Assembly: GCA_016839765.1 (NCBI GenBank)
Contig: JAEOTP010000071.1
Span: 1-64,000, forward strand
Source of the DNA: Promethearchaeota archaeon
Lineage (GTDB): Archaea; Asgardarchaeota; Lokiarchaeia; Sigyniarchaeales; SOKP01
Reading direction: 5' to 3'
DNA: 64,000 nucleotides
This document shows, piece by piece, positions 1 to 64,000 of this stretch (its first letter is position 1; the number at the start of each line of letters is the position of its first letter). Below the pieces are notes generated by a model. That model saw only the letters and a program-made list of their open reading frames with translations, was not told the DNA's origin and searched no databases. The translations under genes were made by a program, and so were the position numbers.

Positions 1-231
1 ACATGGCAAGTAGTAACTATTGGAAGGTATAATCTCAGAACAACCATGATAGCTATGTGCATGGGGGGCAATATTAGAACAGGTCTTGAAGATACAGTTT
101 ATTATCGTAAAGGTGAACTTGTAGAAAATAATGCGCAATTAGTAAAAAGAATGGTAAGGTTAGCTAAAGAAATGGGAAGAGAACCAGCTACTCTGGACGA
201 AGCAAAAGAAATTTTGGGTTTAAAAAGATAA
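1..231 (+). CDS. Beta-keto acid cleavage enzyme (BKACE/Kce, DUF849), C-terminal part
   Basis: The reading frame is open from base 1, so the gene is cut by the window edge and only about 76 residues are visible. They include the family's C-terminal signature GGNIRTGLEDT followed by the stretch ending in DEAKEILGL, typical of DUF849 enzymes. These are zinc-dependent enzymes that condense a beta-keto acid with acetyl-CoA, as with 3-keto-5-aminohexanoate in lysine fermentation. The substrate cannot be read from this fragment. An internal ATG at 46 is not the true start, because upstream codons (WQVVTIGRYNLRTT) continue the family sequence. Confidence 0.82.
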   Translation, partial: TWQVVTIGRYNLRTTMIAMCMGGNIRTGLEDTVYYRKGELVENNAQLVKRMVRLAKEMGREPATLDEAKEILGLKR

Positions 232-425
232 AAAATTCATATTTTTATATTATTCCATAATTAAAGGTTCCTCTTTTTTCAGCAAGAAACATCTGATATA
301 CATAATTACTTGCTATTATGATATAACAAGGCGATCATTGATTTATGTTGAGATTTAGATGAAATAGTTTAGATATTATTTATACAAAATAATTATTATT
401 AAAAATTCTACAAAAATGTGAGAAT

Positions 426-1226
426 ATGGCAGATATTTATATGATACGAGGTGGTTTCTTCGGGTGGGAATTTACTCATAAACTCCTTTATATTATATTT
501 GGGCTGATCCTTTGCATTTATGATTGGAAGAAGAATAAAAGAAAAGATTATTTCTGGGTATTTATATTTGGGACAATCTTGTACCTTGGATCTGAAATAA
601 TGTTATTTCTTTTTGGAGGACGGGTTATGCAGGAAAAATTTTTATTCGGGATAAATATCACTTCCATGCACTGGTTAACAATTCCCCTATTGGCTGTGGC
701 AGATGTCGTAATGTTAGCTGTTATCGCTCTATTTTTCGCAGATAGATTAAGAAACTCAGAAACGCGAAAGAAATGGGGAATTCTTTTTGTAATATGGGTA
801 ATTTGTAGAGATATAATACCTTATGTAATACTATATGGTTTAGGTTACAATTTTGCCACTATTTCTGAAGGGAATCCTCTTATTCCATCTAGAAGAAATA
901 TGATAGAAATGGGTACACTCATAGCTTTATCAATTATGGTCGCGATAGCACTAATCTGGCTCTTTAAAACAGATAAGAAATCAAGAAAGCGAGGTTTATA
1001 TATGATTGGAGTAATGCTTATTCTGATGACTGCATGGACATTTGGAGAATGGTTCTCGGGTCAACGATGGATCGAAATTGGATCGGAAGGGGGTCCCTGG
1101 ACTCTTGCTCCCCCTCTCCTACAATTTGGAATGTTATTATATGATATTGTAATTGAAATGGGGCTTTTTACGCTGTGCTTTCTAGCAGTTCCTTCTCTTT
1201 TAAAATTGATAAAGAAACAAGAATAA
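426..1226 (+). CDS. Hypothetical polytopic membrane protein
   Basis: This 266-residue protein is not recognised. It has about seven hydrophobic segments, roughly at residues 17-35, 43-62, 82-104, 118-138, 162-180, 191-208 and 230-258, separated by short Lys/Arg-rich loops such as DWKKNKRKD and KTDKKSRKR. There is no signal peptide or soluble domain. It faces the symporter gene in a convergent arrangement and has nearly 200 bp of non-coding DNA on its left, so it is probably a single-gene unit. Function is unknown. Confidence 0.6.
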   Translation: MADIYMIRGGFFGWEFTHKLLYIIFGLILCIYDWKKNKRKDYFWVFIFGTILYLGSEIMLFLFGGRVMQEKFLFGINITSMHWLTIPLLAVADVVMLAVIALFFADRLRNSETRKKWGILFVIWVICRDIIPYVILYGLGYNFATISEGNPLIPSRRNMIEMGTLIALSIMVAIALIWLFKTDKKSRKRGLYMIGVMLILMTAWTFGEWFSGQRWIEIGSEGGPWTLAPPLLQFGMLLYDIVIEMGLFTLCFLAVPSLLKLIKKQE

Positions 1227-1255
1227 GCTTGCATAAAATTATATAATCTATTAAA

Positions 1256-1292
1256 TCTCTAAATTTTTTTATTATTTTTTTATATATTTTAG
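1256..1292. terminator. T/A-rich run between convergent genes, possible terminator
   Basis: Dense T runs lie between the 3' ends of the membrane protein gene (plus strand) and the symporter gene (minus strand). Archaeal termination often uses U-tracts without a strong hairpin, and no hairpin is obvious here. Confidence 0.3.
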
Positions 1293-1348
1293 TAGATTCA
1301 ATTTCTCTTTCTTATTTAAAATAAAAAATAATAAAATTAAAGATTAAA

Positions 1349-2761
1349 TTATTCTCCTTTTAATTCTGGACGCATTGCTAATTCTTCTCGCATTCTTGCA
1401 AGTCGTTCACCGTGTAATCCATAAGACTTCATAAATAGGATTCCAATTACTAAAGCTACTCCTGGAAAAATAAACATTAGTGCTTTTAATCCAAGTTCCT
1501 TTAAGAATGGATCAGGTACAACAAAAGTATATTCCTTTTCCCAACCAATCGATCCGAACATAGTCCATAAAGTTAAAACCACCAATATTATTGAAATTCT
1601 GTGAATAAATGCATTAATACCATAATAGCTTGCAGATCTTTTAACACCAAATTTGAGAGCATCTTCATCGATCACATCCGCATGAATAATGTCAACGTAA
1701 AACAATATTCCTGATAAAGGAAAACCTTGTATCGCAGTAATTATAATAAATGCGATTTGTAATTCTATTCCACTAATTAATACGAATGGAAATAAGCTAA
1801 TTATCCAAATTCCCATAGTTAAAATGAAAGCATTTCGCATACCAAACTTAAACCCAAGCTTTCTATGAATAGGCATTGTTATAGCTGCTACGACAAATGT
1901 TGACATTAATGCAATACTTGTTAATGTAGCATTATCAATTCCCATTACTTCATCAGCATATATAGGTAGGATTATTGGTAATATACTAAAGCAATACCAC
2001 ACCATTGTATTTGCGATAACAAATTTAACAAAAGTTTTATTTTTTAATGTGATTTTAAGTGATTGAAGGAACGAAGGTCTCTTTTCAAAATCCTCACTCG
2101 ATTCAACTTTTTCTCTTATTCCTTTCAATAAAAAGGGGATGGCTAAAACAAAAGTAATCACTGCAATTATTATCATTGTTAAAAAATATTCATTTTTAAC
2201 AATCACAGCTTCCGCAAGATCATCAGGTACATAGTCACTAATGAATATTGCTGGGACTAAAGCGCTTAAAATTAATGCTAAAATCGTGAATATTTTTATA
2301 AATAGATTAGTGGCAGCTCTTTTTTTCTCAGTAGGAAACATTTCAGGGAAAATTGCATTTACATTAACATCAAAAAGTGTATAAAAGAACTCAAAAATGA
2401 TGATAATAAACAAGAAATAAAAAAATTCGGCTAATTTTGCTCCAGTATCAAATGGTACGAAAAATAAGAATATCATTGATAGGCACAATGGAATAATAGA
2501 AATGATTAGATAATACTTCCTTTTACCCCATTTACCTCTATGTTTTGTGCGCTCTGATAGTGCCCCAAGTATAGGATCGTTAAAAGCATTCCAAACACCC
2601 CATACTACATAACCCAGTATCATTAATGTTGTAGGAATTCCAACTACCGTAAAATAGAAAGTAAATATGAGAAACTGAAAAATCTGATAAGTTAATTGAT
2701 CCGGGATCGCTGATAACCCAAAAAGAAACTTTTCTTTAAAAGATACTTTTCTTTCACTCAT
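1349..2761 (-). CDS. GPH-family (glycoside-pentoside-hexuronide) cation symporter, MFS fold
   Basis: The 470-residue protein has about 12 hydrophobic helices. Its cytoplasmic loop NDPILGALSERTKHRGKWG (residues about 61-79) is the conserved GPH/MelB signature N-D-P...D/SRTxxRxGKxR. The length matches the family. Members import sugars or sugar acids with Na+ or H+ through the cytoplasmic membrane. The substrate cannot be assigned and no sugar catabolic genes adjoin it. Transcription converges on the upstream membrane gene and diverges from the COG1751-like gene. The ATG at 2761 is clear. Confidence 0.85.
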   Translation of the reverse strand: MSERKVSFKEKFLFGLSAIPDQLTYQIFQFLIFTFYFTVVGIPTTLMILGYVVWGVWNAFNDPILGALSERTKHRGKWGKRKYYLIISIIPLCLSMIFLFFVPFDTGAKLAEFFYFLFIIIIFEFFYTLFDVNVNAIFPEMFPTEKKRAATNLFIKIFTILALILSALVPAIFISDYVPDDLAEAVIVKNEYFLTMIIIAVITFVLAIPFLLKGIREKVESSEDFEKRPSFLQSLKITLKNKTFVKFVIANTMVWYCFSILPIILPIYADEVMGIDNATLTSIALMSTFVVAAITMPIHRKLGFKFGMRNAFILTMGIWIISLFPFVLISGIELQIAFIIITAIQGFPLSGILFYVDIIHADVIDEDALKFGVKRSASYYGINAFIHRISIILVVLTLWTMFGSIGWEKEYTFVVPDPFLKELGLKALMFIFPGVALVIGILFMKSYGLHGERLARMREELAMRPELKGE

Positions 2762-2923
2762 ATGATATCCCTAATTTATAACTAAATTTGCAATAAATCA
2801 TAATTAAATGTATTTAAATTTTGATCTTTTTAAAACTATATCAAAAGAAATAAAATCCATCTTAAAAAAAAAATTCTAATTTATCTTTAAATTACTATTA
2901 ATAATCAAGAAAATTGATATAAT

Positions 2924-3508
2924 ATGACAGAATTAAGTATTGAAGTTACTTATTTTGAGAAGGGGGGCCCGCAAAATACAGATAAAGCTTTAGAAATCGC
3001 AGAAAAATATGCTAAAAAATTTGGAATTAATGATATCATTATTGCAAGTACTACAGGAATGACAGCAGAGAAAGCGGCAGAGATTTTTGATTCTGATATA
3101 TTTAATATAATTATTGTTACCCACGCGTATTATTTTGCAAATAGTTCAATTAGACAAGAATTTCCTGAGGATAAATTAGAATCTTTAAAAAAGAAAGGAT
3201 TAAATTTTCATATTGGGACCCATTCTATGAGTGGAATTGAAAGAGGTTTAAGAATAGGGAAAGAAGCTTGGATGTTTGTGGATTTGTTAGCAAAACTTTT
3301 AGGATGGCAATTCAGTCAAGGAATAAAAGTTTGTATAGAAATATCAGCGACAATCTGTGACGCCGGTTTAATTCCAGATTTAAACAGAGATGTTATTGCA
3401 ATCGCTGGAACAGGACAGGGTGCTGATACAGTATGCTTGATTAAACCAGCACCCACTAGTGAATTTAAAAACTTACGAGTAAAAGCAATACTATGCAAAC
3501 CCTTATAA
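2924..3508 (+). CDS. Pyruvate-kinase C-terminal alpha/beta domain-like protein (COG1751 type)
   Basis: This 194-residue soluble protein begins with TELSIEVTYFEKGGPQNTDKA, then has IIIASTTGMTAEKAAEIF and an IIIVTH strand. That is the pattern of the free-standing pyruvate kinase alpha/beta-domain family common in archaea and clostridia. The C-terminal segment IAIAGTGQGADTVCLIKPA is also characteristic. Catalytic residues of pyruvate kinase are absent, because only the C-terminal fold is present. The biochemical role of the family is not established. It stands alone between divergent and convergent neighbours. Confidence 0.72.
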   Translation: MTELSIEVTYFEKGGPQNTDKALEIAEKYAKKFGINDIIIASTTGMTAEKAAEIFDSDIFNIIIVTHAYYFANSSIRQEFPEDKLESLKKKGLNFHIGTHSMSGIERGLRIGKEAWMFVDLLAKLLGWQFSQGIKVCIEISATICDAGLIPDLNRDVIAIAGTGQGADTVCLIKPAPTSEFKNLRVKAILCKPL

Positions 3509-3541
3509 ATAATTAAAAAAGAATTTGAATTAAAAAAATAT

Positions 3542-4729
3542 TTAAATTATATTTAATTTTTTTCCGACTTTTTCGATTGCCCTAAGCGCATACTCTAAAT
3601 CATCTTTAGTTAATAGAGCATTCATTTGGACTCTAATTCTGGATAATTCTCTAGCTACCATAGGAAAGACAATGGGAGTACCATAAACGTTTTCTTCTTC
3701 AAATAGAATTCTTGCCAGTTCTTGTGCTTTACCTGGATCACCAATTATTAAAGGGATAATCGGAGTTTCTGAATTTCCAGTATTATACCCCATATCTTGA
3801 ACTTCTTTCTTGAAATAATTGGTATTCTCCCATACATTTTTAACATGTTGCGGTTCACTTTCAACTACTTCTATTGAGGCTATGTTAGCAGCAACAACAC
3901 CAGGAGGATGTGCTGTACTGAGTAAATAAGTTCTACTTTTATTCGCACAAAATTCTATTAGATCTTTTGAACCTGCCACTGTGCCTCCAAATACCCCAAA
4001 ACCTTTACTCATTGAACCTCCCTCTACATGAACCTTACCTTGTAAGTTAAAGTGAGCTACAATGCCTCTTCCTTCTCCCAGCACGCCTTCACCATGGCAA
4101 TCATCAACAAATATCATCGCACCAAAATCTTCTCCTACTCGTGCAACATCAGCTAAAGGAGCTATATCACCATCCATTGAAAATACACCATCAGTAATGA
4201 TACAAATTCTTCTTGCACCTTCTTTCTCAGCTTCTTTGAGCTGATCTTCTAAATCTCCTATATCTCTATGTTTATAAATAATACGCTTCGCTCCTGATAA
4301 TCTAACTCCGTCAATGATTGAACCATGATTTAATTCATCAGAGACTACGATATCTGGTTTTCCAACTAACATTGGAATTAATCCCGAATTAACTGCAAAA
4401 CCAGTTTGGCATAAAAGAGATGCTTCTACCTCTTTAAATTCTGCAAATTTAGCTTGAAATTCCTTTGTTAAATCAAAAGAACCAGCGATCACAGGAACTG
4501 CTCCTGCACCGGCACCATATTTTTTTGTTGCATCAATTGAGGCTTGTATTACTCTCGGGTGAGTTGCTAATCCTAGATAATTATTAGTATTGAGCATTAG
4601 TACATCTTTTCCATCAACTGTAGAATGAGGTTTTGAACCTTTTTCAAGATATCGGATTATCCATTCTAAATTGTTGTTTCTTAATTCAGTCATATCTTCC
4701 TTAAGAAAAGCAATTGGATCTCTCTTCAC
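3542..4729 (-). CDS. kbl: Glycine C-acetyltransferase (2-amino-3-ketobutyrate CoA ligase)
   Basis: A PLP-dependent alpha-oxoamine synthase of 395 residues, the usual family length. Visible motifs are NNYLGLATHP (49-58), DELNHGSIIDG (131-141, stacking His), VDDCHGEG (208-215) and GGSMSKGFG (237-245), with Lys242 as the predicted Schiff-base lysine. It splits 2-amino-3-oxobutyrate with CoA into glycine and acetyl-CoA. The divergent neighbour is a short-chain-type threonine dehydrogenase that would supply the substrate, which favours KBL over other alpha-oxoamine synthases. Initiation is at GTG (4727-4729) behind an AGGTGAT Shine-Dalgarno. Confidence 0.88.
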   Translation of the reverse strand: MKRDPIAFLKEDMTELRNNNLEWIIRYLEKGSKPHSTVDGKDVLMLNTNNYLGLATHPRVIQASIDATKKYGAGAGAVPVIAGSFDLTKEFQAKFAEFKEVEASLLCQTGFAVNSGLIPMLVGKPDIVVSDELNHGSIIDGVRLSGAKRIIYKHRDIGDLEDQLKEAEKEGARRICIITDGVFSMDGDIAPLADVARVGEDFGAMIFVDDCHGEGVLGEGRGIVAHFNLQGKVHVEGGSMSKGFGVFGGTVAGSKDLIEFCANKSRTYLLSTAHPPGVVAANIASIEVVESEPQHVKNVWENTNYFKKEVQDMGYNTGNSETPIIPLIIGDPGKAQELARILFEEENVYGTPIVFPMVARELSRIRVQMNALLTKDDLEYALRAIEKVGKKLNII

Positions 4730-4910
4730 ATAATCACCTATTAAAATTAGATTTTTTTGAAAAAATTAATATTTTAAAGGTATTTAAAAAAGTATATTAG
4801 TTTTACCCAAATTAAAAGAACATTCAAAATCATAAGGAAAGACATAAACCTTTTTTAATTGAGTATATTAAGAATAATACTAAATTTTTTGAAATAAAAA
4901 GTTGATATAA
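4730..4910. promoter_or_regulatory. Divergent promoter region of kbl and threonine dehydrogenase genes
   Basis: A 181-bp very AT-rich spacer separates the two divergent genes of the threonine degradation pathway. It contains AGGTGAT (minus strand, just before the kbl GTG) and several TATA-like A/T stretches. No clear operator palindrome was found. Shared regulation is inferred only from the arrangement. Confidence 0.4.
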
Positions 4911-5855
4911 ATGAGAAAAATTTTAGTAATAGGAGCTGCTGGACAAATTGGAAGTGAACTTGTCCCAGCTTTAAGAGAGAAATATGGAAATGACAATGTT
5001 ATAGCAACTGGAAGAAAAACACCATTACCTGAGATAATAACTGAAAATGGTCCAGTTATTTATTTAGATACATTAGAAAAAGATTTGCTTTCTAAAGCAT
5101 TATTTGAATATGATATTAATACAATATTTCATATGGCTTCAGTTTTATCTGCTACAGGGGAAAAGATGCCACAAACTGCGTGGAACATAAATATAAACGG
5201 GTTAATTAATGTCTTAGAGGCTGGAAGAAGGTATAATATTGATAGAATAATATGGCCAAGCTCTATTGCGGCTTTTGGACCAACTACACCTAGAGAAAAC
5301 ACACCAAACACTACAACTTTGCAACCTACAACAATGTATGGCATTACGAAAGTAAGTGGCGAATTATTAATTGAATATTATTTTAAAAAATATAAACTTG
5401 ATACAAGGTCGATGAGATTACCGGGTATTGTAAGCAGTGAAACGTTACCTGGTGGTGGGACAACTGATTATGCGGTAGAAATATTCTATGAAGCAATAAA
5501 GAATAAACATTATACCTGCTTCTTAAAGGAAGATACAGTCTTACCCATGATGTATATGCCTGATTGTAATAAATGTATGATAGATCTTTTAGAAGCAGAT
5601 GTTTATAAACTTAAACGTCACGTCTACAATATTACCGGATTTAGTTTTTCAGCAGGTGAACTGGCAGCTGAAATTAAAAAACATATTCCAGAGTTCACTA
5701 TAGAATATAAACCTGATTATAGGCAAGAAATTGCTGATTCATGGCCTAAATCCATAGATGATTCCCTTGCTCGTGAAGAATGGGGTTGGAATCCTAATTA
5801 TGATTTAGAAAAGATGACAGAAGATATGATAGAGAAATTAAGTAAAAGATTATGA
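4911..5855 (+). CDS. L-threonine 3-dehydrogenase, SDR/UDP-galactose-4-epimerase type
   Basis: The 314-residue protein is an extended short-chain dehydrogenase. A Rossmann motif GAAGQIG lies at 8-14, a Ser pair at 117-118, and the catalytic pair is Tyr143/Lys147 (YGITK). The sequence PSSIAAFGPTTP and the following proline-rich stretch match the epimerase-like threonine dehydrogenases of archaea and bacteria rather than sugar epimerases. It oxidises L-threonine with NAD+ to 2-amino-3-oxobutyrate, which the divergent kbl product cleaves. The two genes therefore form a complete threonine-to-glycine plus acetyl-CoA route. Confidence 0.85.
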   Translation: MRKILVIGAAGQIGSELVPALREKYGNDNVIATGRKTPLPEIITENGPVIYLDTLEKDLLSKALFEYDINTIFHMASVLSATGEKMPQTAWNININGLINVLEAGRRYNIDRIIWPSSIAAFGPTTPRENTPNTTTLQPTTMYGITKVSGELLIEYYFKKYKLDTRSMRLPGIVSSETLPGGGTTDYAVEIFYEAIKNKHYTCFLKEDTVLPMMYMPDCNKCMIDLLEADVYKLKRHVYNITGFSFSAGELAAEIKKHIPEFTIEYKPDYRQEIADSWPKSIDDSLAREEWGWNPNYDLEKMTEDMIEKLSKRL

Positions 5856-5941
5856 CTATATACAAAAAGCCCTATCTATCTTATTATTTTATTAGAATCT
5901 ATAGCCAAAAATTTTAAATTTCATTTAAAGATAAATATCTT

Positions 5942-6700
5942 ATGGATGATACCGATAATGGATATGCTATAGTTATAGAAGATTTAGTAAAAAAATATGA
6001 TGATTTAATAGCGGTTGATGGATTAAATCTTGAAATTAAAAGTGGAGAATTATTCGGTCTTTTAGGACCTAATGGCGCGGGCAAAACTACCACAATTAAT
6101 ATTCTTAATGGTTTACTAAAGCCAACCAAAGGAACTGCATTCGTTGCTGGATATGATGTAAAAAAAGATCTTAATAACATTAAAGAATTGATTGGAGTAT
6201 GCCCTCAAGAAGCTGCTCTTTACAAATTTCTTACCGGACGAGAAAATCTTGAACTATTTGGAAACCTAAATGGAATGCCAAAAAATAAGATAAAAGAGAG
6301 AATGGATTATCTTTTAGAGTTATTAGATTTTGAAGAGGATAGTAGAAGAAAGGTTAAAGGATATAGTGGAGGGATGCTTCGCAAGTTAAATATGCTTGTT
6401 GCATTGATTCACGATCCAAAAATAGCATTTCTTGATGAACCAACCGTTGGAATGGATCCTAGAGCTCGTAGGAAGGTTTGGGAATTTATTGGATCTCTTA
6501 AAAGCCAAAACAAAACCATCATTTTAACAACTCATTATATCGAAGAAGCTGAAGCTCTCTCGGATAGAGTTGGCATTATTGATTATGGTGAACTTATTGC
6601 GCTTGGTACTCCAAAAGAATTAATGGAAAAACATGAAGCTAAAAATTTAGAAGAAGTATTTCTTAAAATAACGGGTAGAAGAATATTGGAGGGGATTTAA
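5942..6700 (+). CDS. ABC transporter ATP-binding protein (drug/ABC-2 type)
   Basis: A 252-residue ATPase with Walker A GPNGAGKT (42-49), signature YSGGM (141-145), Walker B IAFLDEP (161-167) and H-loop His198. The sequence EPTVGMDPRARRKVWEFI is typical of ABC-2 exporters (CcmA/drug-resistance group). It ends 2 nt before the permease gene, so the pair is one operon and the proteins should assemble as an exporter in the cytoplasmic membrane. The substrate is unknown. Confidence 0.9.
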   Translation: MDDTDNGYAIVIEDLVKKYDDLIAVDGLNLEIKSGELFGLLGPNGAGKTTTINILNGLLKPTKGTAFVAGYDVKKDLNNIKELIGVCPQEAALYKFLTGRENLELFGNLNGMPKNKIKERMDYLLELLDFEEDSRRKVKGYSGGMLRKLNMLVALIHDPKIAFLDEPTVGMDPRARRKVWEFIGSLKSQNKTIILTTHYIEEAEALSDRVGIIDYGELIALGTPKELMEKHEAKNLEEVFLKITGRRILEGI

Positions 6701-6702
6701 AA

Positions 6703-7434
6703 ATGAAAATGCAAAAAACATTAGCTCTTGTGAAAATGGAATTAAAAAAAATAATAAGAGAACCAGCTTATTTATTTTTAATGATTTTATTTCCCGCTGT
6801 ACTCACTCTGGTGTTTGGTTTGGCTTTTGGATCTCCTCAATTTAATTATATGGCACCAGGATTATTCGCTTATGCTTGTATTTTTATAATTATGATTGTA
6901 GCTCAATCATTTAGCGATGATCGTGAGCAAGGACTTTTAAAGAGGATAAATATAACTCCTACTACATCTGGAGAATTCATGGGCAGCCATATTATTTCAA
7001 ATACATTACTTTCCATCTTTCAGGTAGCAATTGTTGCCGTTTGCTCACTCATTATAGGTTTCCGGCCGAAAGGAGGTGCTACAGGATTCTTATTAGCATT
7101 TGTCCTCATAATTGTTCTATCTATATGTTCTGTTGGATTTGGGCTGATAACTGCTAGCGTAGCAAAAAGTGCGGGAACAGCCACTGGATTATCATTTATT
7201 TTTATACTTCCACAGATGTTTTTTGGAACGTTTATTCCTCTAAATGATGCAACAAGGATGATTGCGTATTTTCTACCGAGTTATTATGCTACTGATGCAT
7301 TAAATCTGATTTTTCTCGAAGGAGTTCCTTTAACAGAATTAACAATTTGGATCGACCTAGGGATCTTATCAATAATGAGTGTTGTAATTGTCCTTCTCGG
7401 CATATTATTATTTAAAAAATATGGAAAAGCGTAA
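6703..7434 (+). CDS. ABC-2 type permease
   Basis: The 243-residue protein has six hydrophobic segments. The pattern is a cytoplasmic N-terminus with KKIIREPAYLFLMILFP, a central SDDREQGLLKRINITPTT loop, then PQMFFGTFIPL, as in ABC-2 membrane domains. A GGAGGGGAT Shine-Dalgarno overlaps the end of the ATPase gene and supports the ATG at 6703. It is the partner of the upstream ATP-binding subunit. A T-rich stretch follows at 7450-7470. Confidence 0.87.
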   Translation: MKMQKTLALVKMELKKIIREPAYLFLMILFPAVLTLVFGLAFGSPQFNYMAPGLFAYACIFIIMIVAQSFSDDREQGLLKRINITPTTSGEFMGSHIISNTLLSIFQVAIVAVCSLIIGFRPKGGATGFLLAFVLIIVLSICSVGFGLITASVAKSAGTATGLSFIFILPQMFFGTFIPLNDATRMIAYFLPSYYATDALNLIFLEGVPLTELTIWIDLGILSIMSVVIVLLGILLFKKYGKA

Positions 7435-7449
7435 AAATAGAATAATTAC

Positions 7450-7471
7450 GTAGAATTTTTTCATTTTTTTT
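7450..7471 (+). terminator. T-rich tract after the ABC exporter operon
   Basis: Runs of six and nine T residues follow the permease stop codon by about 20 nt, consistent with an archaeal U-tract terminator. No hairpin is needed or visible. Confidence 0.35.
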
Positions 7472-7557
7472 TCATTATTATCTAACCAAATTAGAAATTT
7501 TTTTAACGTAGAAATCAATTTATTACTAATATTTTGTTGCTAAAATGTGATTTTTAA

Positions 7558-8328
7558 ATGAAAATTGTATTTCATGAAAGATATTATAATTCAAGTTATA
7601 CTTATGATCCAGCAGCAGAAGCAGGACGACTTGAGGGAATTATCAATTTAATGAAAGGCAAGTCAGATTATGAATTTATAAAACCTGAACCTGCTCTAGA
7701 GGAGGATATTCTCAGAGCTCATACAGAAAGGCACCTAAGAAATATCAAACGAAATAGCCTATTATTTGAACTAGCTTCACTAGCTGCAGGGGGTGCTATT
7801 TTGGCAGCAGAAGAAGGCTTTAAAGGAAACCCTACTTTTGCTGTGATACGTCCTCCAGGACATCATGCTTCAGCGGACTCTTGTTGGGGTTTTTGTTTTT
7901 TCAATAATATTAGTATAAGCCTGCTGAAGTTACTTTCAGAGGGAAAGATAAAATCTGCATTTGTGTTAGATTTTGACCTTCACACAGGTGATGGTAATAT
8001 TAATATATTAAAAAACAGAGATGATGATTTCCGCGTTAAGATATTAAATCCATATTCTAATAGTCCTTCCAGTTATATTAAGGAAGTTGAAAATTATATG
8101 CAACAACTTGGAGAGATTGATGTATTTGTCGCTTCAGCAGGATTCGACCAAGGAATAGCGGATTGGGGTCATTTATTATATCCAGAAGATTACACAGAAT
8201 TAGGCAGATTAATGAAGGAATATTCAGAGAAATTATGCAAAGGTCGTCGATATGCGTTATTGGAAGGGGGATATAATCATAATGTTTTACCAAAAAATGT
8301 TGATTCTTTTTGTCAAGGATTTAAATAA
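7558..8328 (+). CDS. Histone deacetylase-family hydrolase (HDAC/AcuC/acetylpolyamine amidohydrolase fold)
   Basis: The arginase/deacetylase fold is clear: RPPGHHA (98-104, catalytic His102/His103), DFDLHTGDG (138-146, predicted Zn ligands Asp140 and His142), SAGFD (193-197, third ligand Asp197) and LEGGYN (235-240, transition-state Tyr239). At 256 residues it is about 80-100 shorter than most members and looks trimmed to the core. The usual second His of the DxHHG motif is Thr here. The substrate could be acetyl-lysine, acetylpolyamine or another amide. A SET-domain gene lies elsewhere in the window but is not linked in an operon. Confidence 0.85.
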   Translation: MKIVFHERYYNSSYTYDPAAEAGRLEGIINLMKGKSDYEFIKPEPALEEDILRAHTERHLRNIKRNSLLFELASLAAGGAILAAEEGFKGNPTFAVIRPPGHHASADSCWGFCFFNNISISLLKLLSEGKIKSAFVLDFDLHTGDGNINILKNRDDDFRVKILNPYSNSPSSYIKEVENYMQQLGEIDVFVASAGFDQGIADWGHLLYPEDYTELGRLMKEYSEKLCKGRRYALLEGGYNHNVLPKNVDSFCQGFK

Positions 8329-8369
8329 TTTTACTTTTTTCATATATCACCTTTTTTCTAACTATCATA

Positions 8370-8993
8370 CTAAACACTATCTCTTTTAAGATAATACTTT
8401 AATGAAAAAGTTACTAAATTTGAAAGAAATTCAACAAATTTGTCATCTGTATCAAATAATTCCATTACAGATAAATGATGATATAAAATCGCATTAACAA
8501 GGTTAAATATAAAGATAAATACTTCAATCAACTTTTTCTCAGGTATTTGTTTAAAATTTTCATTTATTTTCTGCAATTTCTCCGCTCTATCTTTAAAAAT
8601 GTTGAAAATTTTCTCTTTGTGGGTATTATGCAATATTTTATCAGATTGTATAGCAGATCTAAAAGCAAGATTATATCCTTTATTTTCTTGGTGATTTTTA
8701 AACAAATCTAAAACAAAATGATTAAGAAAATCCCTTACATTTTCATCATTTATGTTACCTAAATCCTGATGATCCAAAAACGTTTCCATCGAATCTTCAA
8801 AATATTTTCGTATAATATCTTCTTTCCCTTTTGGAAAATATTTATAAATCGTGCCAATACTAATCTTAGCTGATTTTGCAACATGATTTGTACTTGTTTT
8901 ATGATAGCCTCTTTCTAAAATTAGATTAAAAAAGGTATTATAAATTAGGTTAATTTTCTCTTGTTTATCTCGCTTAAACTTTTTACTTGACAT
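8370..8993 (-). CDS. TetR-family transcriptional regulator
   Basis: About 207 residues from the ATG at 8993 (SSKKFKRDKQEK...). The N-terminal helix-turn-helix is seen in LERGYHKTSTNHVAKSAKI followed by SIGTIYKYFPKGKEDII, a standard TetR recognition motif. The C-terminal half is helical and would bind a ligand. Longer in-frame starts exist at 9023 and 9050, but they would run through the two palindromes at 9007-9057, which look like operators. The start at 8993 is therefore preferred. It is divergent to a methyltransferase gene, which is the likely co-regulated target. Confidence 0.82.
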   Translation of the reverse strand: MSSKKFKRDKQEKINLIYNTFFNLILERGYHKTSTNHVAKSAKISIGTIYKYFPKGKEDIIRKYFEDSMETFLDHQDLGNINDENVRDFLNHFVLDLFKNHQENKGYNLAFRSAIQSDKILHNTHKEKIFNIFKDRAEKLQKINENFKQIPEKKLIEVFIFIFNLVNAILYHHLSVMELFDTDDKFVEFLSNLVTFSLKYYLKRDSV

Positions 8994-9006
8994 AATGAAT
9001 GCATTA

Positions 9007-9024
9007 AATGAGTAATTACTCATT
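9007..9024. promoter_or_regulatory. Perfect 18-bp palindrome, candidate TetR operator 1
   Basis: AATGAGTAATTACTCATT is an exact 18-bp palindrome 13 bp upstream of the preferred TetR start. Perfect palindromes of this length in the divergent spacer are typical TetR-family operators. Auto-regulation is inferred. Confidence 0.55.
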
Positions 9025-9031
9025 AAGTTTA

Positions 9032-9057
9032 TAAGTAAGCAAATACTCACTTACTTA
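9032..9057. promoter_or_regulatory. Inverted repeat, candidate TetR operator 2
   Basis: Arms TAAGTAAG (9032-9039) and CTTACTTA (9050-9057) surround a 10-bp spacer. The element lies 8 bp from operator 1 and 39 bp before the methyltransferase ATG, so occupancy could block both divergent promoters. Confidence 0.5.
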
Positions 9058-9096
9058 AATATTTTCCTTAAAATCAAAAAGTAGTGTTATAAATAA

Positions 9097-9972
9097 ATGA
9101 CTCAAGTCGAAATCATAAAATTCCACAAACCTATAGATCATAATGATCTTAATATGGTAGAAAGCATTATATATCCTATATTTTCTAAGAAAACCAAAAA
9201 AGATAAACATTATTGGAATGAAATCCGTTCATTATTATTATCTGCTATGAAACATTTTAAAGTTAATTCTCTTAAAAGAAATATATTTTGGTTATATGTA
9301 TGTAGAACCATAACCAAAGGTCTAAAAAAAGGATTACCTCTTTTAAAAGTTGAAAAAACACTGCGTAAGTTTATTAGAAGGCATGTTGATAATGAAAAAG
9401 ATATAAAAGCTGAAGAATTTAAATATGCTAAAATCAGGTTTGAAAAAATAAAACAATACATCGTAGGAAATACGATACTTGATCTTGGTGCTGGAAATGG
9501 GCTTTTAGCTCTAGAAATAAAAAAACAGCTTAATAAAGAAGTTAAATTGGTTGATATCGTAGATTATAATTATACAGATTTGCCATTGATTTTATATAAT
9601 CCAGAGAGTAAAGTACCGTTAACGGATAAGGAAGTAGATACTACCATTCTATATACCGTCTTACATCATGCGAGTGACCCCGAACATTTATTGGAAGAGG
9701 CAACAAGAGTAACTAGACGACGCTTAGTAATCAAGGAAAGTTATATTGAGGAAGATGATATTAAGATGACTAATAGCTTTGTTGATTGGTTTTATAATCG
9801 AGTAATTGGTGACGAAGATATCAATGTGCCTCTTAATTTTCTTAAAGTGGAGGCATGGGAACAACTTCTGAAATCATATGGATTTGAAGTGATTGAAACT
9901 AATTATGTTGGAATTGATGAACCCGCTGTACCAGAACAACATGTATTTATTATCGCTGACCGTACAAGTTAA
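9097..9972 (+). CDS. Class I SAM-dependent methyltransferase
   Basis: The 291-residue protein has an N-terminal helical segment of about 120 residues and then a Rossmann methyltransferase domain. Motif I is ILDLGAGNGL (127-136). Later come VDTTILYTVLHHASDPEHLL (motif IV/post-IV) and VTRRRLVIKESY, as in the Methyltransf_11 group. The substrate is unknown. The divergent TetR gene and paired palindromes in between suggest substrate- or stress-responsive control. Confidence 0.8.
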   Translation: MTQVEIIKFHKPIDHNDLNMVESIIYPIFSKKTKKDKHYWNEIRSLLLSAMKHFKVNSLKRNIFWLYVCRTITKGLKKGLPLLKVEKTLRKFIRRHVDNEKDIKAEEFKYAKIRFEKIKQYIVGNTILDLGAGNGLLALEIKKQLNKEVKLVDIVDYNYTDLPLILYNPESKVPLTDKEVDTTILYTVLHHASDPEHLLEEATRVTRRRLVIKESYIEEDDIKMTNSFVDWFYNRVIGDEDINVPLNFLKVEAWEQLLKSYGFEVIETNYVGIDEPAVPEQHVFIIADRTS

Positions 9973-10021
9973 TTAAATATTAAGTCAACAAAGAATTAAT
10001 TTTAAGCACTTTCATTTTACT

Positions 10022-11143
10022 TTAATCCTTAAAATATTGTAAAACCTTCTTTATGCATCCAAAGGAACTTTTTACCTTACTTATATCGCAATTATACGTT
10101 ATATTATAAAGCACAATATGCTTTAATCCTACTTTAGCATATTCTTCAATTTTAGATATAATTTCATCTGGTGTGCCATGTAAAAAAGACTCATTACATA
10201 TTTTTGCTGGAATTTTACTAAAAGCTTCTAGCATTGTTTCTCGATCGTAATTTGTTGGGATATAATCAAGAAGCCCATAAAAGTCTTTACCAAAAGGATG
10301 TGAAATTCCGAATTTTTCGAAATATTCATTCGATTGAATAAGAATATAGTTTTTCACGTATGCAGTTTCTAATAATTCATCACATGCGCTATGATCCTCG
10401 TCAATAATTATATTACACCATAAACCAGGAGTAATTTCTTCTGGATTTCGTCCTGCTTTTTTCGCAGAATTCTGAATAATTTCAAGTTTTTCTTTATATG
10501 TTTTAGGATTGAAGTTTGAGGGTAACCAGCCATCTCCTAATCTACCTGTTAATTCACACATCTTAGGTCCGTGTGCAGCAACCCATATTGGTGGAAATTT
10601 CCCTTCTTTATATGGTTTAATAGAAAGAATAGCATTTTTTAATTTCCAAAATTTTCCATCGAAACTAACCTTTTCATCTTTTTTCCAAAGAAGTTTGATT
10701 ATTTTTATTGCTTCTTCTAACCTACTGACTGGTTTCTCCCATTTTATACCATAAGGAATAACATTTTCCCCTTCTCCTGTTCCTATACCGAGAATTGTTC
10801 TTCCTTTTGATATATGGTCCATTGTTAAAAAGATTTGAGCAAGAACAGCTGGATGTCTCCTAAATGTTTCAGTAACGCTTGTCCCTAGAGTAATTTTTTG
10901 TGTATTCCAAGCTGCAACTGACATTACTGAAAAAACATCGTAAAAATCATGCGGACTATTCTGAATTGTAGACATTTTAATAAGGTCTGGAGTCCAAATT
11001 GACTCTGGTATCCACCCCATTAAATGATCAGCAAACCATACTGAATCATAACCACTTGCTTCAATTCTATTTATGGTTTCAATACCTCTATCAAATGGAG
11101 GTATGAAAGTCCCTTCTGTGCCTATCTTAATATCGATATCCAT
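10022..11143 (-). CDS. F420-dependent luciferase-like oxidoreductase (LLM class)
   Basis: A 373-residue TIM-barrel flavin/F420 oxidoreductase. Family landmarks are ESGYDSVWFADHL-type sequence near the N-terminus (residues about 30-42), TLGTSVTETFRRHPAVLAQ, GRTILGIGTGEGENVIPYG and PPIWVAAHGPKMCELTGRLGDGW. These match the F420-dependent glucose-6-phosphate dehydrogenase/methylene-H4MPT reductase group. The substrate is not predictable. It is divergent to a second, distantly related LLM gene. The protein has no signal peptide and is cytosolic. Confidence 0.85.
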   Translation of the reverse strand: MDIDIKIGTEGTFIPPFDRGIETINRIEASGYDSVWFADHLMGWIPESIWTPDLIKMSTIQNSPHDFYDVFSVMSVAAWNTQKITLGTSVTETFRRHPAVLAQIFLTMDHISKGRTILGIGTGEGENVIPYGIKWEKPVSRLEEAIKIIKLLWKKDEKVSFDGKFWKLKNAILSIKPYKEGKFPPIWVAAHGPKMCELTGRLGDGWLPSNFNPKTYKEKLEIIQNSAKKAGRNPEEITPGLWCNIIIDEDHSACDELLETAYVKNYILIQSNEYFEKFGISHPFGKDFYGLLDYIPTNYDRETMLEAFSKIPAKICNESFLHGTPDEIISKIEEYAKVGLKHIVLYNITYNCDISKVKSSFGCIKKVLQYFKD

Positions 11144-11304
11144 TTTATCACTTTTATTTATTTAAGGGTTATAATTAAGAAATTCTAAAAATTTTATAAA
11201 CCTCTCGAATTTTAACATTTATTAAAAAAAATGAATAATTAATAATGTTTTGATTAATATTTTCAAGTAAAATATAAGATTAATAGAGGAGATTGATTAA
11301 TATA

Positions 11305-12351
11305 ATGAGATTTAGTTTTCACATTCCTGTTCCAACTCCTCGTCTTGAATATATGTTCGAAGGAACAAAAAAGGCAGAGGATTGTGGTTTTTTTGGTATT
11401 TTTTATGCAGATCATACAGTAATGCTACCTCCAGGACCAGGAACTTGTTATGATGCTTATTGTTTTCTAACAGCCTTAGCAATGATAACGAACAAAATTA
11501 AGTTATGCACTGGTGTTTCAGATTGTCATCGTTTTCATCCAGCATTAATGGCGCATAAAGTAGCTACATTAGATCAACTTTCTAATGGTAGGGGTATGAT
11601 TGGGCTTGGAGCAGGGGAAGCAATGAATATTGATATGTATGGATTAAATAGAAAAAATTCTATTTCAAAACTAAGAGAATATATTATTTTATTAAGAAAA
11701 TTTTGGACTAAGAAAAGAGTAAACGAAAAAAGTAAGTTTTGGGGTGAAATAAAAAGAGCCTATATTCAAATAAGACCAGTTCAGAAGAGTCCACCTATTT
11801 ATGTTGCTGCAAATGGTCCAAAAACACGTCAAATAACTGGAGAGTTAGCAGATGGCTGGTATCCACTTTATCAACCACCATGGGTTTATAAAAATAATTT
11901 AAAAGAAGTTATGGCTGCAGCAAAAAATGCTGGTCGGGATCCTTCTGAGATTGATTATGTATATGATTGTTTTGTAGCAATAGATGATGATGATCCAGAT
12001 AATGCTATAAAAAGATGTGACTTTTTCAAATCCACTTATTTATTAAATTCTAAAATTACAAATGAAGCATATCCAAGTTTAAATTTGCCTGAAGGTCTTA
12101 ATATTCATAATTTTGAAATGAATAATGAAAATGCATTAGAATATTTAAGTAATCTAGACAAATTACCTAAAACAATTCTCCAAGATTTTAATTGTATTGG
12201 CACAACAGATGATGTTATTTCAAGTATAGAAGAATACAAAAAAGCGGGAGTGACAAATATTAGTATAATGAATAGAGGTCCAGATCCTAATAAAGTTTAC
12301 GAGATTTTTCGAGATAAAATTATCCCTTACTTTAAGGATTTAGATAAATAA
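11305..12351 (+). CDS. F420-dependent luciferase-like oxidoreductase (LLM class), second copy
   Basis: About 348 residues with the LLM pattern: AEDCGFFGIFYADH, KLCTGVSDCHRFHPALMAHK, GRGMIGLGAGEAMNIDMYG and PPIYVAANGPKTRQITGELA. It is homologous to the divergent neighbour but clearly different, so it is probably a functional paralogue. A TTG at 11293 is in frame but directly abuts the AGAGGAGA Shine-Dalgarno (11285-11292). The ATG at 11305 has a workable 12-nt spacing and is chosen. Confidence 0.84.
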   Translation: MRFSFHIPVPTPRLEYMFEGTKKAEDCGFFGIFYADHTVMLPPGPGTCYDAYCFLTALAMITNKIKLCTGVSDCHRFHPALMAHKVATLDQLSNGRGMIGLGAGEAMNIDMYGLNRKNSISKLREYIILLRKFWTKKRVNEKSKFWGEIKRAYIQIRPVQKSPPIYVAANGPKTRQITGELADGWYPLYQPPWVYKNNLKEVMAAAKNAGRDPSEIDYVYDCFVAIDDDDPDNAIKRCDFFKSTYLLNSKITNEAYPSLNLPEGLNIHNFEMNNENALEYLSNLDKLPKTILQDFNCIGTTDDVISSIEEYKKAGVTNISIMNRGPDPNKVYEIFRDKIIPYFKDLDK

Positions 12352-12378
12352 AATTATTTTATTTTTGGGGATTATTAA

Positions 12379-12912
12379 TTAAATTTTCCATTCTTTTACT
12401 AAGATACTCATAAATATGACATCATGGTATTGACCATTCTTAAAAACTGCTTGTCTTTTTCTTCCTTCTTCAACAAATCCTACTTTATTATAGCATTTTA
12501 TAGCTCTAATGTTAAAATCATCAACTTCTAATTCTATTCGATTTAGATTTAGTGTATTAAAACCATATTTAACTAATAATCGTAATACCTCAGTGCCATA
12601 TCCTTTCCCTTGATTTTCTTTATCACCAATAAAAACACCGCAAACCGCAGTTCTATCTTTCCAATTTATATCTTGAAGTCCGCAATTGCCAATTAGTTTT
12701 TCCTTAGTGTTATTTTCAGTTAACAAAATAGAAAAAATAATTGTATTTTCTTCAGTTTTAAGATTATCAAACCATTCTTCTTCCATATCACGTGTAAGTG
12801 GGCGATATCTTATTAAAAATTGTGTGATTTCAGGATCATTTAACCATTCAAGGAATTTTTCAATATATTCCCTTTTAAGGGGTGCTAATTTTATTCTTTC
12901 TCCTTTAAGCAT
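12379..12912 (-). CDS. GNAT N-acetyltransferase (RimJ/RimL type)
   Basis: 177 residues with the RimJ/RimL layout: LKGERIKLAPLKREYIEKFLEW at the N-terminus, the acetyl-CoA loop KENQGKGYGTEVLRLLVKYGF (Q/RxxGxG/A) and NLNRIELEVDDFNIRAIKCY (motif B). Such enzymes acetylate N-terminal or side-chain amines. The target is unknown. It is convergent with the LLM gene and co-directional with the downstream ATPase gene, but no operon can be claimed. Confidence 0.82.
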   Translation of the reverse strand: MLKGERIKLAPLKREYIEKFLEWLNDPEITQFLIRYRPLTRDMEEEWFDNLKTEENTIIFSILLTENNTKEKLIGNCGLQDINWKDRTAVCGVFIGDKENQGKGYGTEVLRLLVKYGFNTLNLNRIELEVDDFNIRAIKCYNKVGFVEEGRKRQAVFKNGQYHDVIFMSILVKEWKI

Positions 12913-12974
12913 AGAAAATAATATTTAATAAAAGTATTAAATTTTCTTCAAGCTCAAAATTTTATTGAAAAAAA

Positions 12975-15827
12975 TTAAAAGTAAATACCTTTCTTACGAG
13001 AAAAATATTTCACCAGTTCAAAACCACCAATGCAAATAAGAGAAATTAAGAAACACACTAACCAATCAAACCCAGTCAAATACATAAACATAAAATTTAT
13101 GCCCCATGTCGCTAAAGTAACTTGTACACCAGGAATATACATTAAAGCTATGAAAACTCCGAATAATAACCCAATTAAGAGATACATAAATTTTGTACTA
13201 TCCTCTTTTATACTTTTAATTAAGGATTTGTTAGGTCTCCGAATTTGAAATACTAAGAAAGATTCGCAGAAAAACAAAGTAACCATAAGCATTGTTAGAG
13301 TTTTTGCTTGAATTAGGACTTCTTTTGAAGTCTCTGAGGAATAAAGGTATGCATCATTAAAACTTCCAAAATCTAAATCATCTGGGGTAGGATATAACCC
13401 CGTGTAAACTATAAAATATGTTATAATCATACAAGCAGCTAATAATATACCAAATATAAATAAAAGAATAAAAGTATTCTTTGAAAGTATTTCTTCCTCA
13501 TCTCGTGGTTTTTGCTTCATGACATCTTTAGACGTTTTATCAAAAGTTAAAATTAAACCAGGAAAAAGGTGTAGAGTTATTGTTAGAAAAATCCATTGAT
13601 AGTAGAAAGCTTCGCTCAAAAAATAGGGAAGTCTAAATATTACCGTTAAAAAAAATTGTACAAGTCCCTCGAAAACATTAATACAAATATAGAAAAATAC
13701 CACAGCACGTATACGAGAGAAGATTCCCCTACCTTGTTCAATTCCAGTAACAATTGAATTAAATGAATCATCGCTAATGACCATATCCGAAGCTTCCTTA
13801 GCTACGTCTGTTCCTTGAATTCCCATTGCGATACCAGCATCTGCCATATTGAGTGCAAGAGCATCATTCACACCATCGCCTGTCATTGCAACTACCTTAT
13901 TGGCATCTTGATATTGCTCGATAATATCTTCTTTGTGCTCTGGAGATACTCTAGCAAAAACCTTAATTTTATTGAAATCGTAAAATGAATCAATTTCTTT
14001 CACATCCTTACCCTTAACAACTAACTCATCTTCTTCCTTTATTATAGCTATTTGTGTTGCAATAGCCCTTGCAGTGGTAGGTGAGTCTCCTGTGATCATA
14101 ACAACATCAACACCAGCATCATGACATTCAATTACACTCTCACGAACTCCTTCCCGAGGTGGATCAAGAATAGTAACAAATCCTATATAGATCATTTCTG
14201 ATTCATATAATTCTCTATTTTTATCACTTTCGGAAGGCAATTCATCTAATTTTTTATAACAAATGCTTAATATGCGATACCCTTGTGCTGCGTATACATC
14301 AGCAATTTTTATTACTTTTTCTTTTATTTCATCAATTAAATCCACTTCCGTGTTTTTATACAAAATTTTTTTACATAGTGGCATGAGTATATCACTTGCA
14401 CCTTTAGTGAAGGAGTAATATTTCCCATCTCTCTTATAAATTTTCGTCATTCTTTTAACTTTTGAATCAAATGGATATTCCTTAATATATTCAAAGTCTT
14501 CAAGCATGTATGAGCCCATTCCTTTTTGAAAAAGAACCATTAAAGCGCCTTCAGTGGGAGATCCAATGACATTCCAGTTTGGGATAATTTTGCCTGAAAT
14601 TTCAATTTCATTTTTAACTAACGCAGAATTGTTATTTAGAAATCCTGATGTTAATAATAATTTGAGTTGTGGATGTTCATCAATATGCTTTATATAAACA
14701 GGATTTTTTGGGTCATCAATCAAGATAATATCACCTTCAGGACTATAACCACTTCCAGTTACCTTGTAATTAGACCCATTTGTCCATACATGTTGGATGC
14801 TCATTTGATTTTTAGTTAGCGTACCAGTTTTATCTGAACATATTACGCTTACTCTTCCTAAACTGTCAACGGAGGCAAGGTTTCTTATAATAACACCATG
14901 ACGAGCCATAACTAATACTCCTGTAATCAGAATTATTGTTACTAATAAGGGAATATTTAAAGGAAGTAGATCCATAGCTGAATTTAAACTAATAACCACT
15001 TCTGGGGTGCCTTCAGCAACCCATTTTATTAAGAGAACTAAAAGCCAAAAACCAAAAACAATTAACCCTAACCATTTACCAAAATGATTCATTTTTTGAC
15101 GGATAGGGATTTCACTTGTGCCCGCCTCCTCTAATCCTTGAGAAATTTTTCCAATTTCAGTGTCTTTGCCTATCTTTACGGCTATAGCAGTTGCGTTACC
15201 TGTTGTGATATATGTTCCATAAAAAACCATATTAAAACGTTCTCCAATTGAGATTTCAATATCAGATAATGCATAACCTTCATATAATTTTTTAACTGGT
15301 TCACTTTCACCTGTTAATGACGCTTCATTAACCTCAAGATTAGATGCTCTTATTATTCTTCCATCTGCAGGAATTCTATCACCTTGTGTTAATACTAAAA
15401 GATCTCCTACGACAACATTTTTGGTAGGTATATCCATCTTTTCACCATCTCTAATGACTGTCGTAGTTGGAGCTGTCATTTCTCTTAAAGCTTTTAATTT
15501 CTTAGTTGCTCTATATTGTTGTACGATTGCGACAAAACAATTTAAAAAAACGATCCCTAGAGTTATTCCCACAAACATTAAATTTCCTCCTCCAAAGAAT
15601 GCTGCTAAAAATAAAATTACCGCCCCAATTAGGTAAATTACAATTAACCAGTTAAATAAAGGTGCTAAGTAGATTTTAATAAATCCTTTTGAGGCTTTAG
15701 GTATTTCATTAAAGCCATATAATTCCAATCTTTTCTGTACATCCTCTTTTGATAATCCATTAGTGGGATTTGTCTGAAATTCAGAATAGATTTGGTTTAA
15801 ATCCATTGTATAATAAGGTTCTGGCAT
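12975..15827 (-). CDS. P-type cation ATPase with non-canonical ion site (copy 1)
   Basis: About 950 residues with an N-terminal cation-ATPase domain, TGES loop, phosphorylation motif SDKTGTLTKN, KGAS nucleotide-binding motif, TGDS and TGDGVND hinge, and about ten membrane helices, arranged as in P2-type pumps. The M4 motif normally PEGLP is PLNIP, and the M6 Asp equivalent to SERCA Asp800 appears to be His (TLHLFPG). The M5 Asn/Glu pair (INVFE) is kept. Transported ion unknown. The TTG at 15851 would put the GGGAGAT Shine-Dalgarno inside the gene, so the ATG at 15827, 6 nt after it, is chosen. Confidence 0.88.
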   Translation of the reverse strand: MPEPYYTMDLNQIYSEFQTNPTNGLSKEDVQKRLELYGFNEIPKASKGFIKIYLAPLFNWLIVIYLIGAVILFLAAFFGGGNLMFVGITLGIVFLNCFVAIVQQYRATKKLKALREMTAPTTTVIRDGEKMDIPTKNVVVGDLLVLTQGDRIPADGRIIRASNLEVNEASLTGESEPVKKLYEGYALSDIEISIGERFNMVFYGTYITTGNATAIAVKIGKDTEIGKISQGLEEAGTSEIPIRQKMNHFGKWLGLIVFGFWLLVLLIKWVAEGTPEVVISLNSAMDLLPLNIPLLVTIILITGVLVMARHGVIIRNLASVDSLGRVSVICSDKTGTLTKNQMSIQHVWTNGSNYKVTGSGYSPEGDIILIDDPKNPVYIKHIDEHPQLKLLLTSGFLNNNSALVKNEIEISGKIIPNWNVIGSPTEGALMVLFQKGMGSYMLEDFEYIKEYPFDSKVKRMTKIYKRDGKYYSFTKGASDILMPLCKKILYKNTEVDLIDEIKEKVIKIADVYAAQGYRILSICYKKLDELPSESDKNRELYESEMIYIGFVTILDPPREGVRESVIECHDAGVDVVMITGDSPTTARAIATQIAIIKEEDELVVKGKDVKEIDSFYDFNKIKVFARVSPEHKEDIIEQYQDANKVVAMTGDGVNDALALNMADAGIAMGIQGTDVAKEASDMVISDDSFNSIVTGIEQGRGIFSRIRAVVFFYICINVFEGLVQFFLTVIFRLPYFLSEAFYYQWIFLTITLHLFPGLILTFDKTSKDVMKQKPRDEEEILSKNTFILLFIFGILLAACMIITYFIVYTGLYPTPDDLDFGSFNDAYLYSSETSKEVLIQAKTLTMLMVTLFFCESFLVFQIRRPNKSLIKSIKEDSTKFMYLLIGLLFGVFIALMYIPGVQVTLATWGINFMFMYLTGFDWLVCFLISLICIGGFELVKYFSRKKGIYF

Positions 15828-15970
15828 AAAAGGATCTCCCGTAACTTTCAAAAATTTATTAATATATTGTTATAAAATTAAATCATTTTAATAGATAGAC
15901 TATAACAATAATTCTTTTTATTTTATTTCTTTTTGATAAAAAAATTGGTTTATTATACCATAAAATAAAA

Positions 15971-16786
15971 TTAATTTTTAGAATTAGATTTAATTTTTTC
16001 TCTAAATTTCTTAATTAATTTACTCCAATCAATATAAACTAATAGGAACAGAATTATTATAGATGTTGCCCAAAGTAGAGAACTTAGTAAAATCTCCAAT
16101 AGCGTGCTCTCTGGGATAATTCCCAAACTAGCAGCATCGAGATCAATCCCAAATAAATTAAAGAGAAATTCACCAAAAGCGGTATCTGCTAACCAAATAG
16201 GAAGTGCGCTACATAAAAAGCATAGAACAAATTTTCCCATGAAACAATAAATCAAGGTTTTAAAGATACTATATTGGGCTATGCCGAGAACAATTAGAAA
16301 TGCATCATCTGGAAGAGGTGTTGCAGCAAAAATGAAAATTAATATTGGTGCCCAACCTTTTTCAACATAACGTTTCATACGTTCAACACTTTCTGAGTCT
16401 CTAAGAAGATTTTTAGATCCACGACCAATTAACCATGCAGTAATTTCCCCAATACTTGCTCCAAGACCACCTACAATTCCAAGTAAAATTGGATTTACAC
16501 CAGGAATTACTGCAGATATTACTATAAGCGCAATTGTATAGGGAACAGGAAATATTATTGTAAAGTTTCCAAAAATGCTAATTAAAAAAACTCCAAGATA
16601 AATTCCAAAGTCTCCAAATTCTCCGTAAAACCACATAACAGTGGTAGCAAGCCATTGACCAAAATTTATATTTAATACGGCTAAAAGAATAAATAAGATT
16701 AATATACCACAAATAAAGATGATTCCACCATATTTCTTTATAAAAACCATCCTATAAGAGGATTTTACGGCCTTTTCTTCGTTCAT
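15971..16786 (-). CDS. VTT/DedA-like membrane protein
   Basis: The 271-residue protein has 5-6 hydrophobic segments and the VTT (SNARE-associated/DedA) core: a glycine-rich GIVGGLGASIGEITAWLIGR reentrant region and, after a charged amphipathic loop, FIFAATPLPDDAFLIVLGIA. The family includes lipid scramblases/flippases and membrane-homeostasis proteins. It sits exactly between two paralogous P-type ATPase genes on the same strand (gaps of 43 and 143 bp), so a shared membrane-related role is plausible but unproven. Confidence 0.78.
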   Translation of the reverse strand: MNEEKAVKSSYRMVFIKKYGGIIFICGILILFILLAVLNINFGQWLATTVMWFYGEFGDFGIYLGVFLISIFGNFTIIFPVPYTIALIVISAVIPGVNPILLGIVGGLGASIGEITAWLIGRGSKNLLRDSESVERMKRYVEKGWAPILIFIFAATPLPDDAFLIVLGIAQYSIFKTLIYCFMGKFVLCFLCSALPIWLADTAFGEFLFNLFGIDLDAASLGIIPESTLLEILLSSLLWATSIIILFLLVYIDWSKLIKKFREKIKSNSKN

Positions 16787-16829
16787 TTAATTTCTTTCTA
16801 TGTTTATTAAATATAAAAAAAACAAAATT

Positions 16830-19673
16830 TTAGAATATTATATTTTTTCGTCTTGCTAAGTATTTAATCACTTCAATTCCGAAAATCCCTGGCAGAGACA
16901 ATAAAATACAAATTAACCAGTCAGTACCGCTAAGGAACATGAAATTAATCTGGAAATTTAATCCTGATGACGCTATGAAGGAATTAATGGGTAATGAAAA
17001 ACAAATATGTAATATATGTAGTAGTAAAGTAAATGAGTTGATAATAAATAACTTCCAGCTAAATTCCTCTTTAATACTTTTAAACAGGGATTTATTTGGT
17101 CTTCTTATACTCCATATAAAAGTTGTTTCCACAATAAAAAGCGTCGTAATAAACATGGTTCTTGCTTTTTGTGCAATTAAATCACTTTCTAAAAGACTTA
17201 AATTAACATTCCAAGAATTTAAGGGAATCATTTCCCCTAAAGTTAGTTGTAAAGCCAAAACTATACCTAAACCCATTAGGAAAGCATGAATAAGTAATAA
17301 TATCCATATGTTTCTATTTAATAATTCCTCTTTATTTCTTGGAGGTTCATTCATGACATCTATAGGTGGTTTATCAATAACTAATGCTAATGAAGGAAGT
17401 GAATGAACTATCCCAAAAATATAAATATGCTGCCATTCTGAACTAAATAACGCAAATGTTGGTATGAATTCATAAGTAAAGAATATCAGCGCCTCCATAA
17501 TATTTAAACATATGAAGAAGTAAACGATAATTCGGATCTTAGCAAATAAGCCTCTACCGATCTTCACACCTTTTACTATAGATGTAAAATTATCATCTGA
17601 TATTACAAGATCTGCAATCTCTTTAGCAACATCGGTACCAGTAATTCCCATAGCTATTCCTGCATTGGCTAACTTTAAAGCTAAAGCATCATTAACTCCG
17701 TCACCTGTCATAGCAGTTATCTTATTCTGTTTTTGATAATTTTTAACAATGACTTCTTTATCTGAAGGAGATACTCTAGCAAAAACCGAGACCCGATTAA
17801 AATCCTGTTCATTGAGTCTTGATATTTCATAACCTTCAATAACCAAATCATTTGGTTTGTATATCCTCATTTGAGATGCTATAGTTTGAGCCGTGCTAGG
17901 ATGATCACCAGTTATCATTACTACTTTTATACGTCCAGATTCACATTCTTCTACTGATTCCCTTACTTGACTACGAGGTGGATCTAATATCGCCAAGAAA
18001 CTTAGAAAAGTCAGATCTTTCTCAATACTCTCTCTAGTTTCTACTAATTTATTTTCTATTTTTTTATATGCAACAGCTAAAGTTCTATAACCTTGTTTTG
18101 CTTTTGATTGAATATTATTCAAAATCTCTTCCTTTTTATCCATTGATAGGGTTTCTATTTGTCTATTGGTTTCTATGTCAGTACATATTTCTAGAATTTT
18201 TTCAGGAGCACCTTTAGAAAAGATATAATTAGTATCACCATCGCTATTTGATCTACAAATGGTAGACATACGTTTGATTTCAGAACTAAATGAAAATTCT
18301 TTTATTTTTTCATAGCTTCTCTTAATATCATATAAGATATAACCTGCTTTTTCAGCTAATACTAGAAGTGCTGCTTCTGTAGGTGATCCTAAAGCTCTTC
18401 TTACTGCCATTTCTTTCCTGCCTTTTCCTCTTACTTTAACATCTTCATAAATAAGATTTGCATTATTATTTAGTACACTTGATTCAATGAACGTTTGAAA
18501 TGTTTTATTATCTTGTAGGTTAATAACTTTACCATTTTCTGAAATAAAGCCTTCAGTTTCATATCCAGAACCTGTAACATTATATTCTATGTTATTAATC
18601 CAAAACTTTTCTACTGTCATTTCGTTTTTGGTTATTGTTCCAGTTTTATCTGAGCAAATTACAGATACCCTCCCTAAGGATTCAATAGCAGAAAGATTTT
18701 TTATAATAACACCATGTTGAGCCATATTAAGAACGCCAGTAATTAAAACTAGTGTTGTCAATATGGGCAAATTAATAGGCATAATATTCATTGATCTAAG
18801 AATTGAGCTAATCAATGCTTCACTGATATAATCTCCATAAAATTTTCCCTGAATGCCTAAAAGAGCAAATTTATATATAATCAGAACTGCAAGAATAATA
18901 ATTACAATGGAACCTAAGATATATCCAAGTTTGTTTAATTTTCTTGTTAATGGAATTTCTTCAATACTTCCCATTTCATTTAATTGAGTTGATATTTTTC
19001 CAATTTCTGTATTAACTCCTGTTCCTGTAACTACTGCCTTTGCCCTCCCAGTATCAACATATGTGCCCATAAATACCATATTAAATTGTTTCTGTATTGG
19101 TAATTCTGCATTTTTTAGTTCACCATTATTTTTTTCAACAGGCTCACTTTCACCTGTCAGAGCTGCTTCATCAATAGTTAGGTTGACGAAATCAATGATT
19201 CTAGCGTCAGCAGGAATTTTATCCCCTTGTTCTAATAAAATTATATCTCCTGGTATTAATTCTCTTGTTGGGATTTCAAATTGTTCACCATCTCTCAAAA
19301 CAGTTGCTTTTAATGCGCCAATTTTTCTTAAAGATTCGAGGGCTTTCTGTGCTCTAAACTGCTGGATTATTACAGTTATAGAGTTTAGGAAAACTACGGT
19401 GAAGGTAATTATTGTTGATGCTGGAGACCCTAGGAGTAATACGATAATTCCAGAAATTAGCAAGATAACTATCAAAAAATTAAAAATGGGAGCTAAATAA
19501 ATTTTCCAAATGGATTTTTTAATTTTAGGTAATTCATTATATCCATATTTAGAATAAAATTGCTCCAAATTTGATAATTTTAACCCTTTTTCTTCATCCG
19601 TATTAAACTCTTTAATTAACTCATTAATAGATTTTGTATAATAGTTATTATTATATAAATGAATTTGAGACAT
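16830..19673 (-). CDS. P-type cation ATPase with non-canonical ion site (copy 2)
   Basis: A 947-residue paralogue of copy 1. Asp342 in SDKTGTITKN is phosphorylated, TGES lies at 173-176, KGAPE binds nucleotide, and TGDH and TGDGVND form the P-domain. The M4 motif is PINLP (299-303) in place of PEGLP and the M6 Asp is His (VHSLPS). These are the same two substitutions as in copy 1, while the M5 N..E pair (LNIME) is conserved. The shared changes show that both copies descend from one specialised subfamily. The copies differ strongly elsewhere, so the duplication is old or one copy has diverged. Confidence 0.88.
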   Translation of the reverse strand: MSQIHLYNNNYYTKSINELIKEFNTDEEKGLKLSNLEQFYSKYGYNELPKIKKSIWKIYLAPIFNFLIVILLISGIIVLLLGSPASTIITFTVVFLNSITVIIQQFRAQKALESLRKIGALKATVLRDGEQFEIPTRELIPGDIILLEQGDKIPADARIIDFVNLTIDEAALTGESEPVEKNNGELKNAELPIQKQFNMVFMGTYVDTGRAKAVVTGTGVNTEIGKISTQLNEMGSIEEIPLTRKLNKLGYILGSIVIIILAVLIIYKFALLGIQGKFYGDYISEALISSILRSMNIMPINLPILTTLVLITGVLNMAQHGVIIKNLSAIESLGRVSVICSDKTGTITKNEMTVEKFWINNIEYNVTGSGYETEGFISENGKVINLQDNKTFQTFIESSVLNNNANLIYEDVKVRGKGRKEMAVRRALGSPTEAALLVLAEKAGYILYDIKRSYEKIKEFSFSSEIKRMSTICRSNSDGDTNYIFSKGAPEKILEICTDIETNRQIETLSMDKKEEILNNIQSKAKQGYRTLAVAYKKIENKLVETRESIEKDLTFLSFLAILDPPRSQVRESVEECESGRIKVVMITGDHPSTAQTIASQMRIYKPNDLVIEGYEISRLNEQDFNRVSVFARVSPSDKEVIVKNYQKQNKITAMTGDGVNDALALKLANAGIAMGITGTDVAKEIADLVISDDNFTSIVKGVKIGRGLFAKIRIIVYFFICLNIMEALIFFTYEFIPTFALFSSEWQHIYIFGIVHSLPSLALVIDKPPIDVMNEPPRNKEELLNRNIWILLLIHAFLMGLGIVLALQLTLGEMIPLNSWNVNLSLLESDLIAQKARTMFITTLFIVETTFIWSIRRPNKSLFKSIKEEFSWKLFIINSFTLLLHILHICFSLPINSFIASSGLNFQINFMFLSGTDWLICILLSLPGIFGIEVIKYLARRKNIIF

Positions 19674-19767
19674 TGTTTTATTATTAAGATAATTAACTTT
19701 ATTGAATAATTATAATTATAGAATTCACCCTTATTAATTATTTATCCTTCAAAATGAGTTGTAGTTT

Positions 19768-20742
19768 TTAAACGAATTCTACCTGCTCTGTTTGAGTATC
19801 CCCTAAAATATCTTTTAATACATTAAATTTTTTTCTAATTGTAGTACTTGAAAATTTGCTGGTTTCCTCAATAAGATTTTGGGTAAATATTTTCTTATTA
19901 TCTAAAGTCTGACCGACATAATAAATTAATCCTGCTGTAAATGCTTTATAATTGAGGTTTTGTATTTGAGAATAAGAAATCTTGTTTAGTAATTCAGCTG
20001 CTAATAGTTGCATTTCGATTTTTAATTTTTCATATTCAGATTTATTTGAAAAATGGGTTTTTATCTTATCATAACTAATACTATTGAGATCTTTTTGGAA
20101 TAATATTTTTATTTTTCCCTTAATTTCACGCTCTAATGTACCTTCATCTTTAACGCTCTTATCAAATAATTGTTCGGTTCTTTTTACTTTAAGCATTGCA
20201 TTATTAAGCATTTTTTTATTAATTTTATGACCTAATTCTCTGGCAACCTTAATGTATTCTTCTATCCTAACATTCGTCGTGTCTTTTATCTCCATCCAAA
20301 CAATTGCTAAAAAAATAATTACCATATTTTGATATGTATGCCTATGGTATTTGTTATATCTGAGATATCGATTTTTGATCCTTTGATTTTTTACTTTATT
20401 AATATTCAATCCTATTCCATAAGTCTTAAGCAATTCAATTGTTTTTTTTTGTTCAGAAAAACTAGTTTTATAATCTCTAAACCATTTATTTAATGTTTTA
20501 ATTTGGTCATACTTTTGTTTAATTTTTGGATCTTGCGTTGCTTTTGAATCTCCAAACCTTATTTTGCGTTCGTAATCCAATTGTGATTCTGAATAAATTC
20601 TATTAGAAGAAGGTGTTTCAAAATCTATTCGTTCGTCTAATATTAGTCCACAATCTTTACAAACAAGATATCCTCCAGCTTGTTCTAGGTTCCGGTGTTC
20701 ACATTTAGAGTTTTCAGAGGATTGTTCTCTTTTTTTTTTCAA
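19768..20742 (-). CDS. Divergent TFB-like (TFIIB-family) protein
   Basis: 324 residues. An N-terminal zinc ribbon is visible: Cys14-x-His16, then Cys28-x2-Cys31 in GGYLVCKDCGLILDERIDFE, as in TFB. The rest is helical and lysine-rich with only weak resemblance to the cyclin repeats (residues about 130-310), and the B-finger sequence is not recognisable. It is likely a diverged alternative initiation factor. The only canonical start after the upstream in-frame stop is a TTG at 20742 without a good Shine-Dalgarno. A canonical TFB gene lies under 1 kb away. Confidence 0.7.
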   Translation of the reverse strand: MKKKREQSSENSKCEHRNLEQAGGYLVCKDCGLILDERIDFETPSSNRIYSESQLDYERKIRFGDSKATQDPKIKQKYDQIKTLNKWFRDYKTSFSEQKKTIELLKTYGIGLNINKVKNQRIKNRYLRYNKYHRHTYQNMVIIFLAIVWMEIKDTTNVRIEEYIKVARELGHKINKKMLNNAMLKVKRTEQLFDKSVKDEGTLEREIKGKIKILFQKDLNSISYDKIKTHFSNKSEYEKLKIEMQLLAAELLNKISYSQIQNLNYKAFTAGLIYYVGQTLDNKKIFTQNLIEETSKFSSTTIRKKFNVLKDILGDTQTEQVEFV

Positions 20743-20903
20743 AAATAGCTCAATCTAATAATTTTTTAAAATAATTTGACAATATTTCAAAAAAATAATA
20801 TGTTAAAATTTTATTTAAATTTTTATAAAATGTCATCAAAATAAATATTATTAATAACTTTACAATTAATTATCAAAACTTGAATAAAACTGGGAGTTTA
20901 AAT

Positions 20904-21464
20904 ATGGAAAAAGATACGACTTTAAAATTTTTAACCTATTTTAGTATAGGTTTTACATTAGTAATTTTAATCGAATTTATAGTTATAATTTTATTTAGCA
21001 CGATAATTGAACTAAATTTAGGACCTTATACTGTAAATATAATTACCATGATATTTACTTCAGGATTTACTTCAATAGATGTAATATTAGAATGGATACT
21101 ATTACTTACTGCTATTTGTGGGTCTTTAGCTTTAAATATTGCCTTGCTTATATTTGCCATAAAAAAGAAGAAAGAGGGTATTTTATTAGCAAAATTCCTT
21201 CTTATGATTGGAATGTTTTTTCTAATCTCCGGTTTTATTAAACTGTTTTCTATTTATCTTTTAGCTAATAGTGTAATTCAATATAATAGTAGTTCAATTG
21301 TTTTTCAATTAGCTCTTTACACAGATTCTATTACACCCTTTTTAGGTGCTGTAATGTGGATTTATATTTCGGCAGTAACAATGAGTATCTTAGTCTCAGG
21401 GCTTGTTTTTGGCGGAATTGGACTTAAAACCATGTTAAAAATGGAAGAAAAAAGTACTAATTAA
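20904..21464 (+). CDS. Hypothetical four-helix membrane protein
   Basis: About 186 residues with four hydrophobic segments (roughly residues 9-36, 60-82, 93-117 and 141-170) and short charged ends. No family is recognised. The ATG at 20904 has GGGAG 7 nt upstream (20892-20896) and is preferred over the TTG at 20880. It lies between the two TFB-family genes but on the opposite strand. Confidence 0.6.
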   Translation: MEKDTTLKFLTYFSIGFTLVILIEFIVIILFSTIIELNLGPYTVNIITMIFTSGFTSIDVILEWILLLTAICGSLALNIALLIFAIKKKKEGILLAKFLLMIGMFFLISGFIKLFSIYLLANSVIQYNSSSIVFQLALYTDSITPFLGAVMWIYISAVTMSILVSGLVFGGIGLKTMLKMEEKSTN

Positions 21465-21500
21465 AATTATTAAAAAATTTAAAAAAAAGTCTTAAAATAT

Positions 21501-22424
21501 TCAGGATAATTTACTTTTAATTTGTTTTGCTCTACTTCTTAAAGTAACTTCTGTTATTTTTGCTATTTCTGCTACTAAACTCTGTGTTTTTTTCGCATTT
21601 CCATCTTTAGCAGCAATGTAGATACATGCTGCTGCTAATCCTTTTGGATCTTTACCTGTACGTTTCAATCCATTACTAGATGCTGTTCTTAGCATTTCTA
21701 TTGCGTTTTTTTGAATATTCATAGGTAACTCTAATTCATTTCCAAATCGATAAACTAAACTTTCTGCGGTAATAGGTTGATATCGTAATCCTAATTCAGG
21801 TAATACTTCACGAATTATCATAGCTAAACTTCTATGAACTGTTCTTCTAGGAGTTAATGAGGCTTCGCATAATTCATCTAATAAACGAGGAAAATCATGC
21901 ACTCTTATTGCAGCATATAAAGATCCTGCTATAAATCCATTAATTGAACGCCCCATAGTTAGTTTTTTCTTCGCAACAATACTATATACTTTCCAAGCTG
22001 TTTCACTGATGTATTCTGGAATGTTTAATTTAGATGTAAGCATTTTTAATTTAGGTTTAGCTTCCCAAAAATTCCTTTCAATGCTTGAAATTAATGAATT
22101 TTGAATTTTTGATAATCTCGAAAAAAGAGCTTGCTCTTTAGGACCAATTGATTTTCCTTTAGAATCCGTCTTTGTAGTGGGTAACATAGTTCTAGGACCA
22201 AAATCTCTCCACCTGGGTTCAGTCCTACGTCTAGTTTGAACTTCTTCAGCTGTATAAGCCCTTCTTTCATTTCCAACATAAGTTCTTTCTAAAATCATTC
22301 CACAATTTAAACAAACTTTATTTCCATCCCTCTCTTCGATACTTGGATTTTCACAGCATTCACAAACTTGTAAATTATCATCTAATTTATTGTTCTTCAG
22401 AAGATCTCGATAGCTATTATGCAT
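21501..22424 (-). CDS. tfb: Transcription initiation factor IIB (TFB)
   Basis: 307 residues with the full TFB plan: zinc ribbon (Cys21, Cys23/24, Cys38, Cys41; VCLNCGMILE), B-finger/linker region rich in Arg (RAYTAEEVQTRRRTEP), then two cyclin folds (about 105-200 and 205-305). TFB recruits RNA polymerase to TATA/TBP and contacts BRE. The B-reader sequence around GPRTML differs from the common archaeal form. The gene is monocistronic, with about 285 bp of AT-rich DNA before the next gene. Confidence 0.92.
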   Translation of the reverse strand: MHNSYRDLLKNNKLDDNLQVCECCENPSIEERDGNKVCLNCGMILERTYVGNERRAYTAEEVQTRRRTEPRWRDFGPRTMLPTTKTDSKGKSIGPKEQALFSRLSKIQNSLISSIERNFWEAKPKLKMLTSKLNIPEYISETAWKVYSIVAKKKLTMGRSINGFIAGSLYAAIRVHDFPRLLDELCEASLTPRRTVHRSLAMIIREVLPELGLRYQPITAESLVYRFGNELELPMNIQKNAIEMLRTASSNGLKRTGKDPKGLAAACIYIAAKDGNAKKTQSLVAEIAKITEVTLRSRAKQIKSKLS

Positions 22425-22618
22425 GATAACTCACTGTGAATAAAATGTTAAGAATGATATTCATTTTAAGAAAATTTTTATTAAAGAATTAGATATTATT
22501 ATTCCTTTAATATTAACATATTATCCTAGTCGCATTTATAAACCTTTGCCCTAAATGGTGAACATCATTGAAAGTTTTCTCCCATAATATTCCCATTTTA
22601 TTGAAATTTTTCAATATC

Positions 22619-22652
22619 CTATTAAAAGCGACTATTAAAAGCGATATAAATT
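22619..22652 (+). promoter_or_regulatory. Tandem 13-bp repeat abutting a TATA box, upstream of nitroreductase gene
   Basis: CTATTAAAAGCGA occurs twice head-to-tail (22619-22631 and 22632-22644) and is followed immediately by TATAAATT. The purine-rich repeat occupies the BRE position. The TATA element lies about 60 bp before the TTG of the nitroreductase, so this is a good candidate promoter with a possible direct-repeat operator. Confidence 0.5.
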
Positions 22653-22709
22653 TTAATTAATTAATAAATAGATTCATTAATCAAATTACTAATTTAAGAG
22701 GATATTATA

Positions 22710-23228
22710 TTGGATTTTTATGAAGTTGTGAAAAAAAGAAGAAGTTATCGGTTTTACAAGCCTGATATGATTCCTGAAAAAGATAAAGTCGATAGAGTTC
22801 TAAATGCCGCCAGATTAGCTCCAACATGGGCAAATATGCAAGGAGTGCACTATATCGTAGTTCAAAAACCTGAGAAAGTTAAGATGATATGGAAAGCTAT
22901 AGACCAAAAAGATAAATTTTCTAATGCTCCTATTTTTATCGTGGGTATTATAAAAGAAACAGCTTCAGGGATTAATAAAGCTGGTATTAAATATTATACC
23001 TTAGATTTTGGAATTTGTTTTGAACATTTAATATTAGCAGCAACTGTAGAAGGTTTGGCAACGTGTTGGATCGGTATCTTTGACGAGGAAAAAATTAAAG
23101 ATATCTTGGAAATTCCAAAAAAGTATCGAGTGTTAGGCATAACTCCATTAGGTTATACGATCAAAGAAAAAGGGGAAATTTCAGATAGATTATCATTGGA
23201 AGAAATCGTCCATTATGATAAATATTAA
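22710..23228 (+). CDS. Nitroreductase-family FMN oxidoreductase
   Basis: 172 residues. The family opening DFYEVVKKRRSYRFYKPDMI and the stretch AARLAPTWANMQGVHYIVVQ, followed by GLATCWIGIFDEEKIK, mark an FMN-binding nitroreductase. The length is typical. The physiological substrate is unknown. Start at TTG (22710), with AAGAGGA 7 nt upstream. The aldehyde oxidoreductase gene follows about 60 bp downstream in the same direction and may be co-transcribed. Confidence 0.85.
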   Translation: MDFYEVVKKRRSYRFYKPDMIPEKDKVDRVLNAARLAPTWANMQGVHYIVVQKPEKVKMIWKAIDQKDKFSNAPIFIVGIIKETASGINKAGIKYYTLDFGICFEHLILAATVEGLATCWIGIFDEEKIKDILEIPKKYRVLGITPLGYTIKEKGEISDRLSLEEIVHYDKY

Positions 23229-23288
23229 TATTTTTTTAACATACTCTTGAAAAGAAAAAATAAAATAATTAAAAATTCTATCCTACTT

Positions 23289-25019
23289 ATGAAAATCATT
23301 AGGATTAATCTAGAATCTAATGAAATAAATTATGAAGAAATATCTAGAGATTCAAAATATTTTTTATTAGGAGCACGAGGATTAACTTCTCAAATAGTTA
23401 ATGATGAAGTTCCTCCCAATTGTGATCCTTTAGGAACAAAGAATAAACTTATAATAGCAAATGGGATTCTGGCTGGAAGTCCCTTTCCAAATTCTGCTCG
23501 TACTTCTATAGGTGCTAAAAGTCCTTTAACAAATGGCATAAAGGAGGCAAATGTAGGTGGTCGTCCTGCAATGATGTTAGCCCGATATGGCATCAGAGCA
23601 ATTGTTTTGGAAAATCAATCAGCAGATCTGAAAATCATCTCAATTCATGAGAATCAAATAAAAATACTCCCAGAGGAAGAATATAAGGGCTTGGGAAATT
23701 ATAAGCTTCACAAAAAACTTAAGAACACATATGGGGATAAGATCGGAATCTATTCTATCGGTCCTGCTGGAGAATTTATGATGAGAGCAGCAAGTGTAGC
23801 TGCCAATGATTTAGAAGGGTATCCAAGTAGACATGCTGCTCGAGGAGGTTTAGGAGCAGTTATGGGTTCAAAAAATGTTAAAGCTATTGTTATAATTCCC
23901 CCAAAGGTTTCACGGGTTAAAATTCATGACATTAAAAAATTTAGGGAAGTCTCAAAACCATTTGCTCAAAATTTAGCAAATACTAAACAAGTGTTTTCTA
24001 CATTTGGAACTCCGCTAATGATGAGACCTATGAATGAATATGGTGGGATACCCACAAAAAATTTCCACATGGGCTCATTTGATAAAATTGAAAATATTAC
24101 AGGTGAAAAACTTCATGAGATTGTAACCGCAAGAGGTGGTAAGAAAAGATTAGCTTGTATTCCTACATGTGTAATTAAATGTTCTAATTTAGTACTTGAT
24201 AAATATGGAAATCATATTACCTCTAGTCTTGAATATGAGACTATGGCATTAAATGGAACCAATCTTCTAATTGATGACATTGACAGCTTAGCAAAAATAG
24301 ATCACTTATGTGATGATGTAGGAATAGATACGATTGAATTTGGAGGAACTGTCGGCGTTGCGATGGATTGTGGAAAAATTGATTGGGGTAATGCGGAAAG
24401 AGTTTTTGAGATCTTAGATACAGAGATTAGAAATAACACTGCTGAAGGTCAATTATATGGAAATGGAGTTAAAATTATTGGGAAAACATTAAAAGCACAG
24501 AGAATACCTGAAGTAAAAGGTCAAGGAATCTCCGCTTATGACTGTAGAGTATTTAAAGCAATGGGAGTTACATATGCAACCTCACCTATGGGAGCAGATC
24601 ATACATCTGGTGCCGCCATTGCTGGAAGAGTTGCAAGTCAGCATAAAAACTATGGAGAATTAACTAAAAATGAAAATAAATTTGATTTATCTTTCGAACT
24701 ACAGATTTATACAGCAGTATTAGATTCAATGGGATGCTGTTACTTTATAGGACCGAGTTATGAAAATATGGAAATTATAGCAAATGCTATTAATGCTATG
24801 TACAATCTTAATTTAACGAGAGATGATGTAATTAAAATTGGTATTAATATCATAAGAACTGAACTTGAATTCAACGAGAAAGCAGGAATTACTCATGAAA
24901 TGAATGACATTCCAGAATTTTTCAGAACAGAATCCTCAGAACCAACAGGATTAAAATACACCTTTGATAAAGACGATTTAAAAGCCTTTTGGAGTAGATT
25001 AGATACACATGAGTTTTAA
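23289..25019 (+). CDS. Aldehyde:ferredoxin oxidoreductase (tungstopterin, AOR family)
   Basis: About 576 residues from the ATG at 23289 (KIIRINLESNE...). A longer TTG-initiated frame from 23247 adds an unlikely Lys-rich leader. N-terminal AOR domain: GARGLTSQIV, NGILAGSPFPNSARTSIGAKSP and GPAGE. The Fe-S ligands appear as CIPTCVIKC plus a late Cys in MGCCYFIG. The protein oxidises aldehydes to acids with reduction of ferredoxin, using a W-bis-pterin cofactor in the cytosol. Substrate range is not predictable. Confidence 0.9.
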   Translation: MKIIRINLESNEINYEEISRDSKYFLLGARGLTSQIVNDEVPPNCDPLGTKNKLIIANGILAGSPFPNSARTSIGAKSPLTNGIKEANVGGRPAMMLARYGIRAIVLENQSADLKIISIHENQIKILPEEEYKGLGNYKLHKKLKNTYGDKIGIYSIGPAGEFMMRAASVAANDLEGYPSRHAARGGLGAVMGSKNVKAIVIIPPKVSRVKIHDIKKFREVSKPFAQNLANTKQVFSTFGTPLMMRPMNEYGGIPTKNFHMGSFDKIENITGEKLHEIVTARGGKKRLACIPTCVIKCSNLVLDKYGNHITSSLEYETMALNGTNLLIDDIDSLAKIDHLCDDVGIDTIEFGGTVGVAMDCGKIDWGNAERVFEILDTEIRNNTAEGQLYGNGVKIIGKTLKAQRIPEVKGQGISAYDCRVFKAMGVTYATSPMGADHTSGAAIAGRVASQHKNYGELTKNENKFDLSFELQIYTAVLDSMGCCYFIGPSYENMEIIANAINAMYNLNLTRDDVIKIGINIIRTELEFNEKAGITHEMNDIPEFFRTESSEPTGLKYTFDKDDLKAFWSRLDTHEF

Positions 25020-25664
25020 TCATTTACCTTTCTTTTTCCTATTTCGAAGCATTGCATGATGATAAAAATCAGAATTGGGAACCTTATTTTTACCAATGAG
25101 TTCAAATCCGAAATGTTCATAAAATTTTACATTTCTTTCATTTTCAGTATGTAAGTAGCATGGTAAGTTTTGTTCATCAATTTCAGCAAGTTTCATTCTT
25201 AATAGCTTACTGCCATAGCCCTCAGTTTGATATATAGGATCTATACCAATAAAGGCTAAATACCAATGAGGAAAATTCACATGTTCATTTTGAAATGAAT
25301 TAGCAATTTCTTCAAAGATACCCATTCTCTCTATAAGTAAAGAATCTGAAAAATCCATTCTTCTGACTTTTCGCAATCTTCTAATAATCTCCTTAGATTG
25401 TTTACCTATTATCTGATCTTTTATTCCATGAGGATGCCACACAACAACACCTTCAATATTACTTGATGTAATATATACTTCACCAGATAAAATTCCAAGT
25501 AAAATCAGAAACTCGCCGTGAATAGCAATTTTAATCTTTCTTTCAATAGGATCTGGAAAACAATACACAAATAAAGGATCATCTTGAAAAGCTCGACCAA
25601 GTACCTTACTCGCTACTTCAATTTGATCTTCTGATATTCGTTTAAGATGATCTAATTTATTCAT
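25020..25664 (-). CDS. GNAT N-acetyltransferase
   Basis: About 214 residues. C-terminal GNAT core: WYLAFIGIDPIYQTEGYGSKLLRM (beta4/acetyl-CoA loop, Q/RxxGxGS) and LPCYLHTENERNVKFYEHFGFELIGKNKVP (motif B and beta7). The N-terminal half (AFQDDPLFVYCFPD) is typical of GNATs related to small-molecule acetyltransferases. Its 3' end abuts the AOR stop codon tail-to-tail. ATG at 25664 is preferred over TTG at 25670. Confidence 0.82.
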   Translation of the reverse strand: MNKLDHLKRISEDQIEVASKVLGRAFQDDPLFVYCFPDPIERKIKIAIHGEFLILLGILSGEVYITSSNIEGVVVWHPHGIKDQIIGKQSKEIIRRLRKVRRMDFSDSLLIERMGIFEEIANSFQNEHVNFPHWYLAFIGIDPIYQTEGYGSKLLRMKLAEIDEQNLPCYLHTENERNVKFYEHFGFELIGKNKVPNSDFYHHAMLRNRKKKGK

Positions 25665-25743
25665 ATTCAATCTAGAAGCACAATTTCTTTTAAATTATTT
25701 AAATTATAAATTTTACTTATTTGTTAATCTTTGCTGTGATTTA

Positions 25744-26541
25744 TTAATATTTATAATTTTCAATAGCTATTCTTTTAATAGTGGCAAGAGTAATTTCCCC
25801 TTCAAGTTCTACACACTTTTTATAATCTTCTTGGAACCAAGGTACAATCCAATCTTCAAGCGGGTTATAATAACTATAAAAGATGGCTCCAAATTTTACA
25901 TTTCTCACATTAGAAATAGCGGCTAGCGTGTTTAATTCTCCATTTTCTATTGAAACAAACCCATTATTTTGCAAATTTTCAACTTGTTTAATATCAATTT
26001 TATAAAAAGCTTCTATTGAATAGTTTTTCCCAATGTGATAACTCATTGTTCTTTTTTTTACTTCATCAAAGAATACACTTATGATTTCTTTATCGATTGT
26101 TGTGATATCGTTGGGTTTACGTCCATAATAAATTGATGTACCGTCTGGTCCTATAGCATGAGTTGGGATTAAAAAATCCAATAATTTAACGTTTTCCGCA
26201 ATTCCCCAAGCACCACACACTAATAAAAGAACTTTAGCCCCGCATGTTATCAAGTCCTCTGCTACTGAAGCAATAGGAGATGCCCCCATTGGAGGCATTA
26301 TAGCAGAAATAGATATCCCATCAAAATTTCCATTAAAAATTTGATTAGATGCATATGGATGATATGGGGCTAACCATTCTTTTGATTCCATCTTTGCTTG
26401 CTTTATTAAATAGTCTAATAGAGATTTAGAAAATAATAGAATTGCGTAATCGTTAATTTTAAAATCACTTTTGTTTTTATTTGAAACTTTTATAGCGTTT
26501 TTAACAATATCTTCCGAATTTAGACAATATTTATTAGGCAT
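25744..26541 (-). CDS. Nucleoside phosphorylase (PNP/UDP family)
   Basis: 265 residues with family signatures MPPMGASPIASVAEDLITCGAK (phosphate/ribose site), LLVCGAWGIA, IPTHAIGPDGTSIYYG and the late FGAIFYSYYNP region. The arrangement resembles uridine phosphorylases of the archaeal/bacterial trimeric-hexameric PNP_UDP_1 group. It cleaves a nucleoside with phosphate to base and (deoxy)ribose-1-phosphate for salvage. Base specificity cannot be decided. Confidence 0.82.
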   Translation of the reverse strand: MPNKYCLNSEDIVKNAIKVSNKNKSDFKINDYAILLFSKSLLDYLIKQAKMESKEWLAPYHPYASNQIFNGNFDGISISAIMPPMGASPIASVAEDLITCGAKVLLLVCGAWGIAENVKLLDFLIPTHAIGPDGTSIYYGRKPNDITTIDKEIISVFFDEVKKRTMSYHIGKNYSIEAFYKIDIKQVENLQNNGFVSIENGELNTLAAISNVRNVKFGAIFYSYYNPLEDWIVPWFQEDYKKCVELEGEITLATIKRIAIENYKY

Positions 26542-26597
26542 ATTAGTTTCCTCCCACTCTCAAAAAGAAGTTAATAAAAGGAAATTTAAAAATCTAT

Positions 26598-27149
26598 TCA
26601 AACGTAATTTAGTAAACCTTTTCTGTTCATAATTAATTCCATTGAAAGGATTAATAAGATACCTAAGGATAACAGGAGTATTGGAATTAAACCAGTTAGA
26701 ATACCGAACAGATATATTAAAATATTGAGTATAAAAATAATAGTTAAAATTGCATAGCTTACTCCTCCGATAATGGCCCACATTTTCTCTTTCTTATAAA
26801 TTGAAGGAGAATAATGCCAACAAATTAACAATAGGAAATTAGAAAGTAAAACAACTATGAATAATGTAGAAGTTACCAAATCAATTAATATACCGATTAT
26901 AGCTATTATAATTGATAAAATACCTAAAGTAATTGAGATTTTTAATAAATTATTCCTCAAGTAATTCATTTCAAATTTGAGACCAATGCTAAGAATCATC
27001 CAGGGTAGATTAAAAAAGATAATGAGCAAAAAGAGGAGCCAATTATTTAAAACGAAAAAATCTAAAAATAATGAGGAAAATAAGCTTATTAAAATTAGAG
27101 CAGCTCCAAATAGCCGTATCAAACTCAATTTTTTAGCTTTAATACTCAT
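26598..27149 (-). CDS. Hypothetical membrane protein
   Basis: 183 residues with about six hydrophobic segments separated by very short loops; an Arg/Lys-containing N-terminus (SIKAKKLSLIRLF) suggests the N-terminus stays in the cytoplasm. No family recognised. It lies upstream of the nucleoside phosphorylase gene on the same strand with a 57-bp gap, so co-transcription is possible. Confidence 0.55.
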   Translation of the reverse strand: MSIKAKKLSLIRLFGAALILISLFSSLFLDFFVLNNWLLFLLIIFFNLPWMILSIGLKFEMNYLRNNLLKISITLGILSIIIAIIGILIDLVTSTLFIVVLLSNFLLLICWHYSPSIYKKEKMWAIIGGVSYAILTIIFILNILIYLFGILTGLIPILLLSLGILLILSMELIMNRKGLLNYV

Positions 27150-27291
27150 AATGATTAATTATTTATTCAATCAAATTGTATTTTAAAATTTTGTTAATAT
27201 GATATCTTTATAACTATGAATCTCTAATTCTGAATTATTATTAAATATTTTAATTAGTTGATTATTTATATTATGAATAAGGTTGATTTCA

Positions 27292-28662
27292 TTGAATAAA
27301 GAGAATGTATTTGAACAATTAGAACATATTGTTGGAAAAGATTTTGTATCAAATAGAGAAGAAGATTTATATATTTATTCTCAAGATCCAGGAGCTTCAT
27401 TACCTCGTCATGTTGATTTTGTAGTAATGCCAGAAAATGTAGAAGAAGTACAAAAGATTGTAAAATTAGCCAATCAAGAGAAAGTTCCAGTTATCCCTAT
27501 GGGTGGGGGTTTAACGTTAAGTGGATTAATAATTCCTGTAAAAGGTGGCATTGTTATGGATATGAAACGAATGAATAGTATAATTGAAATAAATGCACTA
27601 AGTAAATATGCACTTATAGAAGCAGGAGTTACGACAGGACAATTACTTTCATTTTTAAATGAAAATTATCCAAATTTACAGCCTCCAGTACCGGATGCTC
27701 CTCCTTCTGCAACTATTGCTGGTAATGTTTTGATTCATGGCTCAGGTTATTTATCTCAAAAATACGGTAATCATGGTGCTATGATAAACGGTTTAGAAGT
27801 AGTTCTTCCAAATGGAGATATATGTAAAATGGGATCTTGTGCAGTGTCTAAATATTGGTTTGCAAGGGGACCTATTCCAGATCTTATTGGCTTATTTATT
27901 AGTTCATTCGGTACAATGGGAATTGTCACTAAACTTTCAGTTCAGTTATTTGATAAACCTAAATTTCGAGAAGTAGTATTTGGATTACTAAATGACCCCA
28001 ATGACATCCCTAATATTCTCCTAAAAATTACTGAAACTGGTTTAGCTGAGGATGTCTTGATTGGAATGCAAGATAAACCTGATTGGATGAAAGGATATGT
28101 TTTTATCATCGCATATGTTACAGGTGAATCTCAAGAAGAAATAGATTCTCATATTAAAATATTCAAACGTATATATCGTAAAGCTAAAGCGAGATACATG
28201 AAGACTGCGGAGAGAATTAGAAAAGTTTATTTAGAAAAGCCCATTTTTGCTGCAGCAGCGGCAGATTATAGAAAAGGTGGCGGTTTTGAATATGTTGGAG
28301 CTAATATGCCTCTTGAAAATCTTCCCGAAGCTTATAAAAAAGGTGCTGAAATTTCAAAAAGATATGGGATTGTCCCAACTTTAGGATCACGGCTTATTGG
28401 AGGAACCCATAATATTGTAATGTTTTTTTCTTATTCATTTAATCGGGCTGATCCTAAAGATATGGAAAATGCTAGAGAGGCTTTGCACGAGACTAATAAA
28501 TTAGCTTTGGAGTTAGGCGGCATTCCCTGGAAAGCAGAACTATCAGGGCAACAATTAATTCTTAAAAAAATGGACCCTAACTATAAAAAGTTGTTTAACA
28601 CGATTAGAAGCATACTTGATCCAAATCACATAATGAATCCAGGAAATTGGGAGGTGAAATAA
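27292..28662 (+). CDS. FAD-linked oxidase, GlcD/lactate dehydrogenase-like subunit
   Basis: About 456 residues. PCMH-type FAD-binding domain: VDFVVMPENVEEVQKIVKLA, PVIPMGGGLTLSG, then PDAPPSATIAGNV and GTMGIVTKLSVQLF. The FAD-oxidase C domain ends with SILDPNHIMNPG. These enzymes oxidise 2-hydroxy acids (glycolate, D-lactate). Start TTG at 27292 is preceded by AAGGTTGAT at 6-nt spacing; an in-frame TTG at 27283 lies inside that signal. The next gene, an HdrD/GlcF-like Fe-S protein, overlaps or abuts it, forming a two-subunit oxidoreductase. Confidence 0.86.
   Translation: MNKENVFEQLEHIVGKDFVSNREEDLYIYSQDPGASLPRHVDFVVMPENVEEVQKIVKLANQEKVPVIPMGGGLTLSGLIIPVKGGIVMDMKRMNSIIEINALSKYALIEAGVTTGQLLSFLNENYPNLQPPVPDAPPSATIAGNVLIHGSGYLSQKYGNHGAMINGLEVVLPNGDICKMGSCAVSKYWFARGPIPDLIGLFISSFGTMGIVTKLSVQLFDKPKFREVVFGLLNDPNDIPNILLKITETGLAEDVLIGMQDKPDWMKGYVFIIAYVTGESQEEIDSHIKIFKRIYRKAKARYMKTAERIRKVYLEKPIFAAAAADYRKGGGFEYVGANMPLENLPEAYKKGAEISKRYGIVPTLGSRLIGGTHNIVMFFSYSFNRADPKDMENAREALHETNKLALELGGIPWKAELSGQQLILKKMDPNYKKLFNTIRSILDPNHIMNPGNWEVK
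28650..28657 (+). promoter_or_regulatory. Strong Shine-Dalgarno GGAGGTGA preceding an ATT codon
   Basis: GGAGGTGA is complementary to the 16S 3' end. It lies inside the end of the FAD gene, 7 nt before ATT at 28665, which is in frame with the Fe-S gene. The only in-frame ATG/GTG/TTG upstream, TTG 28647, precedes the signal. Confidence 0.6.
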
Positions 28663-28664
28663 AA

Positions 28665-29837
28665 ATTACAATTAATTCTGAACAAGATTGGAAAGATATT
28701 GTTCATAGATGTTTTCGTTGTGGTTACTGTAAATTCACTCAAAATTTTAGTGATTTCAATTGTCCAAGTTATAGGAAATTTAAATTTGAAACATATAGTA
28801 CAGGTGGAAGGATGTGGTTAATTTATGGTATAATAAACGGAGAGATACAATGGAATTCAGGTATAGCTAATGTTTTATATGCGTGTAGTACTTGTGGAAA
28901 TTGTATAGAAAATTGTCGATTTGATAAATTTAATGATTTTCTTGTTGATTTTATTGAAGCTGCCAGAGTTGAAGCTGTAAATAATGGATTTTGCCCAGAA
29001 AAACAAAAAGTTCTTTTGGAACGCACTGAAAATAGAGAGATGTTTAATCCTTATGGAGAAATTAATTCCAATAATGAAGAATTGAAGAGTAAGTATAATT
29101 TACCAGATAATGCAGAATGGGTTTACTTTATTGGATGCACATCCAATTACCGTCAGAAGAATCTAAGAGATGCTACGCTGAATTTTCTCAAGAAAGCAAA
29201 AATAGACTTTACATTGATAGATGAACATTGTTGTTGTAGTCCAATTATAAGGACTGGACAAACCAAGCCAGTAAAAGATTTTATGAATTATAATCTAGCT
29301 CAAATCAAAAATACAGGAGCAATGAAAGTTATTACATCATGTGCTGGTTGTTATAGGACTTTAAAGAAAGATTGGTCTAAATTTGAAACAGACTTGGGTA
29401 TTGAGATATTTCATACGATAGAGCTAGTAAAAAAACTTTTAGATGAGGAGAAAATTAAATTTAAATCAGAATATAACAAAAAGGTAACATATCATGATCC
29501 TTGTCATTTAGGAAGACATATGGGGGTTTATGAAATCCCAAGAGAGGTTCTTAAACAAATACCAGGAGTTGAATTGGTAGAAATGAAACGTAATAGGGAG
29601 AACGCTTGGTGCTGTGGAGCTGGTGGTGGAGTAAAGATTGGATATCCAGAGTGGGCTGTTGAAATTTCAGGTGAACGCTTAGAGGAGGCAAAACAAACTG
29701 GAGCAAGTGAAATTACTTCAGTTTGTCCATTCTGTAGGACTAATTTGTCAGATGCTAATCAAAAATATAGCATGAATTTTGAAATAATTGATATAATTGA
29801 AATTTTTGATAAATTAGATTATGAAATAGTGGATTGA
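28665..29837 (+). CDS. Fe-S oxidoreductase subunit with CCG domains (GlcF/HdrD-like)
   Basis: About 390 residues. Two N-terminal 4Fe-4S sites are seen: CFRCGYCKF with a later CP, and CSTCGNCIENC. Two cysteine-rich CCG domains follow (CCCSPIIR, CAGCYRTL; then HDPCHLGRH and CCGAGGG). It would pass electrons from the adjacent FAD subunit to a membrane or soluble acceptor. The start is uncertain: an in-frame TTG at 28647 lies before the GGAGGTGA Shine-Dalgarno, while an ATT at 28665 is at ideal spacing after it. ATT initiation is preferred here. Confidence 0.84.
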   Translation: MTINSEQDWKDIVHRCFRCGYCKFTQNFSDFNCPSYRKFKFETYSTGGRMWLIYGIINGEIQWNSGIANVLYACSTCGNCIENCRFDKFNDFLVDFIEAARVEAVNNGFCPEKQKVLLERTENREMFNPYGEINSNNEELKSKYNLPDNAEWVYFIGCTSNYRQKNLRDATLNFLKKAKIDFTLIDEHCCCSPIIRTGQTKPVKDFMNYNLAQIKNTGAMKVITSCAGCYRTLKKDWSKFETDLGIEIFHTIELVKKLLDEEKIKFKSEYNKKVTYHDPCHLGRHMGVYEIPREVLKQIPGVELVEMKRNRENAWCCGAGGGVKIGYPEWAVEISGERLEEAKQTGASEITSVCPFCRTNLSDANQKYSMNFEIIDIIEIFDKLDYEIVD

Positions 29838-29911
29838 ACCGAATAATTAAAATATTTTATTTCTTATTTTATTTAGGATCTTTTTAATTTAATTTACTCA
29901 AGGTGGATATA

Positions 29912-30775
29912 TTGAGATTAGGAGCTCATATGAGTGTAAGCGGTGGAAAATATATGGCTCTTGAAAGAGGGAAAGAGCTTGATTGTGAAGCAATTCAGGT
30001 TTTTATAAGAAATGTTCGAGGATGGGCGTCTAAACCTTTAGAACCAAAAGAAATCAATGAATTTTTAGAAATGAAAGAGAAATTTCAAGAACAGATTTGG
30101 CCCCTTCTCTCTCATAATAGCTATTTAATTAATTTAGCTACTTCGGATCAAGAGAAACTTATTAAATCTTATACTGCCATGCTAGATGAATTAACTAAAG
30201 CTGAACAACTTAAATTAGATTATGTAGTAATCCATCCTGGTACTTATAATTTTGAAGATGAAAATGAAACTAAAAAGACGGGATTAACTCGTATTGCTGA
30301 ACAATTAAATGAATTAATACAAAACACTGGCAAATCTAAAGTTAAAATATTATTAGAAACCGTTGCAGGACAGGGTCATAATTTAGGGCGTAAGTTTCAT
30401 CATTTAAAATTTATAATTAATAAAATTAATAATAAAGACCGTATCGGAGTATGTTTTGATACATGTCATTCTTTTACTTCGGGGTATGATTTTACAACCA
30501 AAAAAAAATATAATGAAATGTGGAATGAATTTGATGACGTTGTAGGATTAAATTATCTCTTTGCATTTCATCTAAATGATTCTGAAAAAGGTTTAGGATC
30601 TCGAGTTGATCGTCATACACATATAGGGCAAGGAAAAATAGGTAAAGAAGCATTTGGATTTTTTATCAATGATGAGAGATTTAAAAACCATCCTGGAATT
30701 TTAGAAACTCCAAAAGGCAAAGATATGAAAGAAGATGTAATGAATTTAAAAATCTTGAAGTCATTGATTAAGTAG
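29912..30775 (+). CDS. nfo: Endonuclease IV (AP endonuclease)
   Basis: About 287 residues with the complete Endo IV metal-site set: GAHMSVSGG, HNSYLIN, VIHPGTY, LLETVAGQG, CFDTCHSFTSGYD, HLNDSEKGLGSRVDRH, HIGQGKIG and LETPKG. The enzyme nicks DNA 5' to abasic sites in base-excision repair using three Zn ions. AGGTGGAT at 29901-29908 points to TTG 29912 (MRLGAHMS...) as the start rather than GTG 29903, which lies inside the signal. Confidence 0.93.
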   Translation: MRLGAHMSVSGGKYMALERGKELDCEAIQVFIRNVRGWASKPLEPKEINEFLEMKEKFQEQIWPLLSHNSYLINLATSDQEKLIKSYTAMLDELTKAEQLKLDYVVIHPGTYNFEDENETKKTGLTRIAEQLNELIQNTGKSKVKILLETVAGQGHNLGRKFHHLKFIINKINNKDRIGVCFDTCHSFTSGYDFTTKKKYNEMWNEFDDVVGLNYLFAFHLNDSEKGLGSRVDRHTHIGQGKIGKEAFGFFINDERFKNHPGILETPKGKDMKEDVMNLKILKSLIK

Positions 30776-30920
30776 ACTTACTGAAATAGTTATTTATAGT
30801 TTAGAATTAATAGGTAATATTCCATGGATAAAAACCATTCCTTTTTGACCAACATCCCTCCCCTGATCATAATCATCTGCATAATTGATATGTTTAAGAT
30901 TTTTAAAATTAAAAATAGTG

Positions 30921-31316
30921 TTATTCTATGTCAAACCAAACAGGAGTTTTGTCATCTACTAGTCCATTATAATTTATAGTTAACTCCTCACCCTCAGAAA
31001 TATCCTTAATAGCAGAAAATTCAATTGCATTTCGTTTGTAATCATACAAATATTTAACATTAGGCTCGTAGGAATGATTGATAAATTGGCTTACACTAAG
31101 CGTTATAGCGTTTTTAAATTCCGGTAAATGTTTTGGATCTTCCCAAATGTAGCAATAATCATATAATCTTGTTTTACATATTTTCTTGTAATCTTTATTT
31201 GGGATAGGAATTACATGTGCTATATCGATGAGAGCCCCTCTTTCAATTTGCCTTTTAGCAAATGCGCCTCTCCCTTTTTTCTCTGAAATATATTTTACTT
31301 CTATATATTCATGCAT
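30921..31316 (-). CDS. Free-standing SET-domain protein (putative protein lysine methyltransferase)
   Basis: About 131 residues, essentially only a SET fold: KGRGAFAKRQIERGALI (N-terminal GxG SAM region), QFINHSYEPNVKY (NHS motif plus the downstream pseudoknot strand) and EGEELTINYNG (catalytic Tyr). No pre- or post-SET zinc clusters. SET proteins methylate lysines on histones or other proteins; the substrate here is unknown. An additional in-frame ATG exists at 31325. The 3' side holds about 145 bp with no intact gene. Confidence 0.82.
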   Translation of the reverse strand: MHEYIEVKYISEKKGRGAFAKRQIERGALIDIAHVIPIPNKDYKKICKTRLYDYCYIWEDPKHLPEFKNAITLSVSQFINHSYEPNVKYLYDYKRNAIEFSAIKDISEGEELTINYNGLVDDKTPVWFDIE

Positions 31317-31371
31317 AAATATCATCTATTAATTGCTAATTAGAATATTTAATTAAATAACCTATATATTT

Positions 31372-31959
31372 TTATTCTATTGAAGCATGTCGCTTATCAA
31401 TATCAGCTTCTGACACACCTAATATCGTCATCAATACGCCTCCAATCGTATCTAAAATTGCTAGAGTTGAAATATCAAATAATGTTGTGTATGGGGCTAA
31501 AGTCTCTTCTGTTATTGCTTTTTCTTTACTTTTTCCTTCAATTTGAATTATTAGATCAGATAATTTTGCAATATTACTGTATGGATTGCTTGTAAATAAG
31601 ACTAGTTTTCCACCCATATCTTTAGCTTTTTCTGCTATTGCCAATGGAGAAGTTGTCTCTCCGCTTCCAGAAATAATAATTAATAAATCCTTGTGATTAT
31701 ATCTATGAGTAACAGCATCAGATATAAAGCAAGATTTAATTCCTAGATGCATTAATCTTTGGGCAAAACATCTACCTATAAAACCAGATCTACCTGCTCC
31801 ATAGAGAAAGACCATACGGTTATCACCATAAGTCTTAACAATTAAATCTATCAAGTTATTTATTTTTTCAAAATTGATTATATTACTATTTTTATTTATA
31901 ATTTCAGCTATTTCCATAAGGATATCTAAAAATCTCTTTTTTCGTTCTTCAAATTTCAT
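31372..31959 (-). CDS. 6-phospho-3-hexuloisomerase (SIS domain)
   Basis: 195 residues with a SIS fold: MVFLYGAGRSGFIGRCFAQR (sugar-phosphate loop), LIIISGSGETTSPLAIAEKA and KLVLFTSNPYSNIAKL. The final segment LGVSEADIDKRHASIE is the conserved PHI tail with the His/Glu of the active site. It interconverts 3-hexulose-6-phosphate and fructose-6-phosphate in the ribulose-monophosphate route used by archaea to make ribose phosphates. The partner hexulose-phosphate synthase is not in the window. It follows the PhoU/TrkA-C gene by 19 bp, so it may end that operon. Confidence 0.87.
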   Translation of the reverse strand: MKFEERKKRFLDILMEIAEIINKNSNIINFEKINNLIDLIVKTYGDNRMVFLYGAGRSGFIGRCFAQRLMHLGIKSCFISDAVTHRYNHKDLLIIISGSGETTSPLAIAEKAKDMGGKLVLFTSNPYSNIAKLSDLIIQIEGKSKEKAITEETLAPYTTLFDISTLAILDTIGGVLMTILGVSEADIDKRHASIE

Positions 31960-31978
31960 TTTTACTCACTTTTTAAAC

Positions 31979-33226
31979 TTATTCTTCTCTGAAAATTTCG
32001 GGATGTATACATCTTCTCCATTGTTCTACTGTTTCTTTTGGTCCCAGTCCAATTAATAAATCCCCTTCTTGAAATATGAAATCAGATTTAAAACTATAAA
32101 TCCATTTATCTTCTCTTTTCAGGGCAATAATATGAAAACCTCTTTTATAACGCCGATCTTGTGATTCTTCATATGTTTTATTCTTAAAATATGAATCTGG
32201 TGATAAAATTTCACGTACAACTACTTCTTGAGTTTCTTCAATAGCTTTTTGTAAAATGATATGGGGCTCAAAGCCTTTTAAAATATTTTCAGCTATATTT
32301 GCGGCGGCATCTGATATTTGTTCACAAGAAAAAACAATTCTCATTATACCTGTAAGATCACGAGGATTACCTACTAAATGAGCAAAATCTAAGAGATCTT
32401 TCTCGAATGTAATATTTAACCCATCCATAAGCTCTTCCATTTCTAAAACATCTTCAGCAACTTCATAACTATTAAAGAACAACGAAGCTAAAGCCAATTC
32501 TATCATCGTTTCCGAAATATCTGTAATTAATACATAATCTTTTTTTAATTCTTGAAGATTTTCTAATGTTTCTGGATTAGATAAGTCAAACTCTGATTCC
32601 TTCTTTTGATCATCAATCTGAAAAGAAATAACTTCATCATCAAAAACTAAGTTTTTTAATTCTCTAATCGGCTCGATTTCTCCTTTGATTATTAAAATAT
32701 CATTTTCTTGTATAATCTCATCTTTATTAAATAACCATTTTTCATCTCTTTTGATAGCAATTAAATCTACTCCATGTATTGAGCGAAAATGAACGTCACG
32801 CCGACATTTTCCTATAAATTCACATTTCCTTTTAACAGTAACTTTAACTATTGGTTCAGGTACCTCATCCCAGAATAATTGCGTAAAATCACAGATATCA
32901 CTATTAATATATACTACTTTTGCAATATCTGCTAATGCGTCTGAAATTTTATCAATCGAGTATCCCATAACTACTATTGGTTCTAGTTTTTTTGCCTCTT
33001 TTACACCTCCTGCCTGTGTCTGAATGATTTGTAAATTAAGTAAAAATGTTAATTCATGGATTCGCTTTTCAATTTTAGAAGCCTCATTAGCAATTTCCTT
33101 ACTTCCAAATTTTATTGCACTGTAAGCTAAATCAATCATTAAATCTATGCTTTGTTTCATTTCTCTAAGAATTTCTCTCACGGAGAGCGGTTTATATTTA
33201 AATTTCTTCTTCTTTCCATGCACCAT
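31979..33226 (-). CDS. PhoU/TrkA-C duplicated-domain protein (COG3273 type), transporter regulator
   Basis: About 415 residues built as two repeats, each with a helical PhoU-like segment followed by a TrkA-C (RCK_C) beta unit: first KRDEKWLFNKDEIIQENDILIIKG, second LKREDKWIYSFKSDFIFQEGDLLIGLG. This architecture is known from archaeal proteins encoded beside MgtE-like permeases, and it is adjacent here to two such half-transporters, which suggests ligand-dependent gating of cation transport. A GTG at 33241 and ATG at 33226 are both in frame; ATG is preferred because AAGGAG sits next to the GTG. Confidence 0.8.
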   Translation of the reverse strand: MVHGKKKKFKYKPLSVREILREMKQSIDLMIDLAYSAIKFGSKEIANEASKIEKRIHELTFLLNLQIIQTQAGGVKEAKKLEPIVVMGYSIDKISDALADIAKVVYINSDICDFTQLFWDEVPEPIVKVTVKRKCEFIGKCRRDVHFRSIHGVDLIAIKRDEKWLFNKDEIIQENDILIIKGEIEPIRELKNLVFDDEVISFQIDDQKKESEFDLSNPETLENLQELKKDYVLITDISETMIELALASLFFNSYEVAEDVLEMEELMDGLNITFEKDLLDFAHLVGNPRDLTGIMRIVFSCEQISDAAANIAENILKGFEPHIILQKAIEETQEVVVREILSPDSYFKNKTYEESQDRRYKRGFHIIALKREDKWIYSFKSDFIFQEGDLLIGLGPKETVEQWRRCIHPEIFREE

Positions 33227-33245
33227 ACTATTTTTTTTCACTCCT

Positions 33246-33797
33246 TTAAATAAATAATAAAATAAATAATATCATAAAAAACGGGGTCAGAAAATCTAAC
33301 AATGATGTTGTAATCGGTATTAAGAAGTTGTTTGGATCTTTACCTTTTCTAAATAAAAAAATTGAACTAACGAACAGAAATACAAACATCAAGCTAAAAA
33401 GCAGTAATACAGTAATCATAATAATTAATATTATTAAAAAAGGGTTTACTATTATTATTCCGGAAATATAACTAAAAATATATCCTAGTATAATTAATGC
33501 AAATAAACTTAATAAAATAGTTATAAGTAATCCATAAAAATCTTCCTTTAATCTATTTGATTTTTGAATTTTAGGAGATATAGTACCAATATATAAATGA
33601 GATGTTAATCTAGAGATTAAAACTGTGGAAATATCTCCTATTAGAGAATTCAATGAAGGTAAAATTAATAAGATAATTGGAAAACTGTATAATACCTCTC
33701 GATTTTCTGAAAGAATAGTACCAGAAATCAATCCAAATATTGAGGATATAATAACTACTACAATTGATTCCTTGAAAATTCTCTTAAAGTAATCCAT
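33246..33797 (-). CDS. MgtE-like integral membrane half (COG1824 type), subunit B
   Basis: 183 residues with five hydrophobic helices. The motif LPSLNSLIGDISTVLISRLTS resembles the MgtE/SLC41 signature P-x-L...G-(D/N)-x. Its ATG directly follows the TGA of the upstream half (TGA-ATG junction at 33798/33797), implying translational coupling. Two halves together match one MgtE pore, so a heterodimer for Mg2+ or another divalent cation is predicted. Confidence 0.75.
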   Translation of the reverse strand: MDYFKRIFKESIVVVIISSIFGLISGTILSENREVLYSFPIILLILPSLNSLIGDISTVLISRLTSHLYIGTISPKIQKSNRLKEDFYGLLITILLSLFALIILGYIFSYISGIIIVNPFLIILIIMITVLLLFSLMFVFLFVSSIFLFRKGKDPNNFLIPITTSLLDFLTPFFMILFILLFI

Positions 33798-34352
33798 TCA
33801 TGGCACCCCCAAAAGGATTATAGTGAGATAAAAACATATTACTGTAGAAAAGTCATCAACTGCCGTCATAATAGGATTTACAATGTTATTTGGATCTAGC
33901 CCATATTTGAAAGCTATATAATTTAAAATTGTTGAACAAGGGATTGAAATTGTTAGAGTTAATAGTATTGAAAAAATTGGAATAACAATTAATAAATCAA
34001 AGCGTACAAGAAATAATTTTACCAAAATTAAATCTAATAACAAACTAGATAAGCCAATTATAAATGCGGTTACCATCGACAATATATAAGTCGCAAGTAC
34101 ATTTTCTATCCAAGATTTTTTATTAAATTGACCAATAATTAAATCTCTAGAAGTTCTCGCAATAAAAGGACCACTTATATTTCCCCGCATAGAAAGTAAA
34201 GCAGGAACGATTAGAATTAATATAAAGAAACTGTCAAAAGGCAGAATTAAAAGGGTTAAAACAACGCCCGCCAAAATATCTCCCATAATTGAGACGATTT
34301 CTGCTGGAAAAACCTCTTTAACAATTTTCCCTTTAGTATCCTGCGCTTCCAT
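33798..34352 (-). CDS. MgtE-like integral membrane half (COG1824 type), subunit A
   Basis: 184 residues, five membrane helices. PALLSMRGNISGPFIARTSRDL carries the conserved P-A-L..RGNI motif of MgtE-type permeases more faithfully than subunit B. No cytosolic CBS domain is present, unlike bacterial MgtE; gating may come from the PhoU/TrkA-C protein downstream. First gene of a four-gene minus-strand run ending with the hexuloisomerase. Confidence 0.78.
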   Translation of the reverse strand: MEAQDTKGKIVKEVFPAEIVSIMGDILAGVVLTLLILPFDSFFILILIVPALLSMRGNISGPFIARTSRDLIIGQFNKKSWIENVLATYILSMVTAFIIGLSSLLLDLILVKLFLVRFDLLIVIPIFSILLTLTISIPCSTILNYIAFKYGLDPNNIVNPIMTAVDDFSTVICFYLTIILLGVP

Positions 34353-34616
34353 ATACCATCATCATCAATATCTGATGATTCAGAAGTCGAATTTTCAAAC
34401 ATCTTTCTATTATTTATTTAAGGTTTAAATTAATTTAAAAATTTACTGAAAATTTGTAAAATATAATTAATTTGAATAAGAATAGCAATAAATTCTACTT
34501 TATCTTAAAATTGATCGATCTCTTATTATTAAAATTTTTATAAATTAGTCAAGCCTAATTATAATTCATTAATAAGTTAATTATTTAATTCAAAGTTATC
34601 TATAATATTATTTGAA
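34353..34616. promoter_or_regulatory. AT-rich divergent intergenic region
   Basis: 264 bp between the MgtE-like operon (minus) and the phosphoribosyltransferase gene (plus). It should hold both promoters. A short acidic open frame starting at an ATG near 34405 on the minus strand runs out of frame into the permease gene and is not considered real. Confidence 0.3.
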
Positions 34617-35321
34617 ATGAAATTTGAAAAGTATGAATCTCGGTTCCAAGCGGGACAAATTTTAGCTGAATTTATATTAAAAAGTTCCACAGATTTAAAA
34701 AGCAAATTAGATAAATTTATTGACAAATTTTTTGTTTTTACAATACCTAATGGTGGTGTTCCTGTGGCTGAAGGATTTTGTAATAAACTAAATTTAAAGT
34801 ATGACATTATAATAGTTAGAAAGATTAAAATACCATTTAATACAGAAGCGGGCTTTGGAGCTATTACCACCGATGGTACAATTTTAATAAATGAACCTTT
34901 ATTAAATAGCTTAAATTTATCTAAATTTCAGCTTGAAAAATCAATAGAAAATACTAAAAATGAAATTAATAAGAGGACTAAATTTTATAATAAAAGTCCT
35001 GATTTACATGAGATATACAGAAAACTTATAGAAAATCAATATATTTTTTTAATGGATGATGGATTAGCATCCGGGTTTACGATGTTAGCTGCAATCCAAA
35101 TGATTAAAAAATATAAACCTGCTAAAACTTATATCGCAATTCCAACAGCACCATTACATACAATATCGAAGGTTCAAAAAGAAGTTAGTGAAGTTTTTTG
35201 CCCTAATAGCAGAAATACAATGTGGTTTGCTGTAGCTGATGCTTATCAATATTGGTATGATCTTCCTGAATCTGAAGTTCTTGAAATAATTAAAAAATCA
35301 AAGTTCTATTTTGACAAATAA
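34617..35321 (+). CDS. Phosphoribosyltransferase-family protein
   Basis: 234 residues with a type I PRTase core: IPNGGVPVAEGF near residue 43, VRKIKIPFNTEAGFGA (68-82), and the PRPP loop MDDGLASGFTM (146-156). It belongs to the predicted PRTase group COG1926, whose substrate is not established. The C-terminus (DAYQYWYDLPESEVLEII) is also family-typical. Cytosolic. It is convergent with the small frameshift/ATT-start gene downstream. Confidence 0.8.
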   Translation: MKFEKYESRFQAGQILAEFILKSSTDLKSKLDKFIDKFFVFTIPNGGVPVAEGFCNKLNLKYDIIIVRKIKIPFNTEAGFGAITTDGTILINEPLLNSLNLSKFQLEKSIENTKNEINKRTKFYNKSPDLHEIYRKLIENQYIFLMDDGLASGFTMLAAIQMIKKYKPAKTYIAIPTAPLHTISKVQKEVSEVFCPNSRNTMWFAVADAYQYWYDLPESEVLEIIKKSKFYFDK

Positions 35322-35366
35322 ATAAAACAAATCCTTGATAAAAAGAAAAGTAAAAAAAATATGAAA

Positions 35367-35633
35367 TTATGAGCTAACTAATTGAAAGAGAATCGAGGCA
35401 TGCGGAATGTAAAATTGATCTCCTTTCTTGATTACAACAGTATGGAAGTATTCTGCTAAACCAAGGAATCCGCGAATTACTGATTCATCTTCTTCAAATT
35501 TGAAAACAACTTTAGCGATAGCGGCACTTGTACCAAAAGTAACTTTATCATAAACACGTTCATCTATTAATGGAATTTTAAGTTCATTTACAATCTCATA
35601 GACCCGCTTAATAAAAAGTTCACGCTTAGGAAT
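35367..35633 (-). CDS. Small unrecognised protein with ATT start or +1 frameshift
   Basis: An open frame of 88 codons with protein-like composition (KRELFIKRVYEIVNELKI..., ending LFQLVSS) has no ATG, GTG or TTG near its beginning. On the minus strand GGTGATG (35638-35644) is followed by 4 nt and ATTCCTAAG; ATT (35631-35633) lies 5 nt after the Shine-Dalgarno-like GGTGAT. The alternative is initiation at the overlapping ATG (35638-35640), giving MDYS then TAA, with a +1 shift at TCC-TAA into the main frame. The same layout is found at 49683-49696. A sequencing indel or decayed start is also possible. No family recognised. Confidence 0.6.
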   Translation of the reverse strand: MPKRELFIKRVYEIVNELKIPLIDERVYDKVTFGTSAAIAKVVFKFEEDESVIRGFLGLAEYFHTVVIKKGDQFYIPHASILFQLVSS

Positions 35634-35637
35634 AATC

Positions 35638-35644
35638 CATCACC
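35638..35644 (-). promoter_or_regulatory. GGTGATG start-site element (copy C)
   Basis: GGTGATG, four nucleotides, then ATTCCTAAG: identical spacing and almost identical sequence to the element at 49683-49696 upstream of an unrelated gene. GGTGAT can pair with the archaeal anti-Shine-Dalgarno. Confidence 0.55.
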
Positions 35645-35646
35645 AC

Positions 35647-36048
35647 TTTTCGAAAAATCTCCTCAATGATTAAATTATATTGAATTATATTTTTTATTTT
35701 AATTTTGAATTTATTTCATTCGAATAATTTAAAAATTTCTAATGAAATATCGTATATAATATTATTAGATTTAGGATTTTTAATTGTTATTTTTTTTGGT
35801 TTAAGATTTTAGATTTAATTTAGGATTTCACAAATTAGAAAATATTGTCATTCTTAAAATTAAAGGTTAAAATAACCTTTATCATTATTTTTTTTTCATG
35901 GAATTTTAATGTATTTAGTTAAAAAATAGGGTATATTCACAAATTATAAAAAACATAAAAGCAAAAATATAAATTAATATAATTGAATTATCACTATAAA
36001 TATATAATATTCTACTTTTAAAAATAACTTAGAGGATTTGATTAAATC
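35647..36048. other. 402-bp AT-rich non-coding region before the proline-rich gene
   Basis: No protein-like frame was found. The middle (about 35760-35830) has imperfect short repeats built on GATTTAGGATTT. The right end holds a TATA-like element. A GAGGAG lies near 35670 on the minus strand, upstream of the small gene. Confidence 0.5.
35995..36008 (+). promoter_or_regulatory. TATA-box candidate for the proline-rich gene
   Basis: TATAAATATATAAT lies 40-54 bp before the TTG start of the proline-rich gene, leaving room for a short leader that contains AGAGGA (36031-36036). This is inferred from position and composition only. Confidence 0.35.
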
Positions 36049-36738
36049 TTGGTTTCAAAAGAACAAAAAAAGCTGGAACGCGTTATTAATTTTATGAAAA
36101 AGGGCTTGACTTCTTTATCAGATGATCTTGGGGAAACTGTTAAAGGGATTAATGATTTTATAAAATCTTTAAATAAAGCTATGAAAGATTTAAAAGAAGT
36201 AAAAGTTGAAGCTGAAGTTCAAACAGTTAGTACTTCCTCTAAAATAGTTGCAACGCCGGCTACTGGTAATGTTAAAACGGCTGCTGCGAGTACATTATTT
36301 AATTTATTAAGTGGAGGGAAAACACCAGTTCAAGCACCAACTACTGCTAGTGCTAGTCCTGGACTTCCTAAACCTCCTATAGCTGGAGCTCCAAAGGCTC
36401 CTCCTAGCGGTGGTGGTCCTCCAAAAGCACCACCAGGTGGCAGTCCTCCAACGCGTACTAATTTACCTCCAGCTCCAAAACTACCACCAGTATCAGGAAG
36501 TGGTGCTCCTCCTGTCGCTCCAAGTGGCGGGGTAGTAAAAGCACCAACATTTGCAAAACGAACCGGCCCCCCTGCAGCTCCTACCAGTGGCGGTCCACCA
36601 AGAGCTCCTGGAGCAGTGCCTCCCGTAGCACCAGCAGGATCAAGTGTCGCACCAAGAGCAGGAGGAGGTTTAAGTTCCTTAAGAGATGAGATGCTTGAAG
36701 AATTAAATCGTTTAAAGAAAATAATGAGAGGAGAATAA
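36049..36738 (+). CDS. Proline-rich protein with N-terminal helical domain, next to actin homologue
   Basis: 229 residues in three parts. Residues 1-58 are an amphipathic helical, coiled-coil-like region. Residues 93-203 are a Pro/Ala/Gly-rich linker with many PP and PPxAP units (GAPKAPPSGG, NLPPAPKLPPV, GPPAAPTSGG). Residues 207-227 form a short amphipathic helix (LRDEMLEELNRLKKIMRG). No known family, but the plan resembles eukaryotic WASP/VASP-type proteins in which poly-proline recruits profilin; Asgard profilins are known to interact with poly-proline. The actin homologue is one gene away on the same strand. Codon composition is GC-richer than neighbours because of Pro/Gly/Ala codons. Start TTG 36049; AGAGGA 12 nt before. 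Confidence 0.7.
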   Translation: MVSKEQKKLERVINFMKKGLTSLSDDLGETVKGINDFIKSLNKAMKDLKEVKVEAEVQTVSTSSKIVATPATGNVKTAAASTLFNLLSGGKTPVQAPTTASASPGLPKPPIAGAPKAPPSGGGPPKAPPGGSPPTRTNLPPAPKLPPVSGSGAPPVAPSGGVVKAPTFAKRTGPPAAPTSGGPPRAPGAVPPVAPAGSSVAPRAGGGLSSLRDEMLEELNRLKKIMRGE

Positions 36739-36836
36739 GCAAAATATAATTTTTCTTTTATGTAATAACTCCTATTTTTTATTGCTCTAATTATTTTCAG
36801 AAAGTTTTTTATTTCTATAAGAAGTGATTATAATAG

Positions 36837-37583
36837 ATGGAGAAAAAACATTATATCCTATGTGAAAATAAAATCCCTATTGTTGTTCCTAAAAGGTTAA
36901 TGGTTTTTGCGGGACATCCTGATGATGAAATCATATCATGTGGCGGGACGATACTTAAATATCAAGAATTAGGGTCTGAAATTATAATAGTAATTGCTAC
37001 CAGTGGTTTAGGAGGATATACTAAGAAATTAGACAAACCCAAGATTTTAGAACATCGTAAAAATGAGCTAAAATTAGTTGAAGATATAATAAAAGCTAAA
37101 ATAATTGATTTAAATTATTCAGATATTGAAATTAATAGGAAAAAGATATCCAAAATTACAAATTTAATACGAGATTGGCAACCACAAGTTATATTAATTC
37201 CTCATTTTTCGGATTTTCACCGTGTGCATCGTAATTTATCATTAATTACCCGTGAATCGATATATCATTGTTCAAGTGGAAAAGCGTATGGAGGTCATGA
37301 AAGAAGTTGGACTCCTTATGGAGTGTATTACTATGAATCTCCATCTTGTAAGTTTCAATATATTGATGCTTCAGTTTTTGTAATTGTCGATATAGAATAT
37401 TATTGGAATAGGAAGAAACAGATATTTAATCAAGTCTATGAATCGCAAAAAGAAGTACTCGAGCGGGTAATAGAATGGGCAGAAGACACAGCAATCTTAA
37501 GAGGGAATGAAATCAATTCGAAATATGGTGAAGCATATATTCCAATGACTGAATACACACCACTTAAAATCCTTTTGGTTTAG
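36837..37583 (+). CDS. PIG-L/LmbE-family deacetylase
   Basis: 248 residues with the zinc motif AGHPDDE (26-32) and the following SCGGTILKYQELGSEI, plus a later His in PHFSDFHRVHRN. The family removes N-acetyl groups from GlcNAc-type substrates (GlcNAc-PI, mycothiol or bacillithiol precursors, chitobiose). The substrate is unknown here. It lies between the proline-rich and actin genes with about 100-bp gaps; a functional link with them is not evident. Confidence 0.85.
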   Translation: MEKKHYILCENKIPIVVPKRLMVFAGHPDDEIISCGGTILKYQELGSEIIIVIATSGLGGYTKKLDKPKILEHRKNELKLVEDIIKAKIIDLNYSDIEINRKKISKITNLIRDWQPQVILIPHFSDFHRVHRNLSLITRESIYHCSSGKAYGGHERSWTPYGVYYYESPSCKFQYIDASVFVIVDIEYYWNRKKQIFNQVYESQKEVLERVIEWAEDTAILRGNEINSKYGEAYIPMTEYTPLKILLV

Positions 37584-37698
37584 ATTGCTAAAACTGAGGT
37601 ATATTTCACTGAAAATTTTATTAGTATAAAAATAAATAAATTAATTGATTATTAAATCAAAAGAATATGTAAACGAATTCCGATTCTAATTTGAAATT

Positions 37699-38814
37699 AT
37701 GGGAAATTTAACTGTTGTTCTCGATCTAGGATCCTTCGCCACAAAATGTGGTTTTGCTGGAGAAGATATGCCATCTCAGGTTTTTTTTACTATTGTTGGA
37801 ACTCCTAAATACCAACAAATCGATTTTGATTATGGAGGCGCAAAAACCGAGGAATTTTATGTAGGAGATGAAATCCAATCGTTAGGCCTCTTTAAAGTTC
37901 TTTATCCTATTGAAAAGGGAAGAATACAGGATTGGATATCGTTTGAAAAGATTATTGATTACATTTTTTACAACCTTCGAGTAGATCCAAGTTTAGTTAA
38001 TATTCTTTTCGCTGTCCATCCTTTATTTCCCCAGCAAGATTTAGCTCGATTATTTGAATTATTTTTAGAACACTATCAATGTATGGCATTTTATCCAGTA
38101 TTAGATTCAATGCTACCACTATACTCAGGAGGATTTCAGACAGGTTTGGTTGTAGAAATCGGTGATAGTCTTACTAGAATTGTACCAATTTATGAAGGGT
38201 ATAAGCTAGATCATGCAATTCGGATTTTAGAATTGGGTGGTAGAACCTTGACCAGATATATGGAAAAAATCCTAGGGGAGATTGGATTCTCTGCTGACTC
38301 ATCGATAAGACGAGAATTAGTTAGGGCACTGAAAGAAAAAGCATGCTTTGTATCCTTAGACTACAAGGAAGATCTTAAGCGTGTTGAGCAATATGAGAAG
38401 CCTTATTCATTACCTGATGGCTCTACTATTAAATTAAGTGGAGAACGATTTAAGGTTCCAGAACTTTTTTTTAATCCTTCTTTAGAACTTGAAGAAGACT
38501 CATTACCTAAAGCGATAATGGATGTAATAGAAGAATGTGATGTTGATATCCGTCCAGAATTATTAAATAATATATTTTTATCTGGAGGATCTTCAATGTT
38601 CCCTAATTTAAAGTCGCGAATTCATCAAGAGTTAGAATTAGAATTAGCAAAAAGAAAGAAAAAAGGTCAAATTATCAAAATCATTGCACCTAGAGAACGG
38701 GTTTTTTCTGTATGGGTTGGAGGGTCGATTTTATCTATGTTACCAGAGTTTCAAGATTTATGGGTTACAAGAACTAAATATTTTAATGAAGGTATCCCAG
38801 AAGACCTGTTATAA
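37699..38814 (+). CDS. Actin-family protein (divergent Asgard actin / Arp-like)
   Basis: 371 residues aligning along almost all of actin: LDLGSFATKCGFAGED (8-23), FYVGDEIQS, LYPIEKGRIQDW, VEIGDSLTRIVPIYEGY (152-168), LSGGSSMFPN (294-303) and FSVWVGGSILSML (336-348). Several catalytic or sensor positions differ: Gln137 of actin is Asp136, His161 is Arg160, Asp154 is Glu153 and His73 is Lys73. The D-loop is about three residues longer and lacks the hydrophobic tip. The last actin residues are altered (NEGIPEDLL). This is more divergent than the highly conserved lokiactins, so it is probably an Arp-like paralogue with changed nucleotide hydrolysis or polymerisation. Confidence 0.92.
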   Translation: MGNLTVVLDLGSFATKCGFAGEDMPSQVFFTIVGTPKYQQIDFDYGGAKTEEFYVGDEIQSLGLFKVLYPIEKGRIQDWISFEKIIDYIFYNLRVDPSLVNILFAVHPLFPQQDLARLFELFLEHYQCMAFYPVLDSMLPLYSGGFQTGLVVEIGDSLTRIVPIYEGYKLDHAIRILELGGRTLTRYMEKILGEIGFSADSSIRRELVRALKEKACFVSLDYKEDLKRVEQYEKPYSLPDGSTIKLSGERFKVPELFFNPSLELEEDSLPKAIMDVIEECDVDIRPELLNNIFLSGGSSMFPNLKSRIHQELELELAKRKKKGQIIKIIAPRERVFSVWVGGSILSMLPEFQDLWVTRTKYFNEGIPEDLL

Positions 38815-38946
38815 CTTTATTATGCTAAAAAATCTAAGTTTTTAACAAGTAACTTGTAAATATTACATGCATATTACACTTCATTAAAAATATTATTCCG
38901 ATATTATAGTATAAACATATTTCTTTTTTTTTTGGTGTAAAGAGCA

Positions 38947-39312
38947 ATGGAAGAATTTCAGAACAGTAATTATGATCAATCGAAAATGTTAAAAAAATAT
39001 TTTAAACCTGATTACTCAGGTTTGTTTAATAAAATCAAAAATATAAAGGTCCCTGTAAAAAATGAAATTTTAATAGGGTTATTAGACGGCAATTGGCATT
39101 CAGAACTGGATTTAATTCGAATAGCAAAACGTCAACAAAAGTACATGGGTGCTGTTACGTTAGGTATGATGATAAACTCATTAAACAACGTATTAAAGAA
39201 TGATTATGTTGAAAAAAGAATGATAGATGGGAAACTATATTATAAAATCAGTGATAATTACGTTGGATTAACACGTGCTGCGTTTAATAAATATAAATTT
39301 AAATTAGATTAA
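38947..39312 (+). CDS. Putative winged-helix protein
   Basis: 121 residues. Residues about 45-112 have the look of a winged helix: EILIGLLDGNWHSELDLIRIAKR, then a helix with VTLGMMINSLNNVL, and a wing-like YVEKRMIDGKLYYKISDNY. The first 40 residues are polar. No specific family is recognised. It follows the actin gene (132-bp gap) in the same direction and is convergent with the topoisomerase gene. ATG at 38947 with GGTG about 13 nt upstream. Confidence 0.6.
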   Translation: MEEFQNSNYDQSKMLKKYFKPDYSGLFNKIKNIKVPVKNEILIGLLDGNWHSELDLIRIAKRQQKYMGAVTLGMMINSLNNVLKNDYVEKRMIDGKLYYKISDNYVGLTRAAFNKYKFKLD

Positions 39313-39329
39313 TTGAATTTATCGAATTT

Positions 39330-41492
39330 TTATTTTTTAATACACTTATCATTTAAAATTTTGTAACCAACACATTTAGAGCAGAAACCTTTACCACTTC
39401 TCTCATTTAAGCCCTCATTCCAGCATTTAGGACATAAGTAATAGATAAATGGCTTGTTATATTTATGTAAAGTCACTTCGAAAATGTTAAATTCACATAA
39501 TAAACATACAGCATTTAATAATTCTAGTTTTCCATTTTTGGGTAAAGATAAATATTTTTTACAATTGTCATCTGAACAAACGAGAAATCGTTTTTTGGGA
39601 AGATTAACAAATTTCATAGGATAATTATTACAAAAGGGACAATTTGACTTTGTTAGAGGAAACTCTTTAGGAACTCGTAGATCTAACTTCTGTTTAAAAT
39701 TGTCTATATTTGAGATTATACTCTCTTTATTTGCCAGTAATTTGTCAAATAATACTAAAAAATCTCTTTTAATTTCATTAACCACATTCTGCCAACTAAT
39801 TTTTCCATCCTTAATATCTTCTAATTTTATTTCAACATCCTTGGTGAAACTTGGTTTTAAAAATGGTAACCATATCTTTATTAAATTTTCAATTAGAAAT
39901 TTTCCTAAATCGGTTATGAAATATCGATATCTCATCCGTTTAATTAATTTCCTAGTTTGAAGTATTCTGATTATTATGGGTCTTGTTGATTTTGTGCCTA
40001 GATGATTTTTTTCCATTAATTTAAGTATAGTTGTATCTGTATATCTAGGTGGAGGTTGAGTTTGTTTTTGATTGAATAGAATTTCCTTAATTGGTATTTG
40101 ATCGCCCAAAATTTGTATTTCTGTATCATATTTGGGTTTCAGAAACGGAGCAATTTCCAAGAAACCCTCAGAAATTAATAATACTATTTGAGCATTGAAT
40201 GGCTCATCCTTAATCAAAAGTTTTAGAAATTGTTTTGATTCAGTCGCTTCTTCACCAAATAAAGCAAGATAGTGCCTTGCTAGTAAATTGTATACTTTCT
40301 TCTGAAGATCATTCTCAAGTTTATCATCCACTAATTCTAAACTAACAAGAGGAGTAATTGGTGGATGATCACCTGCATCTTTTTTACCTCTAGTTGGCTT
40401 AATTCTATTATTCCTTAATAGCTTATCTGTATAGCAACCAAATGAGGAGTGATTTAGGAAATTGCTAATTAAGTCTTTATGGTTAAAATCTGGTTTATAA
40501 ACATCACTTTCTGTTCTAGGGTAAGATATTATTTTATTTAGATATAAGGAATTCATCGTGCTCATCGCAACATGAGCTGATAGCTTTAAATTTTTGGTTA
40601 ATAGAATTAGTGCCTTTGAAGTATTTAATGGGGTTGGTGGAGCTCTTTTAGTAAGCTTTTTAGCATGATCTATAATTTTAGCAATTTTTTCGTTTTTAAT
40701 TTTAAGATATATTTCTCTAGCTTTTTTCTCATACTGTTTTTTAAAAGGATTTAAATCATGTTGTGCCTTAAAATGACCTTTTTCATGTATTAGAACAGCT
40801 TCTATTGTGAAATAAGGCTCTGGCACAAAGGTAAGTATTTCTTGTTCTCTTAAATAAATTAAATATAAAAGCGATGTTTGCACCCTTCCAATTGAAGTGA
40901 ATTTAACTCTAAATCTATTTAATAAAGGACGAAGTGTGCTTGTAATTTCTCTTGTGGATGAAAAACCAATAATAGCATCAATTATAGAGCGTGCTTCTCC
41001 AGATTCACCCCAATTGTATTTAGGAGTAATTAAATTATTAAATTTTTGTAAAATTTCAGTTTTTTGAAGTGAGCTCAGCCATAGTTGAGATACTCTAATA
41101 TTTGGTTTTATTTGTTTTATATATGGTAATGCATCAAACAGTCCAATATTACAACCTTCTATATCTGCATCTGTGCCAATAATACAATGATTTGAAATTT
41201 TAGAGTACTCTTTTAATGCTTTAATATAAGGACCCGTAGAGCTTATCGGAACCTTTTTTATGGCATTTGGATTTGTAATAATTTCACGTGGATTAGTATT
41301 TACCCAACTTTTAAAACTCGGTGTATTTCGATATTCTAGAATATGACCTCTTAGTGGAATCACAAAAACATTTCTTGAAGGAACATGATAAATATTATAC
41401 TTTTTTGTTTTATTAATTGTTTTAACTGGTCCAAGAGCTTCCGCTATAGCTTCAGCTGCTTTTTTTTTCTCAGAAATTATTATAGTTGACAT
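39330..41492 (-). CDS. topA: DNA topoisomerase type IA (archaeal TopA/TopIII type)
   Basis: 720 residues. The Toprim acidic triad is Asp108-x-Asp110-x-Glu112 in GTDADIEG, the archaeal variant. The catalytic Tyr324 lies in ISYPRTES. A gate domain surrounds both, with SIGRVQTSLLYLI at about 200-212. The C-terminal 120 residues carry three Cys-rich putative zinc ribbons (CPFCNN, CLLCEF with CPKC, CSKC), in part degenerate. It relaxes negative supercoils by single-strand passage. No helicase domain, so not reverse gyrase. Confidence 0.9.
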   Translation of the reverse strand: MSTIIISEKKKAAEAIAEALGPVKTINKTKKYNIYHVPSRNVFVIPLRGHILEYRNTPSFKSWVNTNPREIITNPNAIKKVPISSTGPYIKALKEYSKISNHCIIGTDADIEGCNIGLFDALPYIKQIKPNIRVSQLWLSSLQKTEILQKFNNLITPKYNWGESGEARSIIDAIIGFSSTREITSTLRPLLNRFRVKFTSIGRVQTSLLYLIYLREQEILTFVPEPYFTIEAVLIHEKGHFKAQHDLNPFKKQYEKKAREIYLKIKNEKIAKIIDHAKKLTKRAPPTPLNTSKALILLTKNLKLSAHVAMSTMNSLYLNKIISYPRTESDVYKPDFNHKDLISNFLNHSSFGCYTDKLLRNNRIKPTRGKKDAGDHPPITPLVSLELVDDKLENDLQKKVYNLLARHYLALFGEEATESKQFLKLLIKDEPFNAQIVLLISEGFLEIAPFLKPKYDTEIQILGDQIPIKEILFNQKQTQPPPRYTDTTILKLMEKNHLGTKSTRPIIIRILQTRKLIKRMRYRYFITDLGKFLIENLIKIWLPFLKPSFTKDVEIKLEDIKDGKISWQNVVNEIKRDFLVLFDKLLANKESIISNIDNFKQKLDLRVPKEFPLTKSNCPFCNNYPMKFVNLPKKRFLVCSDDNCKKYLSLPKNGKLELLNAVCLLCEFNIFEVTLHKYNKPFIYYLCPKCWNEGLNERSGKGFCSKCVGYKILNDKCIKK

Positions 41493-41695
41493 TATAGCTA
41501 TTCTATATTACGCTTTTATTGTTTTAAAAAATTTGAAATAATTAATTTAAGTTTTGATACAATTCAGAATTTCTAATTATTTAAAAAGAAAAATTCCTTT
41601 ACTTAGTTTTAAAGAAATGAACCGTATTATTATATTTAATTATTAGTAGTAGAAGATGCATTCAGAGATCCTTTTAGGTATTGTAACCTAATAAT

Positions 41696-44600
41696 TTAAT
41701 TCTCCCTAAGTGGTAAATTAAAGAAAAACTCAGTTCCTTTGTTTAAACCTTCAGATTTGACCCAAATATTTCCACCGTGAGCTTCTATAATCCCCTTAGC
41801 AATATATAATCCTAATCCACTTCCTTTTTCGAAAGCAGAAAGGTTTTCAGAATACTGCCCAATGGAGACAAATTTTCCAAATAATTTTTCTATCTCCTTT
41901 TTAGTTAATCCTTTTCCGTAATCTTTTACTCTAAATAGAAAATTATTAGTTTGTTTTTCAGCGGAGATTTCTATTAAACCACCTTCATTAGAAAACTTAA
42001 TAGCGTTGGAAATAAGATTTGAAAAAACTTGATAAATTCTCAATGAATCCACATTTAATTTAAGAGATTTATCAAGGTTTAATTTTAATTTTAAATTTTT
42101 TTGATTAATTTGAAAATATAATTCTAACAGGGAATTTTCTACAATATCATGAATTTGTTCTTCAGTAAATTCTAAATCCATCTTTTTAGCATCTATTTTC
42201 ATAACATCCATCAAGCTATTGATGTAATCTTCAAGTCGACGGACATTACTTAGAGATCTCTCTAAATCCTCTTTAATCTCTTCTTTTAAATCTTTTTCTC
42301 TCATAAAGATAAGATCTATATATCCTCCTACAGAAATTAGGGGTGTTTTTAGTTCATGAGCAGCAATACTAATGAAATCAGTTTTTAACTTATCTAATTC
42401 TCTTAATTCGATATTTTGTTCCCTTAATATGCTCTCTGATTCAATTAACTTCTGTTCAGCAATCTTTTTATCAGTAATATCCAATATTATAATTTGTATA
42501 AATACCTTATTACCCAATTTAATAGTTGAAATTTCTGATTCAACCCATGCAATCGTTCCATCTTTCTTAAAAATCTGTATAGCTTGAGGTTTCATTTTTG
42601 GCATCATAAATTCTCCATCACTAATAAGATTTGTAATTCTACGTAATGCCAACTTAGTATCAGAGGGATAAACATCTAATAAATGAAGATAATTTTTACC
42701 AATTAAATCTTCTTTTGTATAACCGAATAAACTTGGTGTTGTAGAATTAACATCAATTATTATACCCTTTAAATCTAATAATACAATACCATAGGGGGAG
42801 TTTTCAAATAAATGTCTATATTTTTCCTCAGATTCTATTAATTTTTCTTCAGCAATTTTCTTGTCTGTGATATCTATGAATGTAGCTAACACAGCAGATT
42901 TCCCTTTATATTCTATTAACTGTGAATGCAACTCTATCCATTTAATTTCTTTTGAAGTTGTAATTATTCTACAATTATAATGAGATGGTAATTTAGATCC
43001 TTCATTCAATTTTGTTGTAAGGTGTTCAAATACAAGATATTGGTCCTCATCATGAATCTTTTGGAAGAACTCATTTTGAGTCCAATTATTTATTTCCTCA
43101 GAAGTATATCCCGTAATTTTAGATATAGCATCGTTAACGTATTTAATATATCTATCTTGTAGAATTACTATACCCATTGAAGACTGTTCAGTTATAGTCC
43201 TAAATTTTTCTTCTGATTCTCTTAATTCCTTAGTTCTTTCTAGAACAATTTGTTCAAGCTCTTTATTCAATTTTTTTAATTCTTCCTCTGATTGCTTCTT
43301 TTCTGTTATATCTCTTCCGATAATAATTCCTTTAGTCTTACCATCTAAGTCAGTAAATGCACTCCCTTTAACTTCTATCCAGATATAATTACCTTTTTTA
43401 TGACGTATTCGAAATTCTGATACGGCCTCACCTTTTTTAAGGCCTTCAATCAAAGTATTCAATGCTATTTTTTTCTCATCAGGATAAACAAGGCTTAACA
43501 CTGATGTACCAATTATTTCTTCTTTCTTATATCCTAATATATCAAAAAACGGTTGTTCATTGGCATATTCAAATTTTAAATTTTGATTTATTATTGAAAT
43601 CAGGTCATAAGCATTCTCAGAGATAAGCCGATATCTTTCTTCTGATTCTTTTAATTCTTGTTCTAAAAGATATTTATCAGTGATATTATGAATTATTCCA
43701 TAGAATCCAATCTTATTTCCTTCCGAATTATACTTTAAGTCTACAGAGGTCTCTAGGATGATGATTTCTCCATCTTTTCTTTTAAATTCGAATTGGAGAA
43801 ATTTCTGGCCTGTACCGGTTTCATATACTTGGTTGAATGCCTCAAATGCTTTATTCCTGTTTTTTTCATCAGCAAATTTTTTGTAACTACTTTCTAAAAT
43901 TTCGGTTTCATAATATCCAAAGATTTCACAAAAAGAATTATTGATAAAAATGAAATTTCCTCTTAAGTCAACCTCAAAATATCCTTCTTTAATATTCTCG
44001 AGTATACTTCGATACTTTAATTCTGATTGACTTAATTTTTGTTCAGAAATTATTCTATTACTGATATCGTTATAAGTAGATAGAAGTCCAATTACATTAC
44101 TTTCTAAATTATGTAGTGGGATTCTATTCACTTCAAACCATACTTTATTTCCATCTGGTAAAGCCCAGGATTCTACTGAATACTCACTTTTATTAGCTTT
44201 AATTGTATGACTTTCTCTTTCTTGAATATGGTTTAAATTATTTTTAGGCCATGGTAATTCTATGTCTCTCTTCCCAACAATGAAATTTGGATCTCTTAAT
44301 TTATTTAATAAAGCATAATTATTGTTACACCCTAAATAATTTAAGTCAATGTCCTTCCAGAAAATAAATTGTGGAATATTTTCAATTACTAAATCTAACA
44401 TTTCATACGTTTCTTGTATAGCTACTTTTGAACTCTTTGATTGTAATAACTTCCAGAATCTTATTTCTGGTAGAGTTCCAGTCATTTCTTTTAACTTTTT
44501 AGTACCTTTTATCCATTCATATTCAAGTTCTTTAAATTTTGAAATATCTTTTGAAATGAGAAAAATTTTAGCATTATAAGCTTTATCAAAAAATCTTTTT

Positions 44601-44890
44601 CCTTTAACTTCATAGTAATTATAATCACTATTAGTCATTATTCTAAATTCTTCCACGGCTTCTCCGGATTTTAATACTCTTTTTAGAAATAAAACGGCTC
44701 TTTTTATATCAGAATCATAAACATAATCTGTAAATTTATTAGACAAACAAGAATAACCAATTGAATCCAGATGAATTTTCTCATTTAAATATTCACATTC
44801 AAAGGATTCATTTAGGATGTAAATCAAATCCTCAATATTATCAGAAAGAACGTCTATTAGGTTGTAATTACCATTTGAAATTGCTGACAT
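41696..44890 (-). CDS. Multi-PAS sensor histidine kinase
   Basis: 1064 residues without obvious transmembrane segments. Six PAS domains are visible, at about 10-115, 165-275, 290-410, 415-535, 560-680 and 690-815, several with a trailing PAC and the connector DITEKK or DITDKK. Then HisKA with phosphoacceptor His845 (SIAAHELKTP) and HATPase_c with N-box SNLISNAIKFSNEGG, G1 DYGKGL and G2 GSGLGLYIAKG. The likely role is cytosolic redox, gas or ligand sensing. No response regulator is encoded nearby. The promoter would lie in the 190-bp divergent spacer to the 45082 gene. Confidence 0.9.
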   Translation of the reverse strand: MSAISNGNYNLIDVLSDNIEDLIYILNESFECEYLNEKIHLDSIGYSCLSNKFTDYVYDSDIKRAVLFLKRVLKSGEAVEEFRIMTNSDYNYYEVKGKRFFDKAYNAKIFLISKDISKFKELEYEWIKGTKKLKEMTGTLPEIRFWKLLQSKSSKVAIQETYEMLDLVIENIPQFIFWKDIDLNYLGCNNNYALLNKLRDPNFIVGKRDIELPWPKNNLNHIQERESHTIKANKSEYSVESWALPDGNKVWFEVNRIPLHNLESNVIGLLSTYNDISNRIISEQKLSQSELKYRSILENIKEGYFEVDLRGNFIFINNSFCEIFGYYETEILESSYKKFADEKNRNKAFEAFNQVYETGTGQKFLQFEFKRKDGEIIILETSVDLKYNSEGNKIGFYGIIHNITDKYLLEQELKESEERYRLISENAYDLISIINQNLKFEYANEQPFFDILGYKKEEIIGTSVLSLVYPDEKKIALNTLIEGLKKGEAVSEFRIRHKKGNYIWIEVKGSAFTDLDGKTKGIIIGRDITEKKQSEEELKKLNKELEQIVLERTKELRESEEKFRTITEQSSMGIVILQDRYIKYVNDAISKITGYTSEEINNWTQNEFFQKIHDEDQYLVFEHLTTKLNEGSKLPSHYNCRIITTSKEIKWIELHSQLIEYKGKSAVLATFIDITDKKIAEEKLIESEEKYRHLFENSPYGIVLLDLKGIIIDVNSTTPSLFGYTKEDLIGKNYLHLLDVYPSDTKLALRRITNLISDGEFMMPKMKPQAIQIFKKDGTIAWVESEISTIKLGNKVFIQIIILDITDKKIAEQKLIESESILREQNIELRELDKLKTDFISIAAHELKTPLISVGGYIDLIFMREKDLKEEIKEDLERSLSNVRRLEDYINSLMDVMKIDAKKMDLEFTEEQIHDIVENSLLELYFQINQKNLKLKLNLDKSLKLNVDSLRIYQVFSNLISNAIKFSNEGGLIEISAEKQTNNFLFRVKDYGKGLTKKEIEKLFGKFVSIGQYSENLSAFEKGSGLGLYIAKGIIEAHGGNIWVKSEGLNKGTEFFFNLPLREN

Positions 44891-45081
44891 TTTTTATTTA
44901 AACCTTAAGAGGTAATTCAAAAATTATAACAAATATTATATAGAACTTAAATGTTTAATAAAAAATTAATTTTTTCATAAAAAAGTAAAAACTATTTCAT
45001 ATCAAAACCCCGTTTTGTTGATATATTTTAAAACTTAATCGTTAAATAAATATATTATCATGATTATTTTATTATCAGTTA

Positions 45082-45690
45082 ATGTCATTTGTAGAACCTT
45101 CTTTCGAGATAGATAATAAAGGGCGTGTAATTTGTCAATATCATAGTCAATTTCCTTTTTTTATGAAACCAGAAAAAACCACTCTAGAAGAAGAATACGT
45201 TGATAAAATATTAACATGTAAAACTTGTCAGCATTATAAAGAAAATGACTGTTTTTTTCCAAAATTGGAAGTTGATAGGATCGAATCAGATAGAAACAGA
45301 GGACATTTTCAATGTAAATTATGTGGGAATAAAATCCATCGTATTCTAACCATAATTCAAAGGTTATATGTAAAAGACCGATTTAATATTGATATTCCAT
45401 TAATATGTTGTGATTGCTATGAGAGTTTAAAAGAAAATAGTTTACTCAAAAATTTTAAACACTTTGTATCAGAAAAAAAATATGATCCTATGATATCTTT
45501 TGAATTTTTAATCATATTAGGAATGGTTGCTATCTTATTAGCAGTATTTTTACCATTTCTGTTTCAGTTTTTAATAATTTTTATTATATATTGGATATTT
45601 GTCTTAGGTTTCTATATATATTACTACATAAGAAGATTTTATTATATAAATAAAGGAAAGAAGTATTATACTAAGTTCTCTAAAAAATGA
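45082..45690 (+). CDS. Hypothetical protein: Cys-rich N-terminal domain plus two membrane helices
   Basis: 202 residues. Residues 40-115 have paired Cys motifs that could bind zinc: CKTCQHYKENDC, CKLCGNKIH and CCDCYE. Residues about 143-185 form one long or two close hydrophobic helices, ending in a positively charged tail (NKGKKYYTKFSKK). Probably a membrane-anchored cytosolic zinc-ribbon protein. Not recognised as a known family. Confidence 0.6.
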   Translation: MSFVEPSFEIDNKGRVICQYHSQFPFFMKPEKTTLEEEYVDKILTCKTCQHYKENDCFFPKLEVDRIESDRNRGHFQCKLCGNKIHRILTIIQRLYVKDRFNIDIPLICCDCYESLKENSLLKNFKHFVSEKKYDPMISFEFLIILGMVAILLAVFLPFLFQFLIIFIIYWIFVLGFYIYYYIRRFYYINKGKKYYTKFSKK

Positions 45691-45754
45691 GTATGCTAAT
45701 TTGAAACATATTAAATTAATTATATTAAAATTATTTCAAATCTTCTTAGATTTT

Positions 45755-46246
45755 TTAAAGGTTCACTTTAAAAATATCTTGAATTGATTTTTCTTGCCGT
45801 TCCTTTTCCAATATATGGCGCCAATTTGGTTCAATTTCATCAAAAGCCTTTTGAGCAAGATTTTTTAATTTATCATCTGTTGAGTTCAAAAAATGCCCTA
45901 TAAAAACTAAAGCTCTTTTATCCTTAATTTTCATAAAGCTTTCAATTATGAAGATGATTTTTAATTTATTTTTTTCTATTTCTGGTTTATCTAATTCTTC
46001 TTTTAATTTTTCAATAATCCCTAAAGTTGCTCTCCCGTCTCCAATTTGCCCTAGCGCCTCAATTATCCGATTAATTACCATAGGATCATATTCATTTTTT
46101 AAAGCTCGGCAAAGTAAATTTACAGCTCTCCCATCCCTAAGAAATCCTAATTGCCTCGCAGCTTCTGCTCTTTTCTGATGATCCCTATGATGGAATAATT
46201 GTTTTATCAATGCATTAAAATGAGCATTTTTTTTATGCCAGTCCAT
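45755..46246 (-). CDS. HEAT-repeat protein (PBS lyase-type)
   Basis: 163 residues with three to four HEAT-like repeats, e.g. RAEAARQLGFLRDGRAVNLL, INRIIEALGQIGDGRATLGI and IVESFMKIKDKRALVFIG-like units. The D-G-R-A turn is the PBS lyase HEAT signature. Likely a protein-protein scaffold. It stands alone between divergent and convergent neighbours. Confidence 0.78.
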   Translation of the reverse strand: MDWHKKNAHFNALIKQLFHHRDHQKRAEAARQLGFLRDGRAVNLLCRALKNEYDPMVINRIIEALGQIGDGRATLGIIEKLKEELDKPEIEKNKLKIIFIIESFMKIKDKRALVFIGHFLNSTDDKLKNLAQKAFDEIEPNWRHILEKERQEKSIQDIFKVNL

Positions 46247-46347
46247 AACTACAATAATAATAGTAAAAATGTTATTATAATCTAATCTTTATATTTCATA
46301 ATCCAAATAAGTGATCAAGAAACTAAAAATCAAGGAGGAGGAGGTTT

Positions 46348-47670
46348 TTATTTATTTAATAGAGAATTCATATGATCAATACGTTTCTGTAATATTTTTA
46401 AAGTGCCTACATCTTTTCTATGGAATAAATTCCCCTTAATACACCCTACTCCTTGTTCAGCAATCTTTTCAGCCTGTTCTAAATTATCAGCAATCCCTAA
46501 GATTCCTATTGCTCTTGAGGTCGTAGTGTAAATTTTATTCTGCTCCTTATATACTGAAGCATAATAGAATTTTGCTCCTATGTCTGCTAACTTTTTTCTA
46601 TTAATTTTTACCAATTCATCTTTTTTTGGAGATACAGGATATCCTTCAGGAGCTAAATACTTGCAAACCGTCGCCATTCTCTTAAATTTAATATCTGATG
46701 ATAATTTTTTATCAATTATTTCCATACAAATGTCATAAAAATTCTTCTCTAATAAAGGCAACACATTCATAGCTTCAGGATCACCAAACCTTACATTAAA
46801 CTCAATTAATTTAATACCTTTAACTGTTTTCATGAATTGTCCGTATAAAAATCCTTTATATTCAACACCCGTTTCTTTTTTAACTGCATTAACCACTAGT
46901 GTCATGTCTTTAAGAGCCTTATCAAAGTCATTCTTATCGATAAAGGGCATGAGGTGATCCTCCATCGAATATGATCCCATACCTCCAGTATTGGGCCCTT
47001 CATCATTTTCATAGGCTCTTTTGTGATCCTGAACAAGTGGTGTACCCACAACATTTTTTCCATCAACGAAGGTTTGAAGGGTAAATTCTTCTCCCTCGCA
47101 CTTTTCTTCCAATAAGAATCCGCTTTTTTTCTGGATTAACTCTTGGCAATAATCAATGATGTCCTTTTTTGAAAAGAGATGATCACCATAAACTTTCACT
47201 CCTTTTCCACCAGTTAAACCATCTGGCTTAACTACAATGTTTTCCTCTCCCATATCTTTAATATAACTAGCAACTCCGTCCATTGAAAAAAACTTTTTAC
47301 TTAAAATATTAGAAGGGATTTTATATTTTTCTAATAGCCCTCTAGTAAATATTTTTGACCCTTCTAGTTGAGCAGCTTCAATTTTAGGACCTACACAGGG
47401 AATTCCACTCTTTTCAAGTGCATCTACTATTCCAACTACTAAAGGAGCTTCAGGACCAATAATAACAAAATCAATTTTTTTTTCTTTACAGTATTCAATA
47501 ATTTCCTTAAAATCTGTTTCTGAATGAATTTTAACTTTTCCTTTACTTAATTCATCCAATCCAGCATTTCTAAAACTCATAAAGGCAAATAGATTTACTC
47601 CACTATTTACTAAAGCCTCTCCAATTACATGTTCTCTTGCCCCATGCCCAACCATTAAAGTATTTATCAT
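46348..47670 (-). CDS. purD: Phosphoribosylamine-glycine ligase
   Basis: About 440 residues in ATP-grasp form: N-terminal GHGAREHVIGEAL, DFVIIGPEAPLVVGIVDAL, VVKPDGLTGGKGVKV (ATP-grasp), DEGPNTGGMGSYS and EFNVRFGDPEAMNVLPLL. It makes glycinamide ribonucleotide, the second step of purine synthesis. An in-frame TTG at 47679 overlaps a GAGGTTTGAT signal; the ATG at 47670 has good spacing from GAGGT and is preferred. No other pur genes are close. Confidence 0.93.
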   Translation of the reverse strand: MINTLMVGHGAREHVIGEALVNSGVNLFAFMSFRNAGLDELSKGKVKIHSETDFKEIIEYCKEKKIDFVIIGPEAPLVVGIVDALEKSGIPCVGPKIEAAQLEGSKIFTRGLLEKYKIPSNILSKKFFSMDGVASYIKDMGEENIVVKPDGLTGGKGVKVYGDHLFSKKDIIDYCQELIQKKSGFLLEEKCEGEEFTLQTFVDGKNVVGTPLVQDHKRAYENDEGPNTGGMGSYSMEDHLMPFIDKNDFDKALKDMTLVVNAVKKETGVEYKGFLYGQFMKTVKGIKLIEFNVRFGDPEAMNVLPLLEKNFYDICMEIIDKKLSSDIKFKRMATVCKYLAPEGYPVSPKKDELVKINRKKLADIGAKFYYASVYKEQNKIYTTTSRAIGILGIADNLEQAEKIAEQGVGCIKGNLFHRKDVGTLKILQKRIDHMNSLLNK

Positions 47671-47858
47671 ATCAATCAAACCTCAGAAAAATTAGATTAT
47701 TTTAATTTATTTTAAAATTAATTTTAAAATTTCTATTAACCAATAATTATTGGAGTCTTTATTTTTTAATAGAATAAAAAATAATAATTAATTTTAATTT
47801 ATTCTCTATAAGCTATATACTACTATAGAAATACAACTAAATTGAGATTTGAACAAAA

Positions 47859-49001
47859 ATGTCACTAGATAAATATCGTAAAGCTGCTCGTGTTATTGTA
47901 AAAGCGGGATTTTTACCATTTCCTGTAAACGATACTATGATTGAGCTTTTGAAGATATTATTGGATGAAGAAGATTTAGATTTTATTATGGCATTTAAGA
48001 GAAAACCCTCACAAACCATGGAGCAATTAAAAGTAAGCAGTAAAATGTCAGAGGAAGAGATATTATCTCACGTAAAAAAATTAGCTAAAAAAGGTTTTAT
48101 ATTCAATCAACCAAGCTCAAAAGGAGTTATGGTATATCGCCTAATGCCCTTAGTAATGGTTGGAGTATTTGAATACACTTTTATGAAAAAAATCGAATTT
48201 ACTGAAGACAATAAAGAATTAGCTGCATTATTTGCTAAACTTTTTAATGAATTATCAGACTTTATACAAGAAAATTATGATACTGTAATAACGCTATTTC
48301 AAAATATGCCACCATTTGATAGGACAATACCTATTTTAGATAAAAATGTATCTGGTGAAGAAATAAACATAGAGATTAACGAAAAATTAGAAGTTCCAGA
48401 AGAGATAATTATTCCTACACAGAAGATGGAAGATTTAATTAAAAAGTTCAAAGATATAGCTGTAGGCTATTGTTTTTGTAGACACCATCAAGATTTGTTG
48501 GGAAATCCATGTAAACAAACTGAATTAAGAGAAAATTGTTTTACATTCGGAAAGTCCGCTAGATATGTTTCGGAGCAAGGATTTGGAAGGATCATTTCAC
48601 AGGAAGAGGCTTTAAAATTAATAAAGGAATCTGAAAAAGATGGGTTAGTGCATAAAGCTTGGCATCCTCATTCTGATATCTCTAAAGATGAAACAAGCAT
48701 ATGTAATTGCTGCGAAGATTGCTGTGGTACGTTTGATTGGTGGAGAAGAGGCTCGACAGCAATGATAAATTCAACCAATTATATTTCGATTATCGATAAA
48801 GATTCATGCGTAGGATGTGGTACGTGTTTAGAAAAATGTCCTGTTGGTGCTATTGAATTAAACGGTGATGATAAGGCAGAAAGGAATTCAGATTGGTGTA
48901 TAGGATGTGGAGTATGTGTGCACTTTTGCCCAGAAAATGCAATCTCATTAAAAGAAGGAATGAGAAAAGTTTATGTTCCTCCCCCAAGATTAAGAAGTTA
49001 G
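47859..49001 (+). CDS. Winged-helix plus ferredoxin protein (4Fe-4S)
   Basis: 380 residues. The N-terminal 110 residues look like a winged helix (QTMEQLKVSSKMSEEEILSHVKKLAKKGF). A central region carries CFCRHHQDLLGNPC and a later NCFTFG Cys, then CNCCEDCCG, a cysteine pattern seen in archaeal and clostridial 4Fe-4S proteins. The C-terminus has two ferredoxin motifs, CVGCGTCLEKCP and CIGCGVCVHFCP. Probably a redox-linked regulator or electron-transfer protein. The function is unknown. Confidence 0.8.
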   Translation: MSLDKYRKAARVIVKAGFLPFPVNDTMIELLKILLDEEDLDFIMAFKRKPSQTMEQLKVSSKMSEEEILSHVKKLAKKGFIFNQPSSKGVMVYRLMPLVMVGVFEYTFMKKIEFTEDNKELAALFAKLFNELSDFIQENYDTVITLFQNMPPFDRTIPILDKNVSGEEINIEINEKLEVPEEIIIPTQKMEDLIKKFKDIAVGYCFCRHHQDLLGNPCKQTELRENCFTFGKSARYVSEQGFGRIISQEEALKLIKESEKDGLVHKAWHPHSDISKDETSICNCCEDCCGTFDWWRRGSTAMINSTNYISIIDKDSCVGCGTCLEKCPVGAIELNGDDKAERNSDWCIGCGVCVHFCPENAISLKEGMRKVYVPPPRLRS

Positions 49002-49031
49002 ATTAGTTTTTCTGTTGTGTCTAATCTTTTT

Positions 49032-49685
49032 TTATTCAAATGTATGAATTTTTTCTTTAAATTGTTCTATTGTGTTTAGGATTTCATTTAATCTTAAATT
49101 AAATTCTTTTGGTTTAATTTTTTTAAATTTTTCAAAATTATTGGCAATTTCTTTGAATTCATCAACCCATATTTTCATTAGAATTTCGCTTTCTTGCCCT
49201 TGAATCCTATTCTTTAATTCTGTTGAAACTAATAACTTTATTTTATCAATGAGTTTTTTTTCATTTATAGCGTAAGATATTTTTAATACATCTTGTTGAG
49301 TTTTAAGAGTACCTAGCTCCTCTGAAACTTCGGATTTATGTTTAAAAAACTCATCATTAAATTTTTTAATCATATCCATTATGATTTCTTCTTGAACTTT
49401 AATTTTTTCCTCAATTTGTTCCCTATTATAATAGGTTTCTTTATTAATATTATTAACATCGCTTTCTAATTTATTGGCTTTTTCTATTACTTCTTGAATC
49501 TCTTTAGGAAGGTTTTTAATAGGATTTAGTTTATTTTCGATTTTTTCAATCCTATCTGTTAAATTTTGAATTGATTTAGGCAAAGTTTTTAATCCATTTA
49601 TTTGATTTTCTATCTTTCTTACTTGATCTGTCAGGTTTTGGAAATCTTTTGGGGTAATCTCTTCTAATTTCTCTTTTTTAGGAAT
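49032..49685 (-). CDS. Coiled-coil protein with unusual start, partner of the small GTPase gene
   Basis: 217 residues if read from ATT 49685. Almost wholly helical and charged, with a tandem repeat at the N-terminus: FQNLTDQVRKIENQINGLKTL then IQNLTDRIEKIENKLNPIKNL. The repeat crosses the TTG at 49583 (which would give 183 residues), so the frame certainly begins further upstream. The only candidates are ATT 49685, 5 nt after GGTGAT, or ATG 49692 with a +1 shift at TCC-TAA. The gene follows the small GTPase gene by 41 bp, forming an operon; it may be an effector or scaffold. Confidence 0.68.
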   Translation of the reverse strand: MPKKEKLEEITPKDFQNLTDQVRKIENQINGLKTLPKSIQNLTDRIEKIENKLNPIKNLPKEIQEVIEKANKLESDVNNINKETYYNREQIEEKIKVQEEIIMDMIKKFNDEFFKHKSEVSEELGTLKTQQDVLKISYAINEKKLIDKIKLLVSTELKNRIQGQESEILMKIWVDEFKEIANNFEKFKKIKPKEFNLRLNEILNTIEQFKEKIHTFE

Positions 49686-49689
49686 CTAA

Positions 49690-49696
49690 CATCACC
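49690..49696 (-). promoter_or_regulatory. GGTGATG start-site element (copy B)
   Basis: GGTGATG, four nucleotides, then ATTCCTAAA: same layout as 35625-35644. GGTGAT complements the 16S 3' end and sits 5 nt before ATT. The overlapping ATG opens MLDS and then hits TAA. Confidence 0.55.
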
Positions 49697-49726
49697 ATAA
49701 TTACTGTTTTAAATAAAATATTTTCA

Positions 49727-50692
49727 TTATCTCTTATTAGAATTGAGATTTAGAATATTGTCTAACTTTAGTTCAAAATCTTCTCTTAATTGATTTAATT
49801 CTTCAGAAGTCTTTTCAATTTTCTCCATTAGGGAATCAATGGGAGTAGTTTTTAAACTTAGAATTAAATCTTTAACTATATTTAAATTATTTTTGAATGT
49901 TTCAATTATACTGTTTTTAACTAAATCGAAATCTACTAAATTAGCTTGAAAATCTGAGTAATCTACTATATTTGTTTCAATTTCTATTCTTTCATCATCA
50001 GGAGTAACTATTTTTTTTACAATTCTGGGAGTTATTTTCTTTTCCAAAGTGGTTGAATCTACATCTTCTAAATTTACAATGAGGTTGAATAAATCATTTT
50101 TCTTCTTATTTATCAAACCTGTAAATTCATTTGCAATCCCTTTAAATTGCTCACTATTACTTTCTCTTTCCAATTTCTCTAAATATCTAAAAATTAATAA
50201 TTCAAAAGCCTCTGAAAGGTTAACCTTCGTTTTTGCAGAAATAAATACTAGTGGTAAGTCGTTTATATCACTTTGTCTAATATTGTTCAACAGGACATCT
50301 GTATCTTCCGGTCTTATTAAATCTGATTTATTTCCAACTAAAAAAATTATACATTCAGGGGATTTATTCCTTAGATTTTCTAGATAAGTTTGTTTAAGTT
50401 CTGATAATGTTTCTTTTGGGTTTGTTAAATCAAAAACCAAAAACGCAGCGTCAATATTGCTAAAAAATACAGGATTAAGCGGGTTAAATGACCGTTGACC
50501 TCCAATATCCCAAATATTTACTCTAATATATTCATCCTTTAATTTATATTCCTTTCTTATTATATTAGAACCGATTGTAGGGATATACATACTTGGAATT
50601 TCTTTATCCATAAAAGAATTTGTCATAGAAGTCTTTCCAACGCCCCAGTAGCCCAAAATAGTTAACTTGATGTTTATCTCAGAAACAATCAT
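49727..50692 (-). CDS. Ras/Rab/Arf-like small GTPase with C-terminal coiled-coil extension
   Basis: 321 residues. G-motifs are intact: G1 GYWGVGKT (14-21), G2 Thr39 (IPTIG), G3 WDIGGQ (61-66), G4 NKSD (121-124) and G5 SAK (152-154). The WDIGGQ form is shared with Arf/Rag-like families, while the G1 and core resemble Rab/Ras. Residues about 175-321 are a helical, charged extension absent from eukaryotic Ras, ending in a heptad-like stretch (EKTSEELNQLREDFELKL). No lipidation Cys at the C-terminus, so membrane attachment, if any, is by another route. Operon with the downstream coiled-coil gene. Confidence 0.93.
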   Translation of the reverse strand: MIVSEINIKLTILGYWGVGKTSMTNSFMDKEIPSMYIPTIGSNIIRKEYKLKDEYIRVNIWDIGGQRSFNPLNPVFFSNIDAAFLVFDLTNPKETLSELKQTYLENLRNKSPECIIFLVGNKSDLIRPEDTDVLLNNIRQSDINDLPLVFISAKTKVNLSEAFELLIFRYLEKLERESNSEQFKGIANEFTGLINKKKNDLFNLIVNLEDVDSTTLEKKITPRIVKKIVTPDDERIEIETNIVDYSDFQANLVDFDLVKNSIIETFKNNLNIVKDLILSLKTTPIDSLMEKIEKTSEELNQLREDFELKLDNILNLNSNKR

Positions 50693-50930
50693 ATTCTTAT
50701 TTTAAGATGATTTTAACCGAATCTAATTTAATAAATTATAACAAGAGGGATATATAAATTTGAGCTAAAAAAAGAACTTATACCTACTTGAAAATGAAAA
50801 TAATCATCATAGCATTAAAATACATAATTATTTTCGTTAAATCCTTGCTATTTTCAACCATAAGAAAATTATTTAATAATTAGAAAAATGAGCTAAGGAG
50901 TTTTGTTGCAAGATTGAAACATTTTTCAAA

Positions 50931-51518
50931 TTATTTCTTTTGTTTCTTTATAGAGAACTTATTATAAGCATAAATTATTCGTTGGATTACTGTAAAAATT
51001 GTCCCTATTGCTAAAATAATCATAGTCCAAAAAATTGCCTTATGAAACCAGATTTGAAAAATGGCTCCAATAAAAAGAATAGGAATCCTATCTGTCCTTT
51101 CTAGTAATCCAACGCCATATAAATCATTGGCACCTAATGCTTCAATTTTAGCTCGTGAATATGATGTTAAAAATGCACCTACTAAGACAATTATACATAT
51201 CTCAATTGAAATATATCCACCAAAATAAACACCAATAATTATAAAGAAATCTCCAATTCTATCTAAAGTTGAATCCAAAAAAGCTCCAAATTTGGTTGGA
51301 CCTTGAAGCCGGGCAACAACTCCATCCAATTGATCAAAAAATTCTGTTATAAAAAGGAAAATAATAACAATCAAGAGATTTACGTATAAAAAACCAAAAA
51401 ACGTTATAATTGAAGAAATTAAGCCTAAAATTGTAAAGAAATTAGCAGGGATTTTTGTTAATTTCTTTCCTAAAGGAAGTAATAGTTTTTCAGAAAACTT
51501 CTTTATTTTTAATAGCAT
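50931..51518 (-). CDS. CDP-alcohol phosphatidyltransferase family (archaeal phospholipid synthase)
   Basis: 195 residues, about six membrane helices. The signature DG-x2-AR-x8-G-x3-D-x3-D is present in DGVVARLQGPTKFGAFLDSTLD (split across residues about 66-87). These enzymes attach an alcohol such as inositol phosphate, glycerol or serine to CDP-archaeol in the membrane. The size and the sequence SRAKIEALGANDLYG fit archaetidylinositol-phosphate synthase-like members best, but specificity is not proven. Confidence 0.85.
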   Translation of the reverse strand: MLLKIKKFSEKLLLPLGKKLTKIPANFFTILGLISSIITFFGFLYVNLLIVIIFLFITEFFDQLDGVVARLQGPTKFGAFLDSTLDRIGDFFIIIGVYFGGYISIEICIIVLVGAFLTSYSRAKIEALGANDLYGVGLLERTDRIPILFIGAIFQIWFHKAIFWTMIILAIGTIFTVIQRIIYAYNKFSIKKQKK

Positions 51519-51633
51519 TGGATAATCTTTCCTAATATTTGATTAACATTTTTTTTTAAAAATAAGAATAAAAAGAAATAAAGCTTTACGTACCTTTAAA
51601 TAGAGAAAAAAAAATAATATTATTGGAAAAAAT

Positions 51634-53130
51634 CTAAATTCCATAAATCGGATAGAATTTATTTTCAATGTATTTTAAGAAGTAATCCGGATTTAAATCT
51701 TCTCCAGTAACTTTCTTAATTAAATCAGAAGCTCTGTAGATTTTTCCATATTGATGTATATTTTCTCTTAAATAATCTAAAAGAGTTGAAAATTCTCCTT
51801 TTTTATATTCTTCTGGTAATGAGGGGTGTTTTTTTAAGGCATCGTTATATATTTGTGCCCCGTATAAATTACCTAAAAAGTAGGTTGGGAAGTAACCGAT
51901 GGCGCCCATTGACCAATGAATATCTTGTAAGACTCCTTGAGCGTAATTTGGGGGCGTAATTCCTAATAGGTCTTCAAATTTAGAATTCCATAATTCTGGT
52001 AATTCTTTCACTTGAATTTTTCCATCTATAAGATCCCTCTCTAATTCAAATCGCAAAATAATGTGTAATCCATATGTTACTTCATCTGCATTTACTCTTA
52101 TATACGATGGCTGAACAATATTTATAGCTTTATAGAGATCCTCCATTGGATAGTCTTTTAAATTTTCAGGGAAATATTTTTGAAAGGTTGGATACCAATA
52201 GATCCAAAATTCCTTACTTCGACCGACAAAATTTTCCCACATTCTTGATTGGGATTCATGAATTCCCATTGAGGTACCTTCACATAGAATTGTATCATAG
52301 AGTTCTTCTCTAATGCCCATTTCATAAAGAGCATGTCCACATTCATGTATTGTTCCAAAAATACATTCATTTAGATAATCTTCTGTTGTTCTAGTAGTAA
52401 TTCTTGTATCTAAAGAGGCTAGTGACGATGTAAATGGGTGAGTTGATCTGTCTTGACGTCCATATCCTAGATTAAAATTAAGTTTTTTAATTATCTCAAA
52501 ACTAAGTTCAAATTGTTTGTCTGGATCATAACTTTTCTTTAATATTGAATCATCCGGTTTATCTGAAGATGCATTTAACTTTTTTACAAAATCTATTAAT
52601 TTCGGTTTTATTGGATTAAATACATTGGCAATCCAATCATATGTGGCACCAGGTTCATATAAATCAATCAATGTAGAATATATATCTGGATGGGTTCCAT
52701 ACAATCTTGCTCTTTCTTTTTGTAATTCGACACTTTTCTCAAGCATCTCTTGGAAAATTGAGAAATCACTTTTAGATCTAGCTTCTCTCCAATCTTTGGC
52801 AGCTAATATACTAGTTTCAGCGATTTCTACAACTAATTCTTCAGGTAATTTCGTTGCGAGATTATATTCTCTAGTAATCTCTCTAAGCATAGCACTTTCA
52901 ATTTCATTAAGATTAGAAAGTTTTTCAGCTTTCTTTATTAAGTTACCAACCTTTTCTGAAGTTAATCTTTTATGAATCAATTTTTCTATTAAGGAGACTT
53001 GTTTAGATCTACCTTCTAGAGATTTGTAATTTTGCATATTAACTTCTTGATCCCAACCTAGAGCCGCTTGTATATAATTTAATCGCATTATTTCTTCAAA
53101 ATATTCCCGAAGTTCTTTAATAGCACTCAT
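51634..53130 (-). CDS. Carboxypeptidase Taq (M32 metallopeptidase)
   Basis: About 498 residues from ATG 53130, which has AAGGAT 7 nt upstream; a TTG at 53157 would add nine unlikely residues. M32 hallmarks: N-terminal LGWDQEVNM, RSTHPFTSSLASLDTRITTR, the metal motif HECGHALYE with a Glu metal ligand downstream in GIHESQSRMWENFV, and YPTYFLGNLYGAQIY. It removes C-terminal residues from peptides in the cytosol. Unrelated to the GTPase genes on either side. Confidence 0.92.
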   Translation of the reverse strand: MSAIKELREYFEEIMRLNYIQAALGWDQEVNMQNYKSLEGRSKQVSLIEKLIHKRLTSEKVGNLIKKAEKLSNLNEIESAMLREITREYNLATKLPEELVVEIAETSILAAKDWREARSKSDFSIFQEMLEKSVELQKERARLYGTHPDIYSTLIDLYEPGATYDWIANVFNPIKPKLIDFVKKLNASSDKPDDSILKKSYDPDKQFELSFEIIKKLNFNLGYGRQDRSTHPFTSSLASLDTRITTRTTEDYLNECIFGTIHECGHALYEMGIREELYDTILCEGTSMGIHESQSRMWENFVGRSKEFWIYWYPTFQKYFPENLKDYPMEDLYKAINIVQPSYIRVNADEVTYGLHIILRFELERDLIDGKIQVKELPELWNSKFEDLLGITPPNYAQGVLQDIHWSMGAIGYFPTYFLGNLYGAQIYNDALKKHPSLPEEYKKGEFSTLLDYLRENIHQYGKIYRASDLIKKVTGEDLNPDYFLKYIENKFYPIYGI

Positions 53131-53264
53131 GATTATATCCTTCTTTTTATATATCAAGAATTTTAAATTATACTTTTTTGAATATTTAATCGTTTTAAAA
53201 GAAGTAGGTTGTGAACTTCTGTTGAACTAAATAATAAGTTTGTTTTCAAAATTCTTGAGATTCT

Positions 53265-54770
53265 TTATAAATTTTCTTGCTTAATAAAAATTTCAGCAGC
53301 AGTTTCAACGTCTTGTAAGGTTAATGTTCTTCCTAAAGTGGTTTGTAATTGGTTTATTAAATGTTCACATAATTTTAGACTCAGAGTGCTTCCCTTCTTT
53401 TCAATTAGTTCTTTTAATACCTTGGGAAACTCTTTAGAAGGAGTCTCCTCCTCTATTGTCTCTTTTTGTTCTGAAGACGAAGTTAACGTCTCAACTTTAA
53501 TATCTTCTGGCTTTAACACATCTTTTTCTCCCTTTACTTGATCTTTAGAAGGTTTAAATAAAGTTAACTTTCCTATCTTCGATTCTTTAATTTTTAATTC
53601 ATTTTTTTCTATTTCTGGTTTACTAATTTTAGGTGTTATTTCTGGACGTATTTTAGATTTATCTAGTGGCAGTGGTTTAACCGTAACTGGTTTTGTGAAT
53701 TTAATTTGACCTGGTATTTCAAATTTCTTTTTACTCTCAATCTCATGCCTAACTTTTTTTTCGTCTTCTAATTTTTTTTGTAGTTCCTTTAAAGATTGTT
53801 TAAATGACGCTACATATGTAAAATCTTGAAACATATTGCATATAGTAATTAATTCTTTATACTTTGACATAGCTAATACAAGATTTCCTTCAGCTTTTGC
53901 ATCTTCGGCCTTTTTCTTTAACTCTTCAAAGTTTGAAGGCAAGGATTTTCTTAATTTCATTATTTCAGATATTAATTGAATTAGTTTTCCTTTAATATCT
54001 GGCTCTGTCAGAGAAATTTCTTCAAATTCAGGAATTCCTAATTCATTTTGAATTAATTTAATATCTCCCTTATTAACTAAATCTCGTTTATTGCCAATAA
54101 TTAATATTTTCGAAAATTTACCTTCATTTCGGTATAGATCCATAAAATGACTTATTACCCGCAAATGATAATTTGATAAATCAAATAAGAGTAATATTAA
54201 ATCTGCTCCGCTAATAAATTTAGACCATAATAATGAAAAATTATCTTTAAGCTGGAAATCCCATATATCGAATTTTAAGCTATCAATTTGAAAAATCGAA
54301 GATTTAGCAAAATTCATAATATTTTTTTCATCATTACTTTTTAACATATTAAATAATGTAGTCTTTCCAGAATTAACAGGTCCCACAACAACTATTTTTG
54401 AATGCAATTCATATTGCATATCCTGTAAAAATTTTTCAAATTCTTTTAGGTTAAAATCAGTCTTCTTAAGAGCATTAAGATCAGGAAAAGATTCTTTAAA
54501 TTTCTTACTTATCAACTTTAGAATTTCTTCTACATGTTCACGATTATCTACTAAATCAGTTATCATTAAAAATAGAGCATTTCCAAGTGTCCTATGAAAA
54601 AGTTGAAACTCTCCTAGTGGTTTCTGAAATGTTTTTCCGGGCAAAGGCATATCTATATAAGACTTAATAGTTCTTTTTACGTTTTCTAATTCTTCATCTC
54701 CAAGAGCCATTGCATAGATATAATTATAAATTTGTTCACCCTTATGAAATACGTGAAGTTGCCTTAACAT
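53265..54770 (-). CDS. Longin-like domain fused to a degenerate small-GTPase domain
   Basis: 501 residues in four parts. Residues 1-120 look like a longin/roadblock-type fold (LRQLHVFHKGEQIYNYIYAMAL... FLMITDLVDNREHVEEILKLI). Residues 124-270 are a GTPase: P-loop GPVNSGKT (130-137) and NKRD (227-230), but the G3 motif is WDFQLKD in place of WDxGGQ. Residues about 280-330 form a helical hairpin like a TPR. A long polar linker leads to a folded C-terminal 55 residues. The longin/GTPase pairing recalls eukaryotic vesicle-trafficking systems, but here both are on one chain. Not a named family. Confidence 0.75.
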   Translation of the reverse strand: MLRQLHVFHKGEQIYNYIYAMALGDEELENVKRTIKSYIDMPLPGKTFQKPLGEFQLFHRTLGNALFLMITDLVDNREHVEEILKLISKKFKESFPDLNALKKTDFNLKEFEKFLQDMQYELHSKIVVVGPVNSGKTTLFNMLKSNDEKNIMNFAKSSIFQIDSLKFDIWDFQLKDNFSLLWSKFISGADLILLLFDLSNYHLRVISHFMDLYRNEGKFSKILIIGNKRDLVNKGDIKLIQNELGIPEFEEISLTEPDIKGKLIQLISEIMKLRKSLPSNFEELKKKAEDAKAEGNLVLAMSKYKELITICNMFQDFTYVASFKQSLKELQKKLEDEKKVRHEIESKKKFEIPGQIKFTKPVTVKPLPLDKSKIRPEITPKISKPEIEKNELKIKESKIGKLTLFKPSKDQVKGEKDVLKPEDIKVETLTSSSEQKETIEEETPSKEFPKVLKELIEKKGSTLSLKLCEHLINQLQTTLGRTLTLQDVETAAEIFIKQENL

Positions 54771-54967
54771 TTTTTTAATCTATCTCTATTTAGGAATCCT
54801 TCTTAATAAAAATATAAAAATTACTAATTAATATATTTTAATATCATTACTTTTAATTTTGATATTTCTCTTAATCCAATTAAAAATTATTGAAAAATTT
54901 TAGATTCTTTGGTATATAATTCTTAAATAAAATATAAATCCATTCGACTTTCAGAAAAATATAAATT

Positions 54968-55900
54968 ATGCCTTTGGAACCAGAACATATTAACAGGTTT
55001 TTAGAAAATGATTCAGATATGAAAACTAGATCTGAATTAATAGATTTGCTTAATAAGAGAATATATAAGTTATGTTTTGAAGAATGTCAAGTGGATCGTA
55101 TATTATGTACTTTATCACCTTTATGCTCTAGGAGATTTCTACTAAAACTTCGGATATTAAGTGGATTAAATATCGAGGATCAACCAAAATTTTGCTATAG
55201 CGTTCATAAAAATATTGTATTACGTGATTTTAGAAATAAAACTGTAGTGTATAGACCTTTTGACGCATATTTATATTTAATAGATTTTCTAGACGTCTTT
55301 TTTCATGGGGATTATAGAAAATTAAATAAATTCCTTTCTAAAAATGAATTTAAAGAAGCAATAAAAATTTTTGACGATAGAATAAATAATCGAGATGAAG
55401 ATTTTCAATATTTAATATCAAAGGAAAAGAATTATATGATTTTTAAATATGGAGATAGAATTTATATAATTTTTATTGACAAAGGATATGTACTATGTAA
55501 TGCAAATAGAGAAAGCATCATAAGTTTAGAACTGTTAAAGGGATTAATTGATTTATTCTCCAAAATCTTCTTCCCCGAAGTAAAAATAAGATTAGTTCCT
55601 AATGAGCATGTAGAAGTTATTACAATAATTCCAAAAGCGACACTATCTGAAATTAGCGAAACTCCAATTGAAAATGAAGAGAATAAAAAAGAATACTATT
55701 TATGGAATGTGTTTCCTAACGATCTGGATGCTTTAAGTCAATTTTGTAAAGAAATAAATTTGTATATCGACAAGCGAGGAAATTTTTCAATAAAATTATG
55801 TATTGGACTAGAATCTATAAATTTGAGATATAGAGATTTAAGATTAATTTTGAATATTATTTTTCGGTTGTATAATGATTTTTATGTATTATGGGTTTAA
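54968..55900 (+). CDS. Hypothetical protein, cluster member
   Basis: 310 residues, no family recognised. The N-terminal 60 residues are helical with four Cys in a short region (CFEECQ...ILCTLSPLCSRR), the middle is mixed alpha/beta (YMIFKYGDRIYIIFIDKGYVLCNA), and the C-terminus ends in hydrophobic YNDFYVLWV. Its last 10 nt overlap the next gene, so translation is coupled. Confidence 0.55.
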   Translation: MPLEPEHINRFLENDSDMKTRSELIDLLNKRIYKLCFEECQVDRILCTLSPLCSRRFLLKLRILSGLNIEDQPKFCYSVHKNIVLRDFRNKTVVYRPFDAYLYLIDFLDVFFHGDYRKLNKFLSKNEFKEAIKIFDDRINNRDEDFQYLISKEKNYMIFKYGDRIYIIFIDKGYVLCNANRESIISLELLKGLIDLFSKIFFPEVKIRLVPNEHVEVITIIPKATLSEISETPIENEENKKEYYLWNVFPNDLDALSQFCKEINLYIDKRGNFSIKLCIGLESINLRYRDLRLILNIIFRLYNDFYVLWV

Positions 55901-57120
55901 AAATAAAAAAAAAAGTAAGGTGGAATAACACGAGTGAAAAAGAGCAAAAAAATCCTGAAATTATGAAAATTAAAGATTTTGTAAATGATGAAAGGTTTGA
56001 TGATGCGGTAAAAATCATAGCGCTTTATTTAGGTGATTCTACTGATGAAGATTACCTAGATCGTCTTGAAGATCTAATTGAAACCCTTTTAACCTTACAT
56101 GGTGGGCGAACCGTATTAAGATTTTTAATTGAACAGTTAATTATCGATATACCCTCCCTATTAGAAAATTTATCAAAGAAAGATTCCGTATTAAGGTATT
56201 CATTCTTATTACTACTAAAAACTGTATGTGAAAATGAACAGGATTTATTCTTTCCTTTTAGTGAAGATTTGTTAAATTCTGATGACCCAAATGTTCGTGA
56301 AGCTGATTTACAATTATTAATTTTCATGGCAGGTGGAGATATCATAATTGAAAATGAGTCATTAATAAATACGATTACGGAAAAATTATCTGATAAAAAA
56401 GATTTTGTTGTTGAAAAAGCGATCCAAGCTTTAACGGCAATTGGCAACAAAAATCCATCTCTAGTTACCAAAGTTATTAAAAATTATGCAAAAGAAAATC
56501 CTGAAAATGAACAAATTATGGAGTCAGTTGATAATATCTTAAAATCTATTGTTTCAATTGAAAAAATTGAAGAGATTGTTGAAGACGAGGGAAAAGAGAT
56601 TACTGAGAAAGAAAAATTAGAAAAGGAAGAGACAGAAATAATAGATAAAGAAATTTCTTTAAAAAAGAAAGAACTGGAATTAAAAAAGAAGAAATTAGAA
56701 TTAGAGGAACAAAAATTAAAAGAGGAAATAATTGAAAAAGAAAAGTTACTTCCTTCTGAAAAAGAATTACCTGAAATTCCCAAAAAGATTAAGAAAAAAA
56801 TCCAAAAAGAAGAATCTGAGATCTTAGATAAAGAGATTGAATTAAAGAAAAAAGATTTAGAACTAAAAAAGAAGAAATTAGAGTTAGAATCAAAAGAAAA
56901 AGAAATTGAAGAAATAGAAATCCAAAAGAAAGAAGAACTACTTAAACGTAGAGAAGAATTACTTGAGAGAGAAGGAGAGCTATCTGAAGTTAAATTGGAA
57001 TTGCAGCAAAAGAAAATTGAGGAAATAAAGGAAAAAATTGTGGACGATGAGATGAAAAGAATGGAACAACGAATTAAAGAATTAGAAAAAAAGCAAGATG
57101 AAAGAGATTCTGAATCTTAA
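55891..57120 (+). CDS. HEAT-like alpha-solenoid with long coiled-coil tail
   Basis: 409 residues. Residues 1-215 form helical repeats resembling HEAT/armadillo units (VLRYSFLLLLKTVCE, NVREADLQLLIFMAGGD, VVEKAIQALTAIGN). Residues 230-405 are a highly charged continuous coiled coil of Glu/Lys heptads. A module is duplicated in it: IIDKEISLKKKELELKKKKL and, about 75 residues later, ILDKEIELKKKDLELKKKKL. Overlaps the preceding gene by 10 nt and meets the 57117-58181 gene tail-to-tail with a 4-nt overlap. Likely scaffold. Confidence 0.7.
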   Translation: MGLKIKKKVRWNNTSEKEQKNPEIMKIKDFVNDERFDDAVKIIALYLGDSTDEDYLDRLEDLIETLLTLHGGRTVLRFLIEQLIIDIPSLLENLSKKDSVLRYSFLLLLKTVCENEQDLFFPFSEDLLNSDDPNVREADLQLLIFMAGGDIIIENESLINTITEKLSDKKDFVVEKAIQALTAIGNKNPSLVTKVIKNYAKENPENEQIMESVDNILKSIVSIEKIEEIVEDEGKEITEKEKLEKEETEIIDKEISLKKKELELKKKKLELEEQKLKEEIIEKEKLLPSEKELPEIPKKIKKKIQKEESEILDKEIELKKKDLELKKKKLELESKEKEIEEIEIQKKEELLKRREELLEREGELSEVKLELQQKKIEEIKEKIVDDEMKRMEQRIKELEKKQDERDSES

Positions 57121-58181
57121 ATTCCTTCTCTATCTCTTTTGTCTTCTTCATCTCTTTCATCGAAATCTATACTAGATTGAGATTTATTTTCAGCAATCGG
57201 TGCTACATATAATCTTTTAACAAGTTTTCGAACCTCATCATTTCTAACGCTTTCAGGAGGTAGCCCCTTTTGAAGCTCTTTTGCAAGTTTATAAGCAAGT
57301 TCGATATACTGTAGATCCTCTAAAAATTCTATAATTTGGATTTTATAATCAACATCTTCCTTAATGATGCTTTCAGCGTATTCCATCAATTTTTCTTTAA
57401 GTAAAAGATCTATTTTTTTACTTCTCTCGACATCTTTAACTTTTTTTACTAGCTGTTTGAAACTATTCATAACATTATACATTTCTGAGCTAGGATACTC
57501 ATCGATATTCTTTAACACATAAAAAATATATAACTCTGCTTTCTCCCATCTTTTTACTTTAAGGGAAGATTCCACAAGATCCAAAAGGACAAGCTCATAA
57601 AGAAATTTGCTGTCAATATTAGGAATTATTTTTTCAAAAATCCAATCTAATAAATTAGGTTGATTGAATTTTTCAATAATATCTATTAGAAATCGTGCTA
57701 CAGAAAAGTAGAGTTTTGCATTCTCGGTCCTTGTAGATTCTAAAAATGAAACCAATGCATATTTAACACGACCCATAGCATCCTCTAAATTAACTGGAGT
57801 TTCCGAAAATTTATAAAATGCTGATTCCAAAATAGGTTTTACTTTAGGCTGATTTTTAAAATCATAAACAAAATATTCTCCCCAGTTGGGACTTAATTTA
57901 CCTTCTTTTTCGAATTTCGAAATTTTTTCTGATGATTTTTTAGCAATTACTGTTGCCTTTCTTACTTTTAGTTTTTCTGAAATAGATTCTATTTCTTCTT
58001 CATTTAGAATTTCTAGTATGATCTTATCTTTTTCATTTGGAACAATAATATGAAAATACATGTCTTTATCTTCTTTAAATAGGTTATCCCTTAAATCCTT
58101 AGGAAATGTAATTCCAGTTTTAGTCCTTTTTATTATATCTTCAAAAAAAAAATTTCCGTTAAAATCATTCTCTTCAGTCAT
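57117..58181 (-). CDS. Alpha-solenoid protein with AbrB-like N-terminus
   Basis: 354 residues. Residues about 20-60 (TGITFPKDLRDNLF...FHIIVPNEKDKIILEIL) have an AbrB/SpoVT-like beta pattern, weakly supported. Residues 120-330 are helical pairs of TPR-like type (NAKLYFSVARFLIDIIEKF, WEKAELYIFYVLKNIDEY, YIELAYKLAKEL). The C-terminus is a charged disordered tail. No family recognised. Its start is 6 nt beyond the stop of the next minus-strand gene (58188), so the two form an operon. Confidence 0.55.
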   Translation of the reverse strand: MTEENDFNGNFFFEDIIKRTKTGITFPKDLRDNLFKEDKDMYFHIIVPNEKDKIILEILNEEEIESISEKLKVRKATVIAKKSSEKISKFEKEGKLSPNWGEYFVYDFKNQPKVKPILESAFYKFSETPVNLEDAMGRVKYALVSFLESTRTENAKLYFSVARFLIDIIEKFNQPNLLDWIFEKIIPNIDSKFLYELVLLDLVESSLKVKRWEKAELYIFYVLKNIDEYPSSEMYNVMNSFKQLVKKVKDVERSKKIDLLLKEKLMEYAESIIKEDVDYKIQIIEFLEDLQYIELAYKLAKELQKGLPPESVRNDEVRKLVKRLYVAPIAENKSQSSIDFDERDEEDKRDREGI

Positions 58182-58187
58182 TTTAAG

Positions 58188-58781
58188 TCAACCTGTGATA
58201 TTCACTAATTCAACTCCACGTACGTCAAAATTTCTATCAATAAAACAAAGAATAGCATGCCCTGAATGACTATATACAATAGGAACAGGATGAGATTCTG
58301 CATTTTCAATAGAACTTCTTTTTATAAGCAATGGCAAAATTTTATCACATACCATACAAGGGACATTAATTTGCTTTACTAAATTGAGACTCTTAAAATT
58401 AATTATGATATTCTCAACGAATGGTTTAAATGAGTCAAACATATTTGATGAAAATTTTCCAAATGATAAGTAAGACTTAACATCATACCTTTCATTAAAT
58501 TTTTTTATAACTTCCTCAATTAATGCTTCTAATAGTTGGAATTGAATTTCTGTGTTAGATCCTGCTGAATATATTAGATTTTCCATTCTAATATAAGCAA
58601 TTTTCATATTACCTTTATGTAAATGGAAGAAAATATCACTACTAGGATTTTGTTTTAATATATTCATGTCAAGAACAAAACTTTTATAAGATCTTGGCGG
58701 TTTCCATTCAAATATTGTAAATTCATCATTGCTAATATTGACAAATTCCAAATTTTGCATTATTTTTTCTGAACTAAGCAT
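58188..58781 (-). CDS. Hypothetical protein with longin-like core and Cys/His C-terminal motif
   Basis: 197 residues. The first 110 residues have a longin-like strand and helix pattern (FHLHKGNMKIAYIRMENLIYS, then a long helix LEALIEEVIKKFNERY). Residues 143-195 have conserved-looking CMVCDK, HPVPIVYSHSGHA and CFIDRNFDVRGVEL, possibly a metal-binding module. The match to longin is tentative. It is the first gene of a two-gene minus-strand unit with the solenoid protein. Confidence 0.5.
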   Translation of the reverse strand: MLSSEKIMQNLEFVNISNDEFTIFEWKPPRSYKSFVLDMNILKQNPSSDIFFHLHKGNMKIAYIRMENLIYSAGSNTEIQFQLLEALIEEVIKKFNERYDVKSYLSFGKFSSNMFDSFKPFVENIIINFKSLNLVKQINVPCMVCDKILPLLIKRSSIENAESHPVPIVYSHSGHAILCFIDRNFDVRGVELVNITG

Positions 58782-58997
58782 TTAAATCATTCTCTTAAGG
58801 ATTAATTTGAATAGCAAACCAAGTTACTAAGTATTTTAGACTTTAAAATTACCACTATAGTTGTTTATAGGTAATAAATAATTTTCAAATATTTATATAT
58901 TACATCTTAGAATCATTTAATTTTTTTATTTAAAAAAATATTTATTTTTTTCTACATTTCGATTCAATTTCAATTTTTAAAATAAAATATTTATATA

Positions 58998-59312
58998 AGT
59001 AAATTTTTTAGAAAATATGACATATTACTAACTCCTACAGTACTTTGTACTGCTTTTAATTTAGGTAAATCCTATCCTGATGAAATAGAAGGAAAAGAAA
59101 TTTCTAACATGGGTGCATGGATTCCTTTTACTTATCCCTTTAATTTGACGGGACATCCTGCGGCTTCAATACCTTGTGGTTGGTCAAAAGAAGGATTGCC
59201 TATCGGTATGCAAATTGTCGGAAGGCGTCTTGATGATTTAACAGTACTTCAAGTCTCTCAAGCTTTTGAAGAACTGAAACCTTGGCAAGATAGAAGACCA
59301 GAATTTAATTAA
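58998..59312 (+). pseudogene. Amidase (GatA-like) C-terminal remnant
   Basis: An open frame of about 100 codons has no start at its left but encodes the conserved end of amidase-signature enzymes: [43 protein letters not shown] and a terminal helix. The catalytic Ser-Ser-Lys part is absent, and the 200 bp upstream are AT-rich with no amidase sequence in any frame. An ATG at 59109 inside would give only 67 residues. A decayed or truncated gene, or the end of a larger gene lost by deletion. Confidence 0.78.
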
Positions 59313-59452
59313 ATTTAAATTTTCCTTTTTTATTTAGAGTAATACTCTACTTTAGATTGATAAATTTATAAATTAATTATGTACAAAAGTTTTTAATTTC
59401 AACTTAATTTGCTAATCATGGAAGTTATTAATATAATTGGTGTTTTATCAGC

Positions 59453-60292
59453 ATGAATAAAAAAAAATTAAAGAGAGAGATTGATTCTTTCAAAGAAACT
59501 CAATTGAAAGAAATATATAAAAATTTATCTTTTGATATTGTATTAGTCCAACCAGAACATGCTGGAAATATTGGTTCTGTAGCAAGAGTTATGAAAAATT
59601 TCAATTTTAATAACTTAATTATTTTTAATCCGCTAGAAAAAGTAAATAAGATTCATAGTTATGAAAGTCAAGGTTTTGCTATGCACGGAAAAGATATACT
59701 TCAAAATGCTAATATAATTTCTCTTGTTCATCAACCAGATCATATCCATAGATTAAAAGCTTTTATGGAACAATATGATTTAATTATAGCAACTACCGCA
59801 AAAGGTAAGCATTATCGAAATATCAGAAGGATGTCTATTTTACCTGAGAATTTAATTCTCCCCGTATCTAAAAAGCCAGTTAATATTGCCATCCTATTTG
59901 GAAAAGAATCCAGGGGATTAACAAATGAAGAGATTGAGATTGCTGATATTTTATTACGTATTCCTACCGGTAGTACATATACTTCATTAAATCTCTCTCA
60001 TGCATGCGGGATAATACTTTATGAGATTTTCAATAAACTAAATCAAATAAGTATAGGTAGAGGTCAAAATCCTGTTTTAATAGCTGATAAAGAAGATAAG
60101 AACATATTTTATGCAATTTTAAAAAAACTCATTAATAAATTAAAAATCCGAACTCACAAAAAAGAGAATGTAATCTTCGCTTTTAAAAACATTTTTGAAA
60201 GAGCACTGATAACTAAGAAAGAACTAAGTCTAATTTTGGGTGTATTCTCAAAAGTAGATTCCATAATTAACGGTTTAGATTTATATAAATAA
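59453..60292 (+). CDS. tRNA/rRNA 2'-O-methyltransferase, TrmJ/SpoU (SPOUT) family
   Basis: 279 residues. SPOUT trefoil motifs: VLVQPEHAGNIGSVARVMKNF (residues about 31-51, motif 1), AILFGKESRGLTNEEIE (motif 2) and IPTGSTYTSLNLSHACGIILYE (motif 3). The arrangement matches TrmJ, which methylates the 2'-O of nucleotide 32 of tRNA with SAM. A helical C-terminal segment of about 80 residues follows. A homologous rRNA or tRNA target is possible. Starts at ATG 59453. Confidence 0.87.
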   Translation: MNKKKLKREIDSFKETQLKEIYKNLSFDIVLVQPEHAGNIGSVARVMKNFNFNNLIIFNPLEKVNKIHSYESQGFAMHGKDILQNANIISLVHQPDHIHRLKAFMEQYDLIIATTAKGKHYRNIRRMSILPENLILPVSKKPVNIAILFGKESRGLTNEEIEIADILLRIPTGSTYTSLNLSHACGIILYEIFNKLNQISIGRGQNPVLIADKEDKNIFYAILKKLINKLKIRTHKKENVIFAFKNIFERALITKKELSLILGVFSKVDSIINGLDLYK

Positions 60293-60330
60293 TAAAAAGG
60301 AATTAATATTAATGGGTTAAAATTAATAGG

Positions 60331-60549
60331 TTAAAGTAAAGCTTCGTATAATCTCGGTTTTCGTTTATGATAGACTTTAATTTTTTCGGGATGATTTTCT
60401 ATAATTCTTTTTATTATTTTATTTAGTGAAGCTCGAAAATCGTACCCCATTGCTTCTGCCCAACGAGATGCAGATGCCAATCCAATTTCACTTAATTTTT
60501 CTAAACAAATTACTTCAAATGTACGAAAATTTTTATTACTCTTTACCAT
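60331..60549 (-). CDS. Small basic hypothetical protein (helix-turn-helix-like)
   Basis: About 72 residues, basic, with ASASRWAEAMGYDFRASLNKII in a pattern like a winged-helix recognition unit and a basic end (KRKPRLYEALL). ATG 60549 is preceded by GGAGGTG (60553-60559) at 3-nt spacing; a TTG at 60561 would overlap that signal. Not recognised as a family. Confidence 0.6.
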   Translation of the reverse strand: MVKSNKNFRTFEVICLEKLSEIGLASASRWAEAMGYDFRASLNKIIKRIIENHPEKIKVYHKRKPRLYEALL

Positions 60550-60552
60550 TAA

Positions 60553-60559
60553 CACCTCC
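60553..60559 (-). promoter_or_regulatory. Strong Shine-Dalgarno GGAGGTG
   Basis: Near-perfect complement of the 16S 3' end immediately before the 60549 ATG; it fixes that start. Confidence 0.6.
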
Positions 60560-60704
60560 AAATTTCTCTTTCCATGGCTTTAAGAAGTATTGGTAGGGAG
60601 TTAATTCCCATTTCTTGTATTGAATATATGTTAGAAATGGTCATATAAAAGGAGAGATGTCCCCAAATTGTATTAAATTACATGATCATTGTATACGAAT
60701 AATA

Positions 60705-60808
60705 TGTAATATTGACAATAATGTGAAAAATATTATTGATCTATTTATGCGATTGAACATGAGGAGGTATTTTAAGCTGTATTATTAACCAATAAATATC
60801 TCTTAGTT
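60705..60808 (+). repeat. Imperfect direct repeat, copy 1
   Basis: The first 34 bp (60705-60738) match 61880-61913 at 33 of 34 positions; the match then continues, gapless and weaker (roughly 65-70%), to about 60808. The conserved part contains CAATAAT...ATTATTG, a 7-bp inverted repeat with a 9-nt loop. Located upstream of the leucine-rich-repeat gene. Confidence 0.72.
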
Positions 60809-60870
60809 ATTAGGCTAGTATTATTGTAAGTATTTCAATATAAACTCATTGACTCCAAACGTTTAAATTT

Positions 60871-61716
60871 ATGGTTTTACTTATTACCTTCATGGAAAAT
60901 GAGTTTATTATTCGTAAATACGGTAATCAAGAAACAAAGATTTTTGTTAAAGATGGTTATCTAAGTCTAGGTGAAGAATCCGCCGAATACATCGGGATTG
61001 AAAATCTTACTACATTAAGAACTCTCTATTTAGATGAATTTGATATTAAAAATGATATTCAATTTGAGATACCCAAAACTTTAGAGAAATTATATTTACA
61101 TAAATGCGTCGATGAAGATGGTGATTTTCCTCTCACTTTTCCAAATCTTTCTGTGTTTTCCACTTCGGTAATGAGTTTTAATATGTCTAAAATTAAAAGA
61201 TTAACAAATTTAACAGAATTGAGACTTGACCTCTCATATATTGACGAAATAAAAGATTTATCCTCCCTTACGGAGCTTAAAATTTTAAGCCTTTTTGGAA
61301 ATCAAATTTCCAAAATCGAAGGAGTAAATAATCTTAAAGATCTAGAAAGATTAAACCTCGGAAATAACAAAATTGAAAAGATCGAAAATCTTGAAAACTT
61401 AAGAAATTTACATTATTTAAACCTTTCTTATAACAAAATCAAAAGAATCGAGAATTTAGACAGTTTAATATATTTAAAAAGATTAAATTTAGCTGAAAAC
61501 CAAATAACAGATCTTTCGGGACTAGAACGGCTTATAAATCTCGAAGAGTTAGAGATTCGAAACAATCCGAAACTCTCTGATGCCTTTTTAACATTTGAGC
61601 AAGTTAAGCCTTACCTTAAAAGTCAATGGAAATTAAAAAAATTAAACGATATGCCTTATCCAGAATCCAAAAAATATCGTTTCTGGGATATGTTTTACTC
61701 ACCTAACCATGATTAA
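60871..61716 (+). CDS. Leucine-rich-repeat protein (SDS22-like)
   Basis: 281 residues with a short N-terminal region and about seven 22-residue LRR units, best seen at residues 125-250: LKILSLFGNQISKIEGVNNL, LERLNLGNNKIEKIENLENL, LHYLNLSYNKIKRIENLDSL, LKRLNLAENQITDLSGLERL. The 22-residue period with LxxLxLxxNxIxxIexLxxL is the SDS22/U2A' class. It is likely a protein-binding scaffold. Near-identical DNA repeats lie on both sides (60705 and 61880). No canonical Shine-Dalgarno before ATG 60871; ATG 60892 is an alternative start. Confidence 0.85.
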   Translation: MVLLITFMENEFIIRKYGNQETKIFVKDGYLSLGEESAEYIGIENLTTLRTLYLDEFDIKNDIQFEIPKTLEKLYLHKCVDEDGDFPLTFPNLSVFSTSVMSFNMSKIKRLTNLTELRLDLSYIDEIKDLSSLTELKILSLFGNQISKIEGVNNLKDLERLNLGNNKIEKIENLENLRNLHYLNLSYNKIKRIENLDSLIYLKRLNLAENQITDLSGLERLINLEELEIRNNPKLSDAFLTFEQVKPYLKSQWKLKKLNDMPYPESKKYRFWDMFYSPNHD

Positions 61717-61737
61717 AATAATTCTCTGATTATAAGC

Positions 61738-61753
61738 GAAGTAGAAATACTTC
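61738..61753 (+). terminator. Short hairpin downstream of the LRR gene
   Basis: GAAGTA and TACTTC form a 6-bp stem closing a GAAA (GNRA-type) loop 21 nt after the stop, followed by an A-rich tract. A terminator or RNA processing element is possible; the stem is short. Confidence 0.35.
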
Positions 61754-61879
61754 TTAAAAAATGCTAAAGACCTCTAAGAACTCTACTTCATCTTTTTTGG
61801 CTATTATTGCTACTTGAGAAGTGATAATTAAAGTGATCATAAGATTTGTAGAAGCAATAGCAAGAAAGTATAACTGATG

Positions 61880-61983
61880 TGTAATATGGACAATAATGTG
61901 AAAAATATTATTGTTCTAATTTCTCGATTAGATGTAAAGAGATATTTTAGGTCGAATTATTAATCCCTAAATATATGCTCAGA
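61880..61983 (+). repeat. Imperfect direct repeat, copy 2
   Basis: Counterpart of 60705-60808, offset by 1175 bp, with the same 7-bp inverted repeat and the same downstream A/T pattern. It lies between the LRR gene and the surface-protein gene, about 180 bp before the latter. Confidence 0.72.
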
Positions 61984-62165
61984 GATTCATAAATACCCGA
62001 CTAAAAATATAAGCCAGACACGATATTTTTCTGATTCTAGATTGAAGCTATCCTTTAACTTTATCCAAATAAGTAAATAATTAAATATGGGATTTTGCAT
62101 TAATAATTTAATTAAAAAGTAAGTGTGATTTGAAATTCAATAAAAACCTAAAAAAATGATTAAAA

Positions 62166-62897
62166 ATGAAAAAGAATAAGTATTTAATTCTAAGTTGTAT
62201 CACCATTCTTTCTTTTATAATAGCCCTACAAGCGATTCCACTGGTAAATTGTTTAACAACAACTATAAATGATGGTCAAAATGATGTAGTCGAAATGACC
62301 GGGTTGTTTCCTTCTGGTAAGGGAGATTTTATTAATGAGATTGATATAGTAAAACTTGATATAGATGGACAAAAGTTTAACTTGACTTTAGGGGGAGATC
62401 TAGAAAGCATAAGTTTTATGCATAGTTGGATTGAAGTCGAAGTAATGATATTTGAAACATATAATACTTCAAAATCTGCCTGGGATCAAAAGCAATATGG
62501 TATGATGTATTATCCATATACTGATTATAAAGTCGAATTTTATTGGTTTGAGCCTACTACTATGGGATACAGTCATTGGGGTTGGGATAATGATACATTA
62601 TCATTTGACCAGAATACTGCCCTTGCAGATGAAGTTGGTTCTATATCAGCAAATGTAATAACATTTGAAGTCCCCACACTGGGGGAAGGACTAGTGATTT
62701 TAGACAATTTTACTTTTATAGTTGAAACTACATATGGAAATTGGATGCAAAATCAAAGTTGGTATTATGATTGTATGCCCGATCAATATGCTGAATACAA
62801 TTATCTTGGTGGTGGGATACCAGGTTATGGAATCTTCATAATGCTTGGTGCTATGTTTGGTATTACCGCGATTATAATAAAGAAACGACTAAAATAA
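62166..62897 (+). CDS. Secreted, C-terminally anchored surface protein
   Basis: 243 residues. Signal peptide-like N-terminus KKNKYLILSCITILSFIIALQAIP (residues 2-25) and C-terminal GIPGYGIFIMLGAMFGITAI followed by a basic tail KKRLK, a sorting-signal or anchor arrangement. The ectodomain (about 30-215) is beta-rich, with many aromatic residues and sequons (NMT, NLT, NDT type). No family recognised for the ectodomain. The IPGY-TM-basic end resembles C-terminal sorting tails catalogued in Asgard genomes; that link is from memory of the family and is unverified. Confidence 0.7.
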   Translation: MKKNKYLILSCITILSFIIALQAIPLVNCLTTTINDGQNDVVEMTGLFPSGKGDFINEIDIVKLDIDGQKFNLTLGGDLESISFMHSWIEVEVMIFETYNTSKSAWDQKQYGMMYYPYTDYKVEFYWFEPTTMGYSHWGWDNDTLSFDQNTALADEVGSISANVITFEVPTLGEGLVILDNFTFIVETTYGNWMQNQSWYYDCMPDQYAEYNYLGGGIPGYGIFIMLGAMFGITAIIIKKRLK

Positions 62898-62996
62898 ACT
62901 AATTTTCTACCTTTTTTTTTTAATATTGTATCAGCAATTTAAGACATCCAAATTCAATTTAGAAGAAGAAAATGCTTAAAGTAAAGGTAAATATAC

Positions 62997-63875
62997 TTAA
63001 TTTGATAATTTTTCTTTGATTTGCACAACTAATTTTTCGGCTTCTTTAGAATCAGTTATAAATTCAATTTCTTCCAGTGATCTTATTCCTACTCCTAGTT
63101 CTATTGCCCTTTTGATTTGATCTTGCTCAAAAATTGATCCATTGGATACTTCTGGGGTTGTCCCCAAAATTCGTAATATTGCAACTCCGATTGCATCAAT
63201 TGCAATTTTATCCGTACCTGAAACAAAGACATTCGCGTCTTTTCTGGTTCCTTCCATCGGTCCACGATCTACAAAAGCAATAAGGCCGTCCATAATGATT
63301 AAATTGGTTTTATATACCGCATTTATTTCGGCAATCATTTTCCTTTGATGCCTAGAAGAGTGCAATTCCGACATATTTTGTTTAGCAACTAATCCTACTG
63401 CGTTTTTTAGTGATAGAGTAAAATGACCCCCATACATGTGAGTCTTTAAGCAACAAGTTTCAACAATACATTCTGCATCGTCATATATCTTAGCAAAAAG
63501 GAATCCATCTTTCCAGTGACTATCTTCGGGTTTTTTAAGCATATACTCTTCATTAGGTATATCAGTTAAATCAACTGTCTTAAAATCTAATTCTTTTGCT
63601 AACGCATATAACCCTTTTTTCGCAAAAGTCTCAGCTGTATTAGCTGGGCCACTTCGCTCTGCAACTGTGATGGATTTCGCACCCATTTCTCTTAGCTTGA
63701 CGATAATTTGCTTTACTGTTTCCATTGAGCTTGAGGCAGGAGGAGGATCCGCAGTATTGAAATTTGGTTTAAAAATTACATTTTTGTCTTTCACAGGATT
63801 GATAGCTAATAACTCTAAAGACTTGTTTACACCATAAATACGGTCTTTTGTAGAAATAACAGCTACTTTAGTCAT
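62997..63875 (-). CDS. DUF362-domain protein
   Basis: About 292 residues with DUF362 features: VIFKPNFNTADPPPASSSMETV near the N-terminus, ITVAERSG, CCLKTHMYGGHFTLSLKNAVGLV, and NLIIMDGLIAFVDRGPMEGTRKDANV with ISGTD-type sequence VSGTDKIAIDAIGVAIL. No ferredoxin motifs, unlike many DUF362 proteins. The function is unknown. ATG 63875 (TKVAVIS...) is favoured, with GGTG about 8 nt before; an ATG at 63887 lies in the same signal. Confidence 0.78.
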   Translation of the reverse strand: MTKVAVISTKDRIYGVNKSLELLAINPVKDKNVIFKPNFNTADPPPASSSMETVKQIIVKLREMGAKSITVAERSGPANTAETFAKKGLYALAKELDFKTVDLTDIPNEEYMLKKPEDSHWKDGFLFAKIYDDAECIVETCCLKTHMYGGHFTLSLKNAVGLVAKQNMSELHSSRHQRKMIAEINAVYKTNLIIMDGLIAFVDRGPMEGTRKDANVFVSGTDKIAIDAIGVAILRILGTTPEVSNGSIFEQDQIKRAIELGVGIRSLEEIEFITDSKEAEKLVVQIKEKLSN

Positions 63876-64000
63876 ATTATACACCATTTATTAGATAATA
63901 AATTGTATGTGTAAAATTAAAATTTACTCTTTTAAAAATTAAAATACAATATACTATTGTTTATAAATCAATATTTTTGGGTGGAAATAATCATATTTTT

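Follow-up and report, generated by a model that had tools for sequence, protein, structure and literature searches.

Introduction

In mitochondria, AUN codons are used as starts (NCBI table 5), and this initiation proceeds with a modified methionine tRNA and with no Shine-Dalgarno (SD) sequence. In eukaryotes, the gene of the initiation factor eIF1 begins with an AUG in poor context and is reached by scanning, and eIF1 is reportedly autoregulated through this start context, as Ivanov et al. are said to have described in 2010. In E. coli, the infC gene, encoding IF3, reportedly has an AUU start with autocontrol, a finding attributed to Butler et al. in 1987.

For archaea, the available text of an initiation review gives AUG, GUG and UUG as the start codons, and states that SD sequences are not prevalent in Prometheoarchaeum (PMC7531240). 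According to the portions at hand of two papers, aIF1 acts against non-canonical (non-AUG) starts in S. solfataricus (PMC8211752, PMC6237735). In the available part of a paper of 2026 in Sci Adv, the tubulin gene AtubA of Kariarchaeaceae is said to have likely a rare ATT start, judged from the N-terminal alignment and a plausible distance to the ribosome-binding site (PMC13394414). The corresponding excerpts of PMC12993045 and PMC13371889 mention no AUU start, and in the latter another start codon is predicted for this tubulin gene. Judged by the titles and abstract openings covered by a literature search, AUH starts (AUU, AUC or AUA) in Asgard genomes or in aIF1 appear to be treated nowhere besides PMC13394414. 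The comparisons below indicate that AUU, and elsewhere AUA or AUC, is very probably the true start codon of several lokiarchaeotal genes, among them the gene of aIF1 itself.

The 88-Codon Gene of the Window

The window, that is, the whole stretch of 64,000 nucleotides that was analysed, is contig 53 of a 96-contig, 3.3 Mb assembly. Its minus strand at about 35650-35620 reads GTGGTGATGGATTATTCCTAAGCGTGAA, and the following features are distinguished there:

35367..35633, minus strand: 88-codon gene with ATT start, stop included; homologues have ATT, ATG, TTG or ATA at the same codon
35631..35633, minus strand: putative AUU start codon, the second of a tandem ATT pair, aligned to the homologue starts ATG, TTG, ATA and ATT
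35641..35644, minus strand: GGTG Shine-Dalgarno core, 7 nt 5′ of the AUU in the window sequence; GGTG lies upstream in 18/19 AUH-start homologues
35626..35640, minus strand: mini-frame ATG GAT TAT TCC TAA (MDYS), overlapping the main frame and absent from the other ATT homologues

The initial annotation had described a clean 88-codon frame lacking ATG, GTG and TTG near its beginning, and this is borne out, none of these codons being present in the whole stop-to-stop frame 35367-35639; the start at 35633 lies outside the standard archaeal set AUG/GUG/UUG. The tandem ATT codons occupy 35636-35634 and 35633-35631, the next codons are CCT AAG CGT GAA, and the frame from the second ATT (35633) comprises 88 codons and a stop. 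It had also been proposed that the ATT after GGTGAT is the start: a start on ATT stands, but the homologues point to the second member of the pair (35633) and not to the first. The overlapping ATG that opens MDYS and ends at TAA is seen as described at 35640-35626, its ATG being at 35640-35638.

The 88-aa protein family has no Pfam match and two insignificant NCBIfam matches, and a comparison with PDB sequences gave one match, also insignificant. The AlphaFold model of the protein is fair (pLDDT 84.6); it has no confident Foldseek match, and VIA-align gave Z of at most 4. Elsewhere in the window are a 371-aa frame with an actin-family look by eye (37699-38814) and a proline-rich 229-aa frame (36049-36738).

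Start Codons of the Homologues

The gene is present in 49/58 genomes. Its start codon was compared at 76 sites, namely the window and 75 lokiarchaeotal loci, six of which were not read (L084, L106, L115, L121, L122 and L124). At the 70 read sites the start is ATG in 35, ATT in 14, TTG in 12, ATA in 5, GTG in 1 and another codon in 3 (ACC, CTT and AAC). In all close homologues the start codon falls in one alignment column, and the codons after it are mostly CCN AAR or GCN AAR. The ATT of the window gene is beyond chance, because it stands exactly at the codon where homologues have ATG, TTG, ATA or ATT. GGTG precedes 18/19 AUH starts versus 14/35 ATG starts (Fisher p 9e-5, uncorrected for shared descent); the counts across relatives given here and below are phylogenetically linked and hence not independent.

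It had been considered that a sequencing or assembly error, with one base lost or added, masks an ordinary ATG, which the window alone could not exclude, and comparison of the homologue starts in Asgard genomes had been advised as a check. That comparison proved decisive: the same column holds ATG, ATT, TTG or ATA, with no indel. Since the differences among homologues are third-position substitutions (ATG, ATT, ATA) and not indels, and 13 assemblies besides the window also have ATT at this codon while others have ATA, TTG or ATG, always with frame and spacing kept, the error reading is refuted and its probability is practically nil. A second gene and aIF1, described below, show the same pattern.

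The initial annotation had further suggested a programmed, antizyme-like +1 frameshift at TCC-TAA, entered from the ATG mini-frame, and in the window ATG GAT TAT TCC TAA does overlap the main frame. However, by eye this mini-frame occurs in 0/13 other ATT homologues, nor does any out-of-frame ATG frame precede the ATT in them; where the ATT stands, homologues just carry ATG or TTG; and no conserved overlapping first frame ending at a shift site, of the antizyme type, was found among the ATT homologues. The comparable frame of the second gene, ATG TTA GAT TCC TAA, is likewise confined to the window copy among the loci read. A frameshift is therefore extremely improbable, and the mini-frame at 35626-35640 is probably incidental and not conserved. 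For initiation at ATT, the other suggestion made for this gene, support comes instead from numerous independent assemblies, from the recurrence of the pattern in the second gene, and from additional genes.

Some homologues carry other peculiarities. In six loci (L059, L078, L079, L082, L113 and L123) ELFI-KRVYE is interrupted in frame by a stop-containing insert, 30 nt in length or, in L059, 33 nt; its removal restores the conserved protein start in five loci, L078 being judged by eye. Paired by hand, the insert forms a hairpin compatible with a bulge-helix-bulge motif, and in these six homologues it probably represents an archaeal intron in a protein-coding gene. A further insert, of ~38 nt, is present in L113. 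In L084 (isolate WORC5), ACG stands at the start column with one extra base shortly after it, which may be an assembly error or another oddity.

The Second Gene of the Window

49032..49685, minus strand: second gene, AUU start, 217 aa, no Pfam match
49683..49685, minus strand: putative AUU start codon of the second gene; ATT at 15/18 loci read
49693..49696, minus strand: GGTG Shine-Dalgarno core of the second gene, separated from the AUU by 7 nt in the window sequence

That the same layout recurs at 49683-49696 had been recognised correctly, with GGTG at 49696-49693 and ATT at 49685-49683. After this ATT (49685) come CCT AAA AAA, and only 34 codons downstream does the frame reach its next standard start. 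At 18/20 loci read, the start is ATT in 15, ATC in 1, ATA in 1 and ATG in 1; L038 (no line) and L050 (another protein) were left out.

Further Genes and the Genome-Wide Share of AUH Starts

A scan of 373 kb of the own genome for SD-led frames with no standard start yielded, by hand count, ~9/321 frames as further candidates, six of which were run through 24 genomes of the genus with two joined queries. The MutY-like glycosylase (HhH-GPD) was compared in 15 genomes and begins with ATT in 11, ATA in 2, ATC in 1 and ATG in 1; in many cases a stop closes the frame shortly before the start, and GGTG precedes 11/14 of its AUH starts (absent in L235, L238 and L245). For the 118-aa protein g118, a locus is present in 8 genomes, 7 with ATT and 1 with ATA. 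The 178-aa protein g178 has an AUH start (ATA or ATT) in 4/22 genomes, all with GGTG, and ATG in 18/22, where GGTG is found in 0/18 within the 28 nt shown. AUH-start genes usually have GGTG, and their AUG versions are often devoid of it. Outside these counts are the membrane protein L126 and the flavin-reductase-like protein L135, to which no start was assigned, and a 152-aa protein represented by its own locus only.

Among 86 reciprocal best pairs taken without bias from two congeners, an AUH start was found only in the two window genes; therefore, the share of such starts is a few per cent at most. As a rough estimate from sequence, ~2-3% of the genes sampled from this lokiarchaeotal genome would use AUH starts, which would also occur across the order. 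The genome statistic was based on SD-led open frames with no standard start for at least 12 codons, its counts being positions and not genes, some of them adjacent in one frame; ATH was found at 11/28 candidate positions in G000, 7/18 in G010, 6/16 in G034, 3/12 in G042 and 7/54 in G056, the excess in G056 being weak. A first census, made with no frame filter, was uninformative because ATT counts for control motifs were as high as for the SD motif. G056 is a distant member of the phylum, and in its sample (L397-L416) a RadA-like frame reads ATT CCT AAA after GGAGG, with the next standard codon 87 codons downstream; this frame is a good single AUH case.

Ribosomal Protein uS12 as a Yardstick

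Since its N-terminus, MGKPKG, is well known, uS12 serves as an outside yardstick. A match was found in 53/58 genomes and 50 starts were examined, G018 (partial), G039 and G041 being left out. In the sample of another genus, uS12 has an ATA start after TTTGGTGTGTTAAC. AUH starts were counted in 8/50, namely ATA in G034, G030 and G031, ATC in G026 and G029, and ATT in G040, G044 and G043, and these eight genomes come from three families within a single order. The ATT of G040 is preceded, at a distance of two codons, by an in-frame TAA, with no standard codon between them. In L463 (the uS12 locus of G029) an in-frame GTG, itself part of the SD sequence, lies 2-3 codons upstream and could serve as start; L473, L475 and L477 are ambiguous and were not counted as AUH. 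When orthologues are compared, all of AUG, AUU, AUA and AUC stand at the start position in sequence, as seen for uS12, the MutY-like gene and the second gene. We strongly infer a wider AUH start code beyond the AUU genes.

The Gene of aIF1

SUI1 genes were found in 34/39 and 17/19 genomes, and aIF1 was identified as Pfam SUI1 (E 7.6e-17). In the wider phylum aIF1 was found in 109/119 genomes. The starts described here are those of 50 genomes from the first two sets; G001 is cut by a contig edge, and the second SUI1 copies of G004, G013, G018 and G036, which have an in-frame GTG, were left out of the count. In 21/21 congeners the gene shows GGTTGTGA, nine bases and ATT AAA GAN, and an in-frame TGA four codons upstream closes the frame; with GGTTGTGA at 9 nt from the ATT, its SD sequence is weak. 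Among these 21 congeners the ATT and the following AAA are invariant and the three codons before the ATT change residue; the codons from 16 onward show silent variation or none, and the zinc-ribbon codons vary mostly silently.

In other genera of the family the start is ATT in G024, G025, G027, G029, G030, G033, G034 and G035, ATC in G026, and ATA, with a possible upstream GTG, in G028 and G036. Beyond the family, starts outside the standard set are found in G040 and G044 (ATA) and, with ATA as the likely codon, in G051, G053 and G054; in G042 and G048 the start is ambiguous, since a GTG or TTG farther upstream may serve. Standard starts are TTG in G046, G049, G050 and G052, GTG in G055, and ATG in G039, G041, G045, G047, G056 and G057. 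Before the first zinc-ribbon Cys, no in-frame ATG, GTG or TTG is present in 35/50 Asgard genomes read. Within the genus the next standard codon comes at residue 41-107, past the conserved zinc ribbon; in L426 and L502 the first one is residue 107 of 110 and 113, and therefore no ordinary start could make aIF1 there.

These data bear on the reading in which the true start of such genes is a standard codon upstream or downstream, the conserved N-terminal stretch being partly untranslated. A few relatives would allow it: three ATT homologues of the 88-aa protein offer a possible alternative start 2-3 codons farther upstream in the same frame, GTG in L053 and L067 and ATG in L073. However, in 11/14 ATT genes of this family no standard codon lies, by eye, between the upstream in-frame stop and the ATT; the window gene is devoid of such codons in its entire frame; the aIF1 gene of the genus is bounded by its upstream stop and distant next standard codon as described above; and the MGKP start of uS12 is invariant. 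A displaced standard start is accordingly very unlikely, and AUH remains the preferred start.

Initiator tRNA and the Proposed Mechanism

With the archaeal initiator tRNA pattern, one perfect match each was found in G000, G023, G010, G002 and G034, the own genome included, and the anticodon is the ordinary CAT. The matches read with a pattern requiring G or C before GGG were not tRNAs, and the same pattern also misses the true initiator tRNA gene. With its CAT anticodon, the initiator tRNA probably reads AUH despite a mismatch at the third base; besides it, a second initiator tRNA of divergent sequence may exist.

The tRNA genes have peculiarities of their own. The initiator tRNA gene of the own genome is interrupted after the anticodon, where tRNA introns usually lie, and again in the T arm; in L316 (initiator tRNA), L161, L165 and L166, inserts are seen at 37/38 and also within the D and T arms, and a single gene may carry several of them. 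ARAGORN misses insert-bearing tRNA genes of the own genome, and it reports L171 as a selenocysteine tRNA there.

The case for AUH initiation consists of codon position and conservation, the link to the SD sequence, the lack of an in-frame standard start, and the single CAU initiator tRNA found. In the proposed mechanism, a strong GGUG(A) SD sequence would position the 30S subunit so that AUH occupies the P site. The usual initiator Met-tRNA, with its CAU anticodon, would then start there with the first two bases matched and the third mismatched; the mismatch would be tolerated and Met presumably inserted.

An AUG might instead be supplied by RNA processing, either by editing of the third base or by splicing of a short upstream exon. 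Such a route draws some plausibility from the many tRNA introns and from the short introns predicted in some 88-aa homologues, in which bulge-helix-bulge introns seem to occur. Against it, the SD sequence lies at the normal distance from AUH, as it does from ATG in homologues, and therefore no exon is missing; moreover, U, A and C would all need to be edited to G. RNA processing is thus very unlikely, and direct initiation on AUH is preferred.

As for aIF1, its gene has a non-AUG start and a weak SD sequence and the product reportedly polices starts, which is how autoregulation would look; the likeliest cause of the AUU start is therefore a feedback, proposed as a good hypothesis, in which abundant aIF1 would lower initiation on its own AUU codon. 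By analogy with known systems, that aIF1 limits its own synthesis through the AUU start in this negative manner is a possibility for which the balance is about even. The full scheme, in which Lokiarchaeia would use all four AUN codons as genome-wide starts under SD control, with stringency set by an autoregulatory loop of aIF1 through its AUU (AUC, AUA) start, we would put forward with equal measures of confidence and doubt. Since gene finders commonly accept only AUG, GUG and UUG, lokiarchaeal annotations probably omit or shorten AUH genes, those of aIF1 and uS12 included.

Comparison with Known Systems

The Asgard AtubA remark (PMC13394414) likewise concerns an ATT start, but in the available text it touches one gene in the Methods and makes no claim on AUA or AUC, genome-wide use or aIF1; it therefore supports the present reading, and the idea of Asgard ATT starts is not wholly new. 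The mitochondrial AUN set comprises the same codons as the putative starts of Lokiarchaeota, the difference being that an SD sequence is present here. AUH starts also allow cheap experiments on start-codon fidelity in Asgard ribosomes.

Another close parallel is E. coli infC. Like infC, the aIF1 gene encodes a start-codon discrimination factor and has a non-canonical start codon; in both, a factor acting against poor starts is encoded by a gene whose own start is AUU. The protein is IF3 there and SUI1 here, in another domain of life; moreover, the AUH starts of Lokiarchaeota are also spread over other genes, and the autocontrol of aIF1 is a hypothesis. Compared with eukaryotic eIF1, the two proteins belong to the homologous SUI1 family and each has a weak start site in its own gene, but the site here is AUU, AUC or AUA with an SD sequence. 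If true, the aIF1 loop would be the archaeal counterpart of the bacterial IF3 and eukaryotic eIF1 loops in the lineage nearest to eukaryotes, and the eIF1 loop would gain a testable analogue in the relatives of the eukaryotic host. If aIF1 limits itself through AUU, the same logic would operate in the three domains of life with different parts.

Follow-up and report, generated by a model that had tools for sequence, protein, structure and literature searches.

The small protein encoded beside an actin-family gene in the 64,000-nucleotide stretch of Asgard DNA analysed here (the window) ends in a helix that recurs on otherwise unrelated Asgard proteins. This C-terminal tail, rather than the prolines that precede it, is the best conserved part of the protein and its unexpected, more interesting feature. 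As a whole, the protein is best explained as a multivalent tether carrying a docking helix, a reading to which we give about even chances, and we refer to it as the tether. The tether gene, its parts, and its neighbors are as follows.

36049..36738, plus strand: tether gene (coiled coil, Pro-rich segment, and tail), an ORF with a TTG start encoding 229 amino acids
36058..36198, plus strand: N-terminal helix, residues 4 to 50, a heptad coiled coil, from AlphaFold2 and periodicity
36271..36309, plus strand: short conserved helix, residues 75 to 87, with the TAAASTLFNLLSGG motif, from alignment A2 and AlphaFold2
36325..36663, plus strand: Pro/Ala/Gly-rich linker predicted to be disordered, residues 93 to 205, 30% Pro with no run longer than PP
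36463..36489, plus strand: linker motif LPPAPKLPP, in 27 of 37 members
36661..36735, plus strand: shared C-terminal tail GGGLSSLRDEMLEELNRLKKIMRGE (helix 208 to 227), from conservation in 31 homologues and profile matches elsewhere
36837..37583, plus strand: PIG-L deacetylase gene (Pfam PF02585, 3e-20), kept in 16 of 23 loci
37699..38814, plus strand: divergent actin-related protein gene (Pfam PF00022, 3.6e-89)
38947..39312, plus strand: gene for a 121-amino-acid protein with no Pfam match, directly after the actin-related gene and kept in 21 of 23 loci

An AlphaFold2 model of the single tether chain, computed with 31 homologues as input, contains helices at residues 4 to 50 and 208 to 227 (pLDDT of ~90 for both), a shorter helix at residues 75 to 87, and disorder between this and the C-terminal helix. 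Model and composition bear out the helical N terminus, proline-rich linker, and C-terminal helix described in the initial annotation of this DNA, a description from which the short helix with the TAAASTLFNLLSGG motif was absent. A full-length search found the tether family in 72 of 97 related Asgard genomes, other classes of the phylum included; the named matches were Lokiarchaeota/Lokiarchaeia assemblies. The helix-linker-helix plan is constant across the family throughout the phylum, and the suggestion that the protein is native to Asgard archaea is supported. Many of the related genomes are incomplete metagenome assemblies in which absences can be contig breaks; the absence of the tether from G019, for example, coincides with a contig end just beyond the actin-related gene. 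Codon differences from homologues in the family are mostly silent, with 239 synonymous and 37 nonsynonymous differences in the tail (24 homologues) and 268 and 103, respectively, in the N-terminal helix (16 homologues). This pattern and the conservation across Asgard genomes argue that the ORF is not a chance one. No relative was found in the viral contigs searched, and Pfam and PDB sequence searches returned no convincing match of the tether family or its tail to a eukaryotic family. We found no description of either in the open-access literature, subscription journals and preprints being outside the scope of the search.

In the N-terminal helix, which is a canonical coiled coil, hydrophobicity across the alignment has its maximum at a period of 3.5 to 3.6 (permutation p = 0.0002); six consecutive heptads place I13, L20, L27, I34, L41, and L48 at a positions, and the d positions are M16, L23, T30, F37, and A44. 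From this helix and its heptads we infer that the protein oligomerizes. In the alignment of 31 tether family members, the invariant residues are M1 and, in the tail, L211, M215, E218, R221, and K223. The linker is variable in length and sequence and keeps its composition, with 30% Pro over 113 residues in the window protein, whereas complete ORFs at related loci have a median of 3.8%. The motif recognizable in 27 of the 37 members has the form [LM]P[PA][AP]PK[LM]PP. A tether paralogue (L130, in G076) has the N-terminal helix and the tail with few prolines between them, which indicates that the Pro-rich linker is not obligatory.

The tail has the consensus LRxEMLxELxRLKxIM. A profile (A1) was built from 13 tails, twelve from the tether family and one from a zinc-finger protein recovered by the full-length tether search, and was run on 25 genomes. 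It matched unrelated proteins at E values of 1e-8 to 1e-5 per genome, among them Ras-like GTPase proteins (1.5e-8 and 1.8e-5), a Sec23/24-like VWA protein (6.3e-7), a Zn-ribbon protein with two copies of the tail (1.5e-6), and a transmembrane-anchored P-rich protein (2.7e-6); a 151-amino-acid Zn-ribbon protein of the window's own genome matched at 5.0e-4. The reversed profile gave no match below an E value of 0.06 in the same 25 genomes. A broader profile (A4), which was trained partly on proteins found with A1 and is circular for those, detected the tail in 84 of 97 genomes.

Across Asgard genomes, the tail is found in at least seven protein contexts: the tether family, transmembrane-anchored helical and P-rich proteins of other classes, Zn-ribbon proteins, Ras-like GTPases, Sec23/24-like proteins, DUF4140/MuiA-like proteins, and single cases with a UBR-like zinc finger or LRR repeats. 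It often lies at the extreme C terminus behind a Pro- or Gly-rich stretch and occupies an internal position in Zn-ribbon, Sec23/24-like, and LRR proteins; some proteins (L123 and L224) have two clear copies. The tail is thus a module common to unrelated Asgard proteins. Its reuse and its invariant charged and hydrophobic positions suggest that the helix docks on a shared partner, and it is probably a common plug for one such partner, possibly actin itself.

The tail-bearing families differ in how the helix is placed. The Zn-ribbon protein of the window's genome, encoded at 1228-1683 of L094 (minus strand; G000:C6), has the shared helix at residues 42 to 64 and, like its family, an invariant CPxC...CCxC; its AlphaFold2 model sets the helix apart from a confident Zn core, and a PDB fold search with it gave no match with an E value of ≤0.001. 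Proteins of other Asgard classes (L118, L120, L121, L225, L226, and L227) combine a membrane anchor, a helical region, a linker that is often Pro rich, and the tail. The Sec23/24-like VWA proteins of Lokiarchaeia (L122 and L214 to L217) have the helix ~64 residues before the C terminus, and the DUF4140 (mucoidy inhibitor A-like) proteins (L218 to L221 and L127) have a tail variant at the end, followed by a basic KRTQR-type segment.

The tether, PIG-L, and actin-family genes follow one another on the same strand with 960 bases between the first and the third, as initially annotated. An actin-related gene lies downstream of the tether gene on the same strand in all 24 loci of the window's taxonomic family and is the best-kept neighbor there. 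Where the flank sufficed, it was retained in 23 of 23 loci, compared with 21 of 23 for the 121-amino-acid gene, 16 of 23 for PIG-L, and 10 to 14 of 24 for the upstream genes. Its retention in just those 16 loci marks PIG-L as a dispensable bystander; where it is missing and nothing else is inserted, 126 to 235 bp separate the tether and actin-related genes. Since some loci of the family have unrelated genes between the two, some of them on the opposite strand, the pair is not a strict operon. A third member of the group may be the 121-amino-acid protein (38947-39312), encoded directly behind the actin-related gene in 21 of 23 family loci.

Outside the taxonomic family, the tether and actin-related genes were not adjacent in the sampled loci, where the tether neighbors were housekeeping-type or unrelated genes and no common partner was found among them. 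In G066 and G064 (f2), the closest relative of the actin-related gene (52 and 57% identical, respectively) shares a contig with the tether gene, at a distance of ~43 and ~71 kb. Three genomes (G078, G080, and G094) have a tether with no orthologue of the actin-related protein among their actin-family matches, so the tether cannot depend on this protein everywhere. The actin association is real, as gene adjacency within one taxonomic family only. The initial annotation had tied its proposal to conservation of the linker and of the neighbor: the neighbor and the overall plan are conserved, with adjacency in the one family, whereas the linker is conserved in composition and one short motif and is otherwise variable. 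At loci L055 and L056, from two genomes of family f2, the tether gene is immediately preceded by a divergently oriented gene for a Ras/Rab-like small GTPase (~6250-6811, minus strand).

The window's genome has five actin-family genes, of which the tether's neighbor ranks third by score. Described earlier as an actin homologue, it does belong to the actin family but is a degenerate actin-related protein rather than Lokiactin (G000:C55:5423-6535), to which it is 43% identical. In the alignment with Lokiactin, the equivalents of Q137, D154, and H161 are D, E, and R. These are catalytic positions, given by actin numbering, and the protein is probably ATPase poor. Its C terminus reads EGIPEDLL, compared with an HRCF end in Lokiactin. 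The protein has close relatives in two families of the order. Elsewhere, at G053:C1 623795-628314, ~3 kb separates an ESCRT-III gene from a divergent actin-related gene.

The multivalent tether would work as follows. The N-terminal helix would form a coiled coil, the Pro/Ala/Gly-rich segment, predicted to be disordered, would serve as a flexible spacer that projects the tail, and the C-terminal helix, shared as described above, would be a portable docking helix for one common partner. Several docking helices displayed from one coiled coil could then gather or cross-link that partner. We regard the part of this proposal that concerns a tether with a docking helix as somewhat better than an even prospect. 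The likeliest partner would be the hydrophobic groove of Lokiactin or of the neighboring actin-related protein; an actin-family protein is our leading guess for what the tail binds, at less than even odds.

The closest functional analogue appears to be arcadin-2, a Pyrobaculum regulator of the archaeal actin crenactin that binds the hydrophobic groove of crenactin with its last 17 residues (PMC5173319), as the tail might bind its partner. In arcadin-2, an unstructured linker joins the core to a small, conserved helix at the C terminus, and the gene lies in an actin cluster (PMC5173319). Compared by description, the tether shares that plan, and its gene likewise has an actin-family neighbor in all 24 loci of its own taxonomic family, although not in the sampled loci outside it. 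The two differ in that the arcadin-2 contacts involve Trp and the tether tail has none, that the arcadin-2 tail is not reported on other proteins whereas the tether tail is shared, and that the arcadin-2 linker is not described as Pro rich. By analogy, the tether would be a flexible adaptor with a terminal docking helix on an arcadin-2-like plan, and not a member of Ena/VASP, WASP, or arcadin-2.

The alternative that survives best is a tether unrelated to actin, in which the synteny reflects an inherited gene order and the tail has its docking site on another hub, for example in trafficking. The differing neighbors in the sampled loci outside the taxonomic family and the trafficking-type domains (Ras-like and Sec23/24-like) of other tail proteins would fit such a role. 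However, within the family the actin-related gene is far better kept than other neighbors, even as the intervening PIG-L gene is lost and unrelated genes are inserted, and we consider this alternative possible but on the unlikely side. Co-occurrence with actin, ESCRT-III, and Vps4 does not discriminate between tail-bearing and tail-less genomes; actin and Vps4 are found in both alike. A bolder extension of the docking-helix reading would make the LRxEML helix a phylum-wide docking code, a functional counterpart of WH2 through which Ras-like GTPases, Sec23/24-like proteins, membrane-anchored Pro-rich proteins, and the tether would all dock onto Lokiactin or a related actin. We hold it to be rather unlikely.

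An unlikely alternative is that the tail binds itself, forming a homotypic or mixed helical bundle that joins tail-bearing proteins in the manner of VASP tetramerization. The strongly amphipathic character of the tail, its invariant charges, and the two clear tail copies in some proteins agree with this, and one tail (L126) matches Pfam VASP_tetra with a best E value of 0.0014. That match is the only one among 23 tails, and none was seen in 31 tether family members; moreover, the tether already has a coiled coil at its opposite end. As an isolated match in one tail of another protein (E = 0.0014), it was rejected as a sign of VASP_tetra membership.

The tether is like Ena/VASP in its Pro-rich arm, in a coiled coil suited to oligomerization, and in a Gly-led helix that recalls the F-actin-binding (FAB) motif. 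The tether differs in having no EVH1 domain (there is no Pfam WH1 match, and residues 4 to 50 form the coiled-coil helix), no GPPPPP repeats, and its coiled coil at the opposite end, and the tetramerization domain PF08776 matched 0 of 31 members. The tail profile was scored post hoc against 17 eukaryotic motifs from ~14 motif families. Of the 17, the FAB motifs of Mena and VASP scored best (composition-shuffle p of 0.002 to 0.013), and 0.1 to 0.5% of native 26-mers scored as high as the three FABs. With ~14 motif families tried, the resemblance is suggestive only. FAB is not an actin groove-binding motif. A VASP FAB peptide had no match in the PDB. The WH2 and MIM1 motifs scored below FAB, and the scores of WASP-family WH2 motifs were ordinary. 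With the WASP/WAVE/WIP proteins, the tether shares a helical N terminus, a Pro-rich linker, and a C-terminal amphipathic helix. WH2 (PF02205) gave no Pfam match in 31 tether members or 23 tails, and a WH2/WASP assignment was rejected on the LKK spacing, which does not fit, and the ordinary score; the tether has no central-acidic region. Membership in CCDC53/WASH was likewise rejected: PF10152 matched one member only, at E = 0.012 and 16.5 bits against a cutoff of 24.6.

It is improbable that the tail is instead an ESCRT adaptor, a MIM1-like helix for the Vps4 MIT domain, with LPPAPKLPP as a MIM2-like site. The tether resembles the MIM helices of ESCRT-III and CdvA in having a short terminal helix behind a flexible linker with an E-phi-x-K-L-K core. 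The C-terminal short helix of Asgard ESCRT-III has the core E-phi-x-K/R-L-K/R in common with the tail and often follows an LPxxP-like motif, and the membrane-anchored tail protein L227 weakly matches the CdvA coiled coil (E = 0.0023). However, the tether has no ESCRT-III fold, the LRxEML half of the tail is absent from ESCRT-III, and the similarity is no higher than to generic helices: the tail profile scores ESCRT-III tails at 10.9 bits and charged helices of unrelated proteins at 10.8 to 10.9. Eukaryotic MIM1s score weakly against the profile, and G083 and G090 have ESCRT-III and no tail. The striking visual match of the core failed against the charged-helix decoys, and MIM1/ESCRT is kept only as a rival.

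The initial annotation proposed that the protein recruits profilin. "Poly-proline" is a loose term for a linker that is 30% Pro and whose longest run in the window protein is PP; runs of more than two prolines are absent from 29 of 37 members, and a run of five prolines (such as GPPPPP) is found in 0 of 37. Loki and Odin profilins are reported not to bind polyproline (for Loki profilins, VASP polyproline), and heimProfilin (Heimdall LC3) and thorProfilin bind a VASP peptide weakly, with a Kd of 0.2 to 0.5 mM (PMC8410842). Pfam profilin matches were found in 40 of 97 genomes and, with a model insensitive to divergent Asgard profilins, not in the window's genome at E ≤ 0.01; three profilin-like proteins are reported in Lokiarchaeum ossiferum (PMC9834061). 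A profilin-recruiting actin elongation factor, whose Pro-rich segment gathers profilin-actin, would suit a 30% Pro linker beside an actin-family gene in an organism group that has actin and profilins, two of which bind the VASP peptide weakly, but we judge it very improbable given the short Pro runs, the Loki and Odin profilin reports, the missing Pfam match (from an insensitive model), the degenerate actin-related neighbor, and the paralogue (L130) that keeps coil and tail despite few prolines.

Apart from profilins and gelsolins, to our knowledge, few proteins native to Asgard archaea are known to regulate their actin cytoskeleton. The tether, small, conserved in many of these genomes, and encoded next to a relative of actin, is a concrete candidate for one. 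The tail common to otherwise unrelated Asgard proteins points to one hub, which could be fished out with a single 25-residue peptide, and it makes the organization of eukaryote-like proteins in Asgard cells directly testable. If the helix is a docking code for actin shared across the phylum, trafficking and the cytoskeleton would have been linked before eukaryotes arose.
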